From positions 1 to 64,000 of the forward strand of contig NZ_JAENJH010000005.1 of NCBI RefSeq assembly GCF_016595675.1: a DNA stretch of 64,000 nt, in the 5' to 3' direction. The stretch comes from Prauserella cavernicola (GTDB taxonomy: Bacteria > Actinomycetota > Actinomycetes > Mycobacteriales > Pseudonocardiaceae). This document shows positions 1 to 64,000 of this stretch, in pieces (the first letter of the stretch is position 1; every line of letters starts with the position of its first letter). The notes below the pieces were generated by a model, which made no database searches, was not told the origin of the DNA, and was given only the letters and a program-made list of their open reading frames with translations. Position numbers and translations under genes: made by a program.

Positions 1-151
1 CCGCCCCGTACATGTTGCCGTGGTCGGTCATCCCCACCGCCGGCATCCCCAACCGCGACGCCTCCGCGAACAACGGAGCGATCTTCGCCGCACCATCGAG
101 CATCGAATACTCGGTGTGCACATGCAGGTGGACGAAAGAATCGTTCGACAC
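1..151 (-). CDS. dnaE: DNA polymerase III alpha subunit, N-terminal fragment (cut by window edge)
   Basis: The reverse strand from a GTG at 151 encodes about 50 residues that read as the start of a DnaE-type replicative polymerase. After a few residues comes the PHP-domain opening [16 protein letters not shown], followed by [10 protein letters not shown]. The two HxH-like histidines and the TDHG motif are the metal-binding signature of the N-terminal PHP domain. A GGGGAGG ribosome binding site lies about 9 nt upstream of the GTG, which supports this start. The rest of the gene (polymerase palm, OB fold) lies beyond the left edge. It is divergent from the PP2C phosphatase gene. DnaE1 (essential) and DnaE2 (mutagenic, usually near imuB) cannot be told apart from this fragment, though the opening is typical of DnaE1. 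Confidence 0.9.
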
Positions 152-456
152 CAGCGAAAACCTCCCCTTGACGAGACCGTCAGACGCGCGCGAACTCCGG
201 GCCCCACCCTAGACCGAGCCTCCGACGGAACGGGGCACGACGTGCCGCTGCGGGAGCCGATGCCATCCGCTAGTGGGCGCCCGGCAGGCCCACGGGGAAG
301 ACACCGTCGCCGGACGCTCACCCGCTGTCAGCGCCTCCAGCGCGCCCCCACGCGAGAGTGGATCGAGGGCGCCGTCACCCCTGGAGGGTGTCCGGTACGA
401 CCGGCTACGACCTATCGGGCGTCGTCAACGGAGGCGGCCAGTGGTTCACTGCACCC
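152..456. promoter_or_regulatory. Divergent intergenic region between dnaE and the PP2C gene
   Basis: This 305-base stretch contains no convincing gene. It should hold the divergent promoters of dnaE (leftward) and the PP2C phosphatase (rightward). I see a perfect short inverted repeat, GGCACG-A-CGTGCC, at 234-246, which is a plausible operator, and no clear -10/-35 pair. Open frames across it have no ribosome binding site and no family resemblance. Confidence 0.5.
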
Positions 457-1203
457 ATGACACGTGACGAGGCGCCCGGAGTCCACTACGCCGTGGGCTC
501 GGACGTCGGCCGGCGCCGCAGCGCGAACGAGGACTCCGCTTACGCGACCCCGCGCCTGCTCGCCGTCGCCGACGGGATGGGCGGGCACGCCGCGGGAGAG
601 GTGGCCAGCGCGATCGCGATCGAGGCGATGGCCGACCTCGACGGCAGGCTGGCCGACGCTGACCCCGAGAAGCGCAATCTCCTGCACGAGCTGGGCGAGG
701 GCGTCTCGGACGCCGCGACCCGCCTCAACGAGCGGGTGGCCGCCGAGCCCGAGCTGGAGGGAATGGGCACCACGCTCACGGCCATCCTGTGGGACGGCAC
801 CACCTTCGGTCTCGCGCACATCGGCGACTCGCGTGGCTACCTCCTCCGCGAGGGCGAGCTGAGCCAGCTGACGAAGGACCACACGATGGTCCAGTCCCTC
901 GTCGACGAGGGCAAGATGCCCGCCGAGCTCGCCGCACGCCACCCGGGCCGCTCGGTGCTCATCAGGGCGCTCATGGCCGGCTCGTCCGCCGAACCGGACC
1001 TCACGACGCACACCGCCGAGCCGGGCGACCGGTACCTGCTGTGCTCCGACGGGCTCACCGACGTCACCACGCCCGACGAGATCCTCGAGGTGCTGTCGTC
1101 CTCCGAGACGCCGGAGGACGCCGTGGGCAGGCTGATCGACATCGCCAACGAGGGCGGCGGCCCCGACAACATCACCTGCGTGATCGCCTACGTGGACCAC
1201 TGA
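457..1203 (+). CDS. PP2C-family serine/threonine protein phosphatase (soluble)
   Basis: The product is 248 residues, a metal-dependent PPM/PP2C phosphatase that removes phosphate from Ser/Thr residues and is probably cytosolic. The full motif series is visible: RRRSANEDS near the N-terminus, ADGMGGHAAGE (metal-binding Asp), GTTLTAILW, AHIGDSRGYLL, LLCSDGLTD, and GGPDNITCVI at the C-terminus. No membrane segment follows, so it resembles a stand-alone catalytic domain of PstP rather than the membrane-anchored cell-division phosphatase. The ATG at 457 fits the family start; an in-frame GTG at 358 would add 33 residues without homology. It is divergent from dnaE and converges on the molybdoenzyme gene 20 bp downstream. 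No kinase partner is adjacent. Confidence 0.9.
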   Translation: MTRDEAPGVHYAVGSDVGRRRSANEDSAYATPRLLAVADGMGGHAAGEVASAIAIEAMADLDGRLADADPEKRNLLHELGEGVSDAATRLNERVAAEPELEGMGTTLTAILWDGTTFGLAHIGDSRGYLLREGELSQLTKDHTMVQSLVDEGKMPAELAARHPGRSVLIRALMAGSSAEPDLTTHTAEPGDRYLLCSDGLTDVTTPDEILEVLSSSETPEDAVGRLIDIANEGGGPDNITCVIAYVDH

Positions 1204-1222
1204 GGCGACGTGCCGCCGTGAG

Positions 1223-2329
1223 TCACGGCAGGCACCACACCGGCACGCGGTGCACGGCGTTGTTGGAGAAGCCGCCGCGGTTCCACGGCTCGCGCAATGG
1301 CTGACTGGCACCGTCGGCGTCGGTGGCGCGCGCGGCGAGCGTGTACCGCCCCGGCTCGGCGTGCCAGGTGGCGCTCCAGCGCCGCCACGCGTGCCGGTGT
1401 CGCGTCTCGGGGTCGAGTCTCGCCCGCGCCCATGTGGCCCCGCCGTCGGTGCTCACCTCCACCCCGGCCAGCGGCGCACGGCCTGACCACGCTCGGCCGG
1501 TCAGCCGCACCGGGCCCGGCCGCACGACGCGCTGCCGGGTCTGGAAGTCCGGGAAGCCGGGAGGCACGAGCAGCGCCCTCGGCGCGATGCGGGTGACCGG
1601 CTCGCCCTCCTCGTCGGCCCGTCGCCTGGTCACGTAGGCCACGGCGTTCTGGTAGCCGGTGAAGCGCGACTCCGTCACCTCGATCGAGCGCAGCCACTTC
1701 ACGTGGGCCATGCCGTACCAGCCGGGCACCACGAGCCGCACCGGGAAGCCGTGCTGCGGCGGCAGCGGCGCACCGTTCATCTCGTAGGCGAGCAGCACGT
1801 CCTCACCGAGCGCCTCGGCCAGCGGCAGCCCGCGCTGGTAGTCCTGCTCGACGCCGCGCTCCACACCGTGGTCGGCTCCGGTGAACACCACGTCCACCGC
1901 GGACTCGCCGAGCCCGGCCTCGGCGAGCACGTCGCGCAGCGGGACGCCGGTCCAGTCCGCGGTGCCGACGGCCTCGACGAGCCACGGCTGGCTCACCGGC
2001 CGGGGCCGCAGCGCCGCCCTGCCGTTGCCAGCGCACTCCATCGTGACCCGCACGGTGCGAGAGGGGCGGGCGCGCAGGTCGGCGAGCGAGAGCGTGAGCG
2101 CGGTACCGGTGCTGCCGCCGACGGTGAGCCGCCAGCTCTGCGCGTCGACGACCGGGATGTCGTAGTGGACGAGCACGTAGTGCAGTCCCGCGGGCGTCAC
2201 GTCGTGGACCAGCGCCTCCAGCGGCAGACCGTGGTTGCGGGTGGCCAGCGCGAGCTCGGCCAGTGTGACGCCCTCGTCCTCACGCGCGAGGCGGGCCGGC
2301 AGGCTGATGTCGGAGAGCCGCGGGTCCAT
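1223..2329 (-). CDS. Sulfite-oxidase-type molybdopterin-dependent oxidoreductase
   Basis: The product is 368 residues of the sulfite oxidase fold. The Moco-binding domain covers roughly residues 25-230 and carries the cysteine that coordinates molybdenum in VTMECAGNGR (Cys99). A C-terminal Mo-co dimerisation domain (about residues 250-368) contains GVEVSTDGGATW and NNAVHRVPV. There is no signal peptide, no haem domain and no adjacent cytochrome, so the protein appears cytoplasmic and the electron acceptor is unknown. The ATG at 2329 is chosen because the upstream GTG at 2362 adds only 11 unrelated residues; neither has a strong ribosome binding site. The gene converges on the PP2C gene. Sulfite oxidation is plausible, but many actinobacterial members have unknown substrates. 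Confidence 0.85.
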   Translation of the reverse strand: MDPRLSDISLPARLAREDEGVTLAELALATRNHGLPLEALVHDVTPAGLHYVLVHYDIPVVDAQSWRLTVGGSTGTALTLSLADLRARPSRTVRVTMECAGNGRAALRPRPVSQPWLVEAVGTADWTGVPLRDVLAEAGLGESAVDVVFTGADHGVERGVEQDYQRGLPLAEALGEDVLLAYEMNGAPLPPQHGFPVRLVVPGWYGMAHVKWLRSIEVTESRFTGYQNAVAYVTRRRADEEGEPVTRIAPRALLVPPGFPDFQTRQRVVRPGPVRLTGRAWSGRAPLAGVEVSTDGGATWARARLDPETRHRHAWRRWSATWHAEPGRYTLAARATDADGASQPLREPWNRGGFSNNAVHRVPVWCLP

Positions 2330-2377
2330 GCGGTCAGGATGCTCGGCCGTCAGGCCGCGCACGAGGGCCCAGAGACC

Positions 2378-3322
2378 CTAGAGCACGTGGGAGGACGGGA
2401 CCGCCCACGTGTCGCACGTGGCGACCGTGCCGTCGTCGAAGCCCGCTCGCGCCCACCGGAGCTGGGTCTCGCTGCTGCCGTGGGTGTCGCTGTCGACCCA
2501 GTTGCGGAAGTCGTTCACCGCGGCCTCGGCGTCGGCGGCGCTGATGGAGCCGCGGCCGGAGGCGCTCGCGAGGAACAGCCCCGCGAAGCAGTTGGCCTGC
2601 AGCTCCACGCGGCGGTGCAGCTCGTGGTCCTGCGGACTGTCCCGCTCGTAGGAGCCGAGCTCGCGGTTGGCCATGTCCAGGATTCCGCTGAGCCGCTGCA
2701 CGTGGTGCCCGTACTCGTGGGCGACGGTGGCCAGGTGCGCCTCGGTCGACGGGCCGAGCGAGGCGAGCACCCGGTCGTGCGGCAGGTAGATGGTGTCGTC
2801 GAGGTGGCAGTAGAGCCCCGTCGCCTCGGTGGCGGGCGGCAGCGCGCCGCAGCGGGTCGACGGGTCGTCGTCGAGCCGCACGGAGACGCCGGAGACCGTC
2901 GCGCCCACCTCGGCCAGCACGGGCGTCCAGGCCTGTTCCAGGCAGCGGATCTCGGCGTCGTAGTAGTCCTGCAGCGCCGAGGGGTCCAGGCCGAGCTCCG
3001 GCAACGAGCACGCGACGGACGGCAGCGGGACGGACAGGGTGAGCAGCGCGTTGTCCCGTGGGTCCGGTGCGGCGTCGGCACCGGGCCGGTCCGCGGCTCC
3101 CACGGCGCCGGGCCGGGTCTGGATCGCGGCGACCACGGCCACGAGGACACAGGCGAACAGGGAGCACACCACGAGCGGCAGCGCCCGTCGCCAGCGCGGA
3201 GGACGCCGCCGCGCCGGTTCCGCGGGAGGCTCCTGCCGGTCCCACCGCGACAGGGGCAGATCCTCGATCAGGGGAGCCGACGCGCGGCGCGGCACGGCGG
3301 AGTCCCGGTCAGCAACCCCCAC
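2378..3322 (-). CDS. Membrane-anchored neutral zinc metallopeptidase (YpfJ/KPZ-like)
   Basis: The product is 314 residues. A cytosolic N-terminal stretch rich in Pro and Arg is followed by one membrane helix (about residues 48-67) and an extracellular peptidase domain with the zinc motif HEYGHH (residues 202-207). A downstream ELQANCFAG segment should supply the third zinc ligand. This is the predicted neutral zinc metallopeptidase family (YpfJ-like); its substrates are unknown. The start is a GTG at 3322 with AGAGG six bases upstream. The frame stays open further upstream, but that extension overlaps the neighbouring PhoX-like gene in antiphase. Four cysteines in the extracellular part may form disulfides. 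Confidence 0.85.
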   Translation of the reverse strand: MGVADRDSAVPRRASAPLIEDLPLSRWDRQEPPAEPARRRPPRWRRALPLVVCSLFACVLVAVVAAIQTRPGAVGAADRPGADAAPDPRDNALLTLSVPLPSVACSLPELGLDPSALQDYYDAEIRCLEQAWTPVLAEVGATVSGVSVRLDDDPSTRCGALPPATEATGLYCHLDDTIYLPHDRVLASLGPSTEAHLATVAHEYGHHVQRLSGILDMANRELGSYERDSPQDHELHRRVELQANCFAGLFLASASGRGSISAADAEAAVNDFRNWVDSDTHGSSETQLRWARAGFDDGTVATCDTWAVPSSHVL

Positions 3323-3373
3323 GACAGACCTCTGCTCGGTATCCGACAACTTGGACAAAGAATCATTGCGGCA

Positions 3374-3423
3374 GAGGCGACCAAGGTCACGCGACGTTGC
3401 CGTACCGTGATCTTGGTCGCCTC
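3374..3423 (-). terminator. Long hairpin downstream of the PhoX-like gene
   Basis: The arms at 3374-3391 and 3406-3423 match at 17 of 18 positions (arm core GGCGACCAAG), with a 14-nt loop. It lies just after the stop of the minus-strand gene at 3433 and just before the start of the metallopeptidase, so it most likely separates the two transcripts. Only a weak T-rich tail follows (TTCTTTG). Confidence 0.65.
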
Positions 3424-3432
3424 CGTGTGGGT

Positions 3433-4818
3433 TCAGAGTGAACCGCGCCGCCAGGGGCCGGTGATGGCGAACGTGATCCCGGGGTTCTGCGCGTTGACGA
3501 AGAGCCAGTTGCCCCGCTTCGGCTCGAACGTCGAGCCGCACCACTCCGAACCCGAGTAGTCGCCGGGCTCCACGGACTTGCCCTCGACCCCGCCGTCGGG
3601 GATCACGATCCGGTTGAGGGCGAACGGGAAGATCTCGCCGTCGGTGGTGAGCCCGTGCAGGTACTCGCCCTCGTCGCCGTCCTCGCACAGCACGATGCCG
3701 CCGCGCGGGCTGACGCAGATGTTGTCGGGGTTGTTCAGCACCGTCGCGTCGGGCGAGGCGAACAGGATGCGCAGCCTGCCCCGCATCGGGGCGTACTCGA
3801 ACACCTGGCCCTGTCCGCTCGGGCCGCCGCTGGTCGAGACGATGTACACGCGGTCGTTGCCCCACCACGCGCCCTCGAGCCTGCGGAACACGGCCGCACC
3901 CAGCGCGGCGCCCTGTTCCGCGGGCCGGGTCTCACCCGGCGCGTAGTCGGGGTTGGGCACGGTGACCCACGACGTGCGGTAGGTGGTGCCCGTGCCGTCC
4001 TCGTAGGTCGAGTACGAACCGCCCTCGTCGGTCTCGATCACGAGCATCTGCAGCGTGCCGCCCGCCTCCATCCGGCCCCGCTTGCGCGGCAGGAACCGGT
4101 AGAAGCCCGACGGGGTGGCGTCCTCGGTGAGGTAGACGATGCCGGTGGTCGGGTCGACGGCGACGGCCTCGTGGCTGAACCGGCCCATCGCCTTCAGCGG
4201 CGTCGCGTCGCCCAAGCGGTCGAACGGCACCTCGAAGACATAGCCGTGCCGGGTGCCGTCCGGGCCGACCTCGCTGGTCTCCTCGCAGGTCAGCCACGTG
4301 CCCCACGGCGTGGGACCGCCCGCGCAGTTGCGGATGGTGCCCGACAGGCTCGCCCACGACTCGAGGAACTCGCCGCGCTCGGGGTCGAACACCAGGTTGG
4401 TGGTGCCGCCCGTGGCGGCCGGGTCGTAGGCGGGCTCGGTGAACGCTCCGGTGTAGCCGCCCTGCTCGTGGTTGCGGACCAGGGCGATCCTGCCGTCGCG
4501 ACGGCGGAACGCGGCCATACCGTCGTGCGCGCCGGGGGTCGGGACGCCGTCGGACATGACGTCACCCGTCCAGCCGTAGCTGACGTACTCGAAACCCCTG
4601 GGCAGCGCGAGCAGGGGCAGTCCGGTCGTCTGGTCCCTGACCGGCGAGAGCGGGCCGTAGTCGGGACTGGCGGGGCGCTTGGTCAGAGGTGCGGCACCGG
4701 CCGTGCGGGCGCCGAGCGCCTCGAGCGGGCCGAGTGCGGCGAGGCTCGCGGTGGCGGCCACGCCCGCGCGGAAGAAGCCCCTCCGGTCGAGGCCTCCGGT
4801 GGGTGCGGTGTCGGTCAC
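3433..4818 (-). CDS. Tat-exported PhoX-like protein (DUF839 family)
   Basis: The product is 461 residues. The N-terminus has a twin-arginine signal (RRGFFRAG near residue 12) followed by an alanine-rich hydrophobic stretch ending near residue 43. The mature protein matches the PhoX/DUF839 family, a beta-propeller whose characterised members are Ca/Fe-dependent alkaline phosphatases. Visible family segments include LVRNHEQGGYTG, CAGGPTPWGTWLTCEE, FSHEAVAVDP and ICVSPRGGIVLCEDGD. The likely role is releasing phosphate outside the cell, but many paralogues are untested. The start is a GTG at 4818 with GGGAGG seven bases upstream. No pho box was recognised. Confidence 0.85.
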   Translation of the reverse strand: MTDTAPTGGLDRRGFFRAGVAATASLAALGPLEALGARTAGAAPLTKRPASPDYGPLSPVRDQTTGLPLLALPRGFEYVSYGWTGDVMSDGVPTPGAHDGMAAFRRRDGRIALVRNHEQGGYTGAFTEPAYDPAATGGTTNLVFDPERGEFLESWASLSGTIRNCAGGPTPWGTWLTCEETSEVGPDGTRHGYVFEVPFDRLGDATPLKAMGRFSHEAVAVDPTTGIVYLTEDATPSGFYRFLPRKRGRMEAGGTLQMLVIETDEGGSYSTYEDGTGTTYRTSWVTVPNPDYAPGETRPAEQGAALGAAVFRRLEGAWWGNDRVYIVSTSGGPSGQGQVFEYAPMRGRLRILFASPDATVLNNPDNICVSPRGGIVLCEDGDEGEYLHGLTTDGEIFPFALNRIVIPDGGVEGKSVEPGDYSGSEWCGSTFEPKRGNWLFVNAQNPGITFAITGPWRRGSL

Positions 4819-4999
4819 GGGTTACCTCCCGTATTCGGGTACGAGAGGGACGCTAACCAGCGGATTTGTCCGTTCCGCCGAGTCCGGGCAGCCGCGTGAC
4901 GAACCGGCGGTGAACCTTCGCCGACGGATCCAGCGGCGGGCGCGCGGGAAGCCCCGGGGGGAGTCTTCCCGGGTTCCCCGGAGCCCTCGCCTCGCGCGT

Positions 5000-5036
5000 C
5001 GGGTCGCCGCCGCGGGAGGTCCGCGACGGCGACCCG
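5000..5036 (-). terminator. GC-rich hairpin after the small secreted protein gene
   Basis: The arms at 5000-5015 and 5021-5036 pair with a single mismatch (core GTCGCCG / CGGCGAC) around a 5-nt loop. It sits 9 bp beyond the stop codon of the minus-strand gene ending at 5045. There is no T-run, as is common for terminators in GC-rich actinobacteria. The rest of 4819-5044 contains no gene. Confidence 0.55.
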
Positions 5037-5044
5037 GCTCACGG

Positions 5045-5461
5045 TCAGGGCAGCTGGACCGACTGGCTCTGGCAGTAACCGCTGTCCTCGTAGCGGACTC
5101 CGGTGTAGTACTTGCCCGCCTTGGGCAGCCTGCCCGAGATGAGGATGGAGACGCCGTCGTTGACACCGCCGACGGTCGTGATGATCGGGTCCACCCCGAA
5201 CTGGACGTCCTCGTTCACCTCGACACCGAACTCGTGGCCCCCGTCTCCGGTGACCCGTGCCACGCCGGTGAACGTGCCGTCCGCGTTCATGGCGGGTGGA
5301 TACACCTCGATGGTGCCCAGGTTCTTGGCCTCACAGGTGACCGCACGCGGCGTCCCGTCGGCGGCAGTGTCGGCGGTGTCGGCGGCGGCGGGCACACCGG
5401 ACATGGTCGTCACGGCGAGCACGGCCGCCGCAGAACAAGTGATGCGTGTTCGGCTACGCAC
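5045..5461 (-). CDS. Small secreted protein of unknown function
   Basis: The product is 138 residues. A Sec-type signal peptide is visible: positive VRSRTR, a hydrophobic core, and an AXA site (PAAADT) near residue 28. The mature part is acidic and probably all-beta, with a cysteine at each end (AVTCEAKN and SGYCQSQS) that could form a disulfide. I do not recognise a family. The GTG at 5461 follows AAGGGGG by 7 nt; upstream in-frame codons belong to non-coding sequence that includes the tRNA. The 160-bp upstream gap holds a tandem 11-bp repeat (CCAGGTGGCA twice, 5525-5545) that could be regulatory. Confidence 0.75.
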   Translation of the reverse strand: MRSRTRITCSAAAVLAVTTMSGVPAAADTADTAADGTPRAVTCEAKNLGTIEVYPPAMNADGTFTGVARVTGDGGHEFGVEVNEDVQFGVDPIITTVGGVNDGVSILISGRLPKAGKYYTGVRYEDSGYCQSQSVQLP

Positions 5462-5622
5462 TGTCAATCCCCCTTGGTCGACTGGATCTTGGTGAAACGT
5501 GACCGTAGGGACGCGCCACGGCAGCCAGGTGGCAACCAGGTGGCACCACGAGGGTGCGAGAGAACCGCGAGAACACGGATCGACTAGTCCGCTGACATTC
5601 TCGCTGGTACGAGACTTTCCGG

Positions 5623-5694
5623 TGGGCGCAGCAGGGTTCGAACCTGCGACCCCCTGCTTGTAAGGCAGGTGCTCTTCCGCTGAGCTATGCGCCC
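5623..5694 (-). tRNA. tRNA-Val (anticodon TAC)
   Basis: The reverse strand folds as a complete cloverleaf. The acceptor arms are GGGCGCA and TGCGCCC with discriminator A. The anticodon stem CCTGC/GCAGG encloses the loop CTTACAA, giving anticodon TAC (reads GUA, valine). The T arm is GCAGG-TTCGAAC-CCTGC. CCA is not encoded. No integrase or direct repeats flank it, so there is no sign that it serves as an attachment site here. Confidence 0.95.
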
Positions 5695-5733
5695 CGACGG
5701 CGGCGTCCCTGACCGGGACGCCGCCCGCGTGGA

Positions 5734-6195
5734 TCAGGCGAGTTCGGAGACCGCCTTCTTCCACGACTGCTGGTCACGAGCCTCGCCGGGCTGGTTGACC
5801 TCGGCGAAGCGCACGACGCCCTCCTTGTCGATCAGGAAGGTGCCGCGGACCGCGAGACCGGCCTTGTCGTTGAAGACGCCGTAGGCCTGCGCGACCTCGC
5901 CGTGGGGCCAGAAGTCCGACAGCAGCGGGAACTGGTAACCCTGCTGCTCTGCCCACGCCTTGAGCGAGAACGGCGTGTCCACCGAGACACCGAGGACCTG
6001 GACGCCCTCGTTGTCGTACTCGGCGAACTCGTCCCTGAGCTGGCACAGCTCGCCCTGGCAGATGCCACTGAACGCGAACGGGTAGAAGACAAGCAGAACA
6101 GGCTTGTCCCCCCGGAACGACGACAGCGTGACTTCCTGCTTGTTGTAGTCGTTGAGCGTGAAGTCCGGGGCTTGCGAACCGACCTCGACCGCCAT
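5734..6195 (-). CDS. ahpE: Peroxiredoxin, AhpE family
   Basis: The product is 153 residues of thioredoxin fold that reduces hydroperoxides in the cytosol. It resembles mycobacterial AhpE along its length, including LLSDFWPHGEVAQAYGVF and RGTFLIDKEG. The peroxidatic cysteine is Cys46 in AFSGICQGEL. Unlike mycobacterial AhpE, which has Asp there, this protein has a second cysteine five residues on (Cys51), the spacing seen in E. coli BCP, so an intramolecular disulfide is possible. The neighbourhood ahpE, DUF3052, aceE matches mycobacteria. The mycothiol system (mtr, elsewhere in the window) is a plausible reductant; that is inference. Confidence 0.92.
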   Translation of the reverse strand: MAVEVGSQAPDFTLNDYNKQEVTLSSFRGDKPVLLVFYPFAFSGICQGELCQLRDEFAEYDNEGVQVLGVSVDTPFSLKAWAEQQGYQFPLLSDFWPHGEVAQAYGVFNDKAGLAVRGTFLIDKEGVVRFAEVNQPGEARDQQSWKKAVSELA

Positions 6196-6294
6196 ACCGA
6201 GTGTTTCCTCTCCCGTAGGTCGTCCGGCGAAAAACCGTGTGTGCAGGACAACCCTATCGTGGGCGCAGGCCCGTCACATGGGCCAGTGTCGTCG

Positions 6295-6720
6295 CTACCG
6301 GCGTGATTTCGACCTCGGTACCAGCCTGGTCGCCGCCCACGCCTCACTGAGGCTGAGATTCGACGTCTGGGACAACCCCACGGTCGGTACAGCCTCGGCG
6401 ATATCGCTCGGCTCGACGTGACCGGGCTGACCGGTCTTGGGAGTCAGGACCCAGATGATGCCGTTCTCGTCGAGCGGCGCCCTGGCATCGACCAGGGCGT
6501 CTCCGAGATCCCCATCACCGTCGCGCCACCACAGCAGCACCACATCGATGACCTCGTCGGCATCCTCGTCGAGCAGGTCCGCACCGGTGTGCTCCTCGAG
6601 GGCCGTCCGGACGTCTTCGTCGACGTCCTCGTCCCAGCCGACCTCCTGGACCACCATGTCCGGCTTGATCCCAAGCCTCTCGGCGACGCTGCGCTGATCA
6701 GCGTCTCCCGCGGCGACCAC
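6295..6720 (-). CDS. DUF3052 family protein
   Basis: The product is 141 residues, cytosolic and strongly acidic, with no signal or membrane segment. It matches the actinobacterial DUF3052 family found between ahpE and aceE in mycobacteria (Rv2239c-like). Visible features are SVAERLGIKPDMVVQEVGWDEDVDED and a central VVLLWWRDGDGDLGD segment, shortened here. The function is unknown. The conserved position beside aceE suggests a link to central metabolism, which remains inference. The GTG at 6720 is preceded by GGAGG at about 9 nt. It is divergent from aceE. Confidence 0.85.
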   Translation of the reverse strand: MVAAGDADQRSVAERLGIKPDMVVQEVGWDEDVDEDVRTALEEHTGADLLDEDADEVIDVVLLWWRDGDGDLGDALVDARAPLDENGIIWVLTPKTGQPGHVEPSDIAEAVPTVGLSQTSNLSLSEAWAATRLVPRSKSRR

Positions 6721-7114
6721 GACCTCACTCCTCCAACTACAACTCGGTGCGGGACGTCACCCGAATATGACGACGACCCGCACGCTTCGTACACAGATGG
6801 GCTTAGCGAACACGGCCGGGGCGCACGACGCAACCGTCCACACCGGATCGCTGGCAACTCGTGTCCCGGAGCGTAGGTGCGCGAGCCGTCGAAAGCGAGT
6901 GGAAACACGTTGCTCACACCGCCGCGACGTCCCCCTTCCGAGGGCACTCAACTAGGGTGGGAGAGAAGCTCCAACTGGGGCTTCAACAGGCCAAACACGG
7001 CGTAGCCCGCCGGTGCAACGTTACCGCTGAGTAGCGGTGACGTGAGCCGCAGATGCGACGACGATGGGCTGGAAGAAGCACACAACACGAAGCGACAAAC
7101 GGCGAGGAGATCCC
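6721..7114. promoter_or_regulatory. Divergent promoter region of DUF3052 gene and aceE
   Basis: This is a 394-base gap with no convincing gene. It contains two imperfect inverted repeats close to aceE: 6965-6984 (GAAGCTCC-aact-GGGGCTTC, 7 of 8) and 7020-7041 (GTTACCGCT-gagt-AGCGGTGAC, 8 of 9). Either could be an operator; the second lies about 70 bp ahead of the aceE start. No GlxR-type TGTGA-N6-TCACA site was found. Confidence 0.5.
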
Positions 7115-9943
7115 TTGGCCCCCCAGAACGACAAGGCCGAGCAGGGCGCACTGGAAGGCACAGTCGGCGTCCCCGGTCAGGGAGCCCCGGCGCGGGTCCG
7201 CGTCATCCGTGACGGACTGGCGGCGCACCTGCCCGACATCGACCCCGAGGAGACGGCCGAGTGGCTCGACTCCTTCGACGCGGCGCTGGCGAGGGGTGGT
7301 CAGCAGCGCGCGAGGTATCTGATGCTGCGGGTGCTGGAGCGCGCCCGGGAACGCAACGTGGGCGTGCCGCCACTGACCGCGACGGACTACGTCAACACGA
7401 TCCCCACGGAGAACGAGCCGTGGTTCCCGGGTGACGAGGAGATCGAGCGGCGCTACCGGGCCTACATCCGGTGGAACGCGGCGATCATGGTGCACCGGGC
7501 GCAGCGTCCCGGCGTCGGCGTGGGCGGGCACATCTCCACCTACGCCTCCTCGGCCGCGCTCTACGAGGTCGGCTTCAACCACTTCTTCCGGGGCAAGGAC
7601 CACTCCGGCGGTGGCGACCAGATCTTCATCCAGGGTCACGCCTCCCCCGGTGTCTACGCGCGCGCGTTCCTCGAGGGCAGGCTCACCGCCGACCAGCTGG
7701 ACGGGTTCCGGCAGGAGTACTCGCACGCCGGTGAGGGTGGCGGGCTGCCGTCGTACCCGCACCCGCGGCTGATGCAGGACTTCTGGGAGTACCCCACCGT
7801 CTCGATGGGCATCGGCCCGATGAACGCGATCTACCAGGCGCGGTTCAACCGCTACCTGCGCGACCGCGGCATCAAGGACACGAGCGACCAGCACGTCTGG
7901 GCGTTCCTCGGCGACGGCGAGATGGACGAGCCGGAGTCGCGCGGGCTGATCCACGTCGCCTCCGGCGAGGGCCTGGACAACCTGACCTTCGTGATCAACT
8001 GCAACCTGCAGCGGCTCGACGGTCCGGTGCGCGGCAACGGCAAGATCATCCAGGAGCTCGAGGCCTACTTCCGGGGCGCGGGCTGGAACGTGATCAAGGT
8101 CATCTGGGGCCGCGAGTGGGACTCGCTGCTGCACGGCGACCGCGACGGCGCGCTCGTCAACCTGATGAACACCACGCCCGACGGCGACTTCCAGACCTAC
8201 AAGGCCAACGACGGCGCGTACGTCCGCGAGCACTTCTTCGGCCGTGACCCGCGCACGAAGGACCTGGTTAAGGACCTCACCGACGCCGACATCTGGAACC
8301 TCAAGCGCGGCGGCCACGACTACCGCAAGGTCTACGCGGCGTACAAGGCCGCGCTGGAGCACAACGGCAGGCCGACCGTGATCCTCGCCCACACCATCAA
8401 GGGCTACGGTCTCGGTCCGGCGTTCGAGGGCCGCAACGCCACGCACCAGATGAAGAAGCTGACGATCGACGACCTCAAGCTGTTCCGCGATGCCCAGCGC
8501 ATCCCGATCAGCGACGAGGAGCTCGACAAGAACCCGAAGCTCCCGCCGTACTACCACCCCGGCAAGGACTCCGAGGAGATCCAGTACCTGCTCGGCCGCC
8601 GCACGGCGCTGGGCGGGTACCTGCCGGAGCGGCGCAGCGCGCGGGCCAAGCCGCTGGTGCTGCCGGGCGACAAGGTCTACGAGTCGATCCGCAAGGGCTC
8701 GGGCAAGCAGGAGGTCGCCACCACGATGGCGTTCGTCCGCCTGGTGCGCGAGCTGGCCAAGGACTCCGAGATCGGCAGCCGGATCGTGCCGATCATCCCG
8801 GACGAGGCCCGCACCTTCGGGCTCGACTCGATGTTCCCGACGGCCAAGATCTACAACCCGCACGGCCAGAGCTACACCTCGGTCGACGCTCAGCTGATGC
8901 TGGCCTACAAGGAGTCCGAGCAGGGCCAGCTCCTGCACGAGGGCATCAACGAGGCGGGCTCGACGGCGTCGTTCACCGCGGTGGGCACCTCGTACGCCAC
9001 GCACGGCGAGCCGATGATCCCGATCTACATCTTCTACTCGATGTTCGGGTTCCAGCGGACCGGCGACGGCCTGTACGCGGCGGCCGACCAGATGGCGCGC
9101 GGCTTCGTGCTGGGCGCCACCGCGGGCCGCACCACGCTCACCGGCGAGGGCCTGCAGCACGCCGACGGGCACTCGCTGCTGCTCGCGGCCACCAACCCGG
9201 CCGCGGTGGCCTACGACCCGTCGTGGTCGTTCGAGATCGCCCACATCGTGCGCGACGGTCTCCGCCGGATGTACGGCGAGACCGGGCCGGACGGCAACGG
9301 CGAGAACATCTTCTACTACGTGACCATCTACAACGAGCCGTACCAGCAGCCGGCCGAGCCGGAGAACCTCGATGTGGACGGCCTGTTGAAGGGTCTCTAC
9401 CGCTACGCCGAGGCCCCGCAGGGCGAGGGCCCCGAGGCCCAGATCCTGGTCTCGGGCGTCACGATGCCGGACGCGCTCAAGGCACAGCAGCTGCTCCTGG
9501 AGGAGTGGGGCGTGCGGGCCGCGGTGTGGTCGGCGACGTCGTGGACCGAGCTGCGGCGCGAGGCCGTCGACGTGGACAGGGACAACTTCCTGTACCCGGG
9601 CGACACCCCGCGCGTGCCGTACGTGACCTCCGCGCTGAAGGACGCCACCGGCCCGGTCGTGGCCGTGTCGGACTGGATGCGCGCGGTTCCGGACCTGATC
9701 CGGCCGTGGGTCCCCGGCGACATGCTCACGCTGGGCACCGACGGGTTCGGCTTCTCCGACACCCGTCCTGCCGCGCGCAGGCACTTCCTCGTCGACGCCC
9801 AGTCGATCGCGGTCGGCGTGCTGACGACGCTCGCCCGCCGTGGCGAGATCGACCAGGCGAAGGTCGTCGAGGCGGCGCAGAAGTACCAGATCGACGACGT
9901 CAGCGCGGCAGGTCCGCAGACGTCGGACTCGGGCGTGGCCTGA
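7115..9943 (+). CDS. aceE: Pyruvate dehydrogenase E1 component (homodimeric type)
   Basis: The product is 942 residues, the thiamine-diphosphate-dependent decarboxylase that feeds acetyl groups to E2. Family landmarks include [29 protein letters not shown], and the ThDP motif beginning GDGEMDEPE near residue 266 and ending at NCN. The C-terminal half carries the transketolase-like pyrimidine and C-terminal domains ([28 protein letters not shown]). The start is a TTG at 7115 preceded by GAGGAG at 5 nt, a better context than the upstream in-frame ATG at 7064. The length is close to the usual 900-930. No E2 or E3 gene is adjacent, as is typical in actinobacteria. It sits next to the fatty acid cluster that uses its product. 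Confidence 0.97.
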
Positions 9944-9964
9944 GCGAACGGCACCACCAGCACG

Positions 9965-10001
9965 ACGACCCGTCACCGGCCCCGCGCCGGTGGCGGGTCG
10001 T
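9965..10001 (+). terminator. Terminator after aceE
   Basis: A 15-bp stem with one mismatch (9965-9979 against 9987-10001, core GACCCG/CGGGTC) and a 7-nt loop is followed by TCGTCTTT. It lies 21 bp after the aceE stop, a good factor-independent terminator. Confidence 0.8.
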
Positions 10002-10028
10002 TCGTCTTTCCAGCGAGAGGAGCGCATC

Positions 10029-11240
10029 GTGACCAAGCGCAGGCTGCCGAGGCCCGCGGAGCTCGCCCAGGTGCTGCGGCCGAAACCGGTGGTCCTCAAC
10101 CCGACCGACCGGCGGCTCGGGGCCGCGCACACGATCGCCGACCTGCGCACGATCGCGAGGAAACGGACGCCGAGGGCCGTGTTCGACTACACCGACGGGG
10201 CGGCGGAGCTGGAGGACAGTCTGCGCAGGGCGCGCCAGGCGTTCCGCGGCGTCGAGTTCCATCCCAACGTCCTGCGCGGCGTGTCCGATGTAGACACCAG
10301 CGTAGAGGTGCTCGGCGCACGCTCGGAGCTGCCGTTCGCGCTGGCCCCTACCGGGTTCACGCGCATGATGCACCACGAGGGCGAGTCTGCGGTCGCGCGC
10401 GTGGCCGAGCGCGCCGGCATCCCGTACACGCTGTCCACGATGGGCACCACGTCGATCGAGGCCGTCGCCCAGGCCGCCCCCGGCGCTCGGAGGTGGTTCC
10501 AGCTCTACGTGTGGCGCGACCACGCCGCCGGTGCCGACCTCATGCGCAGGGCGTGGGAATCCGGTTACGACACGTTGCAGCTGACGGTGGACACGCCGGT
10601 GGGTGGCGCGCGGATGCGGGATGTGCGAAACGGTCTCACGATTCCGCCCGCCCTGACGCTGCGGACGTTCCTCGACGGCGCCACACATCCGGCGTGGTGG
10701 TTCAACCTGCTCACCACGGAGCCGTTGCAGTTCGCCTCGCTGAGCCAGTGGAGCGGCACGGCGGCCGAGCTCATCAACGCGATGTTCGACCCGACGCTGT
10801 CCTACGACGATCTGGCGTGGGTGCGCGAGAGCTGGCCCGGCACGCTCGTCGTGAAGGGCATACAGAATCCCGCCGACGCCAGGGACGTGGTGCGGGCGGG
10901 AGCCGATGCGGTGGTGCTGTCCAATCACGGCGGACGGCAGCTCGACCGCGCGCCGACACCGCTGGAGCTGCTGCCCGCGACGCTGGACGCCGTGGCGGGC
11001 GAGGCCGAGGTGTGGGTCGACACCGGCATCCTCTCGGGCGGCGACGTCGTGGCGGCCACGGCGATGGGCGCCGGCCTGTGCCTCGTCGGCAGGGCCTACC
11101 TCTACGGGCTCATGGCGGGCGGCGAGCGGGGCGTGCAGCGAGCGGTCGACATTCTGCGCGCGGAAATCGTGCGCACGCTGCAGTTGCTCGGCGTCCGCAC
11201 CATCGGCGCGCTCACGCCGAGCCACGCCACCCTGCGCTGA
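10029..11240 (+). CDS. FMN-dependent alpha-hydroxy-acid dehydrogenase (LldD-like)
   Basis: The product is 403 residues, a TIM-barrel flavoenzyme oxidising an L-2-hydroxyacid, probably L-lactate, to the oxoacid. The active-site segment SNHGGRQLDR carries the catalytic His (His300) and Arg. Other family segments are FALAPTGFTRMMHHEGE, the FMN contact YTLSTMGT, and WVDTGILSGGDV. It has no membrane anchor but may associate peripherally. It resembles mycobacterial LldD2. The GTG at 10029 has GAGAGGAG upstream. Strong terminators lie on both sides (9965-10001 and 11332-11378), so it is a single-gene unit. If the substrate is lactate, it would supply pyruvate to aceE next door. Confidence 0.88.
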   Translation: MTKRRLPRPAELAQVLRPKPVVLNPTDRRLGAAHTIADLRTIARKRTPRAVFDYTDGAAELEDSLRRARQAFRGVEFHPNVLRGVSDVDTSVEVLGARSELPFALAPTGFTRMMHHEGESAVARVAERAGIPYTLSTMGTTSIEAVAQAAPGARRWFQLYVWRDHAAGADLMRRAWESGYDTLQLTVDTPVGGARMRDVRNGLTIPPALTLRTFLDGATHPAWWFNLLTTEPLQFASLSQWSGTAAELINAMFDPTLSYDDLAWVRESWPGTLVVKGIQNPADARDVVRAGADAVVLSNHGGRQLDRAPTPLELLPATLDAVAGEAEVWVDTGILSGGDVVAATAMGAGLCLVGRAYLYGLMAGGERGVQRAVDILRAEIVRTLQLLGVRTIGALTPSHATLR

Positions 11241-11331
11241 CCCGGGGAAAGGGGCCCACGAAAGGGTGAGTGCACTGGCGTTCGATGATCCACAAGGTCC
11301 ATAGTGGAATCACCGGTGGGGACCGGGGAGA

Positions 11332-11378
11332 CGAGACCGCCCGACGCAGCGAAAACCGCAGCGCGTCGGGCGGTCTCG
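11332..11378 (+). terminator. Strong factor-independent terminator after the lldD-like gene
   Basis: A perfect 16-bp inverted repeat (11332-11347 and 11363-11378, CGAGACCGCCCGACGC and its complement) has a 15-nt loop and is followed by TATTT. It isolates the fasR-fab cluster from upstream transcription. Confidence 0.9.
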
Positions 11379-11420
11379 TATTTAGGGCCTCGAACGCCGG
11401 GGACGTAGTATCGCAACACG

Positions 11421-12614
11421 ATGGCAACCCCGAAGCGGCAGCGCCTGTCCGCGAAAACCCTGCGCGAACTCGAACGAGCCTCCGGTCGCCTCGCCAAGGC
11501 GAGCGTCGCGGCCATGGAGGAACGCCTGCCGTGGTTCGGGCGGATGCCCGCCGACCAGCGTGCCAGCGTCCTGTTGATCACCCAGACCGGAGCGGCGGGC
11601 TTCGTCAGGTGGCTGCGCGACTCCAAGGAGGCGCTCAAGCTCACCACCGAGGCGTTCCGCGCCGCGCCCCGCGAGCTGTCCCGCTGGATCAGCCTGCGGC
11701 AGACGGTGGGGCTCGTCCGGCTGGCGATCGAGGTCTTCGAGGAGCAGCTGCCCGAGTTCGCCGCCGACGACGATGAGCGCGCCGCGCTCATCGAGGGCAT
11801 CCTGCGCTACGGCCGTGAGGTCGCCTTCGCCGCGGCCAACTCCTACGCGGCCGCCGCCGAGGCCAGGGGCGCGTGGGACGCGCGGCTCGAGGCGCTCGTC
11901 GTGGACGGCGTGGTGCGTGGCGACGCCGAGGAGTCGGTGCTGTCCCGGGCGGCGGCGCTGGGCTGGGACCCGGCCTCCGACGTCACCGTGCTCGTCGGCA
12001 ACCCGCCCTCGGACGATCCGCCGACGGTCGTGTTCGAGGTCCGCAGCAGGGCGGCGAGGGCGGCCCGCCCGGTGCTGCTCGGCGTGCAGGGCTCACGGCT
12101 CGTCGTGCTGGTGGCCGGGCCCACCGGCGGCAGCGCGAAGGACCGCGCGATCCTGACCTCGTTGTCGACGGCGTTCGCGGAGGGACCCGTGGTGGCAGGA
12201 CCCACGGTGGCGGGTCTCGCCGAGGCACACCACAGCGCCGTCGAGGCCCTGTCCGGGCTGCGCGCCGTGGTCGGCTGGCCGTCTGCGCCCCGGCCGACGC
12301 GCTCGGCCGACCTGCTGCCCGAGCGCGCCCTCGCCGGCGACGCGGAGGCCGAGCGGCAGCTGATCGAACTCATCGCGCGCCCGCTGGAGGACGCGGGTCC
12401 CGCGTTGCTGGAGACCATCGAGACGTACCTGGAGAGCGGCGGCGTGCTGGAGACGTGCGCGCGGCAGCTGTTCGTGCACTCGAACACCGTGCGCTACCGG
12501 CTGCGCAAGGCCGCCGAGCTCACCGGCCGCAACGCGGGCGACCCCCGCGACGCGGTCGTGCTGCGGACCGCGCTGACGGTCGGCAGGCTCGCCCGCGCCC
12601 GCGGCCTGTGGTGA
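11421..12614 (+). CDS. fasR: PucR/CdaR-type transcriptional regulator of fatty acid synthesis
   Basis: The product is 397 residues. The C-terminus (about 343-390) is a PucR-type helix-turn-helix: LETCARQLFVHSNTVRYRLRK, here quoted without its last residues' context. The N-terminal half is helical with no recognised ligand domain. In Streptomyces the gene in this position, immediately before fabD, encodes FasR, an activator of the fabD-fabH-acpP-fabF operon; mycobacteria have a homologue (Rv2242) between aceE and fabD. Position and domain content support the same role here. The ATG at 11421 has no ribosome binding site and lies about 10 nt after a TAGTAT hexamer, so translation may be leaderless. 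It is followed by 160 bp and fabD. Confidence 0.85.
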   Translation: MATPKRQRLSAKTLRELERASGRLAKASVAAMEERLPWFGRMPADQRASVLLITQTGAAGFVRWLRDSKEALKLTTEAFRAAPRELSRWISLRQTVGLVRLAIEVFEEQLPEFAADDDERAALIEGILRYGREVAFAAANSYAAAAEARGAWDARLEALVVDGVVRGDAEESVLSRAAALGWDPASDVTVLVGNPPSDDPPTVVFEVRSRAARAARPVLLGVQGSRLVVLVAGPTGGSAKDRAILTSLSTAFAEGPVVAGPTVAGLAEAHHSAVEALSGLRAVVGWPSAPRPTRSADLLPERALAGDAEAERQLIELIARPLEDAGPALLETIETYLESGGVLETCARQLFVHSNTVRYRLRKAAELTGRNAGDPRDAVVLRTALTVGRLARARGLW

Positions 12615-12774
12615 CACCAGTCACAAACAAACTGCTCGAACCCGACAATATCGCCACGTCGACGCCGGGTCGGTAAGCAGGAGCTTTGTAGGCTCCCCAC
12701 AACGTCACGGGACGTACTTGGTCACCGGCCAGGATTCCCCGCGACCACCCTGTACGTGTTCCCTTAGAGAGGTG
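12615..12774 (+). promoter_or_regulatory. fabD promoter region with candidate FasR sites
   Basis: This 160-bp gap contains two perfect 5-bp inverted repeats: 12680-12696 (GGAGC-tttgtag-GCTCC) and 12702-12715 (ACGTC-acgg-GACGT). They lie 60-95 bp ahead of fabD, where FasR-type regulators act in Streptomyces. The assignment to FasR is inference. Confidence 0.4.
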
Positions 12775-13671
12775 ATGGCACTTCTCTGCCCCGGACAGGG
12801 GTCGCAGGCCCCCGGAATGCTCACTCCCTGGCTCGAACTCGGCGGCACGCGCGACCGCATCGGGCAGTGGTCCGAGCGCGCCGGACTCGATCTGCTCCGG
12901 CTCGGCACTGAGGCCGACGCCGAGGAGATCCAGGACACCGCCATCACGCAGCCGCTGATCGTGGCACTGTCGCTGCTGGCCGCCGAGCACCTGCCGGAGA
13001 GCGTCCCCGCCGACGCGCCGGTCGCGGGCCACTCCGTCGGCGAGCTCGCCGCGGCCGCGATCGCCGGGGTGCTCTCGCCGGCGGAGGCCGTCGCGCTGGC
13101 CGCCGTCCGCGGCGCCGAGATGGCCAAGGCGTGCGCGATCGAGCCCTCCAGCATGGCCGCCGTGATGCTGGGCGAGCCGGAGCGGGTCGTCGCGTGGCTG
13201 CACGAGCAGGGACTCGAGGCCGCCAACCAGAACGGGGCGGGCCAGATCGTCGCCTCCGGCTCCGCCGCGCAGATCGAGCAGATCGCCGCCGAGCCGCTGG
13301 AGGGCACCAAGGTGCGCCCGCTGAAGGTCGCGGGCGCGTTCCACACGAAGTACATGGCACCCGCCGAGGACGCCGTCCGGGCCGCGGCCGCGGCGATCAC
13401 GCCGGCCGACCCGGTGCGCCCGCTGCTGTCCAACGCCGACGGCGCCGTGGTGACGAGCGGCTCCGAGTACCTGGAGCGCCTGGTCAAGCAGGTGACCCGG
13501 CCGGTGCGCTGGGACCTGACGATGCGCGAGCTCGCCTCGCTCGGGGTCACGAGCACCGTCGAGCTGCCGCCGGCCGGAACACTGACGGGCCTGGTGAAGC
13601 GCGAGCTCAAGGGCACCGTCACCTCGTTCGTCGCGCTCAAGACCCCCGCGAACCTGGAGGACGTCAAATGA
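12775..13671 (+). CDS. fabD: Malonyl-CoA:ACP transacylase
   Basis: The product is 298 residues. It transfers malonyl from CoA to ACP for fatty acid elongation. The N-terminus is LLCPGQGSQAPGML (GQGSQ motif), the nucleophile is Ser87 in GHSVGE, and a later GAFHTKYM supplies the catalytic His. The ATG at 12775 is chosen; an adjacent in-frame GTG at 12772 overlaps the AGAGAGG ribosome binding site. It is the first gene of fabD-fabH-acpP-fabF, and its stop overlaps the fabH start by 4 bp (ATGA), indicating translational coupling. Confidence 0.95.
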   Translation: MALLCPGQGSQAPGMLTPWLELGGTRDRIGQWSERAGLDLLRLGTEADAEEIQDTAITQPLIVALSLLAAEHLPESVPADAPVAGHSVGELAAAAIAGVLSPAEAVALAAVRGAEMAKACAIEPSSMAAVMLGEPERVVAWLHEQGLEAANQNGAGQIVASGSAAQIEQIAAEPLEGTKVRPLKVAGAFHTKYMAPAEDAVRAAAAAITPADPVRPLLSNADGAVVTSGSEYLERLVKQVTRPVRWDLTMRELASLGVTSTVELPPAGTLTGLVKRELKGTVTSFVALKTPANLEDVK

Positions 13672-14654
13672 CGGGTGACCGGCCCGCGTTGCAGCTGCGG
13701 CAGGGCCCCGCCGCCACCCGGATCCTCGGCGTCGGCAGCACCCAGCCGGACCGCGTCGTCACCAACGACGACCTGTCCGAGGTGATGGACACCAACGACC
13801 AGTGGATCCGCGAGCGCGTCGGCATCATCGAGCGCCGGTTCGCCGACAAGGACGAGCTGCTGGTCGACATGGCCGTCACGGCGGGAGCCAAGGCGCTCGC
13901 CGACGCGGGCACCGATCCGTCCGAAGTGGACACGGTGATCGTGCCCAACTGCACGATGCCCGCTCCCATCCCCAACGCGGCGGGACAGGTCGCCGACCGC
14001 ATCGGCATCAAGGCCGCGGGCGCGTTCGACCTCAACGCCGCGTGCGCGGGCTTCTGCTACGGCCTCGGCGTGGCGTCGGACCTGATCCGCGCGGGCTCGG
14101 CCGGCAAGGTGCTGGTGATCGGCGCCGAGAAGCTCACCGACGTCGTGGACCCGCAGGACCGCTCCACCGCGATCATCTTCGCCGACGGAGCGGGCGCGGC
14201 ACTGGTAGGCCCGTCCGAGCAGCCCGGCATCGGCCCGGTCGCCTGGGGCAGCGCGGGCGACCTCGTCGACATGATCTACATGCGCGAGCACCGCTACCTG
14301 TTCCAGGAGGGGCAGGCCGTGTTCCGCTGGGCCACCACGCAGATCGCACCCATCGCCATGCGCGCCGTGGAACTGGCGGGCATCCAGCTGTCCGATGTGG
14401 ACGTGCTGATTCCCCACCAGGCGAACCTGCGGATCGTGGAGGCCATCGCCAAGCGGCTGCGCGCGAAGGGCGCCAGGGAGGACCTGGTCGTCGCCGACGA
14501 CATCCGCTACTCCGGCAACACCTCGTCGGCCTCGATCCCGATCGCGCTGGACCACATGCGCGCGGCGGGCACCGTGAAGTCCGGTGACGTGGTGCTCCTG
14601 GTCGGCTTCGGCGCCGGCCTCTCCTACGCGGGTCAGGTCATCGTCTGCCCGTGA
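13668..14654 (+). CDS. fabH: Beta-ketoacyl-ACP synthase III
   Basis: The product is 328 residues, the thiolase-fold enzyme that condenses an acyl-CoA starter with malonyl-ACP. The catalytic triad is visible: Cys126 in LNAACAGFCYG, His in IPHQANLRI, and Asn in YSGNTSSASIP. In actinomycetes FabH usually prefers branched starters, which would fit iso/anteiso fatty acids; the sequence alone does not prove this. The start is coupled to fabD through a 4-bp overlap. A 70-bp gap precedes acpP. Confidence 0.96.
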   Translation: MTGDRPALQLRQGPAATRILGVGSTQPDRVVTNDDLSEVMDTNDQWIRERVGIIERRFADKDELLVDMAVTAGAKALADAGTDPSEVDTVIVPNCTMPAPIPNAAGQVADRIGIKAAGAFDLNAACAGFCYGLGVASDLIRAGSAGKVLVIGAEKLTDVVDPQDRSTAIIFADGAGAALVGPSEQPGIGPVAWGSAGDLVDMIYMREHRYLFQEGQAVFRWATTQIAPIAMRAVELAGIQLSDVDVLIPHQANLRIVEAIAKRLRAKGAREDLVVADDIRYSGNTSSASIPIALDHMRAAGTVKSGDVVLLVGFGAGLSYAGQVIVCP

Positions 14655-14724
14655 TTCACCCGGCTCCGGCGGACGTTAAGGTCCGTCGCAAGCACAAGTG
14701 CTTCGATTAGGAAGGAACCACCAA

Positions 14725-14970
14725 GTGGCAGACAAAGAAGAGATCCTGTCCGGACTCGCCGAGATCGTCGAAGAGGTCGCGGGCGTCGCGCAGGACGACG
14801 TGAGCACCGAGAAGTCCTTCGTCGACGACCTCGACATCGACTCGCTGTCCATGGTGGAGATCGCCGTGCAGGCCGAGGACAAGTTCGGTGTCAAGATCCC
14901 GGACGACGAGCTCGCGAACCTCAAGACCGTCGGTGACGCCGTCGACTACGTCGCGGCGAACTCCAAGTAA
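14725..14970 (+). CDS. acpP: Acyl carrier protein
   Basis: The product is 81 residues, small and acidic. The phosphopantetheine attachment serine is Ser40 in DDLDIDSLSMVE, followed by the helix III region FGVKIPDDELANLKTVGD. It carries the growing chain for FabD, FabH and FabF. The GTG at 14725 follows GGAAGGA by 7 nt. An in-frame start at 14698 lacks this context. It lacks the long C-terminal extension of mycobacterial AcpM. Confidence 0.97.
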   Translation: MADKEEILSGLAEIVEEVAGVAQDDVSTEKSFVDDLDIDSLSMVEIAVQAEDKFGVKIPDDELANLKTVGDAVDYVAANSK

Positions 14971-15001
14971 CAACTCGGTTGGCTACCTCGGGGAGACTGC
15001 A

Positions 15002-16249
15002 ATGAGCAACATCGACGTGGTGATCACCGGGCTCGGCGCCACCACGCCGCTCGGCGGGGACGTCACGTCCACCTGGGACGGCCTCCTCGCGGGCCGCAGT
15101 GGCGTCCGCGCCATCGAGGCGGACTGGGTCGAGCGCTTCGACCTCCCGGTGAAGATCGGCGCCAATCTCGCCGAGGAGCCGACGGAAACGATCCCGCGTG
15201 TGCAGGCGCGCAGGCTGGACCGCTGCGAGCAGGTCGCGCTGATCGCGGCGCGACAGGCCTGGGCGGATGCCGGCTTCGCGGAGCAGACGGACGAGCACAC
15301 GGATGTCGAGCCGAACCGGCTCGGCGTCTCGATCGGCACCGGCATCGGCGGCCCCATGACGCTGCTGAACCAGGACGACCTGCTCGAAGAGCACGGGATC
15401 CGCAAGGTGTCGCCGCTGACGGTGCCGATGCTGATGCCGAACGGGCCCGCCGCGCACGTCGGGATCGACCTCAAGGCCCGTGCCGGGGTGCACTCGCCCG
15501 CGTCGGCGTGTGCCTCCGGTGCGGAAGGCATCGCCACGGGCGTCCAGATGATCCAGTCGGGCAGGGCCGACGTCGTGGTCGCGGGTGGCGCGGAAGCCTG
15601 CATCGCCCCGATCACCATCGCCGGCTTCGCGCAGGCCCGCACGGTCTCCACCCGCAACGACGACCCGCAGCACGCGTCGAGGCCGTTCGATACGGCACGC
15701 GACGGCTTCGTGCTCGGTGAGGGTGCCGGCGCCGTGGTGCTGGAGCGGGCGGACCGGGCGGCGGCCCGCGGCGCCCGGATCTACGCGCGGCTCGGTGGCT
15801 TCGGCATCACCTCGGACGCCTACCACATCACGGGCAACCACCCCGAGGGAATCGGTCAGATCGCGGCGATGCACCACGCGATCCAGATGGCGGGCCTGAC
15901 CCCCGGCGACATCGGCCACGTGAACGCGCACGCGACCTCCACGGTCGTCGGCGATGTCGGCGAGGCGGCGGCGATCCGCAAGGCGATCGGCGAGCACCCG
16001 GTCGTCACGGCTCCCAAGAGCGCGCTCGGTCACCTCGTCGGCGGTGCCGGTGCGGTGGAAGGGATCCTGACGATCCTGGCGATCTACCACGGCCTGGTCC
16101 CGGCAACGCTCAACCTCGAGAACCTCGACCCGAAGGTCGACCTCGACGTCGTGGCGGGCGAGGCACGCAAGGTCGAGCTGAACGCCGCGATCAGCAACTC
16201 GTTCGGTTTCGGCGGGCACAACACGGCTCTGCTGTTCACCGCAGCCTGA
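15002..16249 (+). CDS. fabF: Beta-ketoacyl-ACP synthase II
   Basis: The product is 415 residues, the elongating condensing enzyme of FAS II. The catalytic residues are Cys170 in SPASACASGAEG, His in VNAHATSTVVGD, and Lys/His in KSALGHLVGGAGAVEG. The C-terminus NSFGFGGHN is the KAS signature. The start is the ATG at 15002 after GGGGAG; upstream in-frame sequence belongs to acpP in another frame. It is the last gene of the operon, closed by a hairpin at 16269-16293. Mycobacteria have two such genes here (kasA, kasB) followed by accD6; this genome has one and no accD. Confidence 0.96.
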   Translation: MSNIDVVITGLGATTPLGGDVTSTWDGLLAGRSGVRAIEADWVERFDLPVKIGANLAEEPTETIPRVQARRLDRCEQVALIAARQAWADAGFAEQTDEHTDVEPNRLGVSIGTGIGGPMTLLNQDDLLEEHGIRKVSPLTVPMLMPNGPAAHVGIDLKARAGVHSPASACASGAEGIATGVQMIQSGRADVVVAGGAEACIAPITIAGFAQARTVSTRNDDPQHASRPFDTARDGFVLGEGAGAVVLERADRAAARGARIYARLGGFGITSDAYHITGNHPEGIGQIAAMHHAIQMAGLTPGDIGHVNAHATSTVVGDVGEAAAIRKAIGEHPVVTAPKSALGHLVGGAGAVEGILTILAIYHGLVPATLNLENLDPKVDLDVVAGEARKVELNAAISNSFGFGGHNTALLFTAA

Positions 16250-16268
16250 GCGAACAGGCTCACCGAAG

Positions 16269-16293
16269 GCCCGGGGTCCGCGTGACCCCGGGC
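16269..16293. terminator. Bidirectional terminator after fabF
   Basis: A perfect 10-bp stem, GCCCGGGGTC / GACCCCGGGC, with a 5-nt loop is extended on both sides by A-T pairs (GAAG / CTTTC). It lies between the convergent ends of fabF (16249) and the gene ending at 16304, so it can serve both. Confidence 0.85.
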
Positions 16294-16303
16294 TTTCGTG
16301 TGC

Positions 16304-16891
16304 TCAGCAGGCTTCGCGCTCCGGGATGGTGCCCGTGGTGACGGCATCGATCTTCCACTCGCCGCCGACCTGCGTGAGCGGGAAGGCGAGGCGCCAGATG
16401 ATGCACGGCTCCTGAAGGTCGGGCGGGCCGTCCGAGGCGTCCTGCGTGCTCGTGAAGCCGATCAGCGCCGTGAGGGTGTTCTCCGGCGCCGCCTCCAGCC
16501 GGAAGACGCGGATGCTGCCGTCCCTGGTGGTCTGGTAGTTCTTCTGCCATTCCTTGCGGGGCTGGGCCTGGACTCGTTCGGCCACGACCGTGTTGGACCA
16601 CCGGTCGTAGTCGCCAGCGTTGATGGAGTCGAAGTGCCGCTGCAGCAGGTCACGCACCGGCTCGGCCTCGGGGTGCGCCGCGGCGTCGCTGGCCAGCTCC
16701 ACCGTGGGCGGGCCGGGCTGCTGCTGCGGCCGCAACGGCGGCGGCGCGGGATCATTCGCCACCGCGGGCTCCGCGGTGCTGGGAGTTTGGTAGAGCTCCC
16801 TGGCCAGCAGGCCGCCTCCGACCGTCAACGACACCACCACGATGAGCACGGGCACGAGCCAGCGCGGGCGGGCAGGAACGACGGAAGGCAC
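16304..16891 (-). CDS. Single-pass membrane or secreted protein of unknown function
   Basis: The product is 195 residues. A short basic N-terminus precedes a membrane helix at about residues 11-31 (WLVPVLIVVVSL), then a Pro/Gln-rich linker (about 40-65) and an extracytoplasmic domain (about 75-195). That domain has the look of an NTF2/SnoaL-like fold (RDLLQRHFDSINAGDYDRWSNTV and a final GGEWKIDAVTTG); this reading is tentative. Two cysteines are present. It converges on fabF. The upstream DUF3145 gene lies 22 bp away on the same strand, so the two may be cotranscribed. Confidence 0.7.
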   Translation of the reverse strand: MPSVVPARPRWLVPVLIVVVSLTVGGGLLARELYQTPSTAEPAVANDPAPPPLRPQQQPGPPTVELASDAAAHPEAEPVRDLLQRHFDSINAGDYDRWSNTVVAERVQAQPRKEWQKNYQTTRDGSIRVFRLEAAPENTLTALIGFTSTQDASDGPPDLQEPCIIWRLAFPLTQVGGEWKIDAVTTGTIPEREAC

Positions 16892-16913
16892 CCGGCAAGG
16901 GTAACCAGCTGGT

Positions 16914-17405
16914 TCAGCCCACCTGGTGCAACCACGTCACGGGCGCGCCGTCACCCGCGTGGCGGAACGGTTCGAGGGCTTCGTCCCAGCTCGCGCCGAG
17001 CAGTTCGTCCAGTTTGTGCGCGAGCTGCTCCCCCGCCCTGTTCCGGGACACGAGGCTGCGCAACTGGTCCTCACCGACGACGATGTCGCCGTTCGCGCTC
17101 GTGCGCGCATGCCAGATTCCGAGACCGGGCGCGTAACAGATGCGCTGCCCGTCGACGCCGGGGCTCGGCTCCTCGGTGACCTCGAACCGGACCATGGGCC
17201 AGGCTTTGAGGGCACCGGCGAGCTTGCCCGCCATGCCTGCGGGCGCGCGCCAGTCACACTCGGCACGGAGCTGCCCGGGGGCGGCAGGTTGTGCCGTCCA
17301 CTGCAACTCGACCCGGACCCCGAGGGTGCCCGAGATCGCCCACTCGACGTGCGGACACACCGCAGACGGCGACGAGTGGACGTACACCACGCCACGAGTG
17401 CTCAC
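16914..17405 (-). CDS. DUF3145 family protein
   Basis: The product is 163 residues, soluble, with no signal. It matches the actinobacterial DUF3145 family: N-terminus RGVVYVHSSPSAVCPHVEWA and a C-terminal ASWDEALEPFRHAGD, which is very conserved. Its function is unknown, but it is repeatedly found beside the fab operon in Streptomyces and related genera. The GTG at 17405 follows GGAGG by 6 nt. The 223 bp upstream (17406-17628) hold its promoter and the 3' end region of the subtilase; I see no gene there. Confidence 0.85.
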   Translation of the reverse strand: MSTRGVVYVHSSPSAVCPHVEWAISGTLGVRVELQWTAQPAAPGQLRAECDWRAPAGMAGKLAGALKAWPMVRFEVTEEPSPGVDGQRICYAPGLGIWHARTSANGDIVVGEDQLRSLVSRNRAGEQLAHKLDELLGASWDEALEPFRHAGDGAPVTWLHQVG

Positions 17406-17628
17406 TGCTGACCTCCGCTGCTCGACGAGGGGCGTCTTCCCCTACGACCTCGCGAGGTGACGGACGATCTCAGTGTCGTGACTGCTCCACTGGGTATTCT
17501 GCACTCAGCTCACCCATTTGACCACACGAGCACCAGAAATCACACCGGTCAGTGAGCATCGGGGCAAGGAGGGCAAGCACGCTGCCCGACCTGGAGCAGT
17601 CGCGCTCCCCCACCCGCCTTTCCTCAGG

Positions 17629-19110
17629 TCACGCAGGGGCCGCGCCGAACGCGGTCGTCGCCGCCACGACGTCGACGAGCCCGGCACCCTTGTCGAAGCT
17701 CGATGTGTACTGCCCCGCCTGCTCGTACGGGGCGCCGTCCACGAACTTGTGGGCGGTCGACTTGAGCACGTGCTCGATCTCCTCGGGCGTCGCGCCGGGC
17801 TTGGCCTGGAACAACTGCGCGACGATGCCGGCGATCTGCGGCGCCGCCATCGACGTGCCACTGATCACGTTGTAGGTGCCCAGATCCAGCGGGCCGGGGC
17901 CGTTCACCGGCTGCAAGCCGGTCGAGCAGATCGGCAGATAGGGCCTGCACGAGGACACGATGTTCTCGCCGGGAGCGGAGAGGTCGGGCCAGCTCTGCTG
18001 ATCGCCTGCCGCGCCGCGCGAGGAGTACTCCGACACCGCGCCATCGCGCGTGCCCGTCCCCTGATCGTTGTACGAGGCGACCGACACGATGCCGGGGGTC
18101 GGGTCCTGGCCGGGCGGGTTGGACAGGTTCCCGGAGCCGTCGCCGCCGTCGTTGCCGTTGGCCCACACCGTCACGACGCCCTCCGCGGCCAGCGCGCGCT
18201 GGAGCTTGACGGTCGCCGAATTCGGGTCGAAGCCGCCGCCACCGCCCGGGCCGTAGGAGTTGTTGACCACCTTGATCGGCGGGCAGTCCTCAGCGGACAC
18301 TCCCTCGCCGCACGGCGCGTCGTGGTTCTCCAGCACCCAGTTGAGCGCCGCGTCGCTGCCGAGGACCAGCAGCGCCGCACCGGTGGAGAGCGACACGATC
18401 TTCGAGCCCGGCGCCGAGCCACCCACGCGGGTCTCGCCGCCGAGGGTGAGGTCGTTGCCCGCCGCGATGCCGGTGACGTGCGTGCCGTGACCGCCGAGCG
18501 AGAGCGTGTCGGTGTCCACCGTGTTGGGGACCTTGGCGATGCAGCCGGTGTCGGTGCCCTGCAGGCACAGGCTCTTGAGGTTGGCGACGACCCTGCTCGT
18601 GCCGTCAGGTCCCCGGAACGCGGGGTGCGTGGGGTCGACGCCGGTGTCGATCACCGCGACGCTCACACCGCTGCCGTCGAGCGCACCGCCGTCGGCGCCG
18701 GTCAGTGTCTCCCGCGCCTCGGTGGAGCGGGTCGCGGCGGTGCCGCTGCTCGCGTGGACACGCAGCGGGTCGTTGTTCTCGACGTAGGCGACGCCCGGCG
18801 CGGAGCGCACCGCGGCCACCTCGTCGGCCGTCCCCGACGCCGCGACGACGCCGATGCGGGAGAAGCTCGTGATCGGCGTCAGTCCCGCGTCGCGCACGGC
18901 GGCCTCGGCCGCGGCGAGGTCGGTGCCGTGCACCAGTGCGGTCACCGGCGCGGCGCCGGATGCCGTCGAGAGCAGAGCTCCGAGCGTCTCCGACACGGGC
19001 GCAAGCGGTTGCGCCGACTGGGCGGGGGCGGCACCGGCGAGTATGAGGACCGCGGCTGACGCGGTGATCCACCAGGGGCGTCGGGAACGAGTCCAGCGCC
19101 GTGAGCGCAT
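17629..19110 (-). CDS. Secreted S8 (subtilisin-like) serine protease
   Basis: The product is 493 residues. A Sec signal peptide (about 1-32, ending AQSAQ) is followed by an inhibitor-I9-like propeptide (about 40-115) and the S8 catalytic domain with Asp155 in VAVIDTGVDP, His208 in GGHGTHVTG, and Ser near 420 in SGTSMAAPQ. Several cysteines suggest disulfides. There is no C-terminal membrane helix, so it is not a mycosin of a type VII secretion locus. The ATG at 19110 follows GGAGG by 5 nt. It is divergent from the membrane protein gene at 19281; substrates are unknown. Confidence 0.92.
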   Translation of the reverse strand: MRSRRWTRSRRPWWITASAAVLILAGAAPAQSAQPLAPVSETLGALLSTASGAAPVTALVHGTDLAAAEAAVRDAGLTPITSFSRIGVVAASGTADEVAAVRSAPGVAYVENNDPLRVHASSGTAATRSTEARETLTGADGGALDGSGVSVAVIDTGVDPTHPAFRGPDGTSRVVANLKSLCLQGTDTGCIAKVPNTVDTDTLSLGGHGTHVTGIAAGNDLTLGGETRVGGSAPGSKIVSLSTGAALLVLGSDAALNWVLENHDAPCGEGVSAEDCPPIKVVNNSYGPGGGGGFDPNSATVKLQRALAAEGVVTVWANGNDGGDGSGNLSNPPGQDPTPGIVSVASYNDQGTGTRDGAVSEYSSRGAAGDQQSWPDLSAPGENIVSSCRPYLPICSTGLQPVNGPGPLDLGTYNVISGTSMAAPQIAGIVAQLFQAKPGATPEEIEHVLKSTAHKFVDGAPYEQAGQYTSSFDKGAGLVDVVAATTAFGAAPA

Positions 19111-19280
19111 CTCAGCCTCCAAAACGGAGAGATCAACATTGACCTACTGTCGAGTAAGTACTCAACTAGGTGACGGCAATCACTGTCAATGACTACGTTC
19201 CGTGCACCCTGCCGCGCCCCGGCCCGGTAACTTGTCGCGCTAGCGTGTCAACGCGACGTACGGCTGCAGGGGAGGTCCGC
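19111..19280. promoter_or_regulatory. Divergent promoter region with nested inverted repeats
   Basis: A 7-bp perfect inverted repeat with wide spacing, CATTGAC (19137-19143) and GTCAATG (19185-19191), encloses the short palindrome GAGTA-AG-TACTC (19152-19163). The region is lower in GC than its surroundings. It is likely the shared control region of the subtilase and the divergent membrane protein. Confidence 0.45.
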
Positions 19281-20645
19281 GTGCGACTCGTCCGCTTCCC
19301 CCGGCAACCCGCACGGGTCTCCGAGGACATCCGCGCCGCACTCGCCTCGCTCGGCCGGGGCCGCAACATCGTCGGTGGCGTCGCACTCGCCGGCGTGCAA
19401 CCGCCAGGCATGCCGAAAGCCGTCGACGCGGTACTGATCGTGCCGGGCGGCGTGCTGGTCGTGGTCGGCGTCGACCTGCCGGACCCGGCGATGCGGCTGG
19501 AGGCGCCGCTACAGGGCCGGTGGAAGTCCGACGGCTGGCCGCTGGTCAGCACCGACGACGCGGGCAACCCCGGCACCGCCGCCCTCGCACTGGCCGCGAC
19601 GGTCGGCGAGCGCGTCCAGGCCGCCGCGCCCGGCGCCACGCTCGGCACCGTCATCGCGGTGGGCCCGTTCGTCGAGACCGTGGAGCAGCCGCCCGCCGAC
19701 CTCGCCGGCTCGGTACGGGTCATCCACCCGACTCCCACGAGCATGCTCGCCGCCGCCGTGTCGCTCGCCGCCGCGGAGGAGCCGTTCACGGCGAGCCAGG
19801 TCCGCGCACTCGTGCAGGCACTCGAGCCGTCCACACCGGAACTGGACGACGACACGCTCGCCGCGGAAGGCTTCTCCACCGAGGAGCACCCGCTGGCACT
19901 GGCTCCACAGACCGTGCCGATCGACTACCCCTCGACCCCGGCCGCGATCCCCTCCCCCAAGCCCGTCACGGTCGCCGTCGCACCGGAACTGAACAGGCCG
20001 CCGCGGCCGGCTCCACTGCGCTCCCCCGCGCCGGCTCCGGCCCCGGCCGCACCGCCACCGTCGTTCACCACACCGCGGCGACCGCTGCGCTGGCGACCAC
20101 TCGCCGCCGCGGGCGTCGCCGTGGCCGTCGTCGGCGCGGTGCTCGCGATCGTGCTCGCTCAGGGCGGTGACGACAGCGTCTCGCCGTCGGTCACGCCTGC
20201 CGCCGTGGCCACCGCGGCAGGCGTCGAGTTCACCGAACGCGCCGCGTCCGCCGCCGACGACTGCGCTCCGCACGCGGCGGGCGACCTGCAGGTCGCGCTC
20301 CAGGACCTCGGCTGCACCGGGATCCGCAGAGCCAGCTTCGACACCACGGCCGACGGCACCGCGATCGCGGTCTCCGTGGCCGCACTGGAGTTCTCCGACG
20401 AGGCCGCGGCACAGGACTTCCTCCGGCTCGCCGACACCCCCGGCAGCGGCACGATCATCGACCTGGCCACCGAGAACACGAGCTGGCCCGGCGCCGCGCC
20501 CTCGTTCGCCAACGCGGCCTACGCGGGCTCGCTCGACGGCAGCACGGTGCGCCTGGTGCTCACCTGCGTGCTCGACGGGCCGTCGCGCCCCGACGACCCC
20601 CGGCTCGCCGAGGCCGCCAAGGCCGCACTACAGCTGCCGGTCTGA
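19281..20645 (+). CDS. Membrane protein with degenerate NERD-like N-terminal domain
   Basis: The product is 454 residues and of unknown function. The N-terminal part (about 10-110) has the pattern of a NERD (nuclease-related) domain: a leading helix, then AVDAVLIVPGGVLVVVGVDLP and a later GRWKSDGW. The usual acidic and lysine residues of the EVK motif are replaced (VVGVDL), so nuclease activity is unlikely. A Pro-rich linker (about 220-265) leads to one membrane helix (about 274-296) and a C-terminal extracytoplasmic domain with three cysteines (DDCAPHA, LGCTGI, LTCVLD). The GTG at 19281 has GGGGAGG five bases upstream. It is divergent from the subtilase. The NERD assignment is inference. Confidence 0.65.
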   Translation: MRLVRFPRQPARVSEDIRAALASLGRGRNIVGGVALAGVQPPGMPKAVDAVLIVPGGVLVVVGVDLPDPAMRLEAPLQGRWKSDGWPLVSTDDAGNPGTAALALAATVGERVQAAAPGATLGTVIAVGPFVETVEQPPADLAGSVRVIHPTPTSMLAAAVSLAAAEEPFTASQVRALVQALEPSTPELDDDTLAAEGFSTEEHPLALAPQTVPIDYPSTPAAIPSPKPVTVAVAPELNRPPRPAPLRSPAPAPAPAAPPPSFTTPRRPLRWRPLAAAGVAVAVVGAVLAIVLAQGGDDSVSPSVTPAAVATAAGVEFTERAASAADDCAPHAAGDLQVALQDLGCTGIRRASFDTTADGTAIAVSVAALEFSDEAAAQDFLRLADTPGSGTIIDLATENTSWPGAAPSFANAAYAGSLDGSTVRLVLTCVLDGPSRPDDPRLAEAAKAALQLPV

Positions 20646-20682
20646 CCTGGTCACTCCATTTCGGACATCATTTCCGCTTTCG

Positions 20683-20693
20683 TCCACAGTGGA
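20683..20693. repeat. Palindrome TCCACAGTGGA (copy 1)
   Basis: An 11-bp palindrome in the gap before the Lsr2-like gene. Two further copies of the form TCCAC-W-GTGGA occur in the window (30755-30765 and 39552-39562), and a 9-bp core (CCACTGTGG) lies at 40051-40059. No function is known to me. Confidence 0.5.
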
Positions 20694-20790
20694 GCAAAGA
20701 CGAGCTCGGCACGGTGGGTGATCTCACATTCATCGCCTCGTGAAACTCGCATCCCGGGCACCCCCAAGGGAAAACGCGTCAGGCGCTATC

Positions 20791-20806
20791 CTTGCTGCGA
20801 AGCAAG
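20791..20806 (+). promoter_or_regulatory. GNRA-type hairpin upstream of the Lsr2/H1-like gene
   Basis: CTTGCT-GCGA-AGCAAG forms a 6-bp stem closed by a GCGA tetraloop, 22 bp before the ATG and just ahead of the GGGGAGG ribosome binding site. A TATCCT hexamer at 20787-20792 could be the -10 element, in which case only part of the hairpin would be transcribed. Confidence 0.35.
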
Positions 20807-20828
20807 ATTTCAGTACGGGGAGGTCCTC

Positions 20829-21659
20829 ATGGCCAGGAGCACGGCGGTCGAGGTACTCGACGACATCAATGGAGAGCCCGCCGGGGAAACCGTGCGGTTC
20901 GCGTTGGACGGCGTCGAGTACGACATCGACCTCTCCGGCGACAACGCGGAAATCCTGCGCGAGACACTCGGCCGCTACGTCAGCGGCGGACGTCGGACCG
21001 GCGGCCGCAAGCGCATGCCCCGGGTGATCGCCGCCCCGGCGAAGTCGGCCAAGGCCTCGCCCGCAGGCACGCGAAAGTCGGCCGCCGCAAAGAAAACGGC
21101 TCCGAAAAAGGCCGCGGCCGTCACGAAGGCCACCCGCGGACGCACCGCGACGACCGCCGCGGCAAAAACCGCCAAGTCGACAAAGAAGGCCAAGTCCGCG
21201 GCCACGTCCACGGCGGCCAAGCCCGGTCGCAAGGCGGCGGGCACGAAGGCGGCTGCGAAGCCCGCCACCAAGGCCACACCGGCCCGCGGCACCGCGCCGA
21301 GCGCCCCCGCCAAGAGGGCCGCCGGGAAGACCGCAGCCGCTACGGGCGCCAAGACCGCGAAGGCCACACCGAAGACCACCGCCACGGCAACGACGAGGAA
21401 AACCGCCACGGGCTCGGGCGCCAAGACCGCCAAGGCTGCCCCGAAGGCCCCCGAAGCCTCGAGCGCCACAGCCGCACCGAAGACCGCCGCGGCTTCGAGC
21501 ACGAAGGCTGCCCCGAAGACCACCGCCGCCAAGACCCCGAAGACCGCCAAGGCCGCTCCGAAGGCCGCCGCGCCCAAGAAGGCCGCGGCGAAGAAGCCCC
21601 GCGGTGCCGCGAGCGCGGCACCGATCCCGCAGGTCAGCTTCTCCGCCGCGGCCCGCTGA
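20829..21659 (+). CDS. Lsr2 N-terminal domain fused to a histone H1-like Lys/Ala/Pro tail
   Basis: The product is 276 residues. Residues 1 to about 60 match the Lsr2 oligomerisation domain: LDDINGEPAGETVRFALDG, then VEYDIDLSGDNAEILRETL and GRYVSGGRR. Normal Lsr2 (about 110 residues) continues into a compact DNA-binding domain with an RGR AT-hook-like core. Here that domain is absent, replaced by about 210 residues of Ala, Lys, Pro and Thr in repeating units such as KTAK, KAAPK and KAAAKK, like eukaryotic H1 or the tails of mycobacterial HupB. A single TRGRTA segment near residue 100 is the only AT-hook-like piece. The likely role is a nucleoid-associated protein that oligomerises and binds DNA non-specifically through its basic tail (inference). 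The ATG at 20829 follows GGGGAGG. It converges on pntB 12 bp away. Confidence 0.85.
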   Translation: MARSTAVEVLDDINGEPAGETVRFALDGVEYDIDLSGDNAEILRETLGRYVSGGRRTGGRKRMPRVIAAPAKSAKASPAGTRKSAAAKKTAPKKAAAVTKATRGRTATTAAAKTAKSTKKAKSAATSTAAKPGRKAAGTKAAAKPATKATPARGTAPSAPAKRAAGKTAAATGAKTAKATPKTTATATTRKTATGSGAKTAKAAPKAPEASSATAAPKTAAASSTKAAPKTTAAKTPKTAKAAPKAAAPKKAAAKKPRGAASAAPIPQVSFSAAAR

Positions 21660-21671
21660 GCCGCGCCGGGC

Positions 21672-23060
21672 TCACAGCGCTTTGAGCTCCTCCACGATCT
21701 CGGCCACCGACGACTTCGCGTCGCCGAAGAGCATGGCCGTCTTCGGGTCGTAGAACAGGTCGTTGTCGATTCCGGCGAACCCGGAGCTCATCGAGCGCTT
21801 CAGCACGATCACCGAGCGGCTCGAGTTGACCGTCAGGATCGGCATCCCGTAGATCGGCGAACCGGGGTCGGTCTGTGCCGCCGGGTTGGTCACGTCGTTC
21901 GCGCCGATCACCAGCGCGACATCGGTCTGAGGGAACTGCGAGTTGCTCTCGTCCATCTCCTTGAGGCTCTCGTAGCGAACGTCGGCCTCGGCGAGCAGCA
22001 CGTTCATGTGGCCCGGCATGCGCCCGGCCACCGGGTGGATCGCGTAGAGCACCTCGATGCCCTTGCCCTCCAACAGGTCGGCCATCTCGCGCACGGCGTG
22101 CTGCGCCTGCGCCACCGCCATGCCGTAGCCGGGCACGACCATGACCTTGCTGGCATAGGCCATCTGGATCGCGGCGTCGCCCGCGCTGGTGCTGCGCACC
22201 GGACGCTGCTCCTCCGAACCGGAGCCCGCCGTCACCGCGGTGCCGCCGCCGAACCCGCCCGCGACGATGGCCGGGATCGAGCGGTTCATCGCCTTGGCCA
22301 TCAGGTTGGTGAGGATCGAGCCGGACGCGCCGACGATCATGCCTGCCACGATGAGCGCGGTGTTGTCGAGCGCGAGTCCCATCGCCGCGGCCGACAGTCC
22401 GGTGAAGGCGTTGAGCAGCGAGATCACCACGGGCATGTCGGCGCCGCCGATGGGCAGCACCACCATGACGCCCAGCGCGGCCGCCGCCAGCAGGACCCCG
22501 ATGATCAGCAACTCGGAGTTCGCCCCCGAGGCGATCGCGACGGAGCACGCGAGCGCGACGAGCACCAGTACGACGTTGAGCGGCTGCTGCAGCCTGCCCA
22601 CGGTGATCGGTCGCCCGGAGATCAGCTCCTGGAGCTTGCCGAACGCGATGTTGGAACCCCAGAACGACACCGAACCGACGATCGCGGCGAACAGCGAGGC
22701 GATGGCGACGTAGAGCGGTTCGTGCGCGTAGCCGTCGGTGGTGCGGAACTCGACCCAGGCGATCAGCGCGACCGCGCCACCGCCGACACCGTTGAACAAC
22801 GCCACCATCTGCGGCATCGCGGTCATCTTCACCCTGCGGGCCGCGGGGACGCCGACCACGGTGCCGAGCACGAGGCCCAGCACGATCAGCCACCAGTTGC
22901 CCATGCCCGGCAGCAGCAGCGTCGCGATCACCGCGATTCCCATGCCGACGGCGGCGATCCAGTTCCCGCGCACCGCGGTGCGCGGTCCGGTCAGGCCCAT
23001 GAGGCCGTAGATGAACAGTGCGAACGCGATGATGTAGAGGACGGAGACGAAGGTCGTCAC
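21672..23060 (-). CDS. pntB: NAD(P) transhydrogenase subunit beta
   Basis: The product is 462 residues. The N-terminal two thirds hold about nine membrane helices (domain II); the C-terminal part (about 290-462) is the NADP(H)-binding domain III, with GYGMAVAQAQHAVREM and LVIGANDVTNPAAQ. Together with PntAA and PntAB it uses the proton gradient to drive hydride transfer from NADH to NADP+, a source of NADPH for the biosynthetic reactions encoded nearby. The GTG start overlaps the pntAB stop by 4 bp. It is last in the pntAA-pntAB-pntB operon. Confidence 0.96.
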   Translation of the reverse strand: MTTFVSVLYIIAFALFIYGLMGLTGPRTAVRGNWIAAVGMGIAVIATLLLPGMGNWWLIVLGLVLGTVVGVPAARRVKMTAMPQMVALFNGVGGGAVALIAWVEFRTTDGYAHEPLYVAIASLFAAIVGSVSFWGSNIAFGKLQELISGRPITVGRLQQPLNVVLVLVALACSVAIASGANSELLIIGVLLAAAALGVMVVLPIGGADMPVVISLLNAFTGLSAAAMGLALDNTALIVAGMIVGASGSILTNLMAKAMNRSIPAIVAGGFGGGTAVTAGSGSEEQRPVRSTSAGDAAIQMAYASKVMVVPGYGMAVAQAQHAVREMADLLEGKGIEVLYAIHPVAGRMPGHMNVLLAEADVRYESLKEMDESNSQFPQTDVALVIGANDVTNPAAQTDPGSPIYGMPILTVNSSRSVIVLKRSMSSGFAGIDNDLFYDPKTAMLFGDAKSSVAEIVEELKAL

Positions 23061-23365
23061 TTCTCGACCTCCTTGGCGGCGTCCTGCTTGGGTTTCTCCT
23101 TGAACATCGCGAGCATGCGGTCGGTGACGAGGAATCCGCCGACGACGTTGATCGTGCCGAACGCGATGGCGATGACGAGCAGGATCTTGTTCAGCACGCC
23201 CTCGGCGCCCATGCCGAGCACGATCAGGCCGCCCAGCAGCACGATGCCGTGAATGGCGTTGGTGCCCGACATCAGTGGCGTGTGGAGCGTGTTGGGCACC
23301 TTCGAGATCACCGCGAACCCGACGAAACCGGCGAGCACCAGCACGGCGAGGCTTTCGACCAACAT
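23057..23365 (-). CDS. pntAB: NAD(P) transhydrogenase subunit alpha 2 (membrane part)
   Basis: The product is 102 residues with three to four membrane helices (LAVLVLAGFVGFAVISKVP, the first). It contains the family segment PLMSGTNAIHGIVLLGG. It is the split membrane portion of the alpha subunit, as in Rhodospirillum and most actinobacteria, rather than the fused E. coli PntA. Start and stop overlap its neighbours by 1 and 4 bp, so all three subunits are translationally coupled. Confidence 0.95.
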   Translation of the reverse strand: MLVESLAVLVLAGFVGFAVISKVPNTLHTPLMSGTNAIHGIVLLGGLIVLGMGAEGVLNKILLVIAIAFGTINVVGGFLVTDRMLAMFKEKPKQDAAKEVEK

Positions 23366-24495
23366 CAGTTCACCTCCTCGTCACGGCCGGCGACGCACGC
23401 GCCCGCCACCACCTCGTCGGAGAAGTCGACGGCGAGTCGGCCCTCACCGTCGACGATCAGCTCCAGCAGCTCGGTCAGGTTGCGCGCGTACAGCTCGCTC
23501 GCGTGCACGGGCATCTCGGCGGGCAGGTTGAGGGGCGAGCTGATCGTCACGTCGCCGACGACGATGTCCTCGCCAGGTTCGGTGAGCTCGCAGTTGCCGC
23601 CGGTCTCACCGGCCATGTCGACGATGACGCTGCCGGGCTTCATGCCGCGCACGGCCTCCGCGGTCACCAGCGTCGGCGCCTTGCGTCCCGGTACCAGCGC
23701 GGTGGTGATCACGACGTCGAATCCGCCGATGGCCTCGGTGAGCCGCCGCTGCTGGTCCGCGCGTTCCTCCTCGGTGAGCTCCCGCGCGTAACCGCCCTCG
23801 CCCGCCGCCGAGATGCCGAGGTCGAGCCACTGCGCGCCGACCGAGCGGACCTGCTCGGCCACCTCGGGCCGCACGTCGTAGCCCGTGGCCTGCGCACCGA
23901 GCCGCTTGGCCGTGGCCAGGGCCTGCAGCCCCGCGACCCCGACGCCGAGCACCAGTGCCTTGGCGGGCGGCACCGTGCCCGCGGCGGTGGTGAGCATGGG
24001 GAAGAACTTGGGCAGCCGCTGGGCCGCGAGCAGCACCGCGCGGTAGCCGGCGACGTTGGCCTGCGACGACAGCGCGTCCATGGCCTGCGCCCGCGAGATC
24101 CGCGGGATCGACTCGACGGCGAACGCCGTGACGCCTGCCTTCTGCATGGCGGCGACCTCGGCCTTATTGGTGAGCGGCGCGAGGAACCCGATCAGCACGG
24201 TCCCCGGTTTGAGCCGTTCGATGTCGGAGACGCTCGGCGGCACGACGGTGAGCACGATGTCGGCGCTCCACGCGTCGCCCGTCGTCGCGCCCGCCTCGGT
24301 GAACAGCCCGTCGGCGAGCTGGGCGCCCTCGCCCGCGCCCGGTTCGACGACGATCTTCAGCCCTCGTCTGGCGAGCCGCTCGATGAGCTTCGGTACCAAC
24401 GCGACGCGGCGTTCACCCGGTTTGGTCTCCTTGACCACGCCGATCGTCAGCGGCGGTCCGGTCTGAGATTCGGTAGGCGATTCGGTCTCGGTCAC
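23365..24495 (-). CDS. pntAA: NAD(P) transhydrogenase subunit alpha 1 (NAD-binding part)
   Basis: The product is 376 residues, the soluble NAD(H)-binding domain I, related to alanine dehydrogenase. Motifs are VVKETKPGERRVALVP at the N-terminus, a Rossmann segment VLGVGVAGLQALATAKRLGA, and GYDVRPEVAEQVRSVGA. The GTG at 24495 is preceded by GAGAGGA at 7 nt; the frame is open for 28 more codons upstream, but they lack homology. It is the first gene of the operon and divergent from yjbQ. Confidence 0.95.
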   Translation of the reverse strand: MTETESPTESQTGPPLTIGVVKETKPGERRVALVPKLIERLARRGLKIVVEPGAGEGAQLADGLFTEAGATTGDAWSADIVLTVVPPSVSDIERLKPGTVLIGFLAPLTNKAEVAAMQKAGVTAFAVESIPRISRAQAMDALSSQANVAGYRAVLLAAQRLPKFFPMLTTAAGTVPPAKALVLGVGVAGLQALATAKRLGAQATGYDVRPEVAEQVRSVGAQWLDLGISAAGEGGYARELTEEERADQQRRLTEAIGGFDVVITTALVPGRKAPTLVTAEAVRGMKPGSVIVDMAGETGGNCELTEPGEDIVVGDVTISSPLNLPAEMPVHASELYARNLTELLELIVDGEGRLAVDFSDEVVAGACVAGRDEEVN

Positions 24496-24592
24496 CTTGG
24501 CGTCCTCTCGGGCCTGCGGTCCGGCGTGGTGACCATACTGGACGACAACGTAATCCAGATCACGTGACGAGTGTCGCAATCACCACAGTTTG

Positions 24593-24605
24593 GCATACAG
24601 TATGC
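24593..24605. promoter_or_regulatory. Palindrome GCATAC-A-GTATGC in the pntAA/yjbQ divergent region
   Basis: A perfect 6-bp inverted repeat with one central base. Its right half begins a 9-bp direct repeat, GTATGCACT, at 24600-24608 that recurs at 24630-24638 and overlaps the preferred yjbQ start codon. This could be an operator for either gene. Confidence 0.4.
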
Positions 24606-24631
24606 ACTATGTGGCCGGTTACGGTTGTGGT

Positions 24632-25042
24632 ATGCACTCCACCGAAATCGAGCTGCGGACCGGCGGAAACGCCGTGGTCCACGACCTGACCAAGGACGCG
24701 GAACGATTCCTCACCGAGGCCGACGCCGGCGACGGCCTCCTGCACGTCTGGGTTCCGCACGCCACCGCGGGGCTCGCGATCCTGGAGACCGGCGCGGGCA
24801 GCGACGACGACCTGCTCGCCGCGCTCGACCACCTGCTCCCCCGCGACGACCGCTGGCGGCACCAGCACGGCAGCCGTGGTCACGGTCGTGACCACGTGCT
24901 GCCGGCCTTCCTACCGCCATACGCGAGCGTTCCCGTCCTCGGCGGCGTGCTCGCGCTGGGCACCTGGCAGTCGATCTGCCTGGTCGACACCAACATCGAC
25001 AACGCCGTGCGCCGCCTGCGGTTCAGCTTCCTCGCCGGCTGA
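24632..25042 (+). CDS. YjbQ family protein (UPF0047, thiamine-phosphate synthase-like)
   Basis: The product is 136 residues of the YjbQ/UPF0047 fold. The conserved histidine segment VWVPHATAGLAILE and the later HQHGSRGHGRDHVLPAFL, plus GTWQSICLVDTN, identify the family. Some members have weak thiamine-phosphate synthase activity; the true role is unknown. There are two candidate ATGs, 24632 and 24602 (in frame), neither with a good ribosome binding site, so a leaderless transcript is possible. Its 3' end overlaps the convergent ABC-2-like gene by 132 bp. Confidence 0.85.
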   Translation: MHSTEIELRTGGNAVVHDLTKDAERFLTEADAGDGLLHVWVPHATAGLAILETGAGSDDDLLAALDHLLPRDDRWRHQHGSRGHGRDHVLPAFLPPYASVPVLGGVLALGTWQSICLVDTNIDNAVRRLRFSFLAG

Positions 25043-26050
25043 GCCCCGGCGGCGAGGCCACAGCACCACGACGAGCCCGGCGACGAGCATCGTCGCGAGC
25101 ACCAGGACCCCGGTCCCGACGTCGGCGCTGTCGCCCGCGCCGACCAGCAGGCTCCGCAGGCCCTCCGCCGAGAACCGGAACGGAGTCCACGACCACAGCA
25201 GGTTCTGGTACGCCGGGTTCAGCATCTCGGGCACCTGACTCGCCACCGAGGGCGCGAGCAGGTAGAGCGGGCCGAGGATCGCCATGGCCCTGATGCCGAG
25301 CAGCCGCAGCAGTCCGCCCTGCAGCGCCGCGAACGCCGTCGCGGTGAGGAACACGAACCCGACGGTGTTCCAGCCGAGGTGCAGCGACGAGTCCCACAAC
25401 GCGAGCAGGCCCACGAGGACACCACTCACCAGCACACCCGCGCCGAGCACCTGGGCGAGCCGTGCGAGCGGCGACGGCGTCCGGCCCGCCCGTAGCGAGA
25501 GCAGCGTCAGCACCGCCCCGGCGGCGAGCCCGCCGACCCACGCGAGCGCGCTGATGCCGAGCGGAGCGATCCGGCCTGCCACGCCGGTCTCGTGCAGGGT
25601 CTCGACGGCCACCTGAGGTACCGCCGCGCCGGGTGCGCTCTGGGCGAGCGCGCCCGTCACGGCCTGCCCGGCGCCGGTCAGGGCCTGCTGGGCGAGCTGC
25701 GTGCCAGCGGGGTTCACCGCGCCGGAGACCACCACGGTCGCGGCCGGTCCGGCCTGGCTCGCGGTGAGTTCGAGAACGCCGTAGACCTCCTTGTCCTCGA
25801 GCAGTTGCCTGCCCTCCGCAGGTGTCGTGACCCGCCAGGCGAGCGCCTCCCCGCCCTGGCCCGCGACCCGCACGGCCGCCTGACGCAGCGGCCCGTTCTC
25901 CGGCGCCGCGACGGCCACCGGCACATCCCTTGGCGCCGACGTGGTCTGCGCACCGAAGGTCAGAAACCCCAGCACCGTGGTGGCGACCGCGCCGACGAGC
26001 ATCGCCAGCACGACGAGCGGCGCGACCGCGCGCCTCGGTGGATCAGCCAT
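24911..26050 (-). CDS. ABC-2/YhgE-like integral membrane protein
   Basis: The product is 379 residues. An N-terminal membrane helix (about 13-35) is followed by an extracytoplasmic loop of about 120 residues and then five or six helices (about 165-340), the topology of ABC-2 type permeases and YhgE/Pip-like proteins. No ATPase gene is adjacent, so function is unclear. The ATG at 26050 follows GGAGG by 5 nt. The last 44 or so residues (GEEAEPQAAHGVVDVGVD onward) are encoded antisense to yjbQ and look unconstrained, so the functional protein probably ends near residue 335. A lost upstream stop or a frameshift are alternatives. Confidence 0.7.
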   Translation of the reverse strand: MADPPRRAVAPLVVLAMLVGAVATTVLGFLTFGAQTTSAPRDVPVAVAAPENGPLRQAAVRVAGQGGEALAWRVTTPAEGRQLLEDKEVYGVLELTASQAGPAATVVVSGAVNPAGTQLAQQALTGAGQAVTGALAQSAPGAAVPQVAVETLHETGVAGRIAPLGISALAWVGGLAAGAVLTLLSLRAGRTPSPLARLAQVLGAGVLVSGVLVGLLALWDSSLHLGWNTVGFVFLTATAFAALQGGLLRLLGIRAMAILGPLYLLAPSVASQVPEMLNPAYQNLLWSWTPFRFSAEGLRSLLVGAGDSADVGTGVLVLATMLVAGLVVVLWPRRRGSAGEEAEPQAAHGVVDVGVDQADRLPGAQREHAAEDGNARVWR

Positions 26051-26113
26051 TCCGACCTCCAATTCTCGACACGTTGAATTAAGAGGAACGGTACGACCGA
26101 GCCTCCGAAAATG

Positions 26114-26127
26114 TCAACGCTTGTTGA
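26114..26127. promoter_or_regulatory. Candidate TetR-type operator between the ABC-2-like and HAD genes
   Basis: TCAAC-gctt-GTTGA is a perfect 5-bp inverted repeat in the 94-bp divergent gap, and a related half site (ACGTTGAA) lies at 26068-26075. The gap is AT-richer than its surroundings. The regulator is not encoded nearby. Confidence 0.35.
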
Positions 26128-26144
26128 AATAGGGGGCCGGTAGC

Positions 26145-26855
26145 GTGGTCCCGGTGAACGACGATCCGAACCGCCTCGTGCTGTGGGACATCGACCTGAC
26201 GCTCATCGAGCTACCGGGAATCGGCGGGAGCTGGTACACCGAAGCCCTCGCCACCGCCGCCGGGATCGACCTCACCGAGATGCCGAAGTTCGCGGGCCGC
26301 ACCGAACTCGCCATCACCAGCGAACTGCTCACCGCACACGGCGTCGAGCCGACCGGCGCACTCGTGCGGCACGTGTGGCGCGAGCTGATCTCGGCCTCGA
26401 CGCGGTCGCGGCCGACGTTGAGCGAGCACGGGCGCGCGCTGCCGGGAGCCGCCGACGCGCTGACCGCGCTCGCCGCGCGGGACGGCGTCGTTCAGTCACT
26501 CGTCACCGGCAACCTGCCGGAGATCGCCGAGCACAAGCTCAGCGCGTTCGGGCTGCACGCCCACCTGGACTTCGAGATCGGCGGTTACGGCTCGTTCTCC
26601 GCGCACCGACCCGATCTCGTCGAGCGGGCCGTCGCGCTGGCGGAAGCCAAGCACGACACCCGGTTCGCGCCCGAGGCCGTGGTGGTGGTCGGCGACACCC
26701 CGCACGACGTCGAGTCGGCGCTGCGCCACGGCGCGATGGCCGTGGGCGTGGCCACGGGCTGGTTCGGCGGGGACGAGCTCCGCGAGAGCGGCGCACACCT
26801 CGTGCTGGACGATCTCTCCGACACCACGGCCGTACTGTCCGGGTTTCTGTCCTAA
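26145..26855 (+). CDS. HAD-superfamily hydrolase (phosphatase)
   Basis: The product is 236 residues. HAD motif I is LWDIDLTLIE (nucleophile Asp, DxDxT), motif II SLVTGN, and motif IV VVGDTPHDVE; a Lys in AEHKLSAFG fits motif III. A helical cap is inserted between motifs I and II, as in phosphoglycolate phosphatase-like subclass I enzymes. The substrate is unknown. The start may be the GTG at 26145 or the GTG at 26154; the first is spaced better from GGGGG. The stop overlaps the convergent downstream gene by 3 bp. Confidence 0.85.
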   Translation: MVPVNDDPNRLVLWDIDLTLIELPGIGGSWYTEALATAAGIDLTEMPKFAGRTELAITSELLTAHGVEPTGALVRHVWRELISASTRSRPTLSEHGRALPGAADALTALAARDGVVQSLVTGNLPEIAEHKLSAFGLHAHLDFEIGGYGSFSAHRPDLVERAVALAEAKHDTRFAPEAVVVVGDTPHDVESALRHGAMAVGVATGWFGGDELRESGAHLVLDDLSDTTAVLSGFLS

Positions 26856-27859
26856 GAGGTCGGTGAGGCAGGGACGGTCGTGCGATCGCGCTCGGGAACC
26901 GACCGGAGGCTGCGCACGATCTCGACCAGCTCGTCGCGCGTGGGCGCGCCCGCGTAGCCCTGGTCGGCGTAGGCCACCGCGACCGGGTACTTGCCTCCGC
27001 CCGCCGGCTCGACCGCGAGCGCGGCCACGAGCGCCCGTTCCGGAACGCAGTCGCCGCCCGCCGCGGGCGTCACCTCCACGACCGTGATGCTCGCAGCGCG
27101 GCCGTCGCCCTGCCCGAAGGACACGGTCACCGGCTCGTCCTCACCGGTCTCGAGTGCGGGCGCGTCGCCGCCGTCCGGCGAGTAGGCGTAGCCGGCGAGA
27201 CTCTCGGCGGTACTCCTCGCCGCGTCGGCGAGGCCGCTGCTCTCGACGGGCGTCACTCCCGCGCCGCCCTGGGAACTGCGGTCCTCGCACACTTCGTCGC
27301 CGGTGAACGCGCTGGCGGCGAGCGTGATGCCGGGGCCGGTGTCGTCGGCCTCCCAGCCGTGGATCACGCCCGGCTCGGGCGTCCACGACGGCGGCACGTC
27401 GTAGGCGTAGGCACCATCACCGCCCGGCACGGACTGCCAGCCCTCGACCACGGCGGGCACCACGACCTCGGGCCGCGGCGTGTACGGAGCCGCGGAGGCC
27501 GACGGCGGCGCCTCCTGCTCCGCGGAGTCGTCGGAGTCGTCGTTCGAGAGGCCGAAGGACAGACCGAGGCCGCTACCGAAGACGACCAGCGGCACGATGA
27601 ACGCGAACGGGGCCTTCACGCGGCGCGGTCCCGGAGCGCGCTGGGGCCGCTGCGTGGGCTGCGTCTGCGGCGTCGGCTGCGTCTGCGGCGTGGGCCGGGT
27701 ACGCGGAGCCTGCGGGGTCTCGAGCGACGACCGGATGTAGTCCGGTGTCGCGTCATTGGGGTCGGCGGGCTGGTAGCCGCCGATCCCCTTGAGCGCCGCA
27801 CGGTCCTCGTAGCCCAACCGGCTCGACAGGTCGTCCGGTTTGCGGCGCCACCACCCCAT
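26852..27859 (-). CDS. Single-pass membrane protein of unknown function
   Basis: The product is 335 residues. The cytosolic N-terminus (GWWRRKPDDLSSRLGYEDR) leads to a Pro/Thr/Gln-rich segment with a short tandem repeat (TPQTQP twice, about residues 58-69), a membrane helix at about 85-104 (FAFIVPLVVFGSGLGLSFGL), and an extracytoplasmic domain with two cysteines (DEVCEDRS, GGDCVPER). I do not recognise the family beyond actinobacterial hypothetical proteins. It lies 10 bp downstream of proS on the same strand and may share its transcript. Confidence 0.7.
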   Translation of the reverse strand: MGWWRRKPDDLSSRLGYEDRAALKGIGGYQPADPNDATPDYIRSSLETPQAPRTRPTPQTQPTPQTQPTQRPQRAPGPRRVKAPFAFIVPLVVFGSGLGLSFGLSNDDSDDSAEQEAPPSASAAPYTPRPEVVVPAVVEGWQSVPGGDGAYAYDVPPSWTPEPGVIHGWEADDTGPGITLAASAFTGDEVCEDRSSQGGAGVTPVESSGLADAARSTAESLAGYAYSPDGGDAPALETGEDEPVTVSFGQGDGRAASITVVEVTPAAGGDCVPERALVAALAVEPAGGGKYPVAVAYADQGYAGAPTRDELVEIVRSLRSVPERDRTTVPASPTS

Positions 27860-27869
27860 GCGCGAAACC

Positions 27870-29630
27870 CTACCGCTTGGTCAGCGCGACCACGTGCTCC
27901 ACGACGTCGTCGACGGCGATCTCGGAACGCTCGCCCGTGGCGCGGTCCTTGACCTCGACCACACCGTTGGCCAGGCCCCGGCCGACCACGAGGATCGTCG
28001 GGACGCCGACGAGTTCGGCGTCGGCGAACTTCACACCCGGCGACGCCTTGCGGTCGTCGAGCAGCACCCGCACGCCGCGCTCGGACAGCTGCGCCGCCAG
28101 GCGCTCCCCGCCCTCGGCCACGGACTCGTCCTTGCCCGCGATCACCACGTGCACGTCCGCGGGCGCGATGGACCGCGGCCACACGAGGCCGATCTCGTCG
28201 TGGTGCTGTTCGGCGATCGCGGCGACGAGGCGCGAGACGCCGATGCCGTAGGAGCCCATCGTGATCCGCACCGGCTTCGAGTCGGGGCCCAGCGCGTCCA
28301 GCTCGAAGACGTCGGCGTACTTGCGGCCGAGCTGGAAGATGTGGCCGATCTCGATGCCGCGCGCGGCGACCAGCGTGCCCTTCCCGTCGGGCGAGGCGTC
28401 GCCCTCGCGCACCTCGGCGGCCTCGATGGTGCCGTCCGGCGTGAAGTCGCGGCCGCACAGCAGGTCGACCACGTGGTGGTCGGCCTTGTCGGCGCCGGTG
28501 ACCCACGCGGTGCCGTCGACGATGCGGGGGTCGACGAGGAACCGGACTCCGTTGGAGGCCAGCGCTCCCGGGCCGATGTAGCCCTTGACCAGGAAGGGGT
28601 TGGCGGCGAAGTCGGTGTCCTCGAGCAGGGCGACCTCGGCGGGCTCGAGCGAGGCCTCGAGGCGCTTCATGTCGACCTCGCGGTCGCCCGGCACACCGAC
28701 GGCCAGCAGCTTCCAGTCCTTCTCGCCGGGCTGGCGGGTCTTCACGAGCACGTTCTTGAGCGTGTCCGCGGCGGTGAACGTGCGGCCGAGGTCGGCCGAG
28801 GCGTTCAGGTAGTCGACCAGTGTCTCGATGGTCGGAGTGCCCGGCGTGTAGTGCACCTGCGCCTCGGGCCTGCCCTCGAGCGGCTGCGCGGCGGGCGCGG
28901 TGGTGACGACGGCCTCGACGTTGGCGGCGTAGCCCGATCCGTTGCTGCGGACGTAGGTGTCCTCACCGGTCTCGGAGACCGCGAGGAACTCCTCCGACGC
29001 CGAACCGCCCATGGCGCCCGAGGTCGCCGACACGACGACGTAGTCGAGGCCGAGGCGGTCGAAGATCTTGATGTAGGCGGCGCGGTGCAGCTGGTACGAC
29101 CGCTCGAGACCCTCGTCGTCGAGGTCGAAGGAGTACGAGTCCTTCATGACGAACTCGCGGCCGCGCAGGATGCCCGCGCGGGGCCGGGCCTCGTCCCGGT
29201 ACTTCGTCTGCACTTGGTACAGCATGACCGGGTAGTCCTTGTAGGAGCTGTACTCGCCCTTCACCGTGAGCGCGAACAGTTCCTCGTGTGTCGGGCCGAG
29301 CAGGTAGTCGACACCCTTGCGGTCCTGGAGCCGGAACAGCAGCGGGCCGTACTCGGACCACCGGCCGGTCGCCTCGTAGGGCTCCTTCGGCAGCAGCGCG
29401 GGGAACTGGATCTCCTGCGCGCCGATCGCGTCCATCTCCTCGCGGACCACCGTCTCGATGTTGCGCAGCACGCGCAGTCCGAGCGGGAGCCAGGAGTAAC
29501 CGCCCGGGGCCACCCTGCGGACGTAGCCCGCCCGAACCAGCAGCTTGTGGCTGGGTACCTCGGCATCCGCCGGGTCCTCACGCAGCGTGCGCAGGAACAG
29601 CGACGACATCCTGGTGATCGGGGTGTTCAC
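27870..29630 (-). CDS. proS: Prolyl-tRNA synthetase
   Basis: The product is 586 residues, a class II synthetase that charges tRNA-Pro. It has the bacterial architecture: catalytic core with motif 1 near [19 protein letters not shown], motif 2 with [17 protein letters not shown], an editing insertion domain (about 230-380), motif 3 [14 protein letters not shown], and the C-terminal anticodon-binding domain with [17 protein letters not shown]. The GTG at 29630 is preceded by AGGAG at 6 nt. The length is normal for the bacterial type. Confidence 0.97.
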
Positions 29631-29734
29631 GGTGTTCTCCTAGGAAGGACATAGACGTTCATCGAAGGGTAGTCAACCCGTCCCCAACTGCCGCAACCGG
29701 GATTTCGTCGTACCCGTTTCGTACCGTCGGTCGC

Positions 29735-30088
29735 ATGACGATCCGACTGGGAATGGTGACCATCGACTGCGCTCGCCCGCGCGAGCTCGCGGAGTTCTGG
29801 CGTCAGGCGCTCGACATCGAGATCGCCGGTGACTACGGCGATTTCGTGATGCTGGCGAGCGCCGAGGAAGCGGGTGTGCGACTGGCGCTGCAACGCGTGC
29901 CGGAACCACGCGAGGGCAAGAACAGGGTGCACTTGGATCTCGAGACCGGCGACCGGGACGTCGAGGTCGCGCGGCTGACCGAGCTCGGCGCCACGCCCCT
30001 GTCCGAGCACGCGATGGACGGGTTCGGGTGGACCGTGCTGGCCGATCCCGAGGGCAACGAGTTCTGCGTGGGGAGCCCGCACGGCTGA
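29735..30088 (+). CDS. VOC-family (glyoxalase-like) protein
   Basis: The product is 117 residues, a single VOC module pair of beta-alpha-beta-beta-beta units. Visible are DCARPRELAEFWRQALDIEI near the start (first residues), a central NRVHLDLETGD with a metal-ligand-like His, and DPEGNEFCVGSP at the C-terminus. Many such proteins in actinobacteria are uncharacterised. It lies 9 bp ahead of yaaA, so the two are probably cotranscribed. Confidence 0.85.
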   Translation: MTIRLGMVTIDCARPRELAEFWRQALDIEIAGDYGDFVMLASAEEAGVRLALQRVPEPREGKNRVHLDLETGDRDVEVARLTELGATPLSEHAMDGFGWTVLADPEGNEFCVGSPHG

Positions 30089-30097
30089 GGATTAGAC

Positions 30098-30850
30098 TTG
30101 GCCGCCGTGCTCGTTCTGCTTCCTCCCTCCGAGACCAAGGCCGACGGCGGCGACGGCGGTCCGCTCGACCTCGACGCGCTCTCCTTTCCCGAGCTGAACC
30201 CGTTGCGGCGCAAGCTCGTCGACGCACTCGTGGAGCTCTCCGCCGACGTGCCGGCCAGCCTGGCGGCGCTCGGGCTGTCGGAGCGGCAGGAGGACGAGGT
30301 GGAGCGCAACGCGCGGCTGTGGGCCGCCCCGACCACGGGCGCGCTCCACCGCTACACGGGCGTGCTCTACGACGCGCTCGGCGCGGCGAGCTTCAGCAAG
30401 GCCGAACTGGCGAGGGCGGGCGGACGGCTCGCGGTGGCCTCGGCGCTGTTCGGCGTGGTGCGCGCGCACGACCCGATCCCGGCGTACCGCCTCTCGGGCG
30501 GCAGCACGATGCCCGGTTTCGGCACGCTGCGCTCGCTGTGGCGGCCGGCGCTCGAACCGGCGCTCGCCGAGGTCGAGGGACTGGTGGTGGACCTGCGCTC
30601 CGGGACGTACGCGGCACTCGCGCGGGTGCCAGGCGCGGTGACGGTCCGCGTGGTCACCGAGGACTCCTCCGGCAAGCGCAAGACGGTCAGCCACCACAAC
30701 AAGGCCTACAAGGGAAAGCTCGCCGCCGCACTGGCCACGAGCCGCAGCAATCCGTCCACTGTGGATGGCGTGGCAAGGGTGGCCGCGAAGGCGGGCATCG
30801 CCGTGGAGCGCACCGGCGAGCGCGAACTGGAACTGCTCACGAAGGCATGA
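30098..30850 (+). CDS. yaaA: YaaA family peroxide-stress protein (UPF0246)
   Basis: The product is 250 residues. The family opening is VLVLLPPSETK, followed by YTGVLYDALGA, IPAYRLSGGSTMPGFG, and SHHNKAYKGKLA near the C-terminus. In E. coli YaaA binds DNA and limits intracellular iron during peroxide stress. The start is taken as TTG at 30098, with GAGGA at a good distance; a GTG at 30107 is the alternative and would give the more usual N-terminus. The 3' end overlaps the convergent flavoprotein gene by 14 bp. Confidence 0.88.
   Translation: MAAVLVLLPPSETKADGGDGGPLDLDALSFPELNPLRRKLVDALVELSADVPASLAALGLSERQEDEVERNARLWAAPTTGALHRYTGVLYDALGAASFSKAELARAGGRLAVASALFGVVRAHDPIPAYRLSGGSTMPGFGTLRSLWRPALEPALAEVEGLVVDLRSGTYAALARVPGAVTVRVVTEDSSGKRKTVSHHNKAYKGKLAAALATSRSNPSTVDGVARVAAKAGIAVERTGERELELLTKA
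30755..30765. repeat. Palindrome TCCACTGTGGA (copy 2)
   Basis: A perfect 11-bp palindrome with a central T, inside yaaA coding sequence. Same motif as 20683-20693 and 39552-39562. Confidence 0.5.
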
Positions 30851-31937
30851 CGCGCTCGGGGCCGAGCGCGTCGAGATCCTCGCCCACGTGCTCGCCGAGC
30901 ACGAGTGAGGCCGCGAGGCTCGCCGCGTAGGGCCCGAGCGTGAGTCCCGACGGCCCGAACCCGCTGAGCACCGACACCTCGGGGTGCGCCGACAGCGGGC
31001 CGAGCAGCGGCCTGCCGTCCGGCGTCGCGGGACGGAAGCCGACGCGGGTCTCCAGCAGGGTCGCGTCCGCGAGCCCCGGCGCGACGGCCAGCGCGTGCTC
31101 CAGCACCTCGCGCTGTCCCGCCGCGGTGACGCGGTGGTCGAAGCCGGAACCGGTCTCGCGCGTCGCGCCCGCGACCACGCGCCCACCGGGGAACGCGAGC
31201 AGGTAGTGGCTCGACACCGGCAGCACCACGGGCCACGCCGCCGTGTCGGTGCCCGGCAGTTCGACGTGGCTGATCTGGCCGCGTTGCGGCGCCACGGCGA
31301 GGCGCACGCCCAGCGGGGCGAGCAGCTGCGCGCTCCACGCGCCCGCCGCCACGACCACGTGCTCGGCGGGCAGGTGCTCGCCGCCCGCGCGGACCCCGTC
31401 GACCCGCTCCCCCACCACGCTCAGCTCGGCGGGAGCATGCACCAGCCTGGCGCCGTGACCGGCCGCGGCGCGCAGCATCGCCGCACGCAGGGCGCGTCCG
31501 TCCACCCGGCCCGCGCCTGTGACGTGCACGGCGCCGAGCCCGGGAGCCAGCGCGGGGAACAGCGCGCGGGCCTCGGCCGGATCGAGCAGGCTCACCTCGC
31601 CCGCCTCGGGCCAGCGCCCCGCCCGCTCACGCACTCGCTGGTACGCGTCGGCGAGCTCGGTCTCGTCGGCCGAGACCACCATGCCGCCGACGAGCTCGAA
31701 CGACGAATCGGCGAGCCGCTCGGTGAAGTCGCGATGGTAGGCCGCGGCGCGCGCGGCGAAGGCAAGCTCGGCCTCGCCGAGGTTGCGCGAGGTCCACGGG
31801 CACACGATGCCCGCGCCCGCCGCGGTGGCCGTGCCGGCCAGGTCCGCGTCCACCACCACGACCTCGGCTCCGGAACGCGCGAGGTGGCAGGCCACCTCGG
31901 CACCGGCGATTCCCGATCCGATCACGACGATCCGCAT
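30837..31937 (-). CDS. FAD-dependent amino acid oxidase/dehydrogenase (DAO family, ThiO-like)
   Basis: The product is 366 residues. The N-terminal FAD-binding fold is RIVVIGSGIAGAEVACHLA (GxGxxG), with the ribose-contact Asp in VVVDAD. The C-terminal substrate domain ends with GFGPSGLTLGPYAA, the DAO-family signature. It most resembles glycine oxidase or D-amino acid dehydrogenase; no thi genes are adjacent, so thiamine synthesis is not supported. The ATG at 31937 begins exactly at the family start. The frame is open for 96 codons upstream without homology. It is divergent from the RIO kinase region. Confidence 0.85.
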   Translation of the reverse strand: MRIVVIGSGIAGAEVACHLARSGAEVVVVDADLAGTATAAGAGIVCPWTSRNLGEAELAFAARAAAYHRDFTERLADSSFELVGGMVVSADETELADAYQRVRERAGRWPEAGEVSLLDPAEARALFPALAPGLGAVHVTGAGRVDGRALRAAMLRAAAGHGARLVHAPAELSVVGERVDGVRAGGEHLPAEHVVVAAGAWSAQLLAPLGVRLAVAPQRGQISHVELPGTDTAAWPVVLPVSSHYLLAFPGGRVVAGATRETGSGFDHRVTAAGQREVLEHALAVAPGLADATLLETRVGFRPATPDGRPLLGPLSAHPEVSVLSGFGPSGLTLGPYAASLAASLVLGEHVGEDLDALGPERVMPS

Positions 31938-32046
31938 GGTCCACAGCGTGCCGGAATTCGGTTGCGAGCGCGGCGCGGAGCCGGGAACAGTGGGCGGACA
32001 CGACGGAAGAGTCCGGCGGGAGCCGGCGAGCTGGAGGAGGTGCCCG

Positions 32047-32103
32047 ATGTCAATCACGGTCCCGGGCGCGATCACCGCCCGCCCCTTCGCCCCGCCGCGC
32101 TGA
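32047..32103 (+). CDS. Candidate 18-residue peptide ORF ahead of the RIO kinase
   Basis: ATG at 32047 opens an 18-codon frame ending at TGA (32101-32103), encoding MSITVPGAITARPFAPPR. It is preceded by GGAGGAGG six bases upstream, among the strongest ribosome binding sites in the window, which is why I list it. It sits alone in the 209-bp divergent gap between the flavoprotein and RIO kinase genes, 43 bp before the kinase start. It may be a leader peptide or a small protein. There is no recognisable family and no run of regulatory codons. Confidence 0.4.
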   Translation: MSITVPGAITARPFAPPR

Positions 32104-32146
32104 GTCGCCGAGAACCGGCGGGGCCCCGACTTCAGGAGTCCAACCG

Positions 32147-33110
32147 GTGCGACCACACGACTTTTCCGATTTTTCCGATTTCGACGACATTTCCGACACG
32201 CGAATGCGTCGTCGGAGGCGCTCACCGCGCTTCGACGACGAACCCGCGCCCACCCGCAGCGGCAGGCTCACCGAGGACGAACGCGCTCGCCTCGAGCGTC
32301 TGCGCGAGGACGCCTACACCGAGACCCTGCTTCCTGGCGGAGCCGATCGCTGGTCCACCTGGGACGCGGGCGGTCATGGGCCCGCCCCGACCCGGCTGGG
32401 TGGTGACCGAACTCGCCGCCCTCGACTGGGAACTGGGCGTGCTCAAGACGGGCAAGGAAGCCGACGTCCACCTGCTGCGCCGCGGCCTGCCCGACGGCTC
32501 CCGCACCTGCCTGCTCGCCGCCAAGCGCTACCGCTCCGACCAACACAGGTTGTTCCACCGCGACGCGGGCTACCTCGAGGGCAGACGTGAGCGTCGCTCC
32601 CGTGAGGCGAGGGCGATGAGCAGGCGCAGCGCGTTCGGCCGCAACCTCATCGCGGAACGCTGGGCGGTGGCGGAGTTCGCCGCGCTGAGTCGCTTGTGGA
32701 CAGTGGGAGCACCGGTGCCGTACCCCGTCCAGCTGCACGGCACGGAGTTGCTGCTGGAGTTCGTCGGCCACGACGAGGTCGCCGCTCCCCGGCTCGCGGA
32801 GCTGCGACCGGAACCGGAGCTGCTGCGGGACCTGTGGCACCAGCTCGTGCTGGCACTGGAGCTGCTCGCGGCCGAGGGCCTGTGCCACGGCGATCTCTCG
32901 CCGTACAACCTGCTCGTCCACGATGGACGCTTGATGCTCATCGACCTGCCCCAAGTGGTCGATGTCGTCGCCAATCCGCGCGGGCTGGAGTTCCTCCAGC
33001 GTGACGTGCGCAACACAGCGAAGTGGTTCGCCGCACGGGGTCTGCCTCGCGACGTGATCGCCGAGGACGAGCTGGCCGCGAGCCTGGGCCGAAGTGCGGG
33101 GCCGCCCTGA
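32147..33110 (+). CDS. RIO-family serine protein kinase, interrupted by an apparent one-base frameshift
   Basis: A GTG at 32147 with AGGAG eight bases upstream starts a hydrophilic N-terminus (RPHDFSDFSDFDDISDTR, then RRRRRSPRFDDE). This frame runs to 32590, but kinase similarity switches frame near 32375-32390. The downstream frame contains the P-loop LGVLKTGKEADVHLL, the catalytic loop GLCHGDLSPYNLL, and IDLPQVVD, all RIO1-type hallmarks. Removing one base near GGTCATGGGCCCG gives a continuous 320-residue protein. Alternatives are a sequencing error, a pseudogene, or translation of a shorter kinase from the ATG at 32376, which has only a weak ribosome binding site. The catalytic domain itself is intact. 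Confidence 0.75.
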
Positions 33111-33119
33111 GGTAGAGTG

Positions 33120-33161
33120 GTGGGGCACCGCCAAGCCGAACGGTTTCTCGCGGTGCTCCAC
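33120..33161 (+). promoter_or_regulatory. Long hairpin in the leader of the DEAD-box helicase gene
   Basis: Arms 33120-33131 (GTGGGGCACCGC) and 33150-33161 (GCGGTGCTCCAC) pair at 11 of 12 positions around an 18-nt loop. There is no T-run after it, so it is more likely a leader structure than a simple terminator. It lies in the 188-bp gap between the RIO kinase stop and the helicase start. Confidence 0.5.
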
Positions 33162-33298
33162 CCATCAGTTGGCGCGTGGTGCTGCGTTGTGCCGTGCGCC
33201 GGGTCCGTCCCTGTGAACGCCCATCGCACCACCATCGCGACCTGCCCTGTGCGGGCAATCGGGCCTCCTTGCGACGTACCACGTCCGAGAGGCAATGC

Positions 33299-34630
33299 GT
33301 GACATCGACTTCGTTCGCCGACCTGAACCTTCCGACGCCGCTGCTGCGTGCACTGCAGCAGGCGGGCATGGAGGAAGCGTTCCCCATCCAGGCGGCGACC
33401 CTGCCCGACGCTCTGGCAGGCCGGGACGTCCTCGGCCGCGCCCAGACGGGCTCCGGCAAGACCCTCGCGTTCGGTCTGGCTCTGCTCTCCCGCCTGCACG
33501 GCGGCAAGGCGCAGCCGAAGCAGCCCCGTGCGCTCGTGCTCGTCCCCACCCGTGAGCTGGCGATGCAGGTCGCCGACGCACTCATCCCGCTGGCCAAGGC
33601 CATGGGCCTGTGGTGCCGCACCGCCGTCGGCGGCATGGCCTTCACCAGGCAGTCCGACGCGCTCGCGCGTGGTGTCGACCTGCTGATCGCCACCCCCGGC
33701 CGGCTCTCCGACCACGTCCGGCAGGGCACCTGCCGGCTCGACGCCGTACAGTTCGTGGCGCTCGACGAGGCCGACCAGATGGCGGACATGGGCTTTCTGC
33801 CCCAGGTCCGCGAGATCCTCGACCTCACCCCCACCGACGGCCAGCGGCTGCTGTTCTCGGCCACCCTCGACGGTGACGTCGAGCGGCTGGTCAAGCGCTA
33901 CCTGACCAACCCGGTGACGCACTCGGTGGCGCCGGTCACCGCGAGCGTCACGACGATGGACCACTACCTGCTGCAGGTCTCCCACGAGGAGAAGCAGGGC
34001 GTCATCACCGAGATCGGCGCTCGTGAGGGCCGCACGATCATGTTCGTGCGCACCAAGCACCACGTCGACCGGCTCACCACGCGGCTGCGCGCCAGCGGCG
34101 TCCACGCGGGCGCGTTGCACGGCGGCAAGACGCAGGGCCAGCGCAACCGCGTGCTGGCCGACTTCAAGGACGGCCGCAGCAGCGTGCTGGTCGCCACCGA
34201 CGTCGCGGCACGCGGCATCCACGTCGACGACGTGAGCCTCGTGGTGCACGTCGACCCCGCCGCCGACCACAAGGACTACCTGCACCGTGCGGGCCGCACC
34301 GCGCGTGCGGGCGCCTCGGGCACCGTGGTGACGCTCGTGACCCGCGACCAGCGGCGCACCGTGCGCAGGATGACCGACCGCGCGGGCGTGAAGCCCGACT
34401 CGGCGAACGTCCGCCCCGGTGACCAGGAGCTGGCCCGCATCACGGGCGCCCGCACGCCCAGTGGCGTCCCCGTGATCGAGCAGCACCGCGCACCGCGCCC
34501 GCAGGGTGGCGGCCGTCGCGGCGCCCCCGGCAGGGGCGGCAGGCCCTCCTTCGGTGGCCGTCGCGAGCCCGGCAACAAGACCGGCCGCCCGCAGCGCCCC
34601 AACCGCAGGCCGAGCCCCAGCCACGCCTGA
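33299..34630 (+). CDS. DEAD-box ATP-dependent RNA helicase
   Basis: The product is 443 residues. It has the complete helicase core: Q motif region, motif I AQTGSGKT, Ia PTRELA, motif II DEAD (ALDEADQMADMGFL), motif III SAT, and motif VI HRAGRTARAG. The C-terminal 60 residues are a Gly/Arg/Pro-rich basic tail (GGGRRGAPGRGGR), typical of RNA-binding extensions. The likely role is RNA remodelling, for example in ribosome assembly or cold adaptation. The GTG at 33299 is preceded by GAGAGG at 6 nt. It has a long structured leader and is followed by two consecutive dyad-symmetry elements. Confidence 0.95.
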   Translation: MTSTSFADLNLPTPLLRALQQAGMEEAFPIQAATLPDALAGRDVLGRAQTGSGKTLAFGLALLSRLHGGKAQPKQPRALVLVPTRELAMQVADALIPLAKAMGLWCRTAVGGMAFTRQSDALARGVDLLIATPGRLSDHVRQGTCRLDAVQFVALDEADQMADMGFLPQVREILDLTPTDGQRLLFSATLDGDVERLVKRYLTNPVTHSVAPVTASVTTMDHYLLQVSHEEKQGVITEIGAREGRTIMFVRTKHHVDRLTTRLRASGVHAGALHGGKTQGQRNRVLADFKDGRSSVLVATDVAARGIHVDDVSLVVHVDPAADHKDYLHRAGRTARAGASGTVVTLVTRDQRRTVRRMTDRAGVKPDSANVRPGDQELARITGARTPSGVPVIEQHRAPRPQGGGRRGAPGRGGRPSFGGRREPGNKTGRPQRPNRRPSPSHA

Positions 34631-34643
34631 TCGAACCAGCGGT

Positions 34644-34680
34644 GAAGGCCGCCGTCAGCACCTCGCTGGCGGCGGCCTTC
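34644..34680 (+). terminator. Terminator after the DEAD-box helicase gene
   Basis: A stem of about 15 bp (GAAGGCCGCCG ... CGGCGGCCTTC, arms near 34644-34658 and 34666-34680) starts 14 bp after the stop. It is GC-rich with A-T pairs at the base, typical for this group. Confidence 0.75.
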
Positions 34681-34733
34681 GCGCTGTCCGGGGCTATCCC
34701 GGGGGCAAGCTATCGCGCGGAATGGGTCTGTTG

Positions 34734-34790
34734 ATGCGGTGAAGGGCACCTTTACTGCATTGAATGCAGTAAAGGTGCCCTTCACCGCAT
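34734..34790. repeat. 57-bp perfect palindrome between convergent genes
   Basis: Left arm 34734-34761 and right arm 34763-34790 are exact reverse complements over 28 bp, with one central base (34762). The core reads ACTGCATT-g-AATGCAGT, and both arms contain AAGGGCACC or its complement. It is markedly AT-richer than the flanks. It lies between the helicase terminator and the stop of the PIG-L gene (34799), so it can act as a terminator in both directions. It may be a member of a dispersed palindromic repeat family; only one copy is present in this window. Confidence 0.9.
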
Positions 34791-34798
34791 TCAGATGG

Positions 34799-35530
34799 CT
34801 ACATCGGGATCAGTTCGAAATCGCAGGCGAGCACGCCGCCGAAGCGCGTGCCCGCCTCCTCGGCGGCCTCGCGCAGGAACTCCGGATCGGCCATCGGACC
34901 GGAGAGCGCAGCGAGGTAGGCCCGGTGCTCCAGCAGCGAGGCCACGGCCCGGTCCATCGTGGCGGTGATGTCCACGGCGTGGGTCGCCTTCGGGGAGGCG
35001 CCCACGGCCACCCAGCGCACTCCGGACCACGGCTCGAGGCCCTCGTCGAGCAGGTCGCGAAACACCCAGCGGTTCGCCGCGTCGCGCACGGCGTCGAGCG
35101 TCGCCAGCCCCACGTTGCGGTGGTCGGCCATGTTCAGCCACGGCCCGCCAGGCCACGTCTCGTGGTGGTTGGTCATGACCACCAGTTCCGGTCTGTGCCT
35201 GCGGATCGCGGCCGTGATGTCGCGTCGCAGCCCCAGCCCGTACTCGATCATTCCGTCGGCGTGGTCGAGGAACTCCACCGTGTCCACGCCCACCACCCGC
35301 GCGCTCGCGATCTGCTCGCGTTCCCGCAGCGGGCCCGCCTCCTCGGGAGGCAGCGTCTCGATTCCGGCCTCACCGCGCGTGGCCAGCACGTAGGCCACCG
35401 TGCGGCCCTCGCCGGTCCACCGCGCGATCGCGCCCGAGCTGCCGTACTCGAGGTCGTCGGGATGCGCCACCACGGCCAGTGCGCGCGTCCAGTCCTCCGG
35501 CATCGGTTCCAGTGTCGGCTCGTCGGTCAC
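34799..35530 (-). CDS. PIG-L family deacetylase
   Basis: The product is 243 residues with the LmbE/GlcNAc-PI deacetylase fold. The zinc motif is AHPDDLEYGSSG, with a further His in LNMADHRNVG; MTNHHETWPGG lies between them. In actinobacteria this family includes MshB and Mca of mycothiol metabolism, but this protein is shorter and lacks their specific regions, so the substrate is unknown. The GTG at 35530 has GGGGAG just upstream. The frame is open further upstream, but into the divergent bioF-like gene. Only 44 bp separate the two divergent starts. Confidence 0.88.
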   Translation of the reverse strand: MTDEPTLEPMPEDWTRALAVVAHPDDLEYGSSGAIARWTGEGRTVAYVLATRGEAGIETLPPEEAGPLREREQIASARVVGVDTVEFLDHADGMIEYGLGLRRDITAAIRRHRPELVVMTNHHETWPGGPWLNMADHRNVGLATLDAVRDAANRWVFRDLLDEGLEPWSGVRWVAVGASPKATHAVDITATMDRAVASLLEHRAYLAALSGPMADPEFLREAAEEAGTRFGGVLACDFELIPM

Positions 35531-35574
35531 CCTCGCTCCCCACTGCTCGTCCGCCCGATGCGAGACTGCCAGGC

Positions 35575-36762
35575 GTGAACGCACCCGGTCCAGCATTCCC
35601 CGCCACTTCGCCAGACCAGGTTTTCGACTGGCTCGACACCGAGGCCGCCAAGCGCGGCGAAGCGGGCCTGACCAGGCGTCTTCACCCGCGTGGCCCCAGT
35701 TCCGACGAACTGGACCTCGCGGGCGACGACTACCTCGGGCTCGCCAGGGACAAGCGGGTGGCGGGAGCGGCCGCGGCGGCGGCGCTGCGCTGGGGCGCCG
35801 GCTCCACGGGCTCACGGCTGGGCACGGGCTCCACCGAGGTGCACGCGGAACTGGAGCACGCGCTGGCGCGGTTCTGCGGGGTGCAGTCGGCGCTGGTGTT
35901 CTCGTCCGGATTCACGGCCAACCTGGGCGCGGTCACGGCGCTGTCCGGCGCCGAGTCGGCCATCGTCACCGACAAGTACATCCACGCCTCGCTGGTGGAG
36001 GGTTGCCGGCTGGCGCGCGCCGACCTCGCCGCCGTCGCGCACGGAGACGCCGCGGCGATCACCCACGCGCTGGCGACGCGGCGCAAACAACGCGCGCTCG
36101 TGGTCACCGACTCAGTGTTCTCCGTCGACGGAGACCTCGCGCCGCTGGACGAGCTCTCGGCCGCGTGCCGGTCCCACGGCGCGGCACTGCTCGTCGACGA
36201 CACCCACGGCTTCGGCGTGCTCGGCGAGGGCGGGCGCGGCGCCGTGCACGAAGCCGGACTGTCCGGCGCCCCCGACGTGGTCACCACCATCACGCTGGCC
36301 ACGGCCCTCGGCACGCAGGGCGGCGCGGTGCTCGGCCCGCGCCGGGTGATCAAGCACCTGGTGGACACGGCACGCAGCTTCATGTTCGACGCCGGGCTCG
36401 CACCGGGCAGCGCCGCGGCCGCGCTCGCGGCGCTCGGCGTGCTCCGCGAGGAGCCCGAGCTGCCAGGCAAGGTCCTCACCGCCGCGCAAGGACTCGCGGC
36501 CGGGCTGACAGCGGCTGGGCTCCGGGTCAGCGCGCCCTCCAGCGCCGTCGTGTCGCTGCCCGCGCCCAGCGCGGAGGCCGCGCTCACGTGGGCGGCTTCC
36601 TGCTCCGAGCACGGCATCCGCGTCGGCTGCTTCCGCCCGCCGTCGGTGCCGGACGGCGCCTCCCGCCTGCGGCTCACGGCACACGCCGCGCTCTCGGAGT
36701 CCGATGTGGAGCGTGCGGTGAAGGTGATCGCCGAGGTGGCCCCGCGCGGAGCGCGGTCCTAG
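35575..36762 (+). CDS. 8-amino-7-oxononanoate synthase-like protein lacking the PLP lysine
   Basis: The product is 395 residues of the alpha-oxoamine synthase family, close to actinobacterial BioF. Conserved are GSTGSRLGTGSTEVHAELE, the PLP-stacking His in IHASLVEG, the Asp/His pair in VDDTHGFGVLG, and LAPGSAAAALAAL. The segment that should read T-L-S-K-A-L-G-S-Q-G-G reads TLATALGTQGG here, so the lysine that forms the Schiff base with PLP is Thr243 (ACG, one base from AAG). Without it normal catalysis is unlikely. No other biotin gene is nearby. The GTG at 35575 has only a weak ribosome binding site. It is divergent from the PIG-L gene and its stop overlaps the convergent gene by 4 bp. Confidence 0.85.
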   Translation: MNAPGPAFPATSPDQVFDWLDTEAAKRGEAGLTRRLHPRGPSSDELDLAGDDYLGLARDKRVAGAAAAAALRWGAGSTGSRLGTGSTEVHAELEHALARFCGVQSALVFSSGFTANLGAVTALSGAESAIVTDKYIHASLVEGCRLARADLAAVAHGDAAAITHALATRRKQRALVVTDSVFSVDGDLAPLDELSAACRSHGAALLVDDTHGFGVLGEGGRGAVHEAGLSGAPDVVTTITLATALGTQGGAVLGPRRVIKHLVDTARSFMFDAGLAPGSAAAALAALGVLREEPELPGKVLTAAQGLAAGLTAAGLRVSAPSSAVVSLPAPSAEAALTWAASCSEHGIRVGCFRPPSVPDGASRLRLTAHAALSESDVERAVKVIAEVAPRGARS

Positions 36763-37265
36763 AAGCTCCAGCGGGTCTGGCCGTACGGCCCCTTGGCGAA
36801 GCCGAACACCGTCGTCGGTGACACGGCGTACACCAGCGCCACGCCGGGGCCGTGGACGAAGGCGTTGTCGCGCACGGAGAACCGCCAGTCCTCGCCGTAC
36901 TTGCTCAGGTACGCGGCCGCGACGCGGCGCAGCACGTCCTCGTCGCGCTCGCGTTCGGCGCGACCCTCCACCACCAGGTCCGTGCCGCCCGCGAGGTCGT
37001 TGCGGCCCGTGATCAGCGCACACCACGGGTTCGCCTCGAGGTTGAGGTTCTTGCGCTCGCCCGCGCCCGTGCAGAAGTACAGCGCGCCCTCGTGCCACAC
37101 CCCGATCAGCGGCGTGGTGTGCGGGCGGCCGCCGGGCCGCACCGTCGACAGCCAGTACAGCGGCGCCTCCGTGAGCGCCCGCCTCGCGCTCGGCCACTCG
37201 GTCGCTGTCGCCTCGGGGTCGCTGTAGCGGGAATCGAAGTGAGTCGCCGGTTCGGTGACGGTCAT
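36759..37265 (-). CDS. Pyridoxamine 5'-phosphate oxidase-like flavin/F420-binding protein
   Basis: The product is 168 residues of split-barrel fold. The family N-terminus is LYWLSTVRPGGRPHTTPLIG, followed by ALYFCTGAGERKNLNLEANP and DLVVEGRAER. It belongs to the PPOX-like group, which in actinobacteria often binds F420 or FMN; the substrate is unknown. The ATG at 37265 follows GAGGAG by 5 nt. That ribosome binding site lies partly within a 15-bp hairpin (37274-37315). It overlaps the convergent bioF-like gene by 4 bp. Confidence 0.87.
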   Translation of the reverse strand: MTVTEPATHFDSRYSDPEATATEWPSARRALTEAPLYWLSTVRPGGRPHTTPLIGVWHEGALYFCTGAGERKNLNLEANPWCALITGRNDLAGGTDLVVEGRAERERDEDVLRRVAAAYLSKYGEDWRFSVRDNAFVHGPGVALVYAVSPTTVFGFAKGPYGQTRWSF

Positions 37266-37273
37266 GATGGCTC

Positions 37274-37315
37274 CTCGTCGTCGTGGTCGTTCGCTAGGGA
37301 GACCACGACGACGAG
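37274..37315 (-). promoter_or_regulatory. Perfect 15-bp hairpin covering the ribosome binding site of the PPOX-like gene
   Basis: Arms 37274-37288 and 37301-37315 are exact complements (CTCGTCGTCGTGGTC and its reverse complement) with a 12-nt loop. On the minus strand it lies between the GNAT stop and the PPOX-like start, and its distal arm takes in part of GAGGAG (37271-37276). It could terminate the GNAT transcript or mask translation initiation. Confidence 0.6.
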
Positions 37316-37321
37316 CAGAAC

Positions 37322-37765
37322 TCATCGCCTGGAGGCGGGCCTGCGCATCGTGATGTGCTGGATACCGTCCTCGTCGAACGGTTCGCCCTCCGGCTCGAAG
37401 CCGAAGCGCGCGTAGAAGCCCTGCGCGTACACCTGCGCGTCGAGCACGGATTCGGCGTCGCCCACGAACTCCAGTGCCGCGGCCATGAGCCGCGCGCCGA
37501 GTCCGGTTCCCCGCGCCGAGGCGGCCGTGCAGACCCGTCCGATGCGCAGCACCCCACCGGGCTGCTCCAGCACCCGCAGGCAGCCCTCGACGCCGTGCGC
37601 GGAGGGCTGCCAGAGGTGCGTGGTACCCGGGAGCAGGTCCTTGCCGTCGATCTCCGGGTACGGGCACTCCTGCTCCACGACGAAGACATCGACGCGGAGC
37701 CGGAGCATGTCGTGCAGTTCGGCAGCGGTCAGGTCAGGACCTGAGCGGGTGAGGAGTTCGGCCAC
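37322..37765 (-). CDS. GNAT-family N-acetyltransferase (ElaA-like)
   Basis: The product is 147 residues. It has the ElaA-type opening LRLRVDVFVVEQECPYPEID, the acetyl-CoA-binding segment RVCTAASARGTGLGARLM (related to RxxGxG), and a C-terminal YARFGFEPEGEPFDEDGI. The acceptor substrate is unknown. It lies 12 bp downstream of the trypsin-like gene on the same strand and could be cotranscribed with it. Confidence 0.9.
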   Translation of the reverse strand: MAELLTRSGPDLTAAELHDMLRLRVDVFVVEQECPYPEIDGKDLLPGTTHLWQPSAHGVEGCLRVLEQPGGVLRIGRVCTAASARGTGLGARLMAAALEFVGDAESVLDAQVYAQGFYARFGFEPEGEPFDEDGIQHITMRRPASRR

Positions 37766-37777
37766 CCGGCATGCCTA

Positions 37778-38554
37778 TCAGATGCCCGCGACGTCCTGAA
37801 CGTAGGACGACACCCTGGTGTAGACGCCCGGCTTGCCCGCCGCGGCGCACCCGTCGCCCCACGAGACCACGCCGACCAGCGTGTCCCCGACGACCAGCGG
37901 GCCGCCCGAGTCGCCCTGGCACGCGTCGATGCCGCCCTCGGGGAATCCGGCGCAGAGCATCGTCTGCGGGTCGTAGGTGCGGTACGACTCACCGCACGTC
38001 GGGTCGTCCACCACCGGAACCTGGGCACCGCGCAGGGTCTGCGACTTCTCGCCACCCTCGGAAAGCCTGCCCCAGCCCAGTACCGTGGCCATGGTGCCCG
38101 GCGCGTAGAGCGCGGCGTCGTCGGCGGTCGCGAGCCGCGCGGCGCGGTACGGCGCGTTGCCGGCCAGCTTCAGCACGGCGATGTCGTCGCCCGTCGTCGG
38201 GTCCTGATAGTCCGGAGCGACCCACATGCGCCGTACGTCGAACTGCATCCCGTCCGACGCGCGCTTGTCCTGCCGGCCCGCGACCACGCCCAGTTCCGCG
38301 CTGTCCACCGCGACCGCGCAGTGCGCGGCCGTGACGACCGTGTCGGACGACACCAGCGTTCCCCCACAGAACTGGTTGTCGTTCTCGTCCACCAGAAAGA
38401 CGGCGTACGGGTGGTCCTGGATCGAGGCGTCCGTGCCGCCCACGATGTAGGGCTGCACTCCACTCGACTGCTGCGCGCCCGCAGCGGGGACGAACACCGA
38501 TCCCGCAAGCAGAGCCGCGGCCGCGACGAGCACCCTCCGCAGTGTCCTGGACAT
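37778..38554 (-). CDS. Secreted trypsin-like S1 serine protease
   Basis: The product is 258 residues. A signal peptide (about 1-27, ending AAGAQ) and a short propeptide precede the mature N-terminus IVGGTDASIQDHPYAV. The catalytic triad is His78 in TAAHC, Asp in GDDIAVLKL, and Ser in CQGDSGGPL. The Asp six residues before the Ser predicts trypsin-like cleavage after Lys/Arg. Six cysteines form the usual disulfides. It resembles Streptomyces trypsins. It is divergent from cobQ. Confidence 0.94.
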   Translation of the reverse strand: MSRTLRRVLVAAAALLAGSVFVPAAGAQQSSGVQPYIVGGTDASIQDHPYAVFLVDENDNQFCGGTLVSSDTVVTAAHCAVAVDSAELGVVAGRQDKRASDGMQFDVRRMWVAPDYQDPTTGDDIAVLKLAGNAPYRAARLATADDAALYAPGTMATVLGWGRLSEGGEKSQTLRGAQVPVVDDPTCGESYRTYDPQTMLCAGFPEGGIDACQGDSGGPLVVGDTLVGVVSWGDGCAAAGKPGVYTRVSSYVQDVAGI

Positions 38555-38645
38555 GCGTTTCCCCCTCTCGGAAAGTTCCGCCCAACCCTAAGCGTGAGGC
38601 GGCCGGACTCAGGGTCACCGGATCGGGTGGTCTACCGTCGTCGGC

Positions 38646-40142
38646 GTGCGAGGTGGGCTGCTGATCGCCGGGACGACGTCGGATGCCGGCAAGTCGACGG
38701 TCGCCGCGGGCGTGTGCCGGTGGCTGGCCAGGCAGGGCGTGCGCGTGGCGCCGTTCAAGGCGCAGAACATGTCGAACAACTCGATGGTGTGCTCCGACGG
38801 TTCCGAGATCGGCAGAGCGCAGTGGCTGCAGGCCGTCGCGGCGAGAGTGGAGCCGGAGTCGGCGATGAACCCCGTGCTGCTCAAGCCCGGCAGCGATCGG
38901 CGCAGTCATGTCGTGCTGCGCGGCAAGCCGTGGGGCGATCTCGTCGCAGGCGACTGGGCGCACGGACGACGGCCGCTCGCCGAGGCCGCGTACTCGGCGC
39001 TCGCCGAGTTGCGCGAGCGCTTCGACGTCGTGGTGTGCGAGGGCGCGGGCAGTCCCGCGGAGATCAACCTGCGCGAGGGCGACTACGTCAATCTCGGACT
39101 GGCCAGGCAGGCCGGGCTGCCCGTGTTGCTGGTCGGCGACATCGACCGGGGCGGGCTGCTGGCCGCGATGGCGGGCACGGTCGCCGTGCTCGACAAGGAC
39201 GACCAGGCGCACCTCGCCGCGTTCCTGGTGAACAAGTTCCGCGGCGACGCTGCCCTGCTGGAGCCCGGCCTGGAGACGCTGACCGGGATGACCGGGCGGC
39301 CCGTGCTGGGCGTGCTGCCGTGGCTCGACGACGTGTGGCTCGACTCCGAGGACGCGCTGGCCATCGCGCGCTGGGACGGCCACCGGCGCGGGGCGGGACC
39401 GACGCTGCGCGTGGCCGCCGTGCGGTTTCCCCGCATCTCCAACGCGACCGACCTCGACCCGCTCGCGGCGGAGCCGGGGGTGGCGGTGACCGTGACCGCC
39501 GATCCCGATGTCGTGGCCGCCGCCGACGTCGTGGTGCTGCCCGGCACCCGCTCCACTGTGGATGATCTGAACTGGTTGCGGGCCCGCGGCATCGCCGATG
39601 TGGTGCGGGCCAGGGCCGAGGCGGGCAGGCCCGTGCTGGGCATCTGTGGTGGCTACCAGATGCTCGGCGGCTCCATCCACGACGACGTCGAGTCGCGCTC
39701 CGGCAGCGTGGCCGGGCTGGACCTGCTGCCGTTCTCGGTCCGGTTCCACGAGCACAAGAGCCTGGCCAGGCCCTCCGGCGACTGGCGGGGCCACGCCGTC
39801 ACCGGCTACGAGATCCACCACGGTGTCGCACAGCGCTCGCCGGGAGAGGCCGAGCCGTTCCTCGACGGGCTACGCCGCGGCGCGGTGTGGGCCACGATGT
39901 GGCACGGGATCTTCGAGAGCGACGACTTCCGCCGCGCGTGGCTCACCGAGGTCGCCGCGCAGGCGGGCGTGGCGTGGGAACCCGCCGCGACGCCCGGTTT
40001 CGCCGCCCGCCGCGAGGCGATGCTCGATGGGCTCGCCGACGCCATCGAGACCACTGTGGACACCGACGCACTGCGGGGGCTCATCACCGACGGCGTGCCG
40101 GCCGGACTGCCGTGGGTGCGGCTGGGTCAGGACTCCAGGTAG
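38646..40142 (+). CDS. cobQ: Cobyric acid synthase
   Basis: The product is 498 residues. It amidates four side chains of adenosyl-cobyrinic acid a,c-diamide using glutamine, in cobalamin synthesis. The N-terminal ATPase domain has GTTSDAGKSTVAAGVCRWL and FKAQNMSNNSMV; the C-terminal class I-like GATase domain has the nucleophile Cys near 336 in LGICGGYQMLGG and the GYEIHHG motif. The start is a GTG at 38646. No other cob genes are close. It converges on the CobW-like gene, with a 16-bp overlap. Confidence 0.96.
   Translation: MRGGLLIAGTTSDAGKSTVAAGVCRWLARQGVRVAPFKAQNMSNNSMVCSDGSEIGRAQWLQAVAARVEPESAMNPVLLKPGSDRRSHVVLRGKPWGDLVAGDWAHGRRPLAEAAYSALAELRERFDVVVCEGAGSPAEINLREGDYVNLGLARQAGLPVLLVGDIDRGGLLAAMAGTVAVLDKDDQAHLAAFLVNKFRGDAALLEPGLETLTGMTGRPVLGVLPWLDDVWLDSEDALAIARWDGHRRGAGPTLRVAAVRFPRISNATDLDPLAAEPGVAVTVTADPDVVAAADVVVLPGTRSTVDDLNWLRARGIADVVRARAEAGRPVLGICGGYQMLGGSIHDDVESRSGSVAGLDLLPFSVRFHEHKSLARPSGDWRGHAVTGYEIHHGVAQRSPGEAEPFLDGLRRGAVWATMWHGIFESDDFRRAWLTEVAAQAGVAWEPAATPGFAARREAMLDGLADAIETTVDTDALRGLITDGVPAGLPWVRLGQDSR
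39552..39562. repeat. Palindrome TCCACTGTGGA (copy 3)
   Basis: A perfect 11-bp palindrome inside cobQ, identical to 30755-30765. A CCACTGTGG core recurs 500 bp further on at 40051-40059. Confidence 0.5.
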
Positions 40143-41140
40143 CGCAGCACCGGCAGCATGCTCTGCTCGTCGACCTGGTCCGGCTCCGGCTCCTCGCAGG
40201 CCTTCAGCTCCGCCCGCAGACCCTCCGGGTCGATGCCCGCGCCGATGAGCACCAGTTCGGTGCACCTGTCCTGCCCCGCCTCCCACCGTGCGCGTTCCAG
40301 CCGCGTGTAGGCACCCACCGTGTGCAGCACGAACCGCTGCCGGTGCCCGGGGACTCCGAAGTAGACGGTGCCCTTCATGCGGTAGAGCCCGCCGGGGCGG
40401 CCCTCGAGGAACGCGGCGAAGCGGCGGGGATGCAGCGCGCCCGCGGTCACCGTGAGCGTGTCGTAGGCGCTGTGGGCGTGCTGGTCGTGGTCGCCGCAGT
40501 CGTCGCGCAGGTCGTCGAACGACAGTTGCCGGACGACGGGATCGGGATCGCGCACGCGGTCGAACAGCAGCTCGGGGTCGATCCGGCCGTGGGCGGTCGG
40601 CAGCACGGGCGTGGCACCCGCGAGCTCGCGCACGAACGCCACCAGCCGGTCGGCGTCGGCCACCCGGTCGGTCTTGTTCAGCACCACCAGGTCGGCGAGC
40701 CGGACGTGGTCGTCCAGCTCGGGGTGCCGGGCGCGCGTGGTCTCGAACTCCGCGGCGTCGACCAGCTCCACCAGCCCGCCGTACTCGATGCCTTCCTCGG
40801 CGCTGGCGAGCACCATTCGCACCAGACTGCGCGGCTCGGCGAGTCCGCTGGCCTCGATCACCACCAGGTCCAGGTCGGCGCCGGCGAGCTTGGCGAGCAT
40901 GGCGTCCAGCCCGGCGGTGTCGACCGCGCAGCACAGGCAGCCGTTCTGCAGCGACAGCATCGAGTCGACCTGGCCAGCGACGCTCAGCGCGTCCACGTTG
41001 ACGCTGCCGAAGTCGTTGACGACCACCCCGATCCGCACGCCGCGCGAATTACTGAGAAGGTGGTTGAGCAGGGTGGTTTTTCCCGAGCCGAGGAATCCGG
41101 CGACGATGACGACCGGGATACGACGCTTGGCCAAGGACAC
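40127..41140 (-). CDS. CobW/G3E-family GTP-binding metallochaperone
   Basis: The product is 337 residues. The P-loop is GFLGSGKTTLLNHLL, the metal-binding CxCC motif is GCLCCAV, and the GTPase specificity motif is NKTD. A His-containing stretch (DDCGDHDQHAHSAYDT) sits before the C-terminal domain, which is usual for zinc-handling members. Despite the nearby cobQ, the current view of this family favours zinc delivery. The start is taken as GTG at 41140 close to GGGGAAGG; the upstream GTG at 41164 is possible. It is divergent from mtr and overlaps cobQ convergently. Confidence 0.88.
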   Translation of the reverse strand: MSLAKRRIPVVIVAGFLGSGKTTLLNHLLSNSRGVRIGVVVNDFGSVNVDALSVAGQVDSMLSLQNGCLCCAVDTAGLDAMLAKLAGADLDLVVIEASGLAEPRSLVRMVLASAEEGIEYGGLVELVDAAEFETTRARHPELDDHVRLADLVVLNKTDRVADADRLVAFVRELAGATPVLPTAHGRIDPELLFDRVRDPDPVVRQLSFDDLRDDCGDHDQHAHSAYDTLTVTAGALHPRRFAAFLEGRPGGLYRMKGTVYFGVPGHRQRFVLHTVGAYTRLERARWEAGQDRCTELVLIGAGIDPEGLRAELKACEEPEPDQVDEQSMLPVLRYLES

Positions 41141-41177
41141 ACCTTCCCCGGGGAACAACTCCACGACCGATCGGGTT

Positions 41178-41193
41178 GGGCTGTAAACAGCCC
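41178..41193. promoter_or_regulatory. Palindrome GGGCTGT-aa-ACAGCCC between cobW-like gene and mtr
   Basis: A perfect 7-bp inverted repeat around AA, in the 76-bp divergent gap and 24 bp before the mtr start. Candidate operator for one or both genes. It does not match the AT-rich Zur box known from Streptomyces. Confidence 0.4.
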
Positions 41194-41216
41194 ACCACCG
41201 TCCGAAGGGTAACGCC

Positions 41217-42608
41217 GTGCCGCATTACGACCTGGTGATCATCGGGACCGGGTCGGGGAACTCCATCCTCGACCAGCGCTTCGCGGACAAGAAGATCGCC
41301 GTCGTGGAGAAGGGCGTATTCGGCGGCACGTGCCTGAACGTCGGCTGCATCCCGACCAAGATGTTCGTGCACGCCGCCGACGTCGCGGCCTCGCCCGCCT
41401 CGGGAGCGCGGCTCGGCGTCGACGCGACGCTGGACGGCGTGCGCTGGCCCGAGATCCGCGACCGCGTCTTCGGCCGGATCGACCCCATCGCCGCGGGCGG
41501 TCGCGAGTACCGCACCGAGCACGAGGACAACGCCAACGTCACCGTCTACGAGGGCGAGGCTCGCTTCACCGGGTACAAGGAGCTGACCGTCGAGCTGCCC
41601 GGCGGCGCGGAGACCCTGACCGCCGACCAGTTCGTGCTCGCCGCGGGCGGCCGGGCCGTGGCGCCCGATGTCCCCGGGCTGGCCGAGACCGGCTACCACA
41701 CCTCCGACACGATCATGCGGATCGACGAGCTGCCCTCGCGCATGGTGGTGCTCGGCAGCGGGTTCATCGGCGCCGAGTTCGCGCACGTCTTCGCCTCGTT
41801 CGGCGTCGAGGTGACGGTGGTGGCCCGCTCGGGCGCACTGCTGCGCAGCGAGGACGACGACATCAGCGAGCGCTACACCGAGCTGGCGTCGAGCCGCTTC
41901 GACGTCCGGCTCAACCGCAAGACCGTGCGTGCGCACCGCACGCCGACCGGCGTGGCGCTGGAACTGGAGGGGCCCGACGGCGCCGAAACCGTCGAGGCCG
42001 ACCTGCTGCTCGTGGCCACCGGCAGGCACCCCAACTCCGACGTGCTCGACGTCGAGAAGACCGGTGTGACCACGCTGCCCTCGGGCCACGTCGAGGTCGA
42101 CGACCACCAGCGCACGGCGGTGGAGGGCATCTACGCGCTCGGCGACATCAGCTCGCCCTACGAGCTCAAGCACGTCGCCAACCACGAGGCCAGGGTGGTG
42201 CAGCACAACCTGCTGCACCCGGACGAGCCGATCGCCTCGGACCACCGCTTCGTGCCGCACGCCGTGTTCACGGCGCCGCAGATCGCCACGGTGGGAATCA
42301 CCGAACGCGACGCGCGCGAGCGGGGCGTTCGCTACGTGACCGCCACGCAGGACTACGCGGGCATCGCCTACGGCTGGGCGATGGAGGACACGTCGAGCTT
42401 CGCGAAGCTGCTCGCCGACCCGGCGACCGGGCAGCTGCTCGGGGCGCACATCATCGGCCCGCAGGCCGCGACGTTGATCCAGACGCTGGTGCAGGCGATG
42501 AGCTTCGGCCTCGACGCCCGCTCGATGGCGCGCGGTCAGTACTGGATCCACCCGGCCATGCCGGAGCTGATCGAGAACGCGCTGCTGAACCTGCCGCTCG
42601 ACGAGTAG
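41217..42608 (+). CDS. mtr: Mycothione reductase
   Basis: The product is 463 residues, a flavoprotein disulfide reductase that regenerates mycothiol from mycothione with NADPH. The redox pair is Cys39/Cys44 in [11 protein letters not shown]; the FAD fold is [12 protein letters not shown]; the NADPH fold is [17 protein letters not shown]; and the catalytic His is in [15 protein letters not shown]. It differs from lipoamide dehydrogenase by the N-terminal GTGSGN and fits Mtr closely. This marks the organism as a mycothiol-producing actinobacterium. The GTG at 41217 starts the protein. Its stop directly abuts the convergent MFS gene. Confidence 0.94.
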
Positions 42609-43841
42609 CTAGACGTAGCGCGGCTTGCCCGCGAGGTAGCCGAACACGAGCTGGCCCACCAGCACGCACAGCAGCATCGCGCAGGGCGCCGTCCAGTCGC
42701 CGGTGAGGTCGCGTAGCAGACCGAACAGGAACGGTCCGGCCGCGCCGAAGAGGTATCCGAGGCCCTGCGCCATGCCCGACAACCGCGCGGTGTCGGCGCT
42801 CGTGCGCGCCCGCAGTGCGATCGTGGCGATGGCGAGGGTGAACACGCTCATGCCGATGCCGATGAGGATCGACCACAGCAGCGGCGCGGCCGAGGGCGCC
42901 AGCATCAGCCCGGTGACCCCGGCGATGCCGAACGTGCCGATCCCGACGATCCACCAGCTCTGACCGCCTCGCCGCGTGGCGAGCGGCGCCACCAGCAGGC
43001 TGGTCGGCAGGCCGAGCAGCGACACCATGCCCATCATCAGCCCGGCGCCCGTGCGGCTCACGCCCGCGTCGAGCAGCACCTGCGGCAGCCAGCCCATCAT
43101 GATGTAGGCGAAGCACGCCTGAGAGCCGAAGAACAGCGTGACGATCCACGCCAGCGGGCTGCGCAGCAGCGAACGGCCCTCGTCGGGCGTCTCCCGCGCG
43201 GTCGCGGTGGCGTCAGCCCTGCCCCGCGTTGCCACCAGCCACACCACGAGCGCCACGGCGGCCAGCACGGCCCAGCTGCCGAGTCCCGCACGCCAGCCAC
43301 CGAACGCGTCGCCGAGCGGCGGTGTCAGCGCGGAGCCCGAGGCGCCTCCCAGCTGCAAGGCGGCGGTGTAGACGCCCGTGATGAGCCCGATCCTGGCCGC
43401 GAAGGACGCCTTGACGACCACGGGGATCAGCACGTTGGCCAGCGCGATGCCCGCGCTCGCGACGAGCGTGCCACCGAGGATGACCCACGGGCCGTTGAGC
43501 ACGCGGGCGAGCAGTCCGGCGGCGAGCACCCCGAGCGCCACGGCGACGGCGGTGTTGAGGCCGATCCGGCGGGCGAGCCACGGCGCCGCGAGCCCGGCGA
43601 CGGCGAAGCACAGCCCGGGCATCGTCGTCAGCGCTCCGGCCCAGGTAGCGGACGCGCCGAGGGCCTGGCGCATGTCGTCGAGCGCGGCGCCGGCGGAGGT
43701 GACCGATGGCCGGAGGTTCAGCGCGGCGAGTACGACGGCGACCAGCAGCAGACCACCACCGGCGAAAGCCGTGGTCCTGGTCGCGGATCGCTCGTCGGCA
43801 TGCGACTCGCTCCGCAACGACATCCCGCCGTCGGTTGGCAT
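42609..43841 (-). CDS. MFS transporter, CynX/NimT type
   Basis: The product is 410 residues with about 12 membrane helices. The family signature in the first loop is LNLRPSVTSAGAALDDM, characteristic of the CynX/NimT (cyanate/2-nitroimidazole) branch. The substrate is unknown. The start is ATG at 43841. It is divergent from the FadR-type regulator gene, 50 bp away, so the regulator probably controls it. The stop abuts mtr with no gap. Confidence 0.88.
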   Translation of the reverse strand: MPTDGGMSLRSESHADERSATRTTAFAGGGLLLVAVVLAALNLRPSVTSAGAALDDMRQALGASATWAGALTTMPGLCFAVAGLAAPWLARRIGLNTAVAVALGVLAAGLLARVLNGPWVILGGTLVASAGIALANVLIPVVVKASFAARIGLITGVYTAALQLGGASGSALTPPLGDAFGGWRAGLGSWAVLAAVALVVWLVATRGRADATATARETPDEGRSLLRSPLAWIVTLFFGSQACFAYIMMGWLPQVLLDAGVSRTGAGLMMGMVSLLGLPTSLLVAPLATRRGGQSWWIVGIGTFGIAGVTGLMLAPSAAPLLWSILIGIGMSVFTLAIATIALRARTSADTARLSGMAQGLGYLFGAAGPFLFGLLRDLTGDWTAPCAMLLCVLVGQLVFGYLAGKPRYV

Positions 43842-43865
43842 GTCGGCTACCCTAACAAAAAGGTA

Positions 43866-43889
43866 GGATGATCGGTTGAAGGGATGATC
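43866..43889. promoter_or_regulatory. Direct repeat GGATGATC between MFS and FadR-type genes
   Basis: Two copies of GGATGATC at 43866-43873 and 43882-43889, 16 bp apart, lie in the 50-bp divergent gap, the second just before the GTG. This may be the operator of the adjacent GntR/FadR regulator. Confidence 0.4.
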
Positions 43890-43891
43890 CG

Positions 43892-44689
43892 GTGCCTCTC
43901 GCGGCGACTCAGCGATCCGGGCTGGTCGACCAGGTGATCAGCCAGCTCCGCGACGCCATCCACCAGGGCGAATGGCCGCTCGGCGAGCGCATCCCCACGG
44001 AGGCGGCGCTCGTGGCGAGCCTTGGCGTGGGCCGCAACACCGTCCGCGAGGCCGTCCGCGCGCTCGCCCACAGCGGGCTGCTCGAGGTCCGTCAGGGCGA
44101 CGGCACCTACGTCAGGGCCACGAGTGAGGTGTCCGGTGCGATCCGCAGACTCGCGGGCTCGGAGCTGCGCGAGGTGCTGCAGGTGCGCAGGCCGCTGGAG
44201 GTCGAGGGCGCGCGGCTGGCGGCCACCGAGCGGACCGACGAGGAACTGGCCCTGCTGGCCGACGCGCTCGCCAGGCGCGACCGCGCGTGGCACGCCCAGC
44301 GGTTCGACGAATTCGTGCTCGCCGACGCCGAGTTCCACCTGCTGACCGTGCGGGCGAGCCACAACACGCTGCTGCTCGAGCTCTATCGCGGGTTGACCGA
44401 GGTGATCACCGCGAGCGTGGCGGCGACCTCGCAGACCACGCTCTCCAACGCCGAGCCGATCGGCCACCACGGCCTGTTCGACGCGATCGCGGCCAAGGAC
44501 CCCGACCGCGCGGTCGCCGAAGCGGGCGGCTTCCTCACCGAACTCCTCTCCCGCAGCGACGCCGACGGGCTCAGTTGGCGAGGCGTTGGAGGCGCAGGGC
44601 CAGTTGGAGTTCCAGGGAGCGGTCAGGGGCCTGCCAGTCCTCGCCGAGCAGTGCCGAGATCCGCTCCAGGCGCTGCGCCACCGTGTTGA
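43892..44689 (+). CDS. GntR-family (FadR/FCD-type) transcriptional regulator
   Basis: The product is 265 residues. The winged helix (about 10-75) reads DAIHQGEWPLGERIPTEAAL and GVGRNTVREAVRALAHSGLL. The FCD ligand domain (about 85-225) carries its metal-binding pattern (DAEFHLLTVRASHN, later a conserved HHGLFDAIAAKDP). The last 37 or so residues, after SRSDADG, are encoded antisense to the PucR gene and look unconstrained. The GTG at 43892 has AAGGGATG upstream. Probably regulates the divergent MFS transporter. The usual family length is about 230, so the natural stop may have been lost. Confidence 0.88.
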   Translation: MPLAATQRSGLVDQVISQLRDAIHQGEWPLGERIPTEAALVASLGVGRNTVREAVRALAHSGLLEVRQGDGTYVRATSEVSGAIRRLAGSELREVLQVRRPLEVEGARLAATERTDEELALLADALARRDRAWHAQRFDEFVLADAEFHLLTVRASHNTLLLELYRGLTEVITASVAATSQTTLSNAEPIGHHGLFDAIAAKDPDRAVAEAGGFLTELLSRSDADGLSWRGVGGAGPVGVPGSGQGPASPRRAVPRSAPGAAPPC

Positions 44690-46370
44690 CGTGGACGTGC
44701 AGCTCGTCCTTGGCTCGCGTCAGGTTCCCCGCGCACGCGAAGTAGGCGCGCAGCGTCCGCAGCAGTTCGGTGCCGCGCGCCTCGTCGTAGTCGAGCACGG
44801 GGCCGAGGGTGGTGCGCACGAACTCGGGCACGTCCGCCCGGTCGCCCAGCACGAGCCCCACGAAACCCAGGTCGGCTGACGCGGCGCCGTGTCCGGTCCG
44901 GCCGAGGGTGAGCAGCGCCCGCAGGCACCGCGCGGCCTCCGCGTGGCCGGCGGCGAGGGCGGCGGGGCCGCTCGCGGGTCCGGCCGCGCCGACCGTCACG
45001 GGTGCACCGAGCTCGGCGCTCAGCTCGGAGGCCAGCGTGCGCGCGACGGCCCCCGGCTCACCGTCCTCGGCGAGCAGCACCACCTGCTCCGCGTGCACGC
45101 CCGCGAGCACCCCGCGCCGGGCCGCCGACGACGCGAGCCTGGCGCGTGAGCCGTCTCCGGCGTGCAGCGCGAGCACCAGGTGTGGCGAGGTGAGGGCGAC
45201 GCCGAGCCTGCGGCCACGATCGATCAGCGCCGCGGGGTCGCGCGCGGGCACGGTGAGCAGGTCGGCGACCAGCTCACCACGCACGCGGTCCTCGGCCTCG
45301 GCGGCCGAGCGGCGCAGCAGCAACAGCAGCGCCGTCACCACACCCGCGCGCTCGAACAGCCGCCGGTCGGCGTCGGAGAGCTCCGGCCGGCCCGACAGCG
45401 TGATGCCGCCCAGCAGCTCGGGTCCGGCCAGCACGGCGCACACCCACGCGTCGCCGTCCGCGACCGCCCTGCCCGCCGCGCGCGAGGCGGCGATCGCCTC
45501 CGGCGAGCCGACGGGTCCGCTGCCGGAGCGGCCCAGTGCGGCGCCGTCCGGGTCGTGCACCACGATGCCGCCGCCGAGCACCGCCGCGACGGCCTCGGCC
45601 ACCTGGCGCACGTCCGCGCCGCCGAGCACCAGTTCGGTGAGCCGGTCGTGCGCGTCCTGCGCCCTGGCCAGCGACTCGTGGTGGGCCCGGATCGTGGCGC
45701 CCGCGGTGGCGAGCTCGGCCAGCGCCCTGGCGTTGTCGATCGCGATGGCCGCGTGGTCGGCGAACGACGACAGCAGCGCCACCTCGTCGGGGGAGAACTC
45801 CCTGGTGCGCCGGTCGGAGGCGTAGAGCACGCCGATCACCTGCTCGCCCAGGGCGAGCGGCACGCCGAGGATCGCGATCAGGCCCTCGTCGCCGACGGCC
45901 CTGTCGATGGGCCCGGTGTGCTCGAACCGGGGATCGGCAGGGTAGTTCGCGGTGGCGTAGGGGCGGGCGGTCTGCGCGACGAGCCCGCCGAGCCCCTCCC
46001 CCATGCCCAGCCGCAGCTGCTGGAACAGCGCCGAGGCCGAGCCGTCGGTCACCCGCATGTGCGTGCCGCCCCGCGCCTCGTCGTGGAGATCGTCGTTGAG
46101 GCTGAGGTACGACACGTCCACACGCAGCAGCATCCTGGCCCTGCGCACGATCGAGCGCAGCACGGCGTCGAGGTCACGCAGTCTCGCGAGGTCGCTCGCG
46201 GTGTCGAACAGCGCCGCCAGCTCGGCCTCCCTGCGGCTGCGGGCGTCGAGCGTGCGGCGGATGTCCATGGCGAGCCGGACCGCGGCGCCGTCCGCGGGAA
46301 CGCGAGCGAGCTCGTCGCTGCTCGCGCCCGCGGACAGCAGCTCCAGCAGGCGGTGTTCGCTGTCGGTCAC
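44571..46370 (-). CDS. PucR-family regulator with GAF sensor domain
   Basis: The product is 599 residues. A GAF-type domain (about 50-215) contains RMLLRVDVSYLSLNDD, a GLGGLVAQTARPYA stretch, and ILGVPLALGEQVIGVLYA. The middle region has the PucR/CdaR GGDEF-like fold, and the C-terminus (about 540-595) is the PucR helix-turn-helix: GNLTRAKDELHVHVNTVAQR. It lies 4 bp beyond the MHS transporter gene on the same strand, last in the hydroxybutyrate dehydrogenase-transporter-regulator unit, and probably controls it. The start is GTG at 46370. Overlaps the convergent GntR gene by 119 bp. Confidence 0.9.
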   Translation of the reverse strand: MTDSEHRLLELLSAGASSDELARVPADGAAVRLAMDIRRTLDARSRREAELAALFDTASDLARLRDLDAVLRSIVRRARMLLRVDVSYLSLNDDLHDEARGGTHMRVTDGSASALFQQLRLGMGEGLGGLVAQTARPYATANYPADPRFEHTGPIDRAVGDEGLIAILGVPLALGEQVIGVLYASDRRTREFSPDEVALLSSFADHAAIAIDNARALAELATAGATIRAHHESLARAQDAHDRLTELVLGGADVRQVAEAVAAVLGGGIVVHDPDGAALGRSGSGPVGSPEAIAASRAAGRAVADGDAWVCAVLAGPELLGGITLSGRPELSDADRRLFERAGVVTALLLLLRRSAAEAEDRVRGELVADLLTVPARDPAALIDRGRRLGVALTSPHLVLALHAGDGSRARLASSAARRGVLAGVHAEQVVLLAEDGEPGAVARTLASELSAELGAPVTVGAAGPASGPAALAAGHAEAARCLRALLTLGRTGHGAASADLGFVGLVLGDRADVPEFVRTTLGPVLDYDEARGTELLRTLRAYFACAGNLTRAKDELHVHVNTVAQRLERISALLGEDWQAPDRSLELQLALRLQRLAN

Positions 46371-46374
46371 GTGC

Positions 46375-47700
46375 TCATGCTGTCACCGCGGCGCTCTCCT
46401 CGGGGTCGCGCAGGGACGTCCCCTTGGTCTCCCTCGCCAGGAACACGGCCACGAGCGTCACCACACACGAGGCGGCGATGTAGCAGGAGATCAGGATGCT
46501 GGCGCCGGTGGCGTCGAGAAGCGCCGTGGCGATGAGCGGGGCGAGGCCGCCCGCGACGATCGACGCGAGCTGGTAGCCGATCGAGGCACCCGAGTAGCGC
46601 ACCTTGGTGCCGAACAGTTCGGAGAAGAACGCGGCCTGCGGGCCGTACATCGCGCCGTGCAGCACGAGCCCCACCGTCACCGCGCCGATGATCGCCAACG
46701 ACGAGGCCGTGTCGAGCATCGCGAAGAACACGAACGCCCAGCCGATCATGCCGAGTGCGCCGAAGGCGTACACGGCCCTGCGCCCGATGATGTCGGAGAG
46801 CAGGCCCCACAACGGGATCGTGGCGAAGTGGACGGCCGAGCCGATCAGCACGGCGTTGAGTCCGACCGACTTCGGGAGCTCGACCTGGTTGGTGAGGTAC
46901 ACGAGCACGAACGCGGTGAGCAGGTAGTAGGACACGTTCTCGCCGAAGCGCGCGCCCATCGCGATCAGCACCTCGCGCCAGCTGTGCCGGATCACGGTGA
47001 CGATCGGCGCCTTCTCCGCGGCCGGGGCCTCGCCCTGCTGCTTCTTGACGGCCTCCAGGAACACCGGCGACTCCGACACCGACAGCCGGATCCACAGGCC
47101 GATCACCACGAGCAGGCCGGAGAGCAGGAACGGGATGCGCCAGCCCCACGACTCGAACGCCGCGTCGCTCTGCACGGCGGCGAGCACGGCGAGCACGGCC
47201 GTGGCGAGCAGGTTTCCGCCCGGCGCGCCCGCCTGCGGCCACGACGCCCAGAACCCCCGGCGTTTCGCGTCCCCGTGCTCCGACACGATCAGCACCGCGC
47301 CGCCCCACTCACCGCCGAGCGCGAAGCCCTGCACGAGCCGCAGGAACACGAGCAGCAGCGGCGCGGCGACGCCGATGCTGGCGTAGGTCGGCAGCAGTCC
47401 CATCGCGAACGTGGCGCCGCCCATCATGAGCAGGCTCAGTACCAGCAGCTTCTTGCGGCCGACCTTGTCGCCGTAGTGGCCGAAGACGAGCCCACCGAGC
47501 GGCCGGGCGACGAAGCCGATCGCGTAGGTGGCGAAGGCCAGCAGGGTGCCCGTGAGCGGATCGGCGTCCGGGAAGAACAACGTGTTGAACACCAGCGCGG
47601 CCGCGGAGCCGAACAGGAAGAAGTCGTACCACTCGATCGTCGTGCCGATCATGCTGGCGGTGACGATGCGTTTGATGGACGATTTTTGAGCCTCGGGCAT
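46375..47700 (-). CDS. MFS transporter of the metabolite:H+ symporter (MHS) family
   Basis: The product is 441 residues with 12 predicted helices. The MHS opening is GTTIEWYDFFLFGSAAALVF and the loop 2-3 motif is GHYGDKVGRKK, with RLVQGFALGGEWGGAVL following. Family members import small carboxylates such as citrate, ketoglutarate or shikimate. Between a hydroxybutyrate dehydrogenase and a PucR regulator, the likely cargo is 3-hydroxybutyrate or a related acid (inference). The ATG at 47700 is preferred over a GTG four codons earlier; neither has a strong ribosome binding site. Confidence 0.9.
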   Translation of the reverse strand: MPEAQKSSIKRIVTASMIGTTIEWYDFFLFGSAAALVFNTLFFPDADPLTGTLLAFATYAIGFVARPLGGLVFGHYGDKVGRKKLLVLSLLMMGGATFAMGLLPTYASIGVAAPLLLVFLRLVQGFALGGEWGGAVLIVSEHGDAKRRGFWASWPQAGAPGGNLLATAVLAVLAAVQSDAAFESWGWRIPFLLSGLLVVIGLWIRLSVSESPVFLEAVKKQQGEAPAAEKAPIVTVIRHSWREVLIAMGARFGENVSYYLLTAFVLVYLTNQVELPKSVGLNAVLIGSAVHFATIPLWGLLSDIIGRRAVYAFGALGMIGWAFVFFAMLDTASSLAIIGAVTVGLVLHGAMYGPQAAFFSELFGTKVRYSGASIGYQLASIVAGGLAPLIATALLDATGASILISCYIAASCVVTLVAVFLARETKGTSLRDPEESAAVTA

Positions 47701-47747
47701 GGGGACCACCACTTCGTTGTGCGGACGGGGGAACGGGACGTCGTTGG

Positions 47748-48500
47748 CTAGCTGGCGGTCCAGCCGCCATCGAGCGGGATCGACGCGCCGGTGAGGTAGT
47801 CGGCGTGCTCGCCGCAGAGCCAGAGCACCACGGCGGCGACCTCGGCGGGTTCGATGAGCCGCTTGACGGCGGTGCGGCCGAGGAAGACCTCGTCCACCAC
47901 GGCGCGCTCGGGAATGCCACGGGAGCGGGCCTGGTCGGCGACCTGACCCTCGACCAGCGCGGTGCGCACGTAGCCGGGGTCGACGCAGTTGCTGGTCACG
48001 CCGCGCTGGGCGCCCTCGAGCGCGGCGACCTTGCTGAGTCCTTCAAGACCGTGCTTGGCGGCGACGTAGGCGGCCTTGTTGGGGCTCGCGCGCACGCCGT
48101 GCACGCTGGAGATGTTGATCAACCTGCCCCAGCCGCGCTCGTACATCGCGGGCAGGCAGCGGCGCATGAGCAGGAACGGCGTGGTGACCATCAGCTGCTG
48201 CAGCGCCGCGAAGCGCTCGGGCGGGAATTCGGGGATCGGCGCGATGTGCTGCACGCCCGCGTTGTTCACGAGCACGTCGACCTCGGTGGGCAGCCCGTCG
48301 ACGGCGGCGGGGTCGGTCAGGTCGGCGACGTGCGCGACGGCGCCGGTCCGCTCCGCCGTCTCCGAGGCCGCGTCGGCGTCGGCGTCGACGAGGTGCACCT
48401 TGGCACCCGCCTCGCTGAGCGCGAGCACGCAGGCGCGGCCGATGCCGCTCGCGCCACCGGTGACGAGTGCGGTCCTGCCGTGCAGGGAGGTGCTGGTCAT
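47748..48500 (-). CDS. 3-hydroxybutyrate dehydrogenase-like SDR
   Basis: The product is 250 residues, a classical short-chain dehydrogenase. Motifs are TGGASGIGRA, NNAGVQH, the Ser in INISSVHG, and YVAAKHG. The NAGVQH segment, the C-terminal ADYLTGASIPLDGGWTA and the long loop with VADQARSRGIPE are typical of bacterial D-3-hydroxybutyrate dehydrogenase. It would oxidise 3-hydroxybutyrate to acetoacetate with NAD+. The ATG at 48500 matches the family start. It is first of three genes with the MHS transporter and PucR regulator. Confidence 0.9.
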   Translation of the reverse strand: MTSTSLHGRTALVTGGASGIGRACVLALSEAGAKVHLVDADADAASETAERTGAVAHVADLTDPAAVDGLPTEVDVLVNNAGVQHIAPIPEFPPERFAALQQLMVTTPFLLMRRCLPAMYERGWGRLINISSVHGVRASPNKAAYVAAKHGLEGLSKVAALEGAQRGVTSNCVDPGYVRTALVEGQVADQARSRGIPERAVVDEVFLGRTAVKRLIEPAEVAAVVLWLCGEHADYLTGASIPLDGGWTAS

Positions 48501-48547
48501 GGCAGCACACGGTACGAGCAGCACGGCTCGGCAACCATGTGCGCGAA

Positions 48548-48577
48548 GCCCACAACCCAGCACCCGGTTATGTGGGC
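48548..48577 (-). promoter_or_regulatory. Inverted repeat upstream of the hydroxybutyrate dehydrogenase gene
   Basis: GCCCACA (48548-48554) and TGTGGGC (48571-48577) form a perfect 7-bp dyad with 16-bp spacing, 48 bp ahead of the dehydrogenase start and after the map stop. It could be the binding site of the operon's PucR regulator, or a weak terminator for map. Confidence 0.4.
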
Positions 48578-48596
48578 GATACCTACCTCAGGGCGG

Positions 48597-49454
48597 TCAG
48601 GGCAGCGTGAGGATCTCCGCGCCCGACTCGGTCACGACGATCGTGTGCTCGAACTGCGCCGTCCACGACTTGTCCTTGGTGGTGACCGTCCAGTCGTCTG
48701 CCCACACGTCGTAGTCGATCGAGCCGAGGGTGATCATCGGCTCGATCGTGAAGGTCATGTTCTGCTCGATCACCGTGTCCACCGAGGGCTCCTCGTAGTG
48801 CAGCACGGTCGGCGCGGTGTGGAAGGCGGGCCCGACGCCGTGGCCGGTGAAGTCGCGGACCACGCCGTAGCCGAAGCGCTTGGCGTAGGACTCGATGACC
48901 CTGCCGATGACGTTGAGCTGCCTGCCCGGCCGCACCGCCTTGATCGCGCGCATCGTCGCCTCGTGCGTGCGCTCGACGAGCAGGCGCGCCTCCTCGGACA
49001 CGTCACCGGCGAGGAAGGTCGCGTTGGTGTCGCCGTGCACGCCCCCGATGAAGGCGGTGACGTCGATGTTGCAGATGTCGCCGTCGTCGATCACGGTCGA
49101 GTCGGGGATGCCGTGGCAGATGACCTCGTTGAGCGAGGTGCAGCACGACTTGGGGAAGTTGCGGTAGCCCAGCGTCGACGGGTAGGCGCCGTGGTCGAGC
49201 AGGAACTCGTGCACGACCTTGTCGATGTCGTCGGTGGTGTTGCCCGGCTTGACGGCCTTGCCGCCCTCCTCGAGCGCCTGCGCGGCGATCCGGCTCGCCA
49301 CGCGCATGGCCTCGATGACCTCGGGGGTGCGCACGCCGTTGCCGGAGTCGCGCTTCGGCGCGGGCCTGCCGACGTACTCGGGGCGCGCGATGGCGGTCGG
49401 GACGGGACGGAGTGGCGTCTGCACACCGGGCTGCAACGAGGCGCGAACGGGCAT
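48597..49454 (-). CDS. map: Methionine aminopeptidase, type Ic
   Basis: The product is 285 residues. It removes N-terminal Met from new proteins. Metal ligands lie in [39 protein letters not shown] and AQFEHTIVV. The N-terminal extension of about 40 residues ([18 protein letters not shown] then [12 protein letters not shown]) is the SH3-binding-like linker found in mycobacterial MetAP1c. It belongs to a conserved neighbourhood map-PBP-GNAT-ispG. The start is ATG at 49454. Confidence 0.96.
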
Positions 49455-49498
49455 GCCCCCAGCCTACGACGCGCCCGGGGAACCGATCGGCGGCCCGC

Positions 49499-51301
49499 CT
49501 AACCGAGCGCACCGAGGAACCGCTGGGCGGCCTCGACGGCGGGCCGCGAGCTGCCCGCGTCCACGCAGAGCACCGAGAACGCGACGTCGCCCTGGTAGCC
49601 GGCGAACCAGCCGTGCGAGCGGGTGCCGTCGCCGAACTGGGCGGTGCCCGTCTTGCCGTGCACGCCGGGCAGCCCGGCCAGTGCGGTCGCCGTGCCGTCG
49701 GTCACGACCTCGCGCATCATCGCCCGCAGCGCGTCGAGCACGTCCGGCGCGAGCGGCTCACCGAGGTGCTTCGCCTCCGTCCGCTCACCGGTCAGCAGGC
49801 TCGGCACCGGCGTCTGCCCCGCCGCGACGGTCCCGGCCGCCACCGCCATGCCGAACGGGCTCGCGAGCGTGGTGCCCTGGCCGAAGCCGTTCTCGGCGCG
49901 CTGTACGACGTCGTCGGCGGCGGGCGCGGAGCCGGTGATCGTGGTGATACCGGGGATCACGAAGTCGGCGCCGATGCCGAGGTCGCGCGCCGCGGTGGTG
50001 AGCGCGTCGGGCGGCAGGTCCACGGCCAGGCGCGCGAACGTGGTGTTGCACGAGCGCGCGAACGCCGTGTGCAGCGGCACCTTCCCCAGCCCGAACTCGT
50101 CGTCGTTCGGGATGCGCCTGCCCTCGATGGTCGTGGTCGGCGGGCAGTCCACCCGCGTGTCCGGACCGGCCTCACCCGCCGACATCGCCGCGGCCGCGGT
50201 GGCGATCTTGAACGTCGAACCGGGCGGGTAGCGGCCGGTGAGCGCGATGGCGCCCTGCTCGTCGGCGGCCTCGTTCTGCGCGATCGCCAGCAGCTCGCCG
50301 GAGTCGGGCCGCAGCGCCACGATCGCGGCGACGCCCGGCACGCCGTCCAGCGCGTCCTCGGCGGCGCGCTGCGCGCCCAGGCTCAGCGTGGCCGACACGG
50401 CATCGGCGGGCCGCGCCCGCTCGGCGTGCAGCTCGTCGATCTCAGCGCCCGTGGGGTCGGTGGTCACCACGCGCCAGCCCTGCCTGCCCGCGATCCGCTC
50501 GGCCACGGCCGAGCGGATCGCGGGCAGCACCTGGCTGCCGAGTCCGCGTTCCGCGCTGAGCAACCGTTCCTCGCTCGTGAACCGCACGCCCGCGAGCTCG
50601 TAGATGGCGGGCTTGATGCGCTGGTAGTCGGCCGAGCGCAGGCTCGCCGCCAGATACCCCGTGCCCTGCTCGGTGCCCTTGACGCCGTCGAGGATCGAGC
50701 GCTTGGTGATGCTGGGCTCGATCCGGCCGAGCTCGCGGGCCAGCCTGCCCGCGACGGCGTCGAGCTCGTCCCCCGCCGCCTGGCCGTCCACGACGACGCC
50801 GATCACGGTGTCGGCCTGCAACAGCGGCGCACCGTCGCGATCGAGAACGGGCGCGGGCGGGGCCGTCTCGGTGCGCAGCGCGAGACCCTGCTGGATGCCG
50901 AGCTCCGGGTGCAGCACCGTCGGCGCCCAGCGCAGCTTCCACTCGCCGTCGACCTCGTGCAGCTGCGCCTGCGCGTCGTAGGACCAGCGCCGGTCGTCGC
51001 CGAGTCCCCAGTCGAAGCGGTAGTCCACGGTCGCGCCGCCGTCGCCCTCCTCGGCGACCGAGCCGACCGAGCCCTCGACGGACTTCGGTTCGAGCGCGCC
51101 ACGGACCTGGTCGAGCGCGCCCTTGGCGACCTCGGGCGAGTCGGTCAGCGCGGCGGCCGCGGCGGTGTCGCCCTCGGCCAGCGCGGCGATGAACTCGTCG
51201 ACGGCATCGCCCGGTTCCGGCCCGCCGAACACACCGCACCCGCTGACGACGAACGCCGCGCACACCAGCGCGGCACCGATTCGGTGACCTCCAGCTCGCA
51301 C
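49499..51301 (-). CDS. Penicillin-binding lipoprotein (transpeptidase)
   Basis: The product is 600 residues. A lipobox ends at Cys22 (VVSGCG). An NTF2-like MecA-N domain (about 30-145) is followed by a PBP dimer domain and the transpeptidase domain, with Ser near 360 in PPGSTFKIA (SxxK), SCN in FARSCNTTF, and KTG near 550 in HGKTGTAQF. It is the counterpart of mycobacterial Rv2864c, a class B PBP-like lipoprotein acting in the cell wall. The GTG at 51301 is chosen because it gives a proper lipoprotein signal and lies just after the GNAT stop; no good ribosome binding site precedes it. Confidence 0.92.
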   Translation of the reverse strand: MRAGGHRIGAALVCAAFVVSGCGVFGGPEPGDAVDEFIAALAEGDTAAAAALTDSPEVAKGALDQVRGALEPKSVEGSVGSVAEEGDGGATVDYRFDWGLGDDRRWSYDAQAQLHEVDGEWKLRWAPTVLHPELGIQQGLALRTETAPPAPVLDRDGAPLLQADTVIGVVVDGQAAGDELDAVAGRLARELGRIEPSITKRSILDGVKGTEQGTGYLAASLRSADYQRIKPAIYELAGVRFTSEERLLSAERGLGSQVLPAIRSAVAERIAGRQGWRVVTTDPTGAEIDELHAERARPADAVSATLSLGAQRAAEDALDGVPGVAAIVALRPDSGELLAIAQNEAADEQGAIALTGRYPPGSTFKIATAAAAMSAGEAGPDTRVDCPPTTTIEGRRIPNDDEFGLGKVPLHTAFARSCNTTFARLAVDLPPDALTTAARDLGIGADFVIPGITTITGSAPAADDVVQRAENGFGQGTTLASPFGMAVAAGTVAAGQTPVPSLLTGERTEAKHLGEPLAPDVLDALRAMMREVVTDGTATALAGLPGVHGKTGTAQFGDGTRSHGWFAGYQGDVAFSVLCVDAGSSRPAVEAAQRFLGALG

Positions 51302-51348
51302 GGTTGACGAGTATGCAGCTCCCGGCCGCCGGAACGGCGATACGCCAC

Positions 51349-52203
51349 TCAGAACAGCACCGTGGCGTACCGGCCCACCTGACGGAAGCCGATCTTGCGG
51401 TAGGCCGCGAGCGCGGGTGCGTTGAACGAGTTGACGTACAGGCTCGCGACCCGGCCCATGCCGCGCGCGAGCCGCGTCGCCACGGCGGCGGTGCCCGCCG
51501 AGCCCAGCCCGTGGCCGCGCTTGTCCGGGTGCACCCACACGCCCTGGATCTGTCCCACGGTCTCCGACAGCGCGCCGATCTCGGCCTTGAACACGACCTC
51601 GCCGTTCTCGAAGCGCGCGAACGCGCGCCCGCCCGCGATCAGCTCGGCGACCCTGGCGCGGTAGCTGGCGCCGCCGTCACCGATGCGCGGGTCGACGCCG
51701 ACCTCCTCGATGAACATCGCGATCGCGGCGGGCAGGTACCGGTCGAGCTCGTCGGGCCGCACCGGCCGCACGTCGCGGTCACCAGGCACGGTCGGGAGCT
51801 GTTCGAGCGCCATCAGCGGCTGGTCGTGCCTGATCTCGCGGGCCGGACCCCATTCGCCGGCGAGCTCGTCCCACAGGCCGAGCACCTGCTCCGAGGGACC
51901 GACGAGCGAGGAGCACGTCCGCTGCCTGCGCAACGCCCGGTCGGCGAACGATCGGAGGGCGGCGGGGTTGCCCCGCAACGGGATCAGGTTCGGTCCCGAG
52001 AAGCACAAGCCGTGCAGGGCGCCGGCGCGGCCGGTCCGGCCGTCGGCGCCCCAGAGCTCGCCGCCGAGCCTCCACGGATCCAGCCCGGCCACCTCGACGC
52101 GGGCCGAGACCATGCAACTCACCACGGGGTCCGCCGCGAGCACGGCACGGACCGCCGGGTAGTCCTTGTCCTCGAGCAGTCGCGCACCTGCAACCCGCAG
52201 CAC
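51349..52203 (-). CDS. GNAT acetyltransferase with N-terminal DUF4081 domain
   Basis: The product is 284 residues. The N-terminal half (about 10-130) is DUF4081-like, including PVVSCMVSARVEVAGLDPWR, and the C-terminal half is a GNAT domain with VHPDKRGHGLGSAGTAAVA (acetyl-CoA loop) and SLYVNSFNAPALAAYRKIGF. The mycobacterial counterpart (Rv2867c) also sits next to ispG. Substrate unknown. GTG at 52203 is preferred to GTG at 52224. The gene is followed closely by the PBP lipoprotein. Confidence 0.88.
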   Translation of the reverse strand: MLRVAGARLLEDKDYPAVRAVLAADPVVSCMVSARVEVAGLDPWRLGGELWGADGRTGRAGALHGLCFSGPNLIPLRGNPAALRSFADRALRRQRTCSSLVGPSEQVLGLWDELAGEWGPAREIRHDQPLMALEQLPTVPGDRDVRPVRPDELDRYLPAAIAMFIEEVGVDPRIGDGGASYRARVAELIAGGRAFARFENGEVVFKAEIGALSETVGQIQGVWVHPDKRGHGLGSAGTAAVATRLARGMGRVASLYVNSFNAPALAAYRKIGFRQVGRYATVLF

Positions 52204-52270
52204 GGTCCCAGCCTGCCAGATCACGGCCGGATTCGGAAAAGAGAACCCCCGGACGGCGCCACGGCGAGGG

Positions 52271-52678
52271 CTAGGCCGCGCCCGGATACGTACCGAAGAT
52301 CCAGTTGGTGCCCTCGGGATCGACGATCCCGACGTTGCGGGAGCCGTAGTCGGTGTCGCGGGGCTTGTCCGAGATCGTCGCGCCCGCGTCGAGTGCCCTG
52401 CGGTACACGGCGTCGGGATCGGCGGTCACGACGTAGATCCACTGCGTCCGCGCGCTCGGCTCGGCGACGCCCCCGTGGGACTGGCCGCGAGAACCGAACA
52501 TCACGCCACCGCCCTCGGGCCACCTCAGCTCGCCGTGGACGATCGAGCCACTGTCGTCGCCGCGGACCACGAGCGCCTCGGTGAACCCGAACACGTCGAT
52601 GAGGAAACGCCGGGCCGCGTCGGCGTCGTCGTACAGAACGGACGGCCACACTCCTGGGTTGTTCATAGCGTTGTTCAT
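52271..52678 (-). CDS. VOC-family protein paired with an AraC regulator
   Basis: The product is 135 residues, glyoxalase/bleomycin-resistance fold, with VWPSVLYDDADAARRFLIDV at the start, VFGFTEALVV, and DPEGTNWIFGTYPG at the end. The start ATG overlaps the stop of the upstream AraC gene by 4 bp, so the two are translationally coupled. AraC-VOC pairs are common in actinobacteria and suggest that the regulator controls the VOC enzyme; the substrate is unknown. Confidence 0.87.
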   Translation of the reverse strand: MNNAMNNPGVWPSVLYDDADAARRFLIDVFGFTEALVVRGDDSGSIVHGELRWPEGGGVMFGSRGQSHGGVAEPSARTQWIYVVTADPDAVYRRALDAGATISDKPRDTDYGSRNVGIVDPEGTNWIFGTYPGAA

Positions 52679-53520
52679 GACGCCGATTCTTCGCCACGTT
52701 CACCCGGGTCGTATTGCAGAAATGGGAGCTCCTCGGCGATCCACGTGCCGGGCGAGCAGCCCGCGAGCGCGCGCCATTCGTTGGTCAGGTGGGCCTGGTC
52801 GTGGTAGCCGCACTCCGCGGCGAGCTCGGCCAGGCTCACGCGGGCTCGGGTCCGCAACACCGTGCCCGCGCGCTCGAACCGCAACACGCGTCCGGCCTGT
52901 TTGGGCGTGAGCCCCACCTCGCGGCGGAACCGCTCGCCGAAGTGCCTCCTGCTCCACCCGACCTCGCGCGCCAGCGCGTCGACCCGCAGCGTGCCTCCCG
53001 CGTCGATCAACCGGTCCCACGCCCAGCCGATCTCGGGCGCGGGCGCTCGGCGCTCGTCGAGCTGGTCGAGCAGCACGGCGTCGAGCACCGCGAACCGGCG
53101 CGGCCAGTCCGGCGCCGAGGCGAGCCGCTCGGGCAGTCGCGCCAGCCCGGGTGAGCCCAGGTCGGCCAGGTCGACGACGTAGCCGGAGAGCTCGGCCGCG
53201 GTGACGCCGAGCAGCGCGTACGCCCCGAGCGGGTGGAGCTCCAGCTGCATCCCCGCCTGCACGAGGTCCTGCCGGATCAACGCGGGCGCGGTGTGCATGC
53301 CGCCGACGAGCCCCGCGAACGATCCCGGGGCTTCGCCGTGTTTCGGCATCGCGAGCACGCGCACGGGCTGTCCGAGGCCGACGACCAGGGTCAGGTGGCG
53401 GCTGGGCAGTCCGCGGTGCACGGAGAGCGTGTTGTGCCGCTGCGAGTAGCCGATGTAGCGCGTGACGAGCGGCCGCAGCACCGGATGGGGCGCGGCGACG
53501 GCGAACTCGGCACTGCCCAT
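52675..53520 (-). CDS. AraC-family transcriptional regulator
   Basis: The product is 281 residues. The N-terminal region (about 1-140) is a sensing domain beginning GSAEFAVAAPHPVLRPLV, and the C-terminal AraC double helix-turn-helix (about 180-275) has LRVDALAREVGWSRRHFGER then ECGYHDQAHLTNEWRALAG. The ATG at 53520 fits the family length. It is upstream of, and coupled to, the VOC gene and lies 10 bp downstream of the LLM oxidoreductase gene, so the three genes may form one transcript. Confidence 0.9.
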   Translation of the reverse strand: MGSAEFAVAAPHPVLRPLVTRYIGYSQRHNTLSVHRGLPSRHLTLVVGLGQPVRVLAMPKHGEAPGSFAGLVGGMHTAPALIRQDLVQAGMQLELHPLGAYALLGVTAAELSGYVVDLADLGSPGLARLPERLASAPDWPRRFAVLDAVLLDQLDERRAPAPEIGWAWDRLIDAGGTLRVDALAREVGWSRRHFGERFRREVGLTPKQAGRVLRFERAGTVLRTRARVSLAELAAECGYHDQAHLTNEWRALAGCSPGTWIAEELPFLQYDPGERGEESAS

Positions 53521-53530
53521 GGCACCGACT

Positions 53531-54580
53531 CTAGGCCGCGTCCCCGAGCTCGCGCCTGACCACGGGAGCCACCTCGGTACCGAGCAGCTCGATGGCGCGC
53601 AGCGTCTCCTTCTGCGGCACACCGCCGAAGGCGAGCTGGATCAGCAGCCGCTGGTGCCCGAACAGCTCGTGCTGGTGGAGGATCTTGTCGACGATCTCCT
53701 GCGGGCTGCCCACCACCAGCGCGCCGGGCGGGGACGACTGCGCGTCGTAGGCCTCGCGCGGGGTGTGGAAGCCGTGCCCGCGCTCGTGGAAGTTCTCCAG
53801 CATGCCGCGATCGAAGTACGGATAGGACAGCTCGCGCGCGGCCTGGCTCGTCGGCGCCACGAAACCGGGCGAGTTGATGCTCACCGGCAGCGTCGCGGGG
53901 TCGTGTCCCGCTTCCTGCGCGGCCCTGCGGTAGAGCCGGGCGAAGGGCTGGAACCGGGCCAGAGGGCCGCCGATGATCGCCAGCGCGAGCGGCAGCCCGA
54001 GCGTGCCCGCGCGCACCACGGAGGCGGGGGTGCCGCCGACGGCGACCCAGATCGGCAGGCGTTCCTGCAGCGGACGCGGCGCTACGTCGGCGTCGGTCAG
54101 CGCTGGCCGGAACCGGCCCGACCAGGTCACCGGGTTGTTCTCGCGCAGCGCCAGCAGCAGGTCGAGCTTCTCGGCGAACAGCGCGTCGTAGTCGGCGAGG
54201 TCGTAGCCGAACAGCGGGAACGACTCGACGTAGGACCCGCGCCCGGCGATGATCTCCGCACGACCACCCGAGAGCAGGTCGAGCGTGGCGTACTGCTGGA
54301 ACACCCGCACCGGGTCCTCCGAGCTGAGCACGGTGACCGAGCTGGAGAGCCGGATGTTCTCGGTGTGCTCGGCCATCGCGGCCAGCACCACCGCCGTGGC
54401 CGACACGGCGAAGTCGCCGCGGTGGTGCTCGCCGATCGCGAACACGTCGAGCCCCACCTCGTCGGCCAGGCGCGCCTGCTCGACGTAGTCCCGCAGCCGA
54501 CGGCGCGCCGTCGGCACGGCACCCGTCACCGGGTCCGGCGTGATCTCGCCGAACGAGTAGACCCCCAACTCGAAGGCCAC
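53531..54580 (-). CDS. LLM-class flavin or F420-dependent oxidoreductase
   Basis: The product is 349 residues, luciferase-like TIM barrel. It has FAIGEHHRGDFAVSATAVVL, IRLSSSVTVLSSEDPVRVFQ, and GRAEIIAGRGSYVESFPLFG, all typical of the LLM monooxygenase/reductase group found in actinobacteria. Cofactor (FMN or F420) and substrate cannot be decided from sequence alone. The GTG at 54580 is preceded by GAGG and lies 5 bp beyond the ispG stop, so it may be cotranscribed with ispG. It belongs to a three-gene insert between ispG and GNAT that mycobacteria lack. Confidence 0.88.
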   Translation of the reverse strand: MAFELGVYSFGEITPDPVTGAVPTARRRLRDYVEQARLADEVGLDVFAIGEHHRGDFAVSATAVVLAAMAEHTENIRLSSSVTVLSSEDPVRVFQQYATLDLLSGGRAEIIAGRGSYVESFPLFGYDLADYDALFAEKLDLLLALRENNPVTWSGRFRPALTDADVAPRPLQERLPIWVAVGGTPASVVRAGTLGLPLALAIIGGPLARFQPFARLYRRAAQEAGHDPATLPVSINSPGFVAPTSQAARELSYPYFDRGMLENFHERGHGFHTPREAYDAQSSPPGALVVGSPQEIVDKILHQHELFGHQRLLIQLAFGGVPQKETLRAIELLGTEVAPVVRRELGDAA

Positions 54581-54585
54581 GCGCC

Positions 54586-55731
54586 TCAGCTCACCGTGAC
54601 GACCGGCTCGCCGCCGGTCTCCTCCGACTCCTCGGCGATGCGCATGGCCTCCTCGATCAGGGTCTCGACGATCTGGTGCTCGGGCACCGTCTTGATCACC
54701 TCGCCCTTGACGAAGATCTGGCCCTTGCCGTTGCCCGACGCCACGCCGAGGTCGGCCTCGCGGGCCTCGCCGGGGCCGTTCACGACACAGCCCATGACTG
54801 CCACGCGCAGCGGCACCTCCATGCCCTCGAGCCCGGCGGTGACCTCGTCGGCGAGCTTGTAGACGTCCACCTGCGCGCGGCCGCACGACGGGCAGGAGAC
54901 GATCTCGAGCTTGCGCGGCCGCAGGTTCAGCGACTGCAGGATCTGGGTGCCGACCTTGACCTCCTCCACCGGAGGCGCGGACAGCGACACGCGGATGGTG
55001 TCGCCGATGCCCTGGCGCAGCAGCGCACCGAACGCGACGGCCGACTTGATGGTGCCCTGGAACGCGGGACCGGCTTCGGTGACACCGAGGTGCAGCGGGT
55101 AGTCGCACTGCTCGGCGAGGATCTCGTAGGCCCGCACCATGACCACGGGGTCGTTGTGCTTGACCGAGATCTTCAGGTCGTGGAAGTCGTGCTCGGCGAA
55201 CAGCGAGGCCTCCCACAGCGCCGACTCCGCGAGCGCCTCGGGCGTGGCCTTGCCGTACTTCTCCATCAGCCGCTTGTCGAGCGAGCCCGCGTTCACGCCG
55301 ATGCGGATCGGGGTGCCGTGGTCCTTGGCGGCGCGGGCGATCTCGGCGACCTTGTCGTCGAACTTCTTGATGTTGCCCGGGTTCACGCGCACTGCGGCAC
55401 AGCCCGCCTCGATGGCGGCGAAGACGTACCTCGGCTGGAAGTGGATGTCGGCGATCACGGGGATCCCGGACTTGGCCGCGATCGCGGGCAGCGCCTCGGC
55501 GTCGTCGGCGCTCGGGCAGGCCACGCGCACGATGTCGCAGCCCGCGGCGGTGAGCTCGGCGATCTGCTGCAGGGTCGCGTTGACGTCGGCGGTGACCGTC
55601 GTCGTCATCGACTGCACCGAGATGGGGTGCTCGCTACCGACACCGACGGTCCCGACCTGCAACTGGCGGGTCTTGCGGCGTTCGGAGAGAACGGGGGGCG
55701 GAGTGGCCGGCAGGCCCAGGTCGACGGTCAT
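54586..55731 (-). CDS. ispG: (E)-4-hydroxy-3-methylbut-2-enyl-diphosphate synthase
   Basis: The product is 381 residues, the [4Fe-4S] enzyme of the MEP isoprenoid pathway that converts MEcPP to HMBPP. It has [16 protein letters not shown] near the start and the cluster cysteines in [13 protein letters not shown] and [11 protein letters not shown]. The ATG at 55731 follows GAGG by 5 nt. It lies downstream of rip1 and dxr on the same strand, as in mycobacteria, so two steps of the MEP pathway are grouped. Confidence 0.97.
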
Positions 55732-55851
55732 CGAATCCTCTGCAAACGGTCTACGAGCGCGTCAGCACCAACGATACGTCAGCGTGATCGGGGGTTGGGG
55801 TGAACAGCGTCCACCGTGACGGTGAGCACGGGGTGCACCACAGCGGTGACG

Positions 55852-55881
55852 GCAGCGGTCCCCCGATGGAGGAACCGCTGC
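55852..55881 (-). terminator. Hairpin near the rip1/rseP 3' end
   Basis: GCAGCGGT (55852-55859) and ACCGCTGC (55874-55881) form a perfect 8-bp stem with a 14-nt loop, 5 bp beyond the protease stop, in the 154-bp gap before ispG. A second palindrome, CACCGT-G-ACGGTG, lies at 55812-55824. They suggest at least partial separation of ispG from rip1-dxr transcription. Confidence 0.5.
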
Positions 55882-55885
55882 TCCA

Positions 55886-57094
55886 TCACTGTGGCAGTCG
55901 GATCGGGTTGACGATGTCGGCGGTCACCGTGAGCAACACGACAGCCCCGCCGATGAGGACGATGACCATCGTCACGGCATTGAGCTTGGTGTAGTCGACC
56001 GGACCACCGGGCACCTTGCCGCGGATCTTGCGCAGCCAGTCGCGGACCCGCTCGTACCACGTGATCGCGATGTGCCCGCCGTCCAGCGGCAGCAGCGGCA
56101 GCAGGTTGAAAATGCCGACGAAGAAGTTGAGGCTCGCCAGCAGCAGCAGGAAGACCTCCCACAGCCCCTGCTCCACGGCCTCGCCGCCGATCCGGCTCGC
56201 GCCGACGACACTGACCGGGGTGTTCGGGTCGCGTTCGCCGCCGAAGATCGCCTCGACCACGGCCGGGATGCGCTCGGGGAACTCCAGCAGCCGGTTCCAG
56301 GTCTCCACCAGCATCGTGCCGGTGAAGCTCAGCGACTCACCGACGCCGGTGAGCGCGCCGACCGCCGGGGTCAGGCCCGACGGCGTGACGCCGATGGCGC
56401 CGACCACCTCGGTGCCGCCGTCGGTCATGGGCCGGGTGATGCGCGGCACGTCGACGGAGAGCGTCTGCGCCTGGCCGTCGCGCAGGATCTCGAACCTGGT
56501 GGGCCCCTCGGCCGACTGCACGGCCGCCAGCAGGTCGGTCCACTCCGGGGTGGGCGTGCCGCCGACCGAGACGACCTGGTCACCGGGTCGCAGTCCGGCG
56601 TCCTTCGCGGGGGCCGGGTCGTTCGGCGTGCACTCCGGGTTGTTGTACTCCTCGACGGTGGCTCCTCCGCGCACGCACGGGGAGACCTGATCGACGATCG
56701 GCTTGCCCGCCAGGTTGGGCAGGCCCATCGTGATCGCCATCAGGTACACGACGATGAGGCCCACCACGAAGTGCGTGAACGAGCCCGCGGCCAGCACGAC
56801 GGTGCGCTTCCAGGTCTTGAACCGGTACATGGCGCGCGGCGCCTCGTCGGGGGTGACCTCGTCGAGCGCGGTCATGCCCGCGATGTCGCAGAAACCGCCG
56901 AGCGGGATGGCCTTGAGGCCGTACTCGGTCTCGCCGCGCCGGAACGAGAAGACCGTGGGCCCGAAGCCCACGAAGTAGCGCCGGACCTTCATGCCGAAGC
57001 CCTTGGCGGTGAGCATGTGCCCCGCCTCGTGCAACGCCACGGACACGCAGATGCCGAGCGCGAAGAGCACGACTCCCAGGATGTAGACGAGCAC
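55886..57094 (-). CDS. rip1: Site-2 intramembrane metalloprotease (RseP/Rip1 family, M50)
   Basis: The product is 402 residues. The zinc motif HEAGH lies in the first membrane helix (VSVALHEAGHMLTAKGFG), a PDZ domain occupies about 150-260, and the third ligand motif is LLPLLPLDGGH in a later helix. It cleaves anti-sigma factors within the membrane, as Rip1 does in mycobacteria, where it controls envelope stress responses. The GTG at 57094 is only 5 bp beyond the dxr stop. Position between dxr and ispG matches Rv2869c. Confidence 0.95.
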   Translation of the reverse strand: MLVYILGVVLFALGICVSVALHEAGHMLTAKGFGMKVRRYFVGFGPTVFSFRRGETEYGLKAIPLGGFCDIAGMTALDEVTPDEAPRAMYRFKTWKRTVVLAAGSFTHFVVGLIVVYLMAITMGLPNLAGKPIVDQVSPCVRGGATVEEYNNPECTPNDPAPAKDAGLRPGDQVVSVGGTPTPEWTDLLAAVQSAEGPTRFEILRDGQAQTLSVDVPRITRPMTDGGTEVVGAIGVTPSGLTPAVGALTGVGESLSFTGTMLVETWNRLLEFPERIPAVVEAIFGGERDPNTPVSVVGASRIGGEAVEQGLWEVFLLLLASLNFFVGIFNLLPLLPLDGGHIAITWYERVRDWLRKIRGKVPGGPVDYTKLNAVTMVIVLIGGAVVLLTVTADIVNPIRLPQ

Positions 57095-57099
57095 GCGCC

Positions 57100-58305
57100 C
57101 TACTTCCTTCCAGTACCGATTGCCGAGGCGCGCTGGCGCGCCCACCGTTCCGCTTCGAAGACGTCCTCGACGTCGCGGGGTGCGCGACCCCACTCGCCGG
57201 CCGCCTCGACCACCTTCCCCACAGTGTCCACGATGGACGTGAAGCTGGTGTTCCCTGCCAGGAAGGCCTCCACCAGCTCCTCGTTCGCGGCGTTGAACAC
57301 CGCGGGCAGGCACCCGCCCTCTGTGCCCACGTGCCTGGCGAGCTCGACGGCGGGGAAGGCCTCGTCGTCGAGGGGTTCGAAGGTCCACTCGGCCGCCGTG
57401 TCCCACCGGCTCGCGGGGGCCGCGCCGGGCACGCGCCGGGGCCAGTTGAGCGCCAGCGCGATGGGCAGGCGCATGTCCGGCGGGCTGGCCTGCGCGATCG
57501 TGGAGCCGTCGACGAAGGTGACCATCGAGTGCACGATCGACTGCGGGTGCACGGCGACGTCGATCCGGTCGCACGGGATGTCGAACAGCAGGTGTGCCTC
57601 GATGAGCTCGAGGCCCTTGTTGACCATCGTCGCGGAGTTGATCGTCACGAGCGGCCCCATGGCCCACGTGGGGTGCTTGAGCGCGTCCTCCACGGTGACC
57701 ACGGCGAGCTGCTCCCGCGTGCGGCCCCGGAACGGCCCCCCGGACGCGGTGAGCACGAGCCGCTCCACCTCGTCGGCGTCGCCGCCGCGCAGGGCCTGCG
57801 CGAGCGCGGAGTGCTCGGAGTCGACGGGCACGATCTGGCCGGGCTTCGCGGCCCCCAGCACCAGCGGGCCACCCGCGATGAGCGACTCCTTGTTGGCCAG
57901 CGCGAGCGAGGCGCCCGTGCCCAGCGCCTTCAACGTCGGCGCCAGGCCCTGCGAGCCGGGCAGGCCGTTGAGCACCACGTCGGCGGGCACCGCGTCGATC
58001 AGGTCGAGCACCGCGCCTGCCCCGGCGAAGATCCGCGGCAGCCGGAACTCGCCCCGCGCGTAGCCGCGCCGCTGGGCTTCGGCGTACAGCGCGAGCTGCA
58101 GGTCTTCCATCGCGGTCGGCCTGGTCACGGCCACGGCCTCGACCTCGTGGGCGATCGCCTGTGCGGCCAGCGCCTGCGGGTCGGAGCCGCCCGCGGCGAG
58201 CCCCGCGATGCGGAACAGGCCGGGGTTGCGCCCCGCGACGTCGAGCGCCTGGGTGCCGATCGAACCCGTCGAGCCGAGGACGAGCACACTGCGTGGATGG
58301 TTCAT
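57100..58305 (-). CDS. dxr: 1-deoxy-D-xylulose 5-phosphate reductoisomerase
   Basis: The product is 401 residues, the NADPH-dependent second enzyme of the MEP pathway. The NADPH fold is [17 protein letters not shown], substrate/metal residues lie in [12 protein letters not shown] and [11 protein letters not shown], and NPTWAMGPL-like sequence appears as [21 protein letters not shown] (20 or so residues). The ATG at 58305 fits the family start; 22 upstream in-frame codons have no homology. It is first of dxr-rip1-ispG and divergent from the DUF2631 gene. Confidence 0.97.
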
Positions 58306-58394
58306 CGGTGACCATTCTCGCGGACGGTCCTCGTGGCCTGTCGGCAGGCATGTGGGATCATCGATGTGCATGTGATGGCAGGTGAGGAGTGATC

Positions 58395-58655
58395 GTGGCG
58401 AGCAAGGCGATCGAGAAGCGCAGCGGCACCGAAGTCGATACCCGCGACGAGCCGTCGGCGGAGTGGGGCTGGCACGGAGGCTTCCCGAAGGCCACGCGCT
58501 TCGCGGGCTGGTTCACGGTGTTCGCGCTGCTGATCATGCTGATCGGCAACCACGAGAACAACACCGAGAACGTGTGGCTGGTCGGCATGGCCATCGCCGT
58601 GGCCTTCGGTCTGGTGCTGGACATCCGCAAGCGCCGCACCGCCTGGCGCCGCTGA
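58395..58655 (+). CDS. DUF2631 small membrane protein
   Basis: The product is 86 residues. A cytosolic N-terminus ([20 protein letters not shown]) precedes two membrane helices (about 40-56 and 64-80) separated by the short loop [11 protein letters not shown]. It matches the actinobacterial DUF2631 family, which in mycobacteria is also found near dxr. Function unknown. The GTG at 58395 has GAGGAG five bases upstream; an in-frame GTG at 58389 overlaps that site. Confidence 0.85.
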
Positions 58656-58671
58656 GCGGCAAGCGACTTCG

Positions 58672-58704
58672 AACAGCGCGTGGGGCTTGTCCCCGCGCGC
58701 TGTT
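58672..58704. terminator. Bidirectional terminator between DUF2631 gene and rlmN
   Basis: A stem of 14 bp with one mismatch (58672-58685 and 58691-58704, AACAGCGCG core) has a 5-nt loop and is followed by TTCG. A second GC-rich dyad, CGGCCCGGC/GCCGGGCCG, follows at 58728-58759. The two genes are convergent. Confidence 0.75.
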
Positions 58705-58774
58705 TCGCTGTGCCGGGGGTGTCCGCGCGGCCCGGCCCGGCTGACCCCGCGCCGGGCCGGCTTGCGCCGGGTGC

Positions 58775-59881
58775 TCAGCCCTCGGCTGCGAGCTGGCCGC
58801 ACGCGGCGGCGATCTCCTGGCCACGGGTGTCGCGCACGGTGCACGTCACTCCCCCGGCGTTGACCCGCCGCACGAACTCCCGCTCCACCGGCTTCGGTGA
58901 GGCGTCCCACTTGCTGCCCGGCGTCGGGTTCAACGGGATCAGGTTCACGTGCACCAGGTGCCCCAGGTGCTTGCGCAGCCGCTCGGCCAGCAGGTCCGCT
59001 CGCCACGGCTGGTCGTTCACGTCCCGGATCAGCGCGTACTCGATCGACACCCGGCGCCCGGTCGAGTCCGCGTAGTACCGCGCCGCGTCCAGCACCTCGT
59101 CGACCGACCACCGGTTGTTGACGGGAACGAGCGTGTCCCGCAGCTCGTCGTCCGGCGTGTGCAACGACACCGCCAGCCGCACCTGCATCTTCTCGTCGGC
59201 GAGCTTGCGGATCGCCGGGGCCAGGCCCACCGTCGACACCGTCACCGACCGCTGCGAGATGCCCAGTCCCGACGGAGCCGGGTCCGTGATCCGCCGCACC
59301 GCGGCGAGCACGCGGTTGTAGTTCGCCAGCGGCTCGCCCATGCCCATGAACACGATGTTGGACAGCCTGCCCTCGCCGCCCGACATCACGCCGTCGCGCA
59401 TCACCGCGGCGGCCGAGCGCACCTGGTCGACGATCTCGGCCGTCGACAGGTTGCGCTCGAGGCCGCCCTGGCCGGTGGCGCAGAACGGGCACGCCATGCC
59501 ACAGCCGGCCTGGCTGGAGATGCACAGCGTGGCGCGGTCCGGGTAACGCATGAGGACGCTCTCGAGCAGCGTGCCGTCGTGCGCGCGCCACAGCGTCTTG
59601 CGTGTGGTGCCTTCGTCGCACGCCATCGCGCGGACCTCGGTGAGCAGTGTCGGCATCAGCTCGTCCACCAGGCGCTGCCGGGACGCGGCCGGGATGTCGG
59701 TCATCTCCTCCGGGTCGACGGTCAGCCGGGAGAAGTAGTGGTTCGACAGCTGCTTGGCGCGAAACGGCTTCTCGCCCAGCGCGGTGACGGCGTCGGCGCG
59801 CTCGGCGGTGGTCATGTCGGCGAGGTGCCGCCGGGGCAGGCCACGGCGGGGCGCGTCGAAGACAAGGGGAAGGGCAGTCAT
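58775..59881 (-). CDS. rlmN: 23S rRNA/tRNA adenine-C2 methyltransferase (radical SAM)
   Basis: The product is 368 residues. The radical SAM cluster binds Cys127, Cys131 and Cys134 in [23 protein letters not shown] and [14 protein letters not shown] follow, and the second methyl-accepting Cys is in [12 protein letters not shown], near the C-terminus. It methylates A2503 of 23S rRNA and A37 of some tRNAs. The ATG at 59881 is the family start. It is divergent from the PadR regulator gene. Confidence 0.96.
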
Positions 59882-59937
59882 AGCGCGCTCCAGTGTCCCA
59901 CGGACCGAGTGGTTGCACTCCGACTGTTTCCGATATA

Positions 59938-59964
59938 TCGTGAACCAGTCGAGATAGTTCACGA
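59938..59964. promoter_or_regulatory. Candidate PadR operator
   Basis: TCGTGAAC (59938-59945) and GTTCACGA (59957-59964) are exact reverse complements with 11-bp spacing, ending 13 bp before the PadR start codon. The palindrome GATATATC at 59932-59939 adjoins it and may be part of a -10 element. Position and symmetry suggest autoregulation by PadR and possibly control of rlmN. Confidence 0.6.
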
Positions 59965-59977
59965 AAGGATCGACATC

Positions 59978-60580
59978 ATGAGACACCACTTCACACACGA
60001 CCAGTTCAGCCACGAACACGGCAGGCCTGCCTTCGGACCGCGCGGCCGCGGGCCGTTCGGCGACTTCCCTCCCGGCTTCGGCCCTGGCAAGCGCGGTCGC
60101 CCGCACCCGAGGTCCGGTGGACCCGGCAGGCGGGGCAGGCGCGGCGACGTCCGCTCGGCGATCCTCGCCCTGCTGGCGGAGCAGCCCCGGCACGGCTACG
60201 AGATCATCGGCGAGATCGGTGAGCGCAGCGGCGGGTTCTGGCGACCGAGCCCCGGCTCGATCTACCCGACTCTGCAACTACTCGCCGACGAAGGCCTCGT
60301 GCACAGCAGCGAGGACGGCGGCAAGCGCCTCTTCGAACTGACCGAACAGGGCCGCGCGGCGGCCGAGAAGTTGGAGACCCCGCCCTGGGAACACTTCGCC
60401 CAGGAGGCGGACCCCAACGAGGTCAAACTGCGCGAGGCTTCGGGCGCACTGATGGGCGCCATGCAGCAGGTCTCGCTCGTGGCATCGACGGAACAGAAGG
60501 CCAGGGCGGTCGAGTTGCTGAACGAGGCGCGGCGCGCGCTCTACGGCATCCTCGGCGAGACTCCGGCCGACGATGAGTGA
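59978..60580 (+). CDS. PadR-family transcriptional regulator
   Basis: The product is 200 residues. A long His/Gly/Pro/Arg-rich N-terminal tail (about 1-55, starting [19 protein letters not shown]) precedes the PadR winged helix (about 57-130): [20 protein letters not shown] and [22 protein letters not shown]-terminal helical dimerisation arm follows. The His-rich tail could bind metal or simply be flexible. The ATG at 59978 follows AAAGGA by 7 nt. It converges on the methyltransferase gene with 40 bp of overlap. Confidence 0.9.
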
Positions 60581-61320
60581 ACGAGCCCGGTGGGCTTGTC
60601 GCGGACCAGAACGCGATAGCCCACCGGAAGCTCCAGCGGCCCCGGGAGCCCGGCGCCGCGGCGGACGGTCTCCGCGACGGCTCGCTCGGCCACCCCGGGG
60701 CTGAACTCGATTCGCAGCACCGATTCCATGCTCTCGCGGTCGGCGAAGCGCCAGCGCGTTTCCACCCGCCGCAGGCAGAACCCCGCCGACGCGAAGAACT
60801 CGTCCACCGCGTCCGGGTCGTAGTGCGGCAGGTCCGCGCGCATCCAGTCACCGTAGGGCGAATGCCACGTGTCGAGGTCGACGATCACGAACCGGCCGCC
60901 CGGCCGTAACACTCGGTCTATTTCGGACAAACCAGGCTCACATCCCGGCCCGAAGAAGTACGCCGTGCGCGCGTGCGCCACGTCCACCGACGCGTCCGCG
61001 AGTGGAATCCTTTGCGCCGTCCCCCTTCTGACGACGACGTTGCCGAGCGCGGCCACCCGGCGCTCGGCGCGGCGCACCAAAGGCGGATGCGGTTCCACAC
61101 CGATCACCGACGACGCGGTCTCCGCGAACCTGGCGAGGTGGAACCCGTCCCCGCACCCGATGTCGAGGGCCACTCCGCCTTGCCACGACACGGTTTCGGC
61201 CAGAATCCGCCAGATCTCACCGTCGACGTCCTGCGCATGGTTCTCCAGCTCGTACGCGTCGACGTGATACCAGATGTTGGGGCTGGGAATCACTTCCACC
61301 TTGCGCACGAACCTTTTCAC
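60541..61320 (-). CDS. Class I SAM-dependent methyltransferase
   Basis: The product is 259 residues. The SAM-binding motif I is VALDIGCGDGFHLARFA, motif II includes VIGVEPHPPLVRRAERR, and a later VLRPGGRFVIVDLDTWHSPYG marks motif III (first 20 residues cited loosely). The substrate is unknown. The start is GTG at 61320. The C-terminal 13 residues overlap the PadR gene antisense. It is divergent from the broken VOC gene. Confidence 0.85.
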   Translation of the reverse strand: MKRFVRKVEVIPSPNIWYHVDAYELENHAQDVDGEIWRILAETVSWQGGVALDIGCGDGFHLARFAETASSVIGVEPHPPLVRRAERRVAALGNVVVRRGTAQRIPLADASVDVAHARTAYFFGPGCEPGLSEIDRVLRPGGRFVIVDLDTWHSPYGDWMRADLPHYDPDAVDEFFASAGFCLRRVETRWRFADRESMESVLRIEFSPGVAERAVAETVRRGAGLPGPLELPVGYRVLVRDKPTGLVHSSSAGVSPRMP

Positions 61321-61405
61321 GGATCCAGCCTATCCGTGCGGGCGAAGTCGTAACATCATCGGCGTGGTAGGTGCCGGGGGCCTTCACTCAAGGGGAGTTG
61401 TGAAC

Positions 61406-62251
61406 ATGTCAGTCGGTATGTCCGTTTCACCGTCTCTGCTTCCCGCCGGATTGCCGTGCTGGGTCGAGCTGGCATCCGCTGACGAGCAGTCGGCGAGAAC
61501 GTTCTACGGCGAACTCTTCGGCTGGGAGTTCTTCCTCAAACGGGATCCGGCGACGATCAACCGCCGTTACTCCATCGCGCTGCTGAACGAGTTCGAGACA
61601 GCAGGTCTGTACCAGGCCGCGGGTGACCAGTCCACCGGCTGGATGGTGCACCTGGCCGTCGGCAACACCGTCACGACGGCGGAATGGGTGGAACACCTCG
61701 GCGGCACGCTGACGCTGGGGCCGGTCGACATCCCCGACCGCGGCAGCATCCTGCACGCCGTCGACCCGAGCGGTGCACCCGTCGTGTTCTGGCAGCCGCC
61801 GGAGAACTGGGCGTTCGCCACCACGATGCCGGGGACGTTCAGCGGCGCCGACCTCAACACGCACGACGCGCCGAGCGCAGACCACTTCTACTGCAGGCTC
61901 TTCGAGTTCACGGACCAGTAGATCGGCCAGGACGGCATCGACTACGTGGAATGGCGGCTCGAGCACGAACCCGTGCTCTATCGCTACGCGATGGACCCGA
62001 GCTACCAGGCCACCGTCTCGCCACATTGGATGGTCTACTTCGTGGCCGACCCCGCACGCGGGACCGACGCCATCGCCGGGCACGCACTCATGCTGGGCGG
62101 CAGCGTCGTGACCGCACCGCTCGACACGCCCTTCGGCAGGGTCGCGGTACTCGCCGACCCGGGCGGAGCGGTCTTCTCGATCGTCGACCGCTCCCGGCGG
62201 GTCGACACCGGCGTCGGCAGGGCCGAGGTCGACGACCCCTACGACGACTGA
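61406..62251 (+). pseudogene. Two-domain VOC-family protein interrupted by an in-frame TAG stop
   Basis: From ATG 61406 (AGGGGAG eight bases upstream) the frame encodes 171 residues and stops at TAG (61919-61921). The same frame then stays open for another 110 codons to 62251 and continues the same family: the first half has LPCWVELASADEQSARTFYG and FGWEFFLKRD, the second has YVEWRLEHEP, WMVYFVADPARG and FGRVAVLADPGGAVFSIVD. Read through, it would be a 281-residue protein with two VOC modules, like mycobacterial Cfp30B-type proteins. The break, between FEFTDQ and IGQDGID, lies within the second module. A CAG-to-TAG change would explain it. The second half has no convincing start of its own, so the gene is probably inactive or produces only the first module. 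Confidence 0.8.
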
Positions 62252-62260
62252 CCGGCCACG

Positions 62261-63154
62261 TCAGGTGGTCGCGACGAACGCGCTGAGCAGCAGCCAGGAG
62301 ACGACCGCCGACGGCAGCAGCGAGTCGAGCCGGTCCATGATGCCGCCGTGGCCCGGCAGGGTGTTGCCCATGTCCTTGATGCCGAGGTCGCGCTTGATGA
62401 GTGACTCCATGAGGTCGCCCAGCGTCGCGGTGAGCACGATCGCCGCGCCGAACAGCACGCCCTGCCAGGCCATGCCGTCGAGCAGGAACTGCAGGCACAG
62501 GCCACCCGCGATGACACCGGCCGTCAACGAGCCCGCGAAACCCTCCCAGGTCTTCTTCGGGCTGATGGAAGGCGCCATCGGATGCTTGCCCCGCAGCACT
62601 CCGGCCACGTAGCCACCGGTGTCGGAGGCCACGACGACGATCATGAACGACAGCACCCTGCCGACGCCGTCCTCGGGCGGCACGAGCATGGCGGCGAACG
62701 CGGCGAACAGCGGCAGGTAGGCGGCGGCGAAGACCGACGCTCCGACGTCGCGCAGGTAGCCGTCGGCACCGCCGGGCAGCCGCCACAGCAGGCACAGCAG
62801 CACCGTCAGCACGAACGCCGTCAGCGCCCCCTCGCGGCCGAACGGCCACGCCAGCCAGATCATGGCCTGCCCGCCCACCAGCACGGGGACGAGCGCGACC
62901 TTGATGTTCGCCGCCTTGCGGAACGCGCTGGCCAGCTCGACGGTGCCCACCGCGATCGCCGCGGCGACGATGCCGATGAAGACGTAGCGAACGGTGAACA
63001 GCGACACCAGGATCGCCGCACCCAACGCCACGCCCACGGCAATGGCCGCGGGCAGGTTGCGACCGGCCCGCGAGGACTTCTTCGCCGGCTCGGGCGTGTT
63101 CCCAGGCGCGGCGGCCGCCTCGCGTTCCTCCTGGTGCTCGCTCACCTTCGTCAT
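62261..63154 (-). CDS. cdsA: Phosphatidate cytidylyltransferase
   Basis: The product is 297 residues with about eight membrane helices after a charged N-terminal tail. The CDP-diglyceride synthase signature is SLIKRDLGIKDMGNTLPGHG followed by GIMDRLDS. It makes CDP-diacylglycerol for phospholipid (and phosphatidylinositol mannoside) synthesis. Its ATG shares a base with the frr stop (TGATG), so translation is coupled. Order pyrH-frr-cdsA is the usual actinobacterial one. Confidence 0.96.
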   Translation of the reverse strand: MTKVSEHQEEREAAAAPGNTPEPAKKSSRAGRNLPAAIAVGVALGAAILVSLFTVRYVFIGIVAAAIAVGTVELASAFRKAANIKVALVPVLVGGQAMIWLAWPFGREGALTAFVLTVLLCLLWRLPGGADGYLRDVGASVFAAAYLPLFAAFAAMLVPPEDGVGRVLSFMIVVVASDTGGYVAGVLRGKHPMAPSISPKKTWEGFAGSLTAGVIAGGLCLQFLLDGMAWQGVLFGAAIVLTATLGDLMESLIKRDLGIKDMGNTLPGHGGIMDRLDSLLPSAVVSWLLLSAFVATT

Positions 63155-63711
63155 CAGACCTCGAGCAGCTCTGCTTCCTTGTGCTTCACGAGCTCGTCGA
63201 CCTGGTGGACGTACTTGTCGGTGAGATGCTGGAGCTCCTTCTCGGCCCTGGCGACCTCGTCCTCACCGGCCTCGCCGTCCTTGGCGATCCGGTCGAGCTC
63301 TTCCTTGGCCTTGCGGCGCACGCTGCGGATGGAGATCCGCGCGTCCTCGCCCTTGCCCTTGGCGACCTTCACCATCTCCTTGCGCCGCTCCTCGGTCAGC
63401 TGAGGGATCACGATGCGGATGATGGAGCCGTCGTTGCTCGGGTTCACGCCGAGGTCGGACTCCCTGATCGCCTTCTCGATGGCGACGAGCTGGGAGGCGT
63501 CGTAGGGCTTCACGATGGCCATCCGGGCTTCCGGGATGTTCACGCTGGCCAGCTGGTTGAGCGGGGTCGGAGCACCGTAGTACTCCACGACGATCCGGGA
63601 GAACATCGACGGATTGGCCCTACCGGTCCGCACCGACAACAGGTCCTCCTTGGCGACGGACACCGCCTTTTCCATCTTCTCTTCGGCGTCGAAGAGGGTC
63701 TCGTCGATCAC
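63154..63711 (-). CDS. frr: Ribosome recycling factor
   Basis: The product is 185 residues, the normal family length. It releases ribosomes from mRNA with EF-G after termination. Conserved parts are [37 protein letters not shown] and the C-terminal domain with [20 protein letters not shown]. The GTG at 63711 follows GGAG by 5 nt and lies 2 bp after the pyrH stop. Confidence 0.97.
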
Positions 63712-63713
63712 GG

Positions 63714-64000
63714 CTACTCCAGGTGTGTCGGTGTACTGACCAGTGTGCCGATCCTCTCACCACTCACCGCACGAGCGATGTTCCCCTCGGTGAGGAGGTT
63801 GAAGACGATGATCGGCATGTTGTTGTCCATGCACAGGCTGAACGCGGTGGCATCGGCGACCTTGAGCCCCCGCTCGAGCACCTCGCGGTGGCTGATCTCG
63901 TCGAACAGCTTCGCGCCAGGGTCGATCTTCGGGTCGGCCGTGTACACCCCGTCGACGGCCTTCGCCATCAGCACGGCGTCGCAACCGATCTCCAGCGCGC
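63714..64000 (-). CDS. pyrH: UMP kinase, C-terminal fragment (cut by window edge)
   Basis: The visible C-terminal 94 residues are typical of bacterial UMP kinase: a stretch with [55 protein letters not shown] and a final [10 protein letters not shown]. The enzyme phosphorylates UMP to UDP in pyrimidine synthesis. The N-terminus lies beyond the right edge. It is followed within 2 bp by frr. Confidence 0.95.

Follow-up and report, generated by a model that had tools for sequence, protein, structure and literature searches.

Within a 64,000-nucleotide stretch of the Prauserella cavernicola genome (the window), we find a gene whose 276-aa product joins the dimerization domain of Lsr2 to a long, histone H1-like tail and lacks the Lsr2 DNA-binding domain. 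We call proteins of this build type A, and consider it rather probable that type A is an Lsr2 paralog that has become an accessory, sequence-blind nucleoid-associated protein. Beyond what the original prediction, made from the DNA letters of the window, had described, we find that the gene is conserved within a recurring neighborhood in nine genera of Pseudonocardiaceae, that its product ends on an invariant motif, and that the family harbors another clade of Lsr2 paralogs that likewise lack a DNA-binding domain, type B. The coordinates of these features are collected in Table 1.

Table 1. Features of the type A gene, its neighborhood and related loci. Positions are those of the window unless a locus handle is given.
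Feature	Position	Strand	Basis or remark
Upstream neighbor, 491 aa	19170-20645	+	matches neither Pfam nor NCBIfam at E 0.001; recurs in 19 of 20 loci from relatives
Likely ribosome-binding stretch GGGGAGG	20817-20823	+	read directly in the sequence
Type A gene (Lsr2 domain and H1-like tail, 276 aa)	20829-21659	+	translation, Pfam PF11774, 40 orthologs
Lsr2 dimerization domain, residues 1-58	20829-21002	+	Pfam PF11774; ortholog profile against structures
Basic junction RRTGGRKRMPRVI, residues 55-67	20991-21029	+	ortholog alignment
H1-like tail, residues 63-266, 204 aa	21015-21626	+	composition; predicted unstructured
C-terminal motif PQVSFSAAAR, residues 267-276	21627-21656	+	40-ortholog alignment
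Convergent downstream pnt genes, NAD(P) transhydrogenase	21672-24579	-	in 17 of 20 relatives' loci
pntB, NAD(P) transhydrogenase beta subunit	21672-23060	-	family match
pntAb, transhydrogenase small subunit	23057-23365	-	name assigned solely from position
pntAa, NAD(P) transhydrogenase alpha subunit	23365-24579	-	family match
Syntenic full-length Lsr2 genes, genera g31 and g27	L322:2533-2859 and L324:8423-8608		PF23359 confirmed for G033
Type B example	L174:1501-1992	+	full-length lsr2 at L174:775-1140 (-)

Results

Domain architecture of type A

An Lsr2 N-terminal domain had been predicted in residues 1-60, and it is readily recognized. Pfam PF11774 covers residues 1-58 (E 1.1e-21; 76.6 bits, where the cut-off is 29.6) and is the sole match at E up to 1, with no HU fold at the N-terminus. 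We translated 40 distinct type A orthologs, 33 from a search of the family and 7 from a search of the order, all of them from Pseudonocardiaceae. A profile of these sequences matches crystal structures of the M. tuberculosis Lsr2 dimerization domain (4e1p, E 1.9e-24; 4e1r, E 6.2e-24), and in the profile-structure alignment Asp27 and Arg44, invariant in all 40, fall on Asp28 and Arg45, the residues reported to form the dimer salt bridge of M. tuberculosis Lsr2 (PMC3374832). The domain passes into a basic junction in which R55, R56, G58, G59 and R60 are invariant among the orthologs and K61 and R65 are at least 90% conserved. PF11774, the Asp-Arg salt-bridge pair and a basic GRR-x-GGR junction are all shared with M. 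tuberculosis Lsr2 and with the full-length Lsr2s of the host. An AlphaFold2 monomer of low confidence (mean pLDDT 55, pTM 0.22) has the strand-strand-helix order of Lsr2 (strands at 21-26 and 29-34, helix at 38-56) followed by an unstructured tail, and a Foldseek search with this model ranked the Lsr2 structure 4e1p first, at an E of only 0.22.

The DNA-binding domain is missing, as had been proposed. PF23359, which represents that domain with its RGR/QGR hook, is not found in type A at E up to 1; in a full-length Lsr2 of the host (L001), our positive control, it is detected at E 8e-21. A six-frame scan of positions 20700-21900 with a custom DNA-binding-domain profile yields a best domain of -3.6 bits, compared with 74.9 bits for the same profile at the canonical lsr2 locus, scanned in three frames. 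The original prediction had allowed that a frameshift might conceal the domain; since none appears in any of the six frames, none is hidden in this way, and the architecture is kept in the 40 orthologs. A lone RGR triplet stands in the tail of 6 of the 40, including that of the window, with no accompanying domain, and at this frequency we rejected an AT-hook reading of the tail. Type A is an Lsr2-domain protein, yet it is not Lsr2, because the DNA-binding domain that defines Lsr2 was looked for and is absent. NCBIfam has no family for the whole protein. The 7.2-Mb genome of the host, assembled in 90 contigs, contains four Lsr2-domain genes, namely type A and three full-length genes whose products of 115, 116 and 135 aa all have the DNA-binding domain.

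By direct reading, the ATG start lies five bases 3' of the GGGGAGG stretch. The G+C fractions at codon positions 1, 2 and 3 are 0.59, 0.71 and 0.87 for the whole reading frame and 0.56, 0.78 and 0.87 for the tail, with a third-position value of 0.88 in the domain. A hydrophobic reading frame of 200 codons runs antisense to the tail (20975-21577, minus strand), which we take to be a by-product of GC-rich Lys/Ala codons and no gene.

The H1-like tail and the C-terminal motif

Type A differs from Lsr2 in carrying a tail of about 200 aa in place of PF23359 and a conserved C-terminal motif of its own. The tail, put by the original prediction at about 210 residues rich in Lys, Ala, Pro and Thr, spans 204 Ala/Lys/Thr/Pro-rich residues, with 47 Lys or Arg and a single Asp or Glu. 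Among the 40 orthologs its length ranges from 70 to 332 aa (median 169), with a median of 26% Lys plus Arg and a net charge of +0.23 per residue; the make-up is 31% Ala, 18% Thr, 18% Lys, 8% Pro and 7% Arg, and aromatic residues account for 3 of 6,940. Composition is thus constant among orthologs, with order and length free to vary, and the spread in length indicates that repeat slippage probably occurs. In 10 close ortholog pairs that we selected, the first 62 residues are 87-100% identical and the tail 52-92%; dN is higher in the tail than in the N-terminal part in all 10, and the two ends of the protein have low dN in most.

The proposed likeness to H1 and to the HupB tail holds as one of composition, and we do not claim homology. 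Similar basic repeats are also reported for actinobacterial HupB, Ku and topoisomerase I (PMC5676037), so that the tail is uninformative on descent from H1. A weak match of the tail profile to the N-termini of sigma factors (E 0.026) is put down to composition as well.

At the C-terminus, P267, V269, F271 and S272 are invariant in all 40 orthologs, each of which has P-x-V-x-F-S-[A/S] followed by 2 to 13 residues to the end; apart from the Lsr2 domain and the basic junction, no other stretch is invariant. The segment from three residues before the motif to the end of the protein is 89-100% identical in 8 of the 10 close pairs (75% and 69% in the others). When 16,532 six-frame, stop-to-stop reading frames of at least 60 codons from the retrieved loci were searched, with overlapping loci counted repeatedly, the matches to the motif came from 40 distinct C-termini, all of type A. 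A codon-pattern search of the host's own genome, so restrictive that it would miss the motif of the window itself and hence of little weight in either direction, returned four other places, where the frames continue for 41-172 codons before a stop; none of these is therefore an end motif. In the AlphaFold2 model, pLDDT rises at residues 261-270 to a mean of 73, against 44-56 in the blocks from residue 71 to 260. A tail that holds DNA purely by charge would not need an invariant P-x-V-x-F-S.

Distribution and neighborhood of type A

The original prediction proposed searching the N-terminal domain against actinobacterial proteomes and tabulating which matches have an H1-like tail and which genomes also have a normal lsr2. 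With the first 64 residues as query, we searched 150 family genomes from 46 genera; among the matches listed, type A is present in 33 genomes and nine genera. On translation each of the 33 top family matches proved to be tailed, and all 33 genomes have at least one further Lsr2-domain gene, with the DNA-binding domain confirmed for the retrieved loci only. Type A occurs in 33 of the 34 sampled genomes of its nine genera, including the named relatives Prauserella muralis, P. shujinwangii and P. endophytica. In the exception (G026, one of six sampled genomes of genus g24), type A is missing and pntB and an oxidoreductase gene abut, so the gene is dispensable there. Across 397 genomes of the order, an N-terminal profile found 32 places that score at least 113 bits; every one belongs to Pseudonocardiaceae and is tailed, seven are new, and the next match follows after a gap, at 101 bits. 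Across 394 genomes of the class, two matches lay above this gap, both in Pseudonocardiaceae, and no type A was found outside the family. These searches scored about the best 15 candidates per genome, with family matches listed down to about E 5e-17, and rare divergent cases may escape.

As a control, 20 Lsr2 places were selected from the class search for a long frame, and 20 of 20 keep the DNA-binding domain (one locus, L153, repeats another, L097); 20 places selected in this way from the family comprise full-length Lsr2s and three type B genes. Two unusual Lsr2 variants were seen alongside. One, in genus g17, is a 146-aa Lsr2-domain protein without the DNA-binding domain (L202:1429-1869, minus strand) that has an arginine run and no FSA-type end; the other is a 211-aa Lsr2 (L142, G044:C1:3333500-3336500) in which, by eye, a second stretch resembling the DNA-binding domain follows a Pro/Ala/Glu-rich linker.

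The surroundings of type A recur. In the 14-kb loci of 20 relatives, DUF3145 and the 491-aa gene are each found in 19, pntB, pntAb and pntAa in 17 (the pnt genes are missing in three), an FAD/NAD oxidoreductase gene in 17 and a subtilase gene in 7, and type A is the sole Lsr2-domain gene in all 20. Recurrence of DUF3145 and pntB to this extent is not the picture of carriage on a genomic island or another mobile element. Unlike 17 of the 20 relatives (L113-L132), the window has no FAD/NAD oxidoreductase gene beside type A (20645-20829), and the relatives' oxidoreductase is about 26-30% identical to the window's reading frame at 41217-42608. When 46 genera were searched for DUF3145, with one genome each, matches were obtained in 45 and the nine type A genera were the nine best scorers, a ranking that fits vertical descent from one origin.

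We also considered, and rejected, a phage or plasmid origin of type A, given these recurring chromosomal neighbors and the content of viral contigs. A set of 93 Lsr2-domain reading frames, drawn from 65 viral-contig loci (48 and 17 in two scans, with one contig shared) and 25 bacterial loci, includes five in which no DNA-binding domain is recognized, and neither type A nor type B is among these five. Lsr2-like genes are present in phage and plasmid records (72 and 175, respectively), all at less than 80% identity.

In a tree of the N-terminal domain with 91 rows (19 type A, 11 type B and 61 full-length) and 62 columns, type A lies on one side of a branch with support of 100/99, on a long stem of 0.65 changes per column; a larger domain tree, with 38 type A proteins among 194 rows, gives the corresponding branch an SH-aLRT of 97. 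A full-length Lsr2 gene occupies the syntenic site, directly after the 491-aa gene, in genera g31 and g27 (G033 and G029), which suggests how type A may have arisen. As ancestors of type A these two genes are not favored by the tree, which at 62 columns is short and does not group them with it; forcing the grouping is not rejected (p-AU 0.10). We infer that an Lsr2 gene, whether native to the site that separates the 491-aa gene from the pnt genes or relocated there, probably lost its DNA-binding domain once, in the ancestor of the nine genera, and that type A would have been retained beside full-length Lsr2 ever since.

A second class of Lsr2 paralogs

Type B, first met among the long-frame Lsr2 matches, is our name for a second class of Lsr2 paralogs that lacks the DNA-binding domain and has no histone-like tail. 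Of the 150 family genomes, a profile search recovers type B from 28, which fall in nine genera that have no type A among the family matches listed (to about E 5e-17). In all 28 loci (L173-L200, one per genome) it is divergent from an adjoining full-length lsr2. A search of 200 genomes of the order yielded four places that score at least 164 bits, each within Pseudonocardiaceae, with the next match at 88 bits, and in 246 genomes of the class nothing exceeded 82 bits. In one genome, the search listing shows five full or partial type B matches within about 8 kb (G111:C1:1707239-1715664), as if amplified.

Both type B proteins tested have PF11774 without PF23359. The Lsr2 domain is followed by a predicted helix (residues 66-105) and a variable, mostly acidic linker that is not H1-like, and the protein ends on V-x-x-P-x-F-x-x-A, invariant in 28 of 28; the model pLDDT is 65 for residues 151-160, compared with 38-49 for residues 101-150. 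The ends SLPLF and SLPQF resemble a clamp-binding peptide, a reading that we rejected on the grounds that their spacing departs from its consensus. Types A and B have in common PF11774 without PF23359 and a similar end, whereas type B is a separate clade and sits beside lsr2. On the domain tree type B lies on one side of a branch with support of 100/99 (11 of 91 rows) and an SH-aLRT of 95 in the 194-row tree. Joining the two types gives a p-AU of 0.35, and a joint origin is thus neither shown nor rejected.

Discussion

Lsr2 paralogs, H1-tailed HU and truncated H-NS are already known. The combination of an Lsr2 domain with an H1-like tail, which the original prediction did not recognize as a described class, is likewise absent from the literature that we searched, which was mostly open-access, with subscription journals and preprints mostly outside its scope; the same literature contains no paper with both 'Lsr2' and 'Pseudonocardiaceae'. 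The nearest parallel in build is HupB of mycobacteria and other actinobacteria, in which, as in type A, a long basic tail of the H1 type is described as extending from a folded domain at the N-terminus; this tail is reported to be indispensable for nucleoid association in vivo (PMC5676037). The fold of type A is that of Lsr2, not HU, and the portions of that source available to us mention no end motif for HupB (PMC5676037). Among Lsr2 paralogs, MSMEG_1060 of M. smegmatis is reported to lack the RGR hook and to cover the nucleoid; set against type A by description only, it differs in that a C-terminal domain is described for it (PMC8125055).

As an accessory, sequence-blind nucleoid-associated protein, type A may act in three steps. 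Its N-terminal domain, being intact, would dimerize and perhaps form chains as in Lsr2, a step suggested by the invariance of the Asp-Arg pair that is reported to anchor the Lsr2 dimer (PMC3374832). The disordered tail, with about 45 positive charges, would hold DNA without reading its sequence, as its composition and the analogy with HupB and MSMEG_1060 suggest, and a dimer with two such tails would bridge or compact DNA anywhere, whereas Lsr2 targets AT-rich DNA. The conserved end peptide P-x-V-x-F-S-[A/S], carried at the tip of the flexible tail, may then dock on one defined surface of a partner, for which the Lsr2 fold itself and other nucleoid proteins are candidates. The tail could also bind RNA or another polyanion.

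Alternatively, type A may be an antagonist or tuner of Lsr2 that forms mixed dimers or chains with it and thereby weakens, caps or redirects its filaments, much as H-NST does with H-NS. We consider this unlikely, although the dimer interface residues are conserved as in Lsr2 and at least one further Lsr2-domain gene accompanies type A in each of the 33 family genomes. Precedents have been reported: when the N-terminal part of CgpS, an Lsr2-like protein, is over-expressed, targets are derepressed and the prophage is induced (PMC7074111), and H-NST counteracts H-NS (PMC6936261, PMC7074111). Truncated Lsr2 derivatives are listed as 'unidentified' in a 2019 review (PMC6936261). Furthermore, H-NST is itself reported to bind two regulatory regions (PMC7074111), so that a DNA-binding antagonist is conceivable. 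Nevertheless, an antagonist has no need for a long tail that grips DNA, type A is the only Lsr2-domain gene in its 14-kb loci whereas type B adjoins lsr2, and the long stem of type A in the domain tree could mean separate dimers formed only with itself. Given the DNA-gripping tail and the locus away from lsr2, type A is less likely than type B to be a pure antagonist, and type B is the better candidate for a direct modulator of Lsr2. H-NST and truncated H-NS, as described, share with type A the principle of a xenogeneic silencer's oligomerization part without its DNA-binding domain; H-NST belongs to an unrelated family, is short and lies on genomic islands, whereas type A has a recurring chromosomal neighborhood and a long basic tail.

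It is also conceivable, and in our estimation improbable, that type A is a DNA-bound tether whose end peptide P-x-V-x-F-S-A brings to the nucleoid a partner that acts in replication, segregation or division. Such a role would suit the one invariant stretch beyond the Lsr2 domain and junction and the rise in pLDDT there, both of which have counterparts in type B; the proteins named, however, are candidate partners only. Finally, a decaying Lsr2 whose tail is out of frame or a product of repeat slippage, in short a frameshift, pseudogene or artefact, might account for tail lengths of 70-332 aa and is refuted: most pairs have low dN at either end of the protein, each of the 40 orthologs carries the motif and is translated up to it without a stop, third-position G+C in the tail is 0.87, and the other frames show no DNA-binding domain.

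To our knowledge, little is known about how host factors limit or relieve Lsr2 filaments. Lsr2 is reported to silence AT-rich, often acquired genes as well as antibiotic gene clusters in actinobacteria (PMC7641383). Tentatively, and with more doubt than confidence, we suggest that Lsr2 partners devoid of a DNA-reading domain arose as a class in Pseudonocardiaceae on one or two occasions, and that these would blend with Lsr2 and tune filament length, bridging and silencing. Each partner would combine an Lsr2 dimer domain with a flexible arm, histone-like in type A or built of a helix and an acidic linker in type B, and with an end peptide that would dock either back on the Lsr2 fold or on some partner shared by both types; type A would be the sequence-blind subunit and type B the DNA-free subunit.

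The architecture of type A means that a bacterial chromatin protein can swap its sequence-reading domain for an H1-like tail with the dimer fold kept. If the suggestion of a partner class holds true, the family would possess, for Lsr2, an equivalent of H-NST/Hha that is encoded in the chromosome and inherited vertically. Two conserved families of Lsr2 paralogs that lack a DNA-binding domain would offer direct genetic access to the control of silent clusters.
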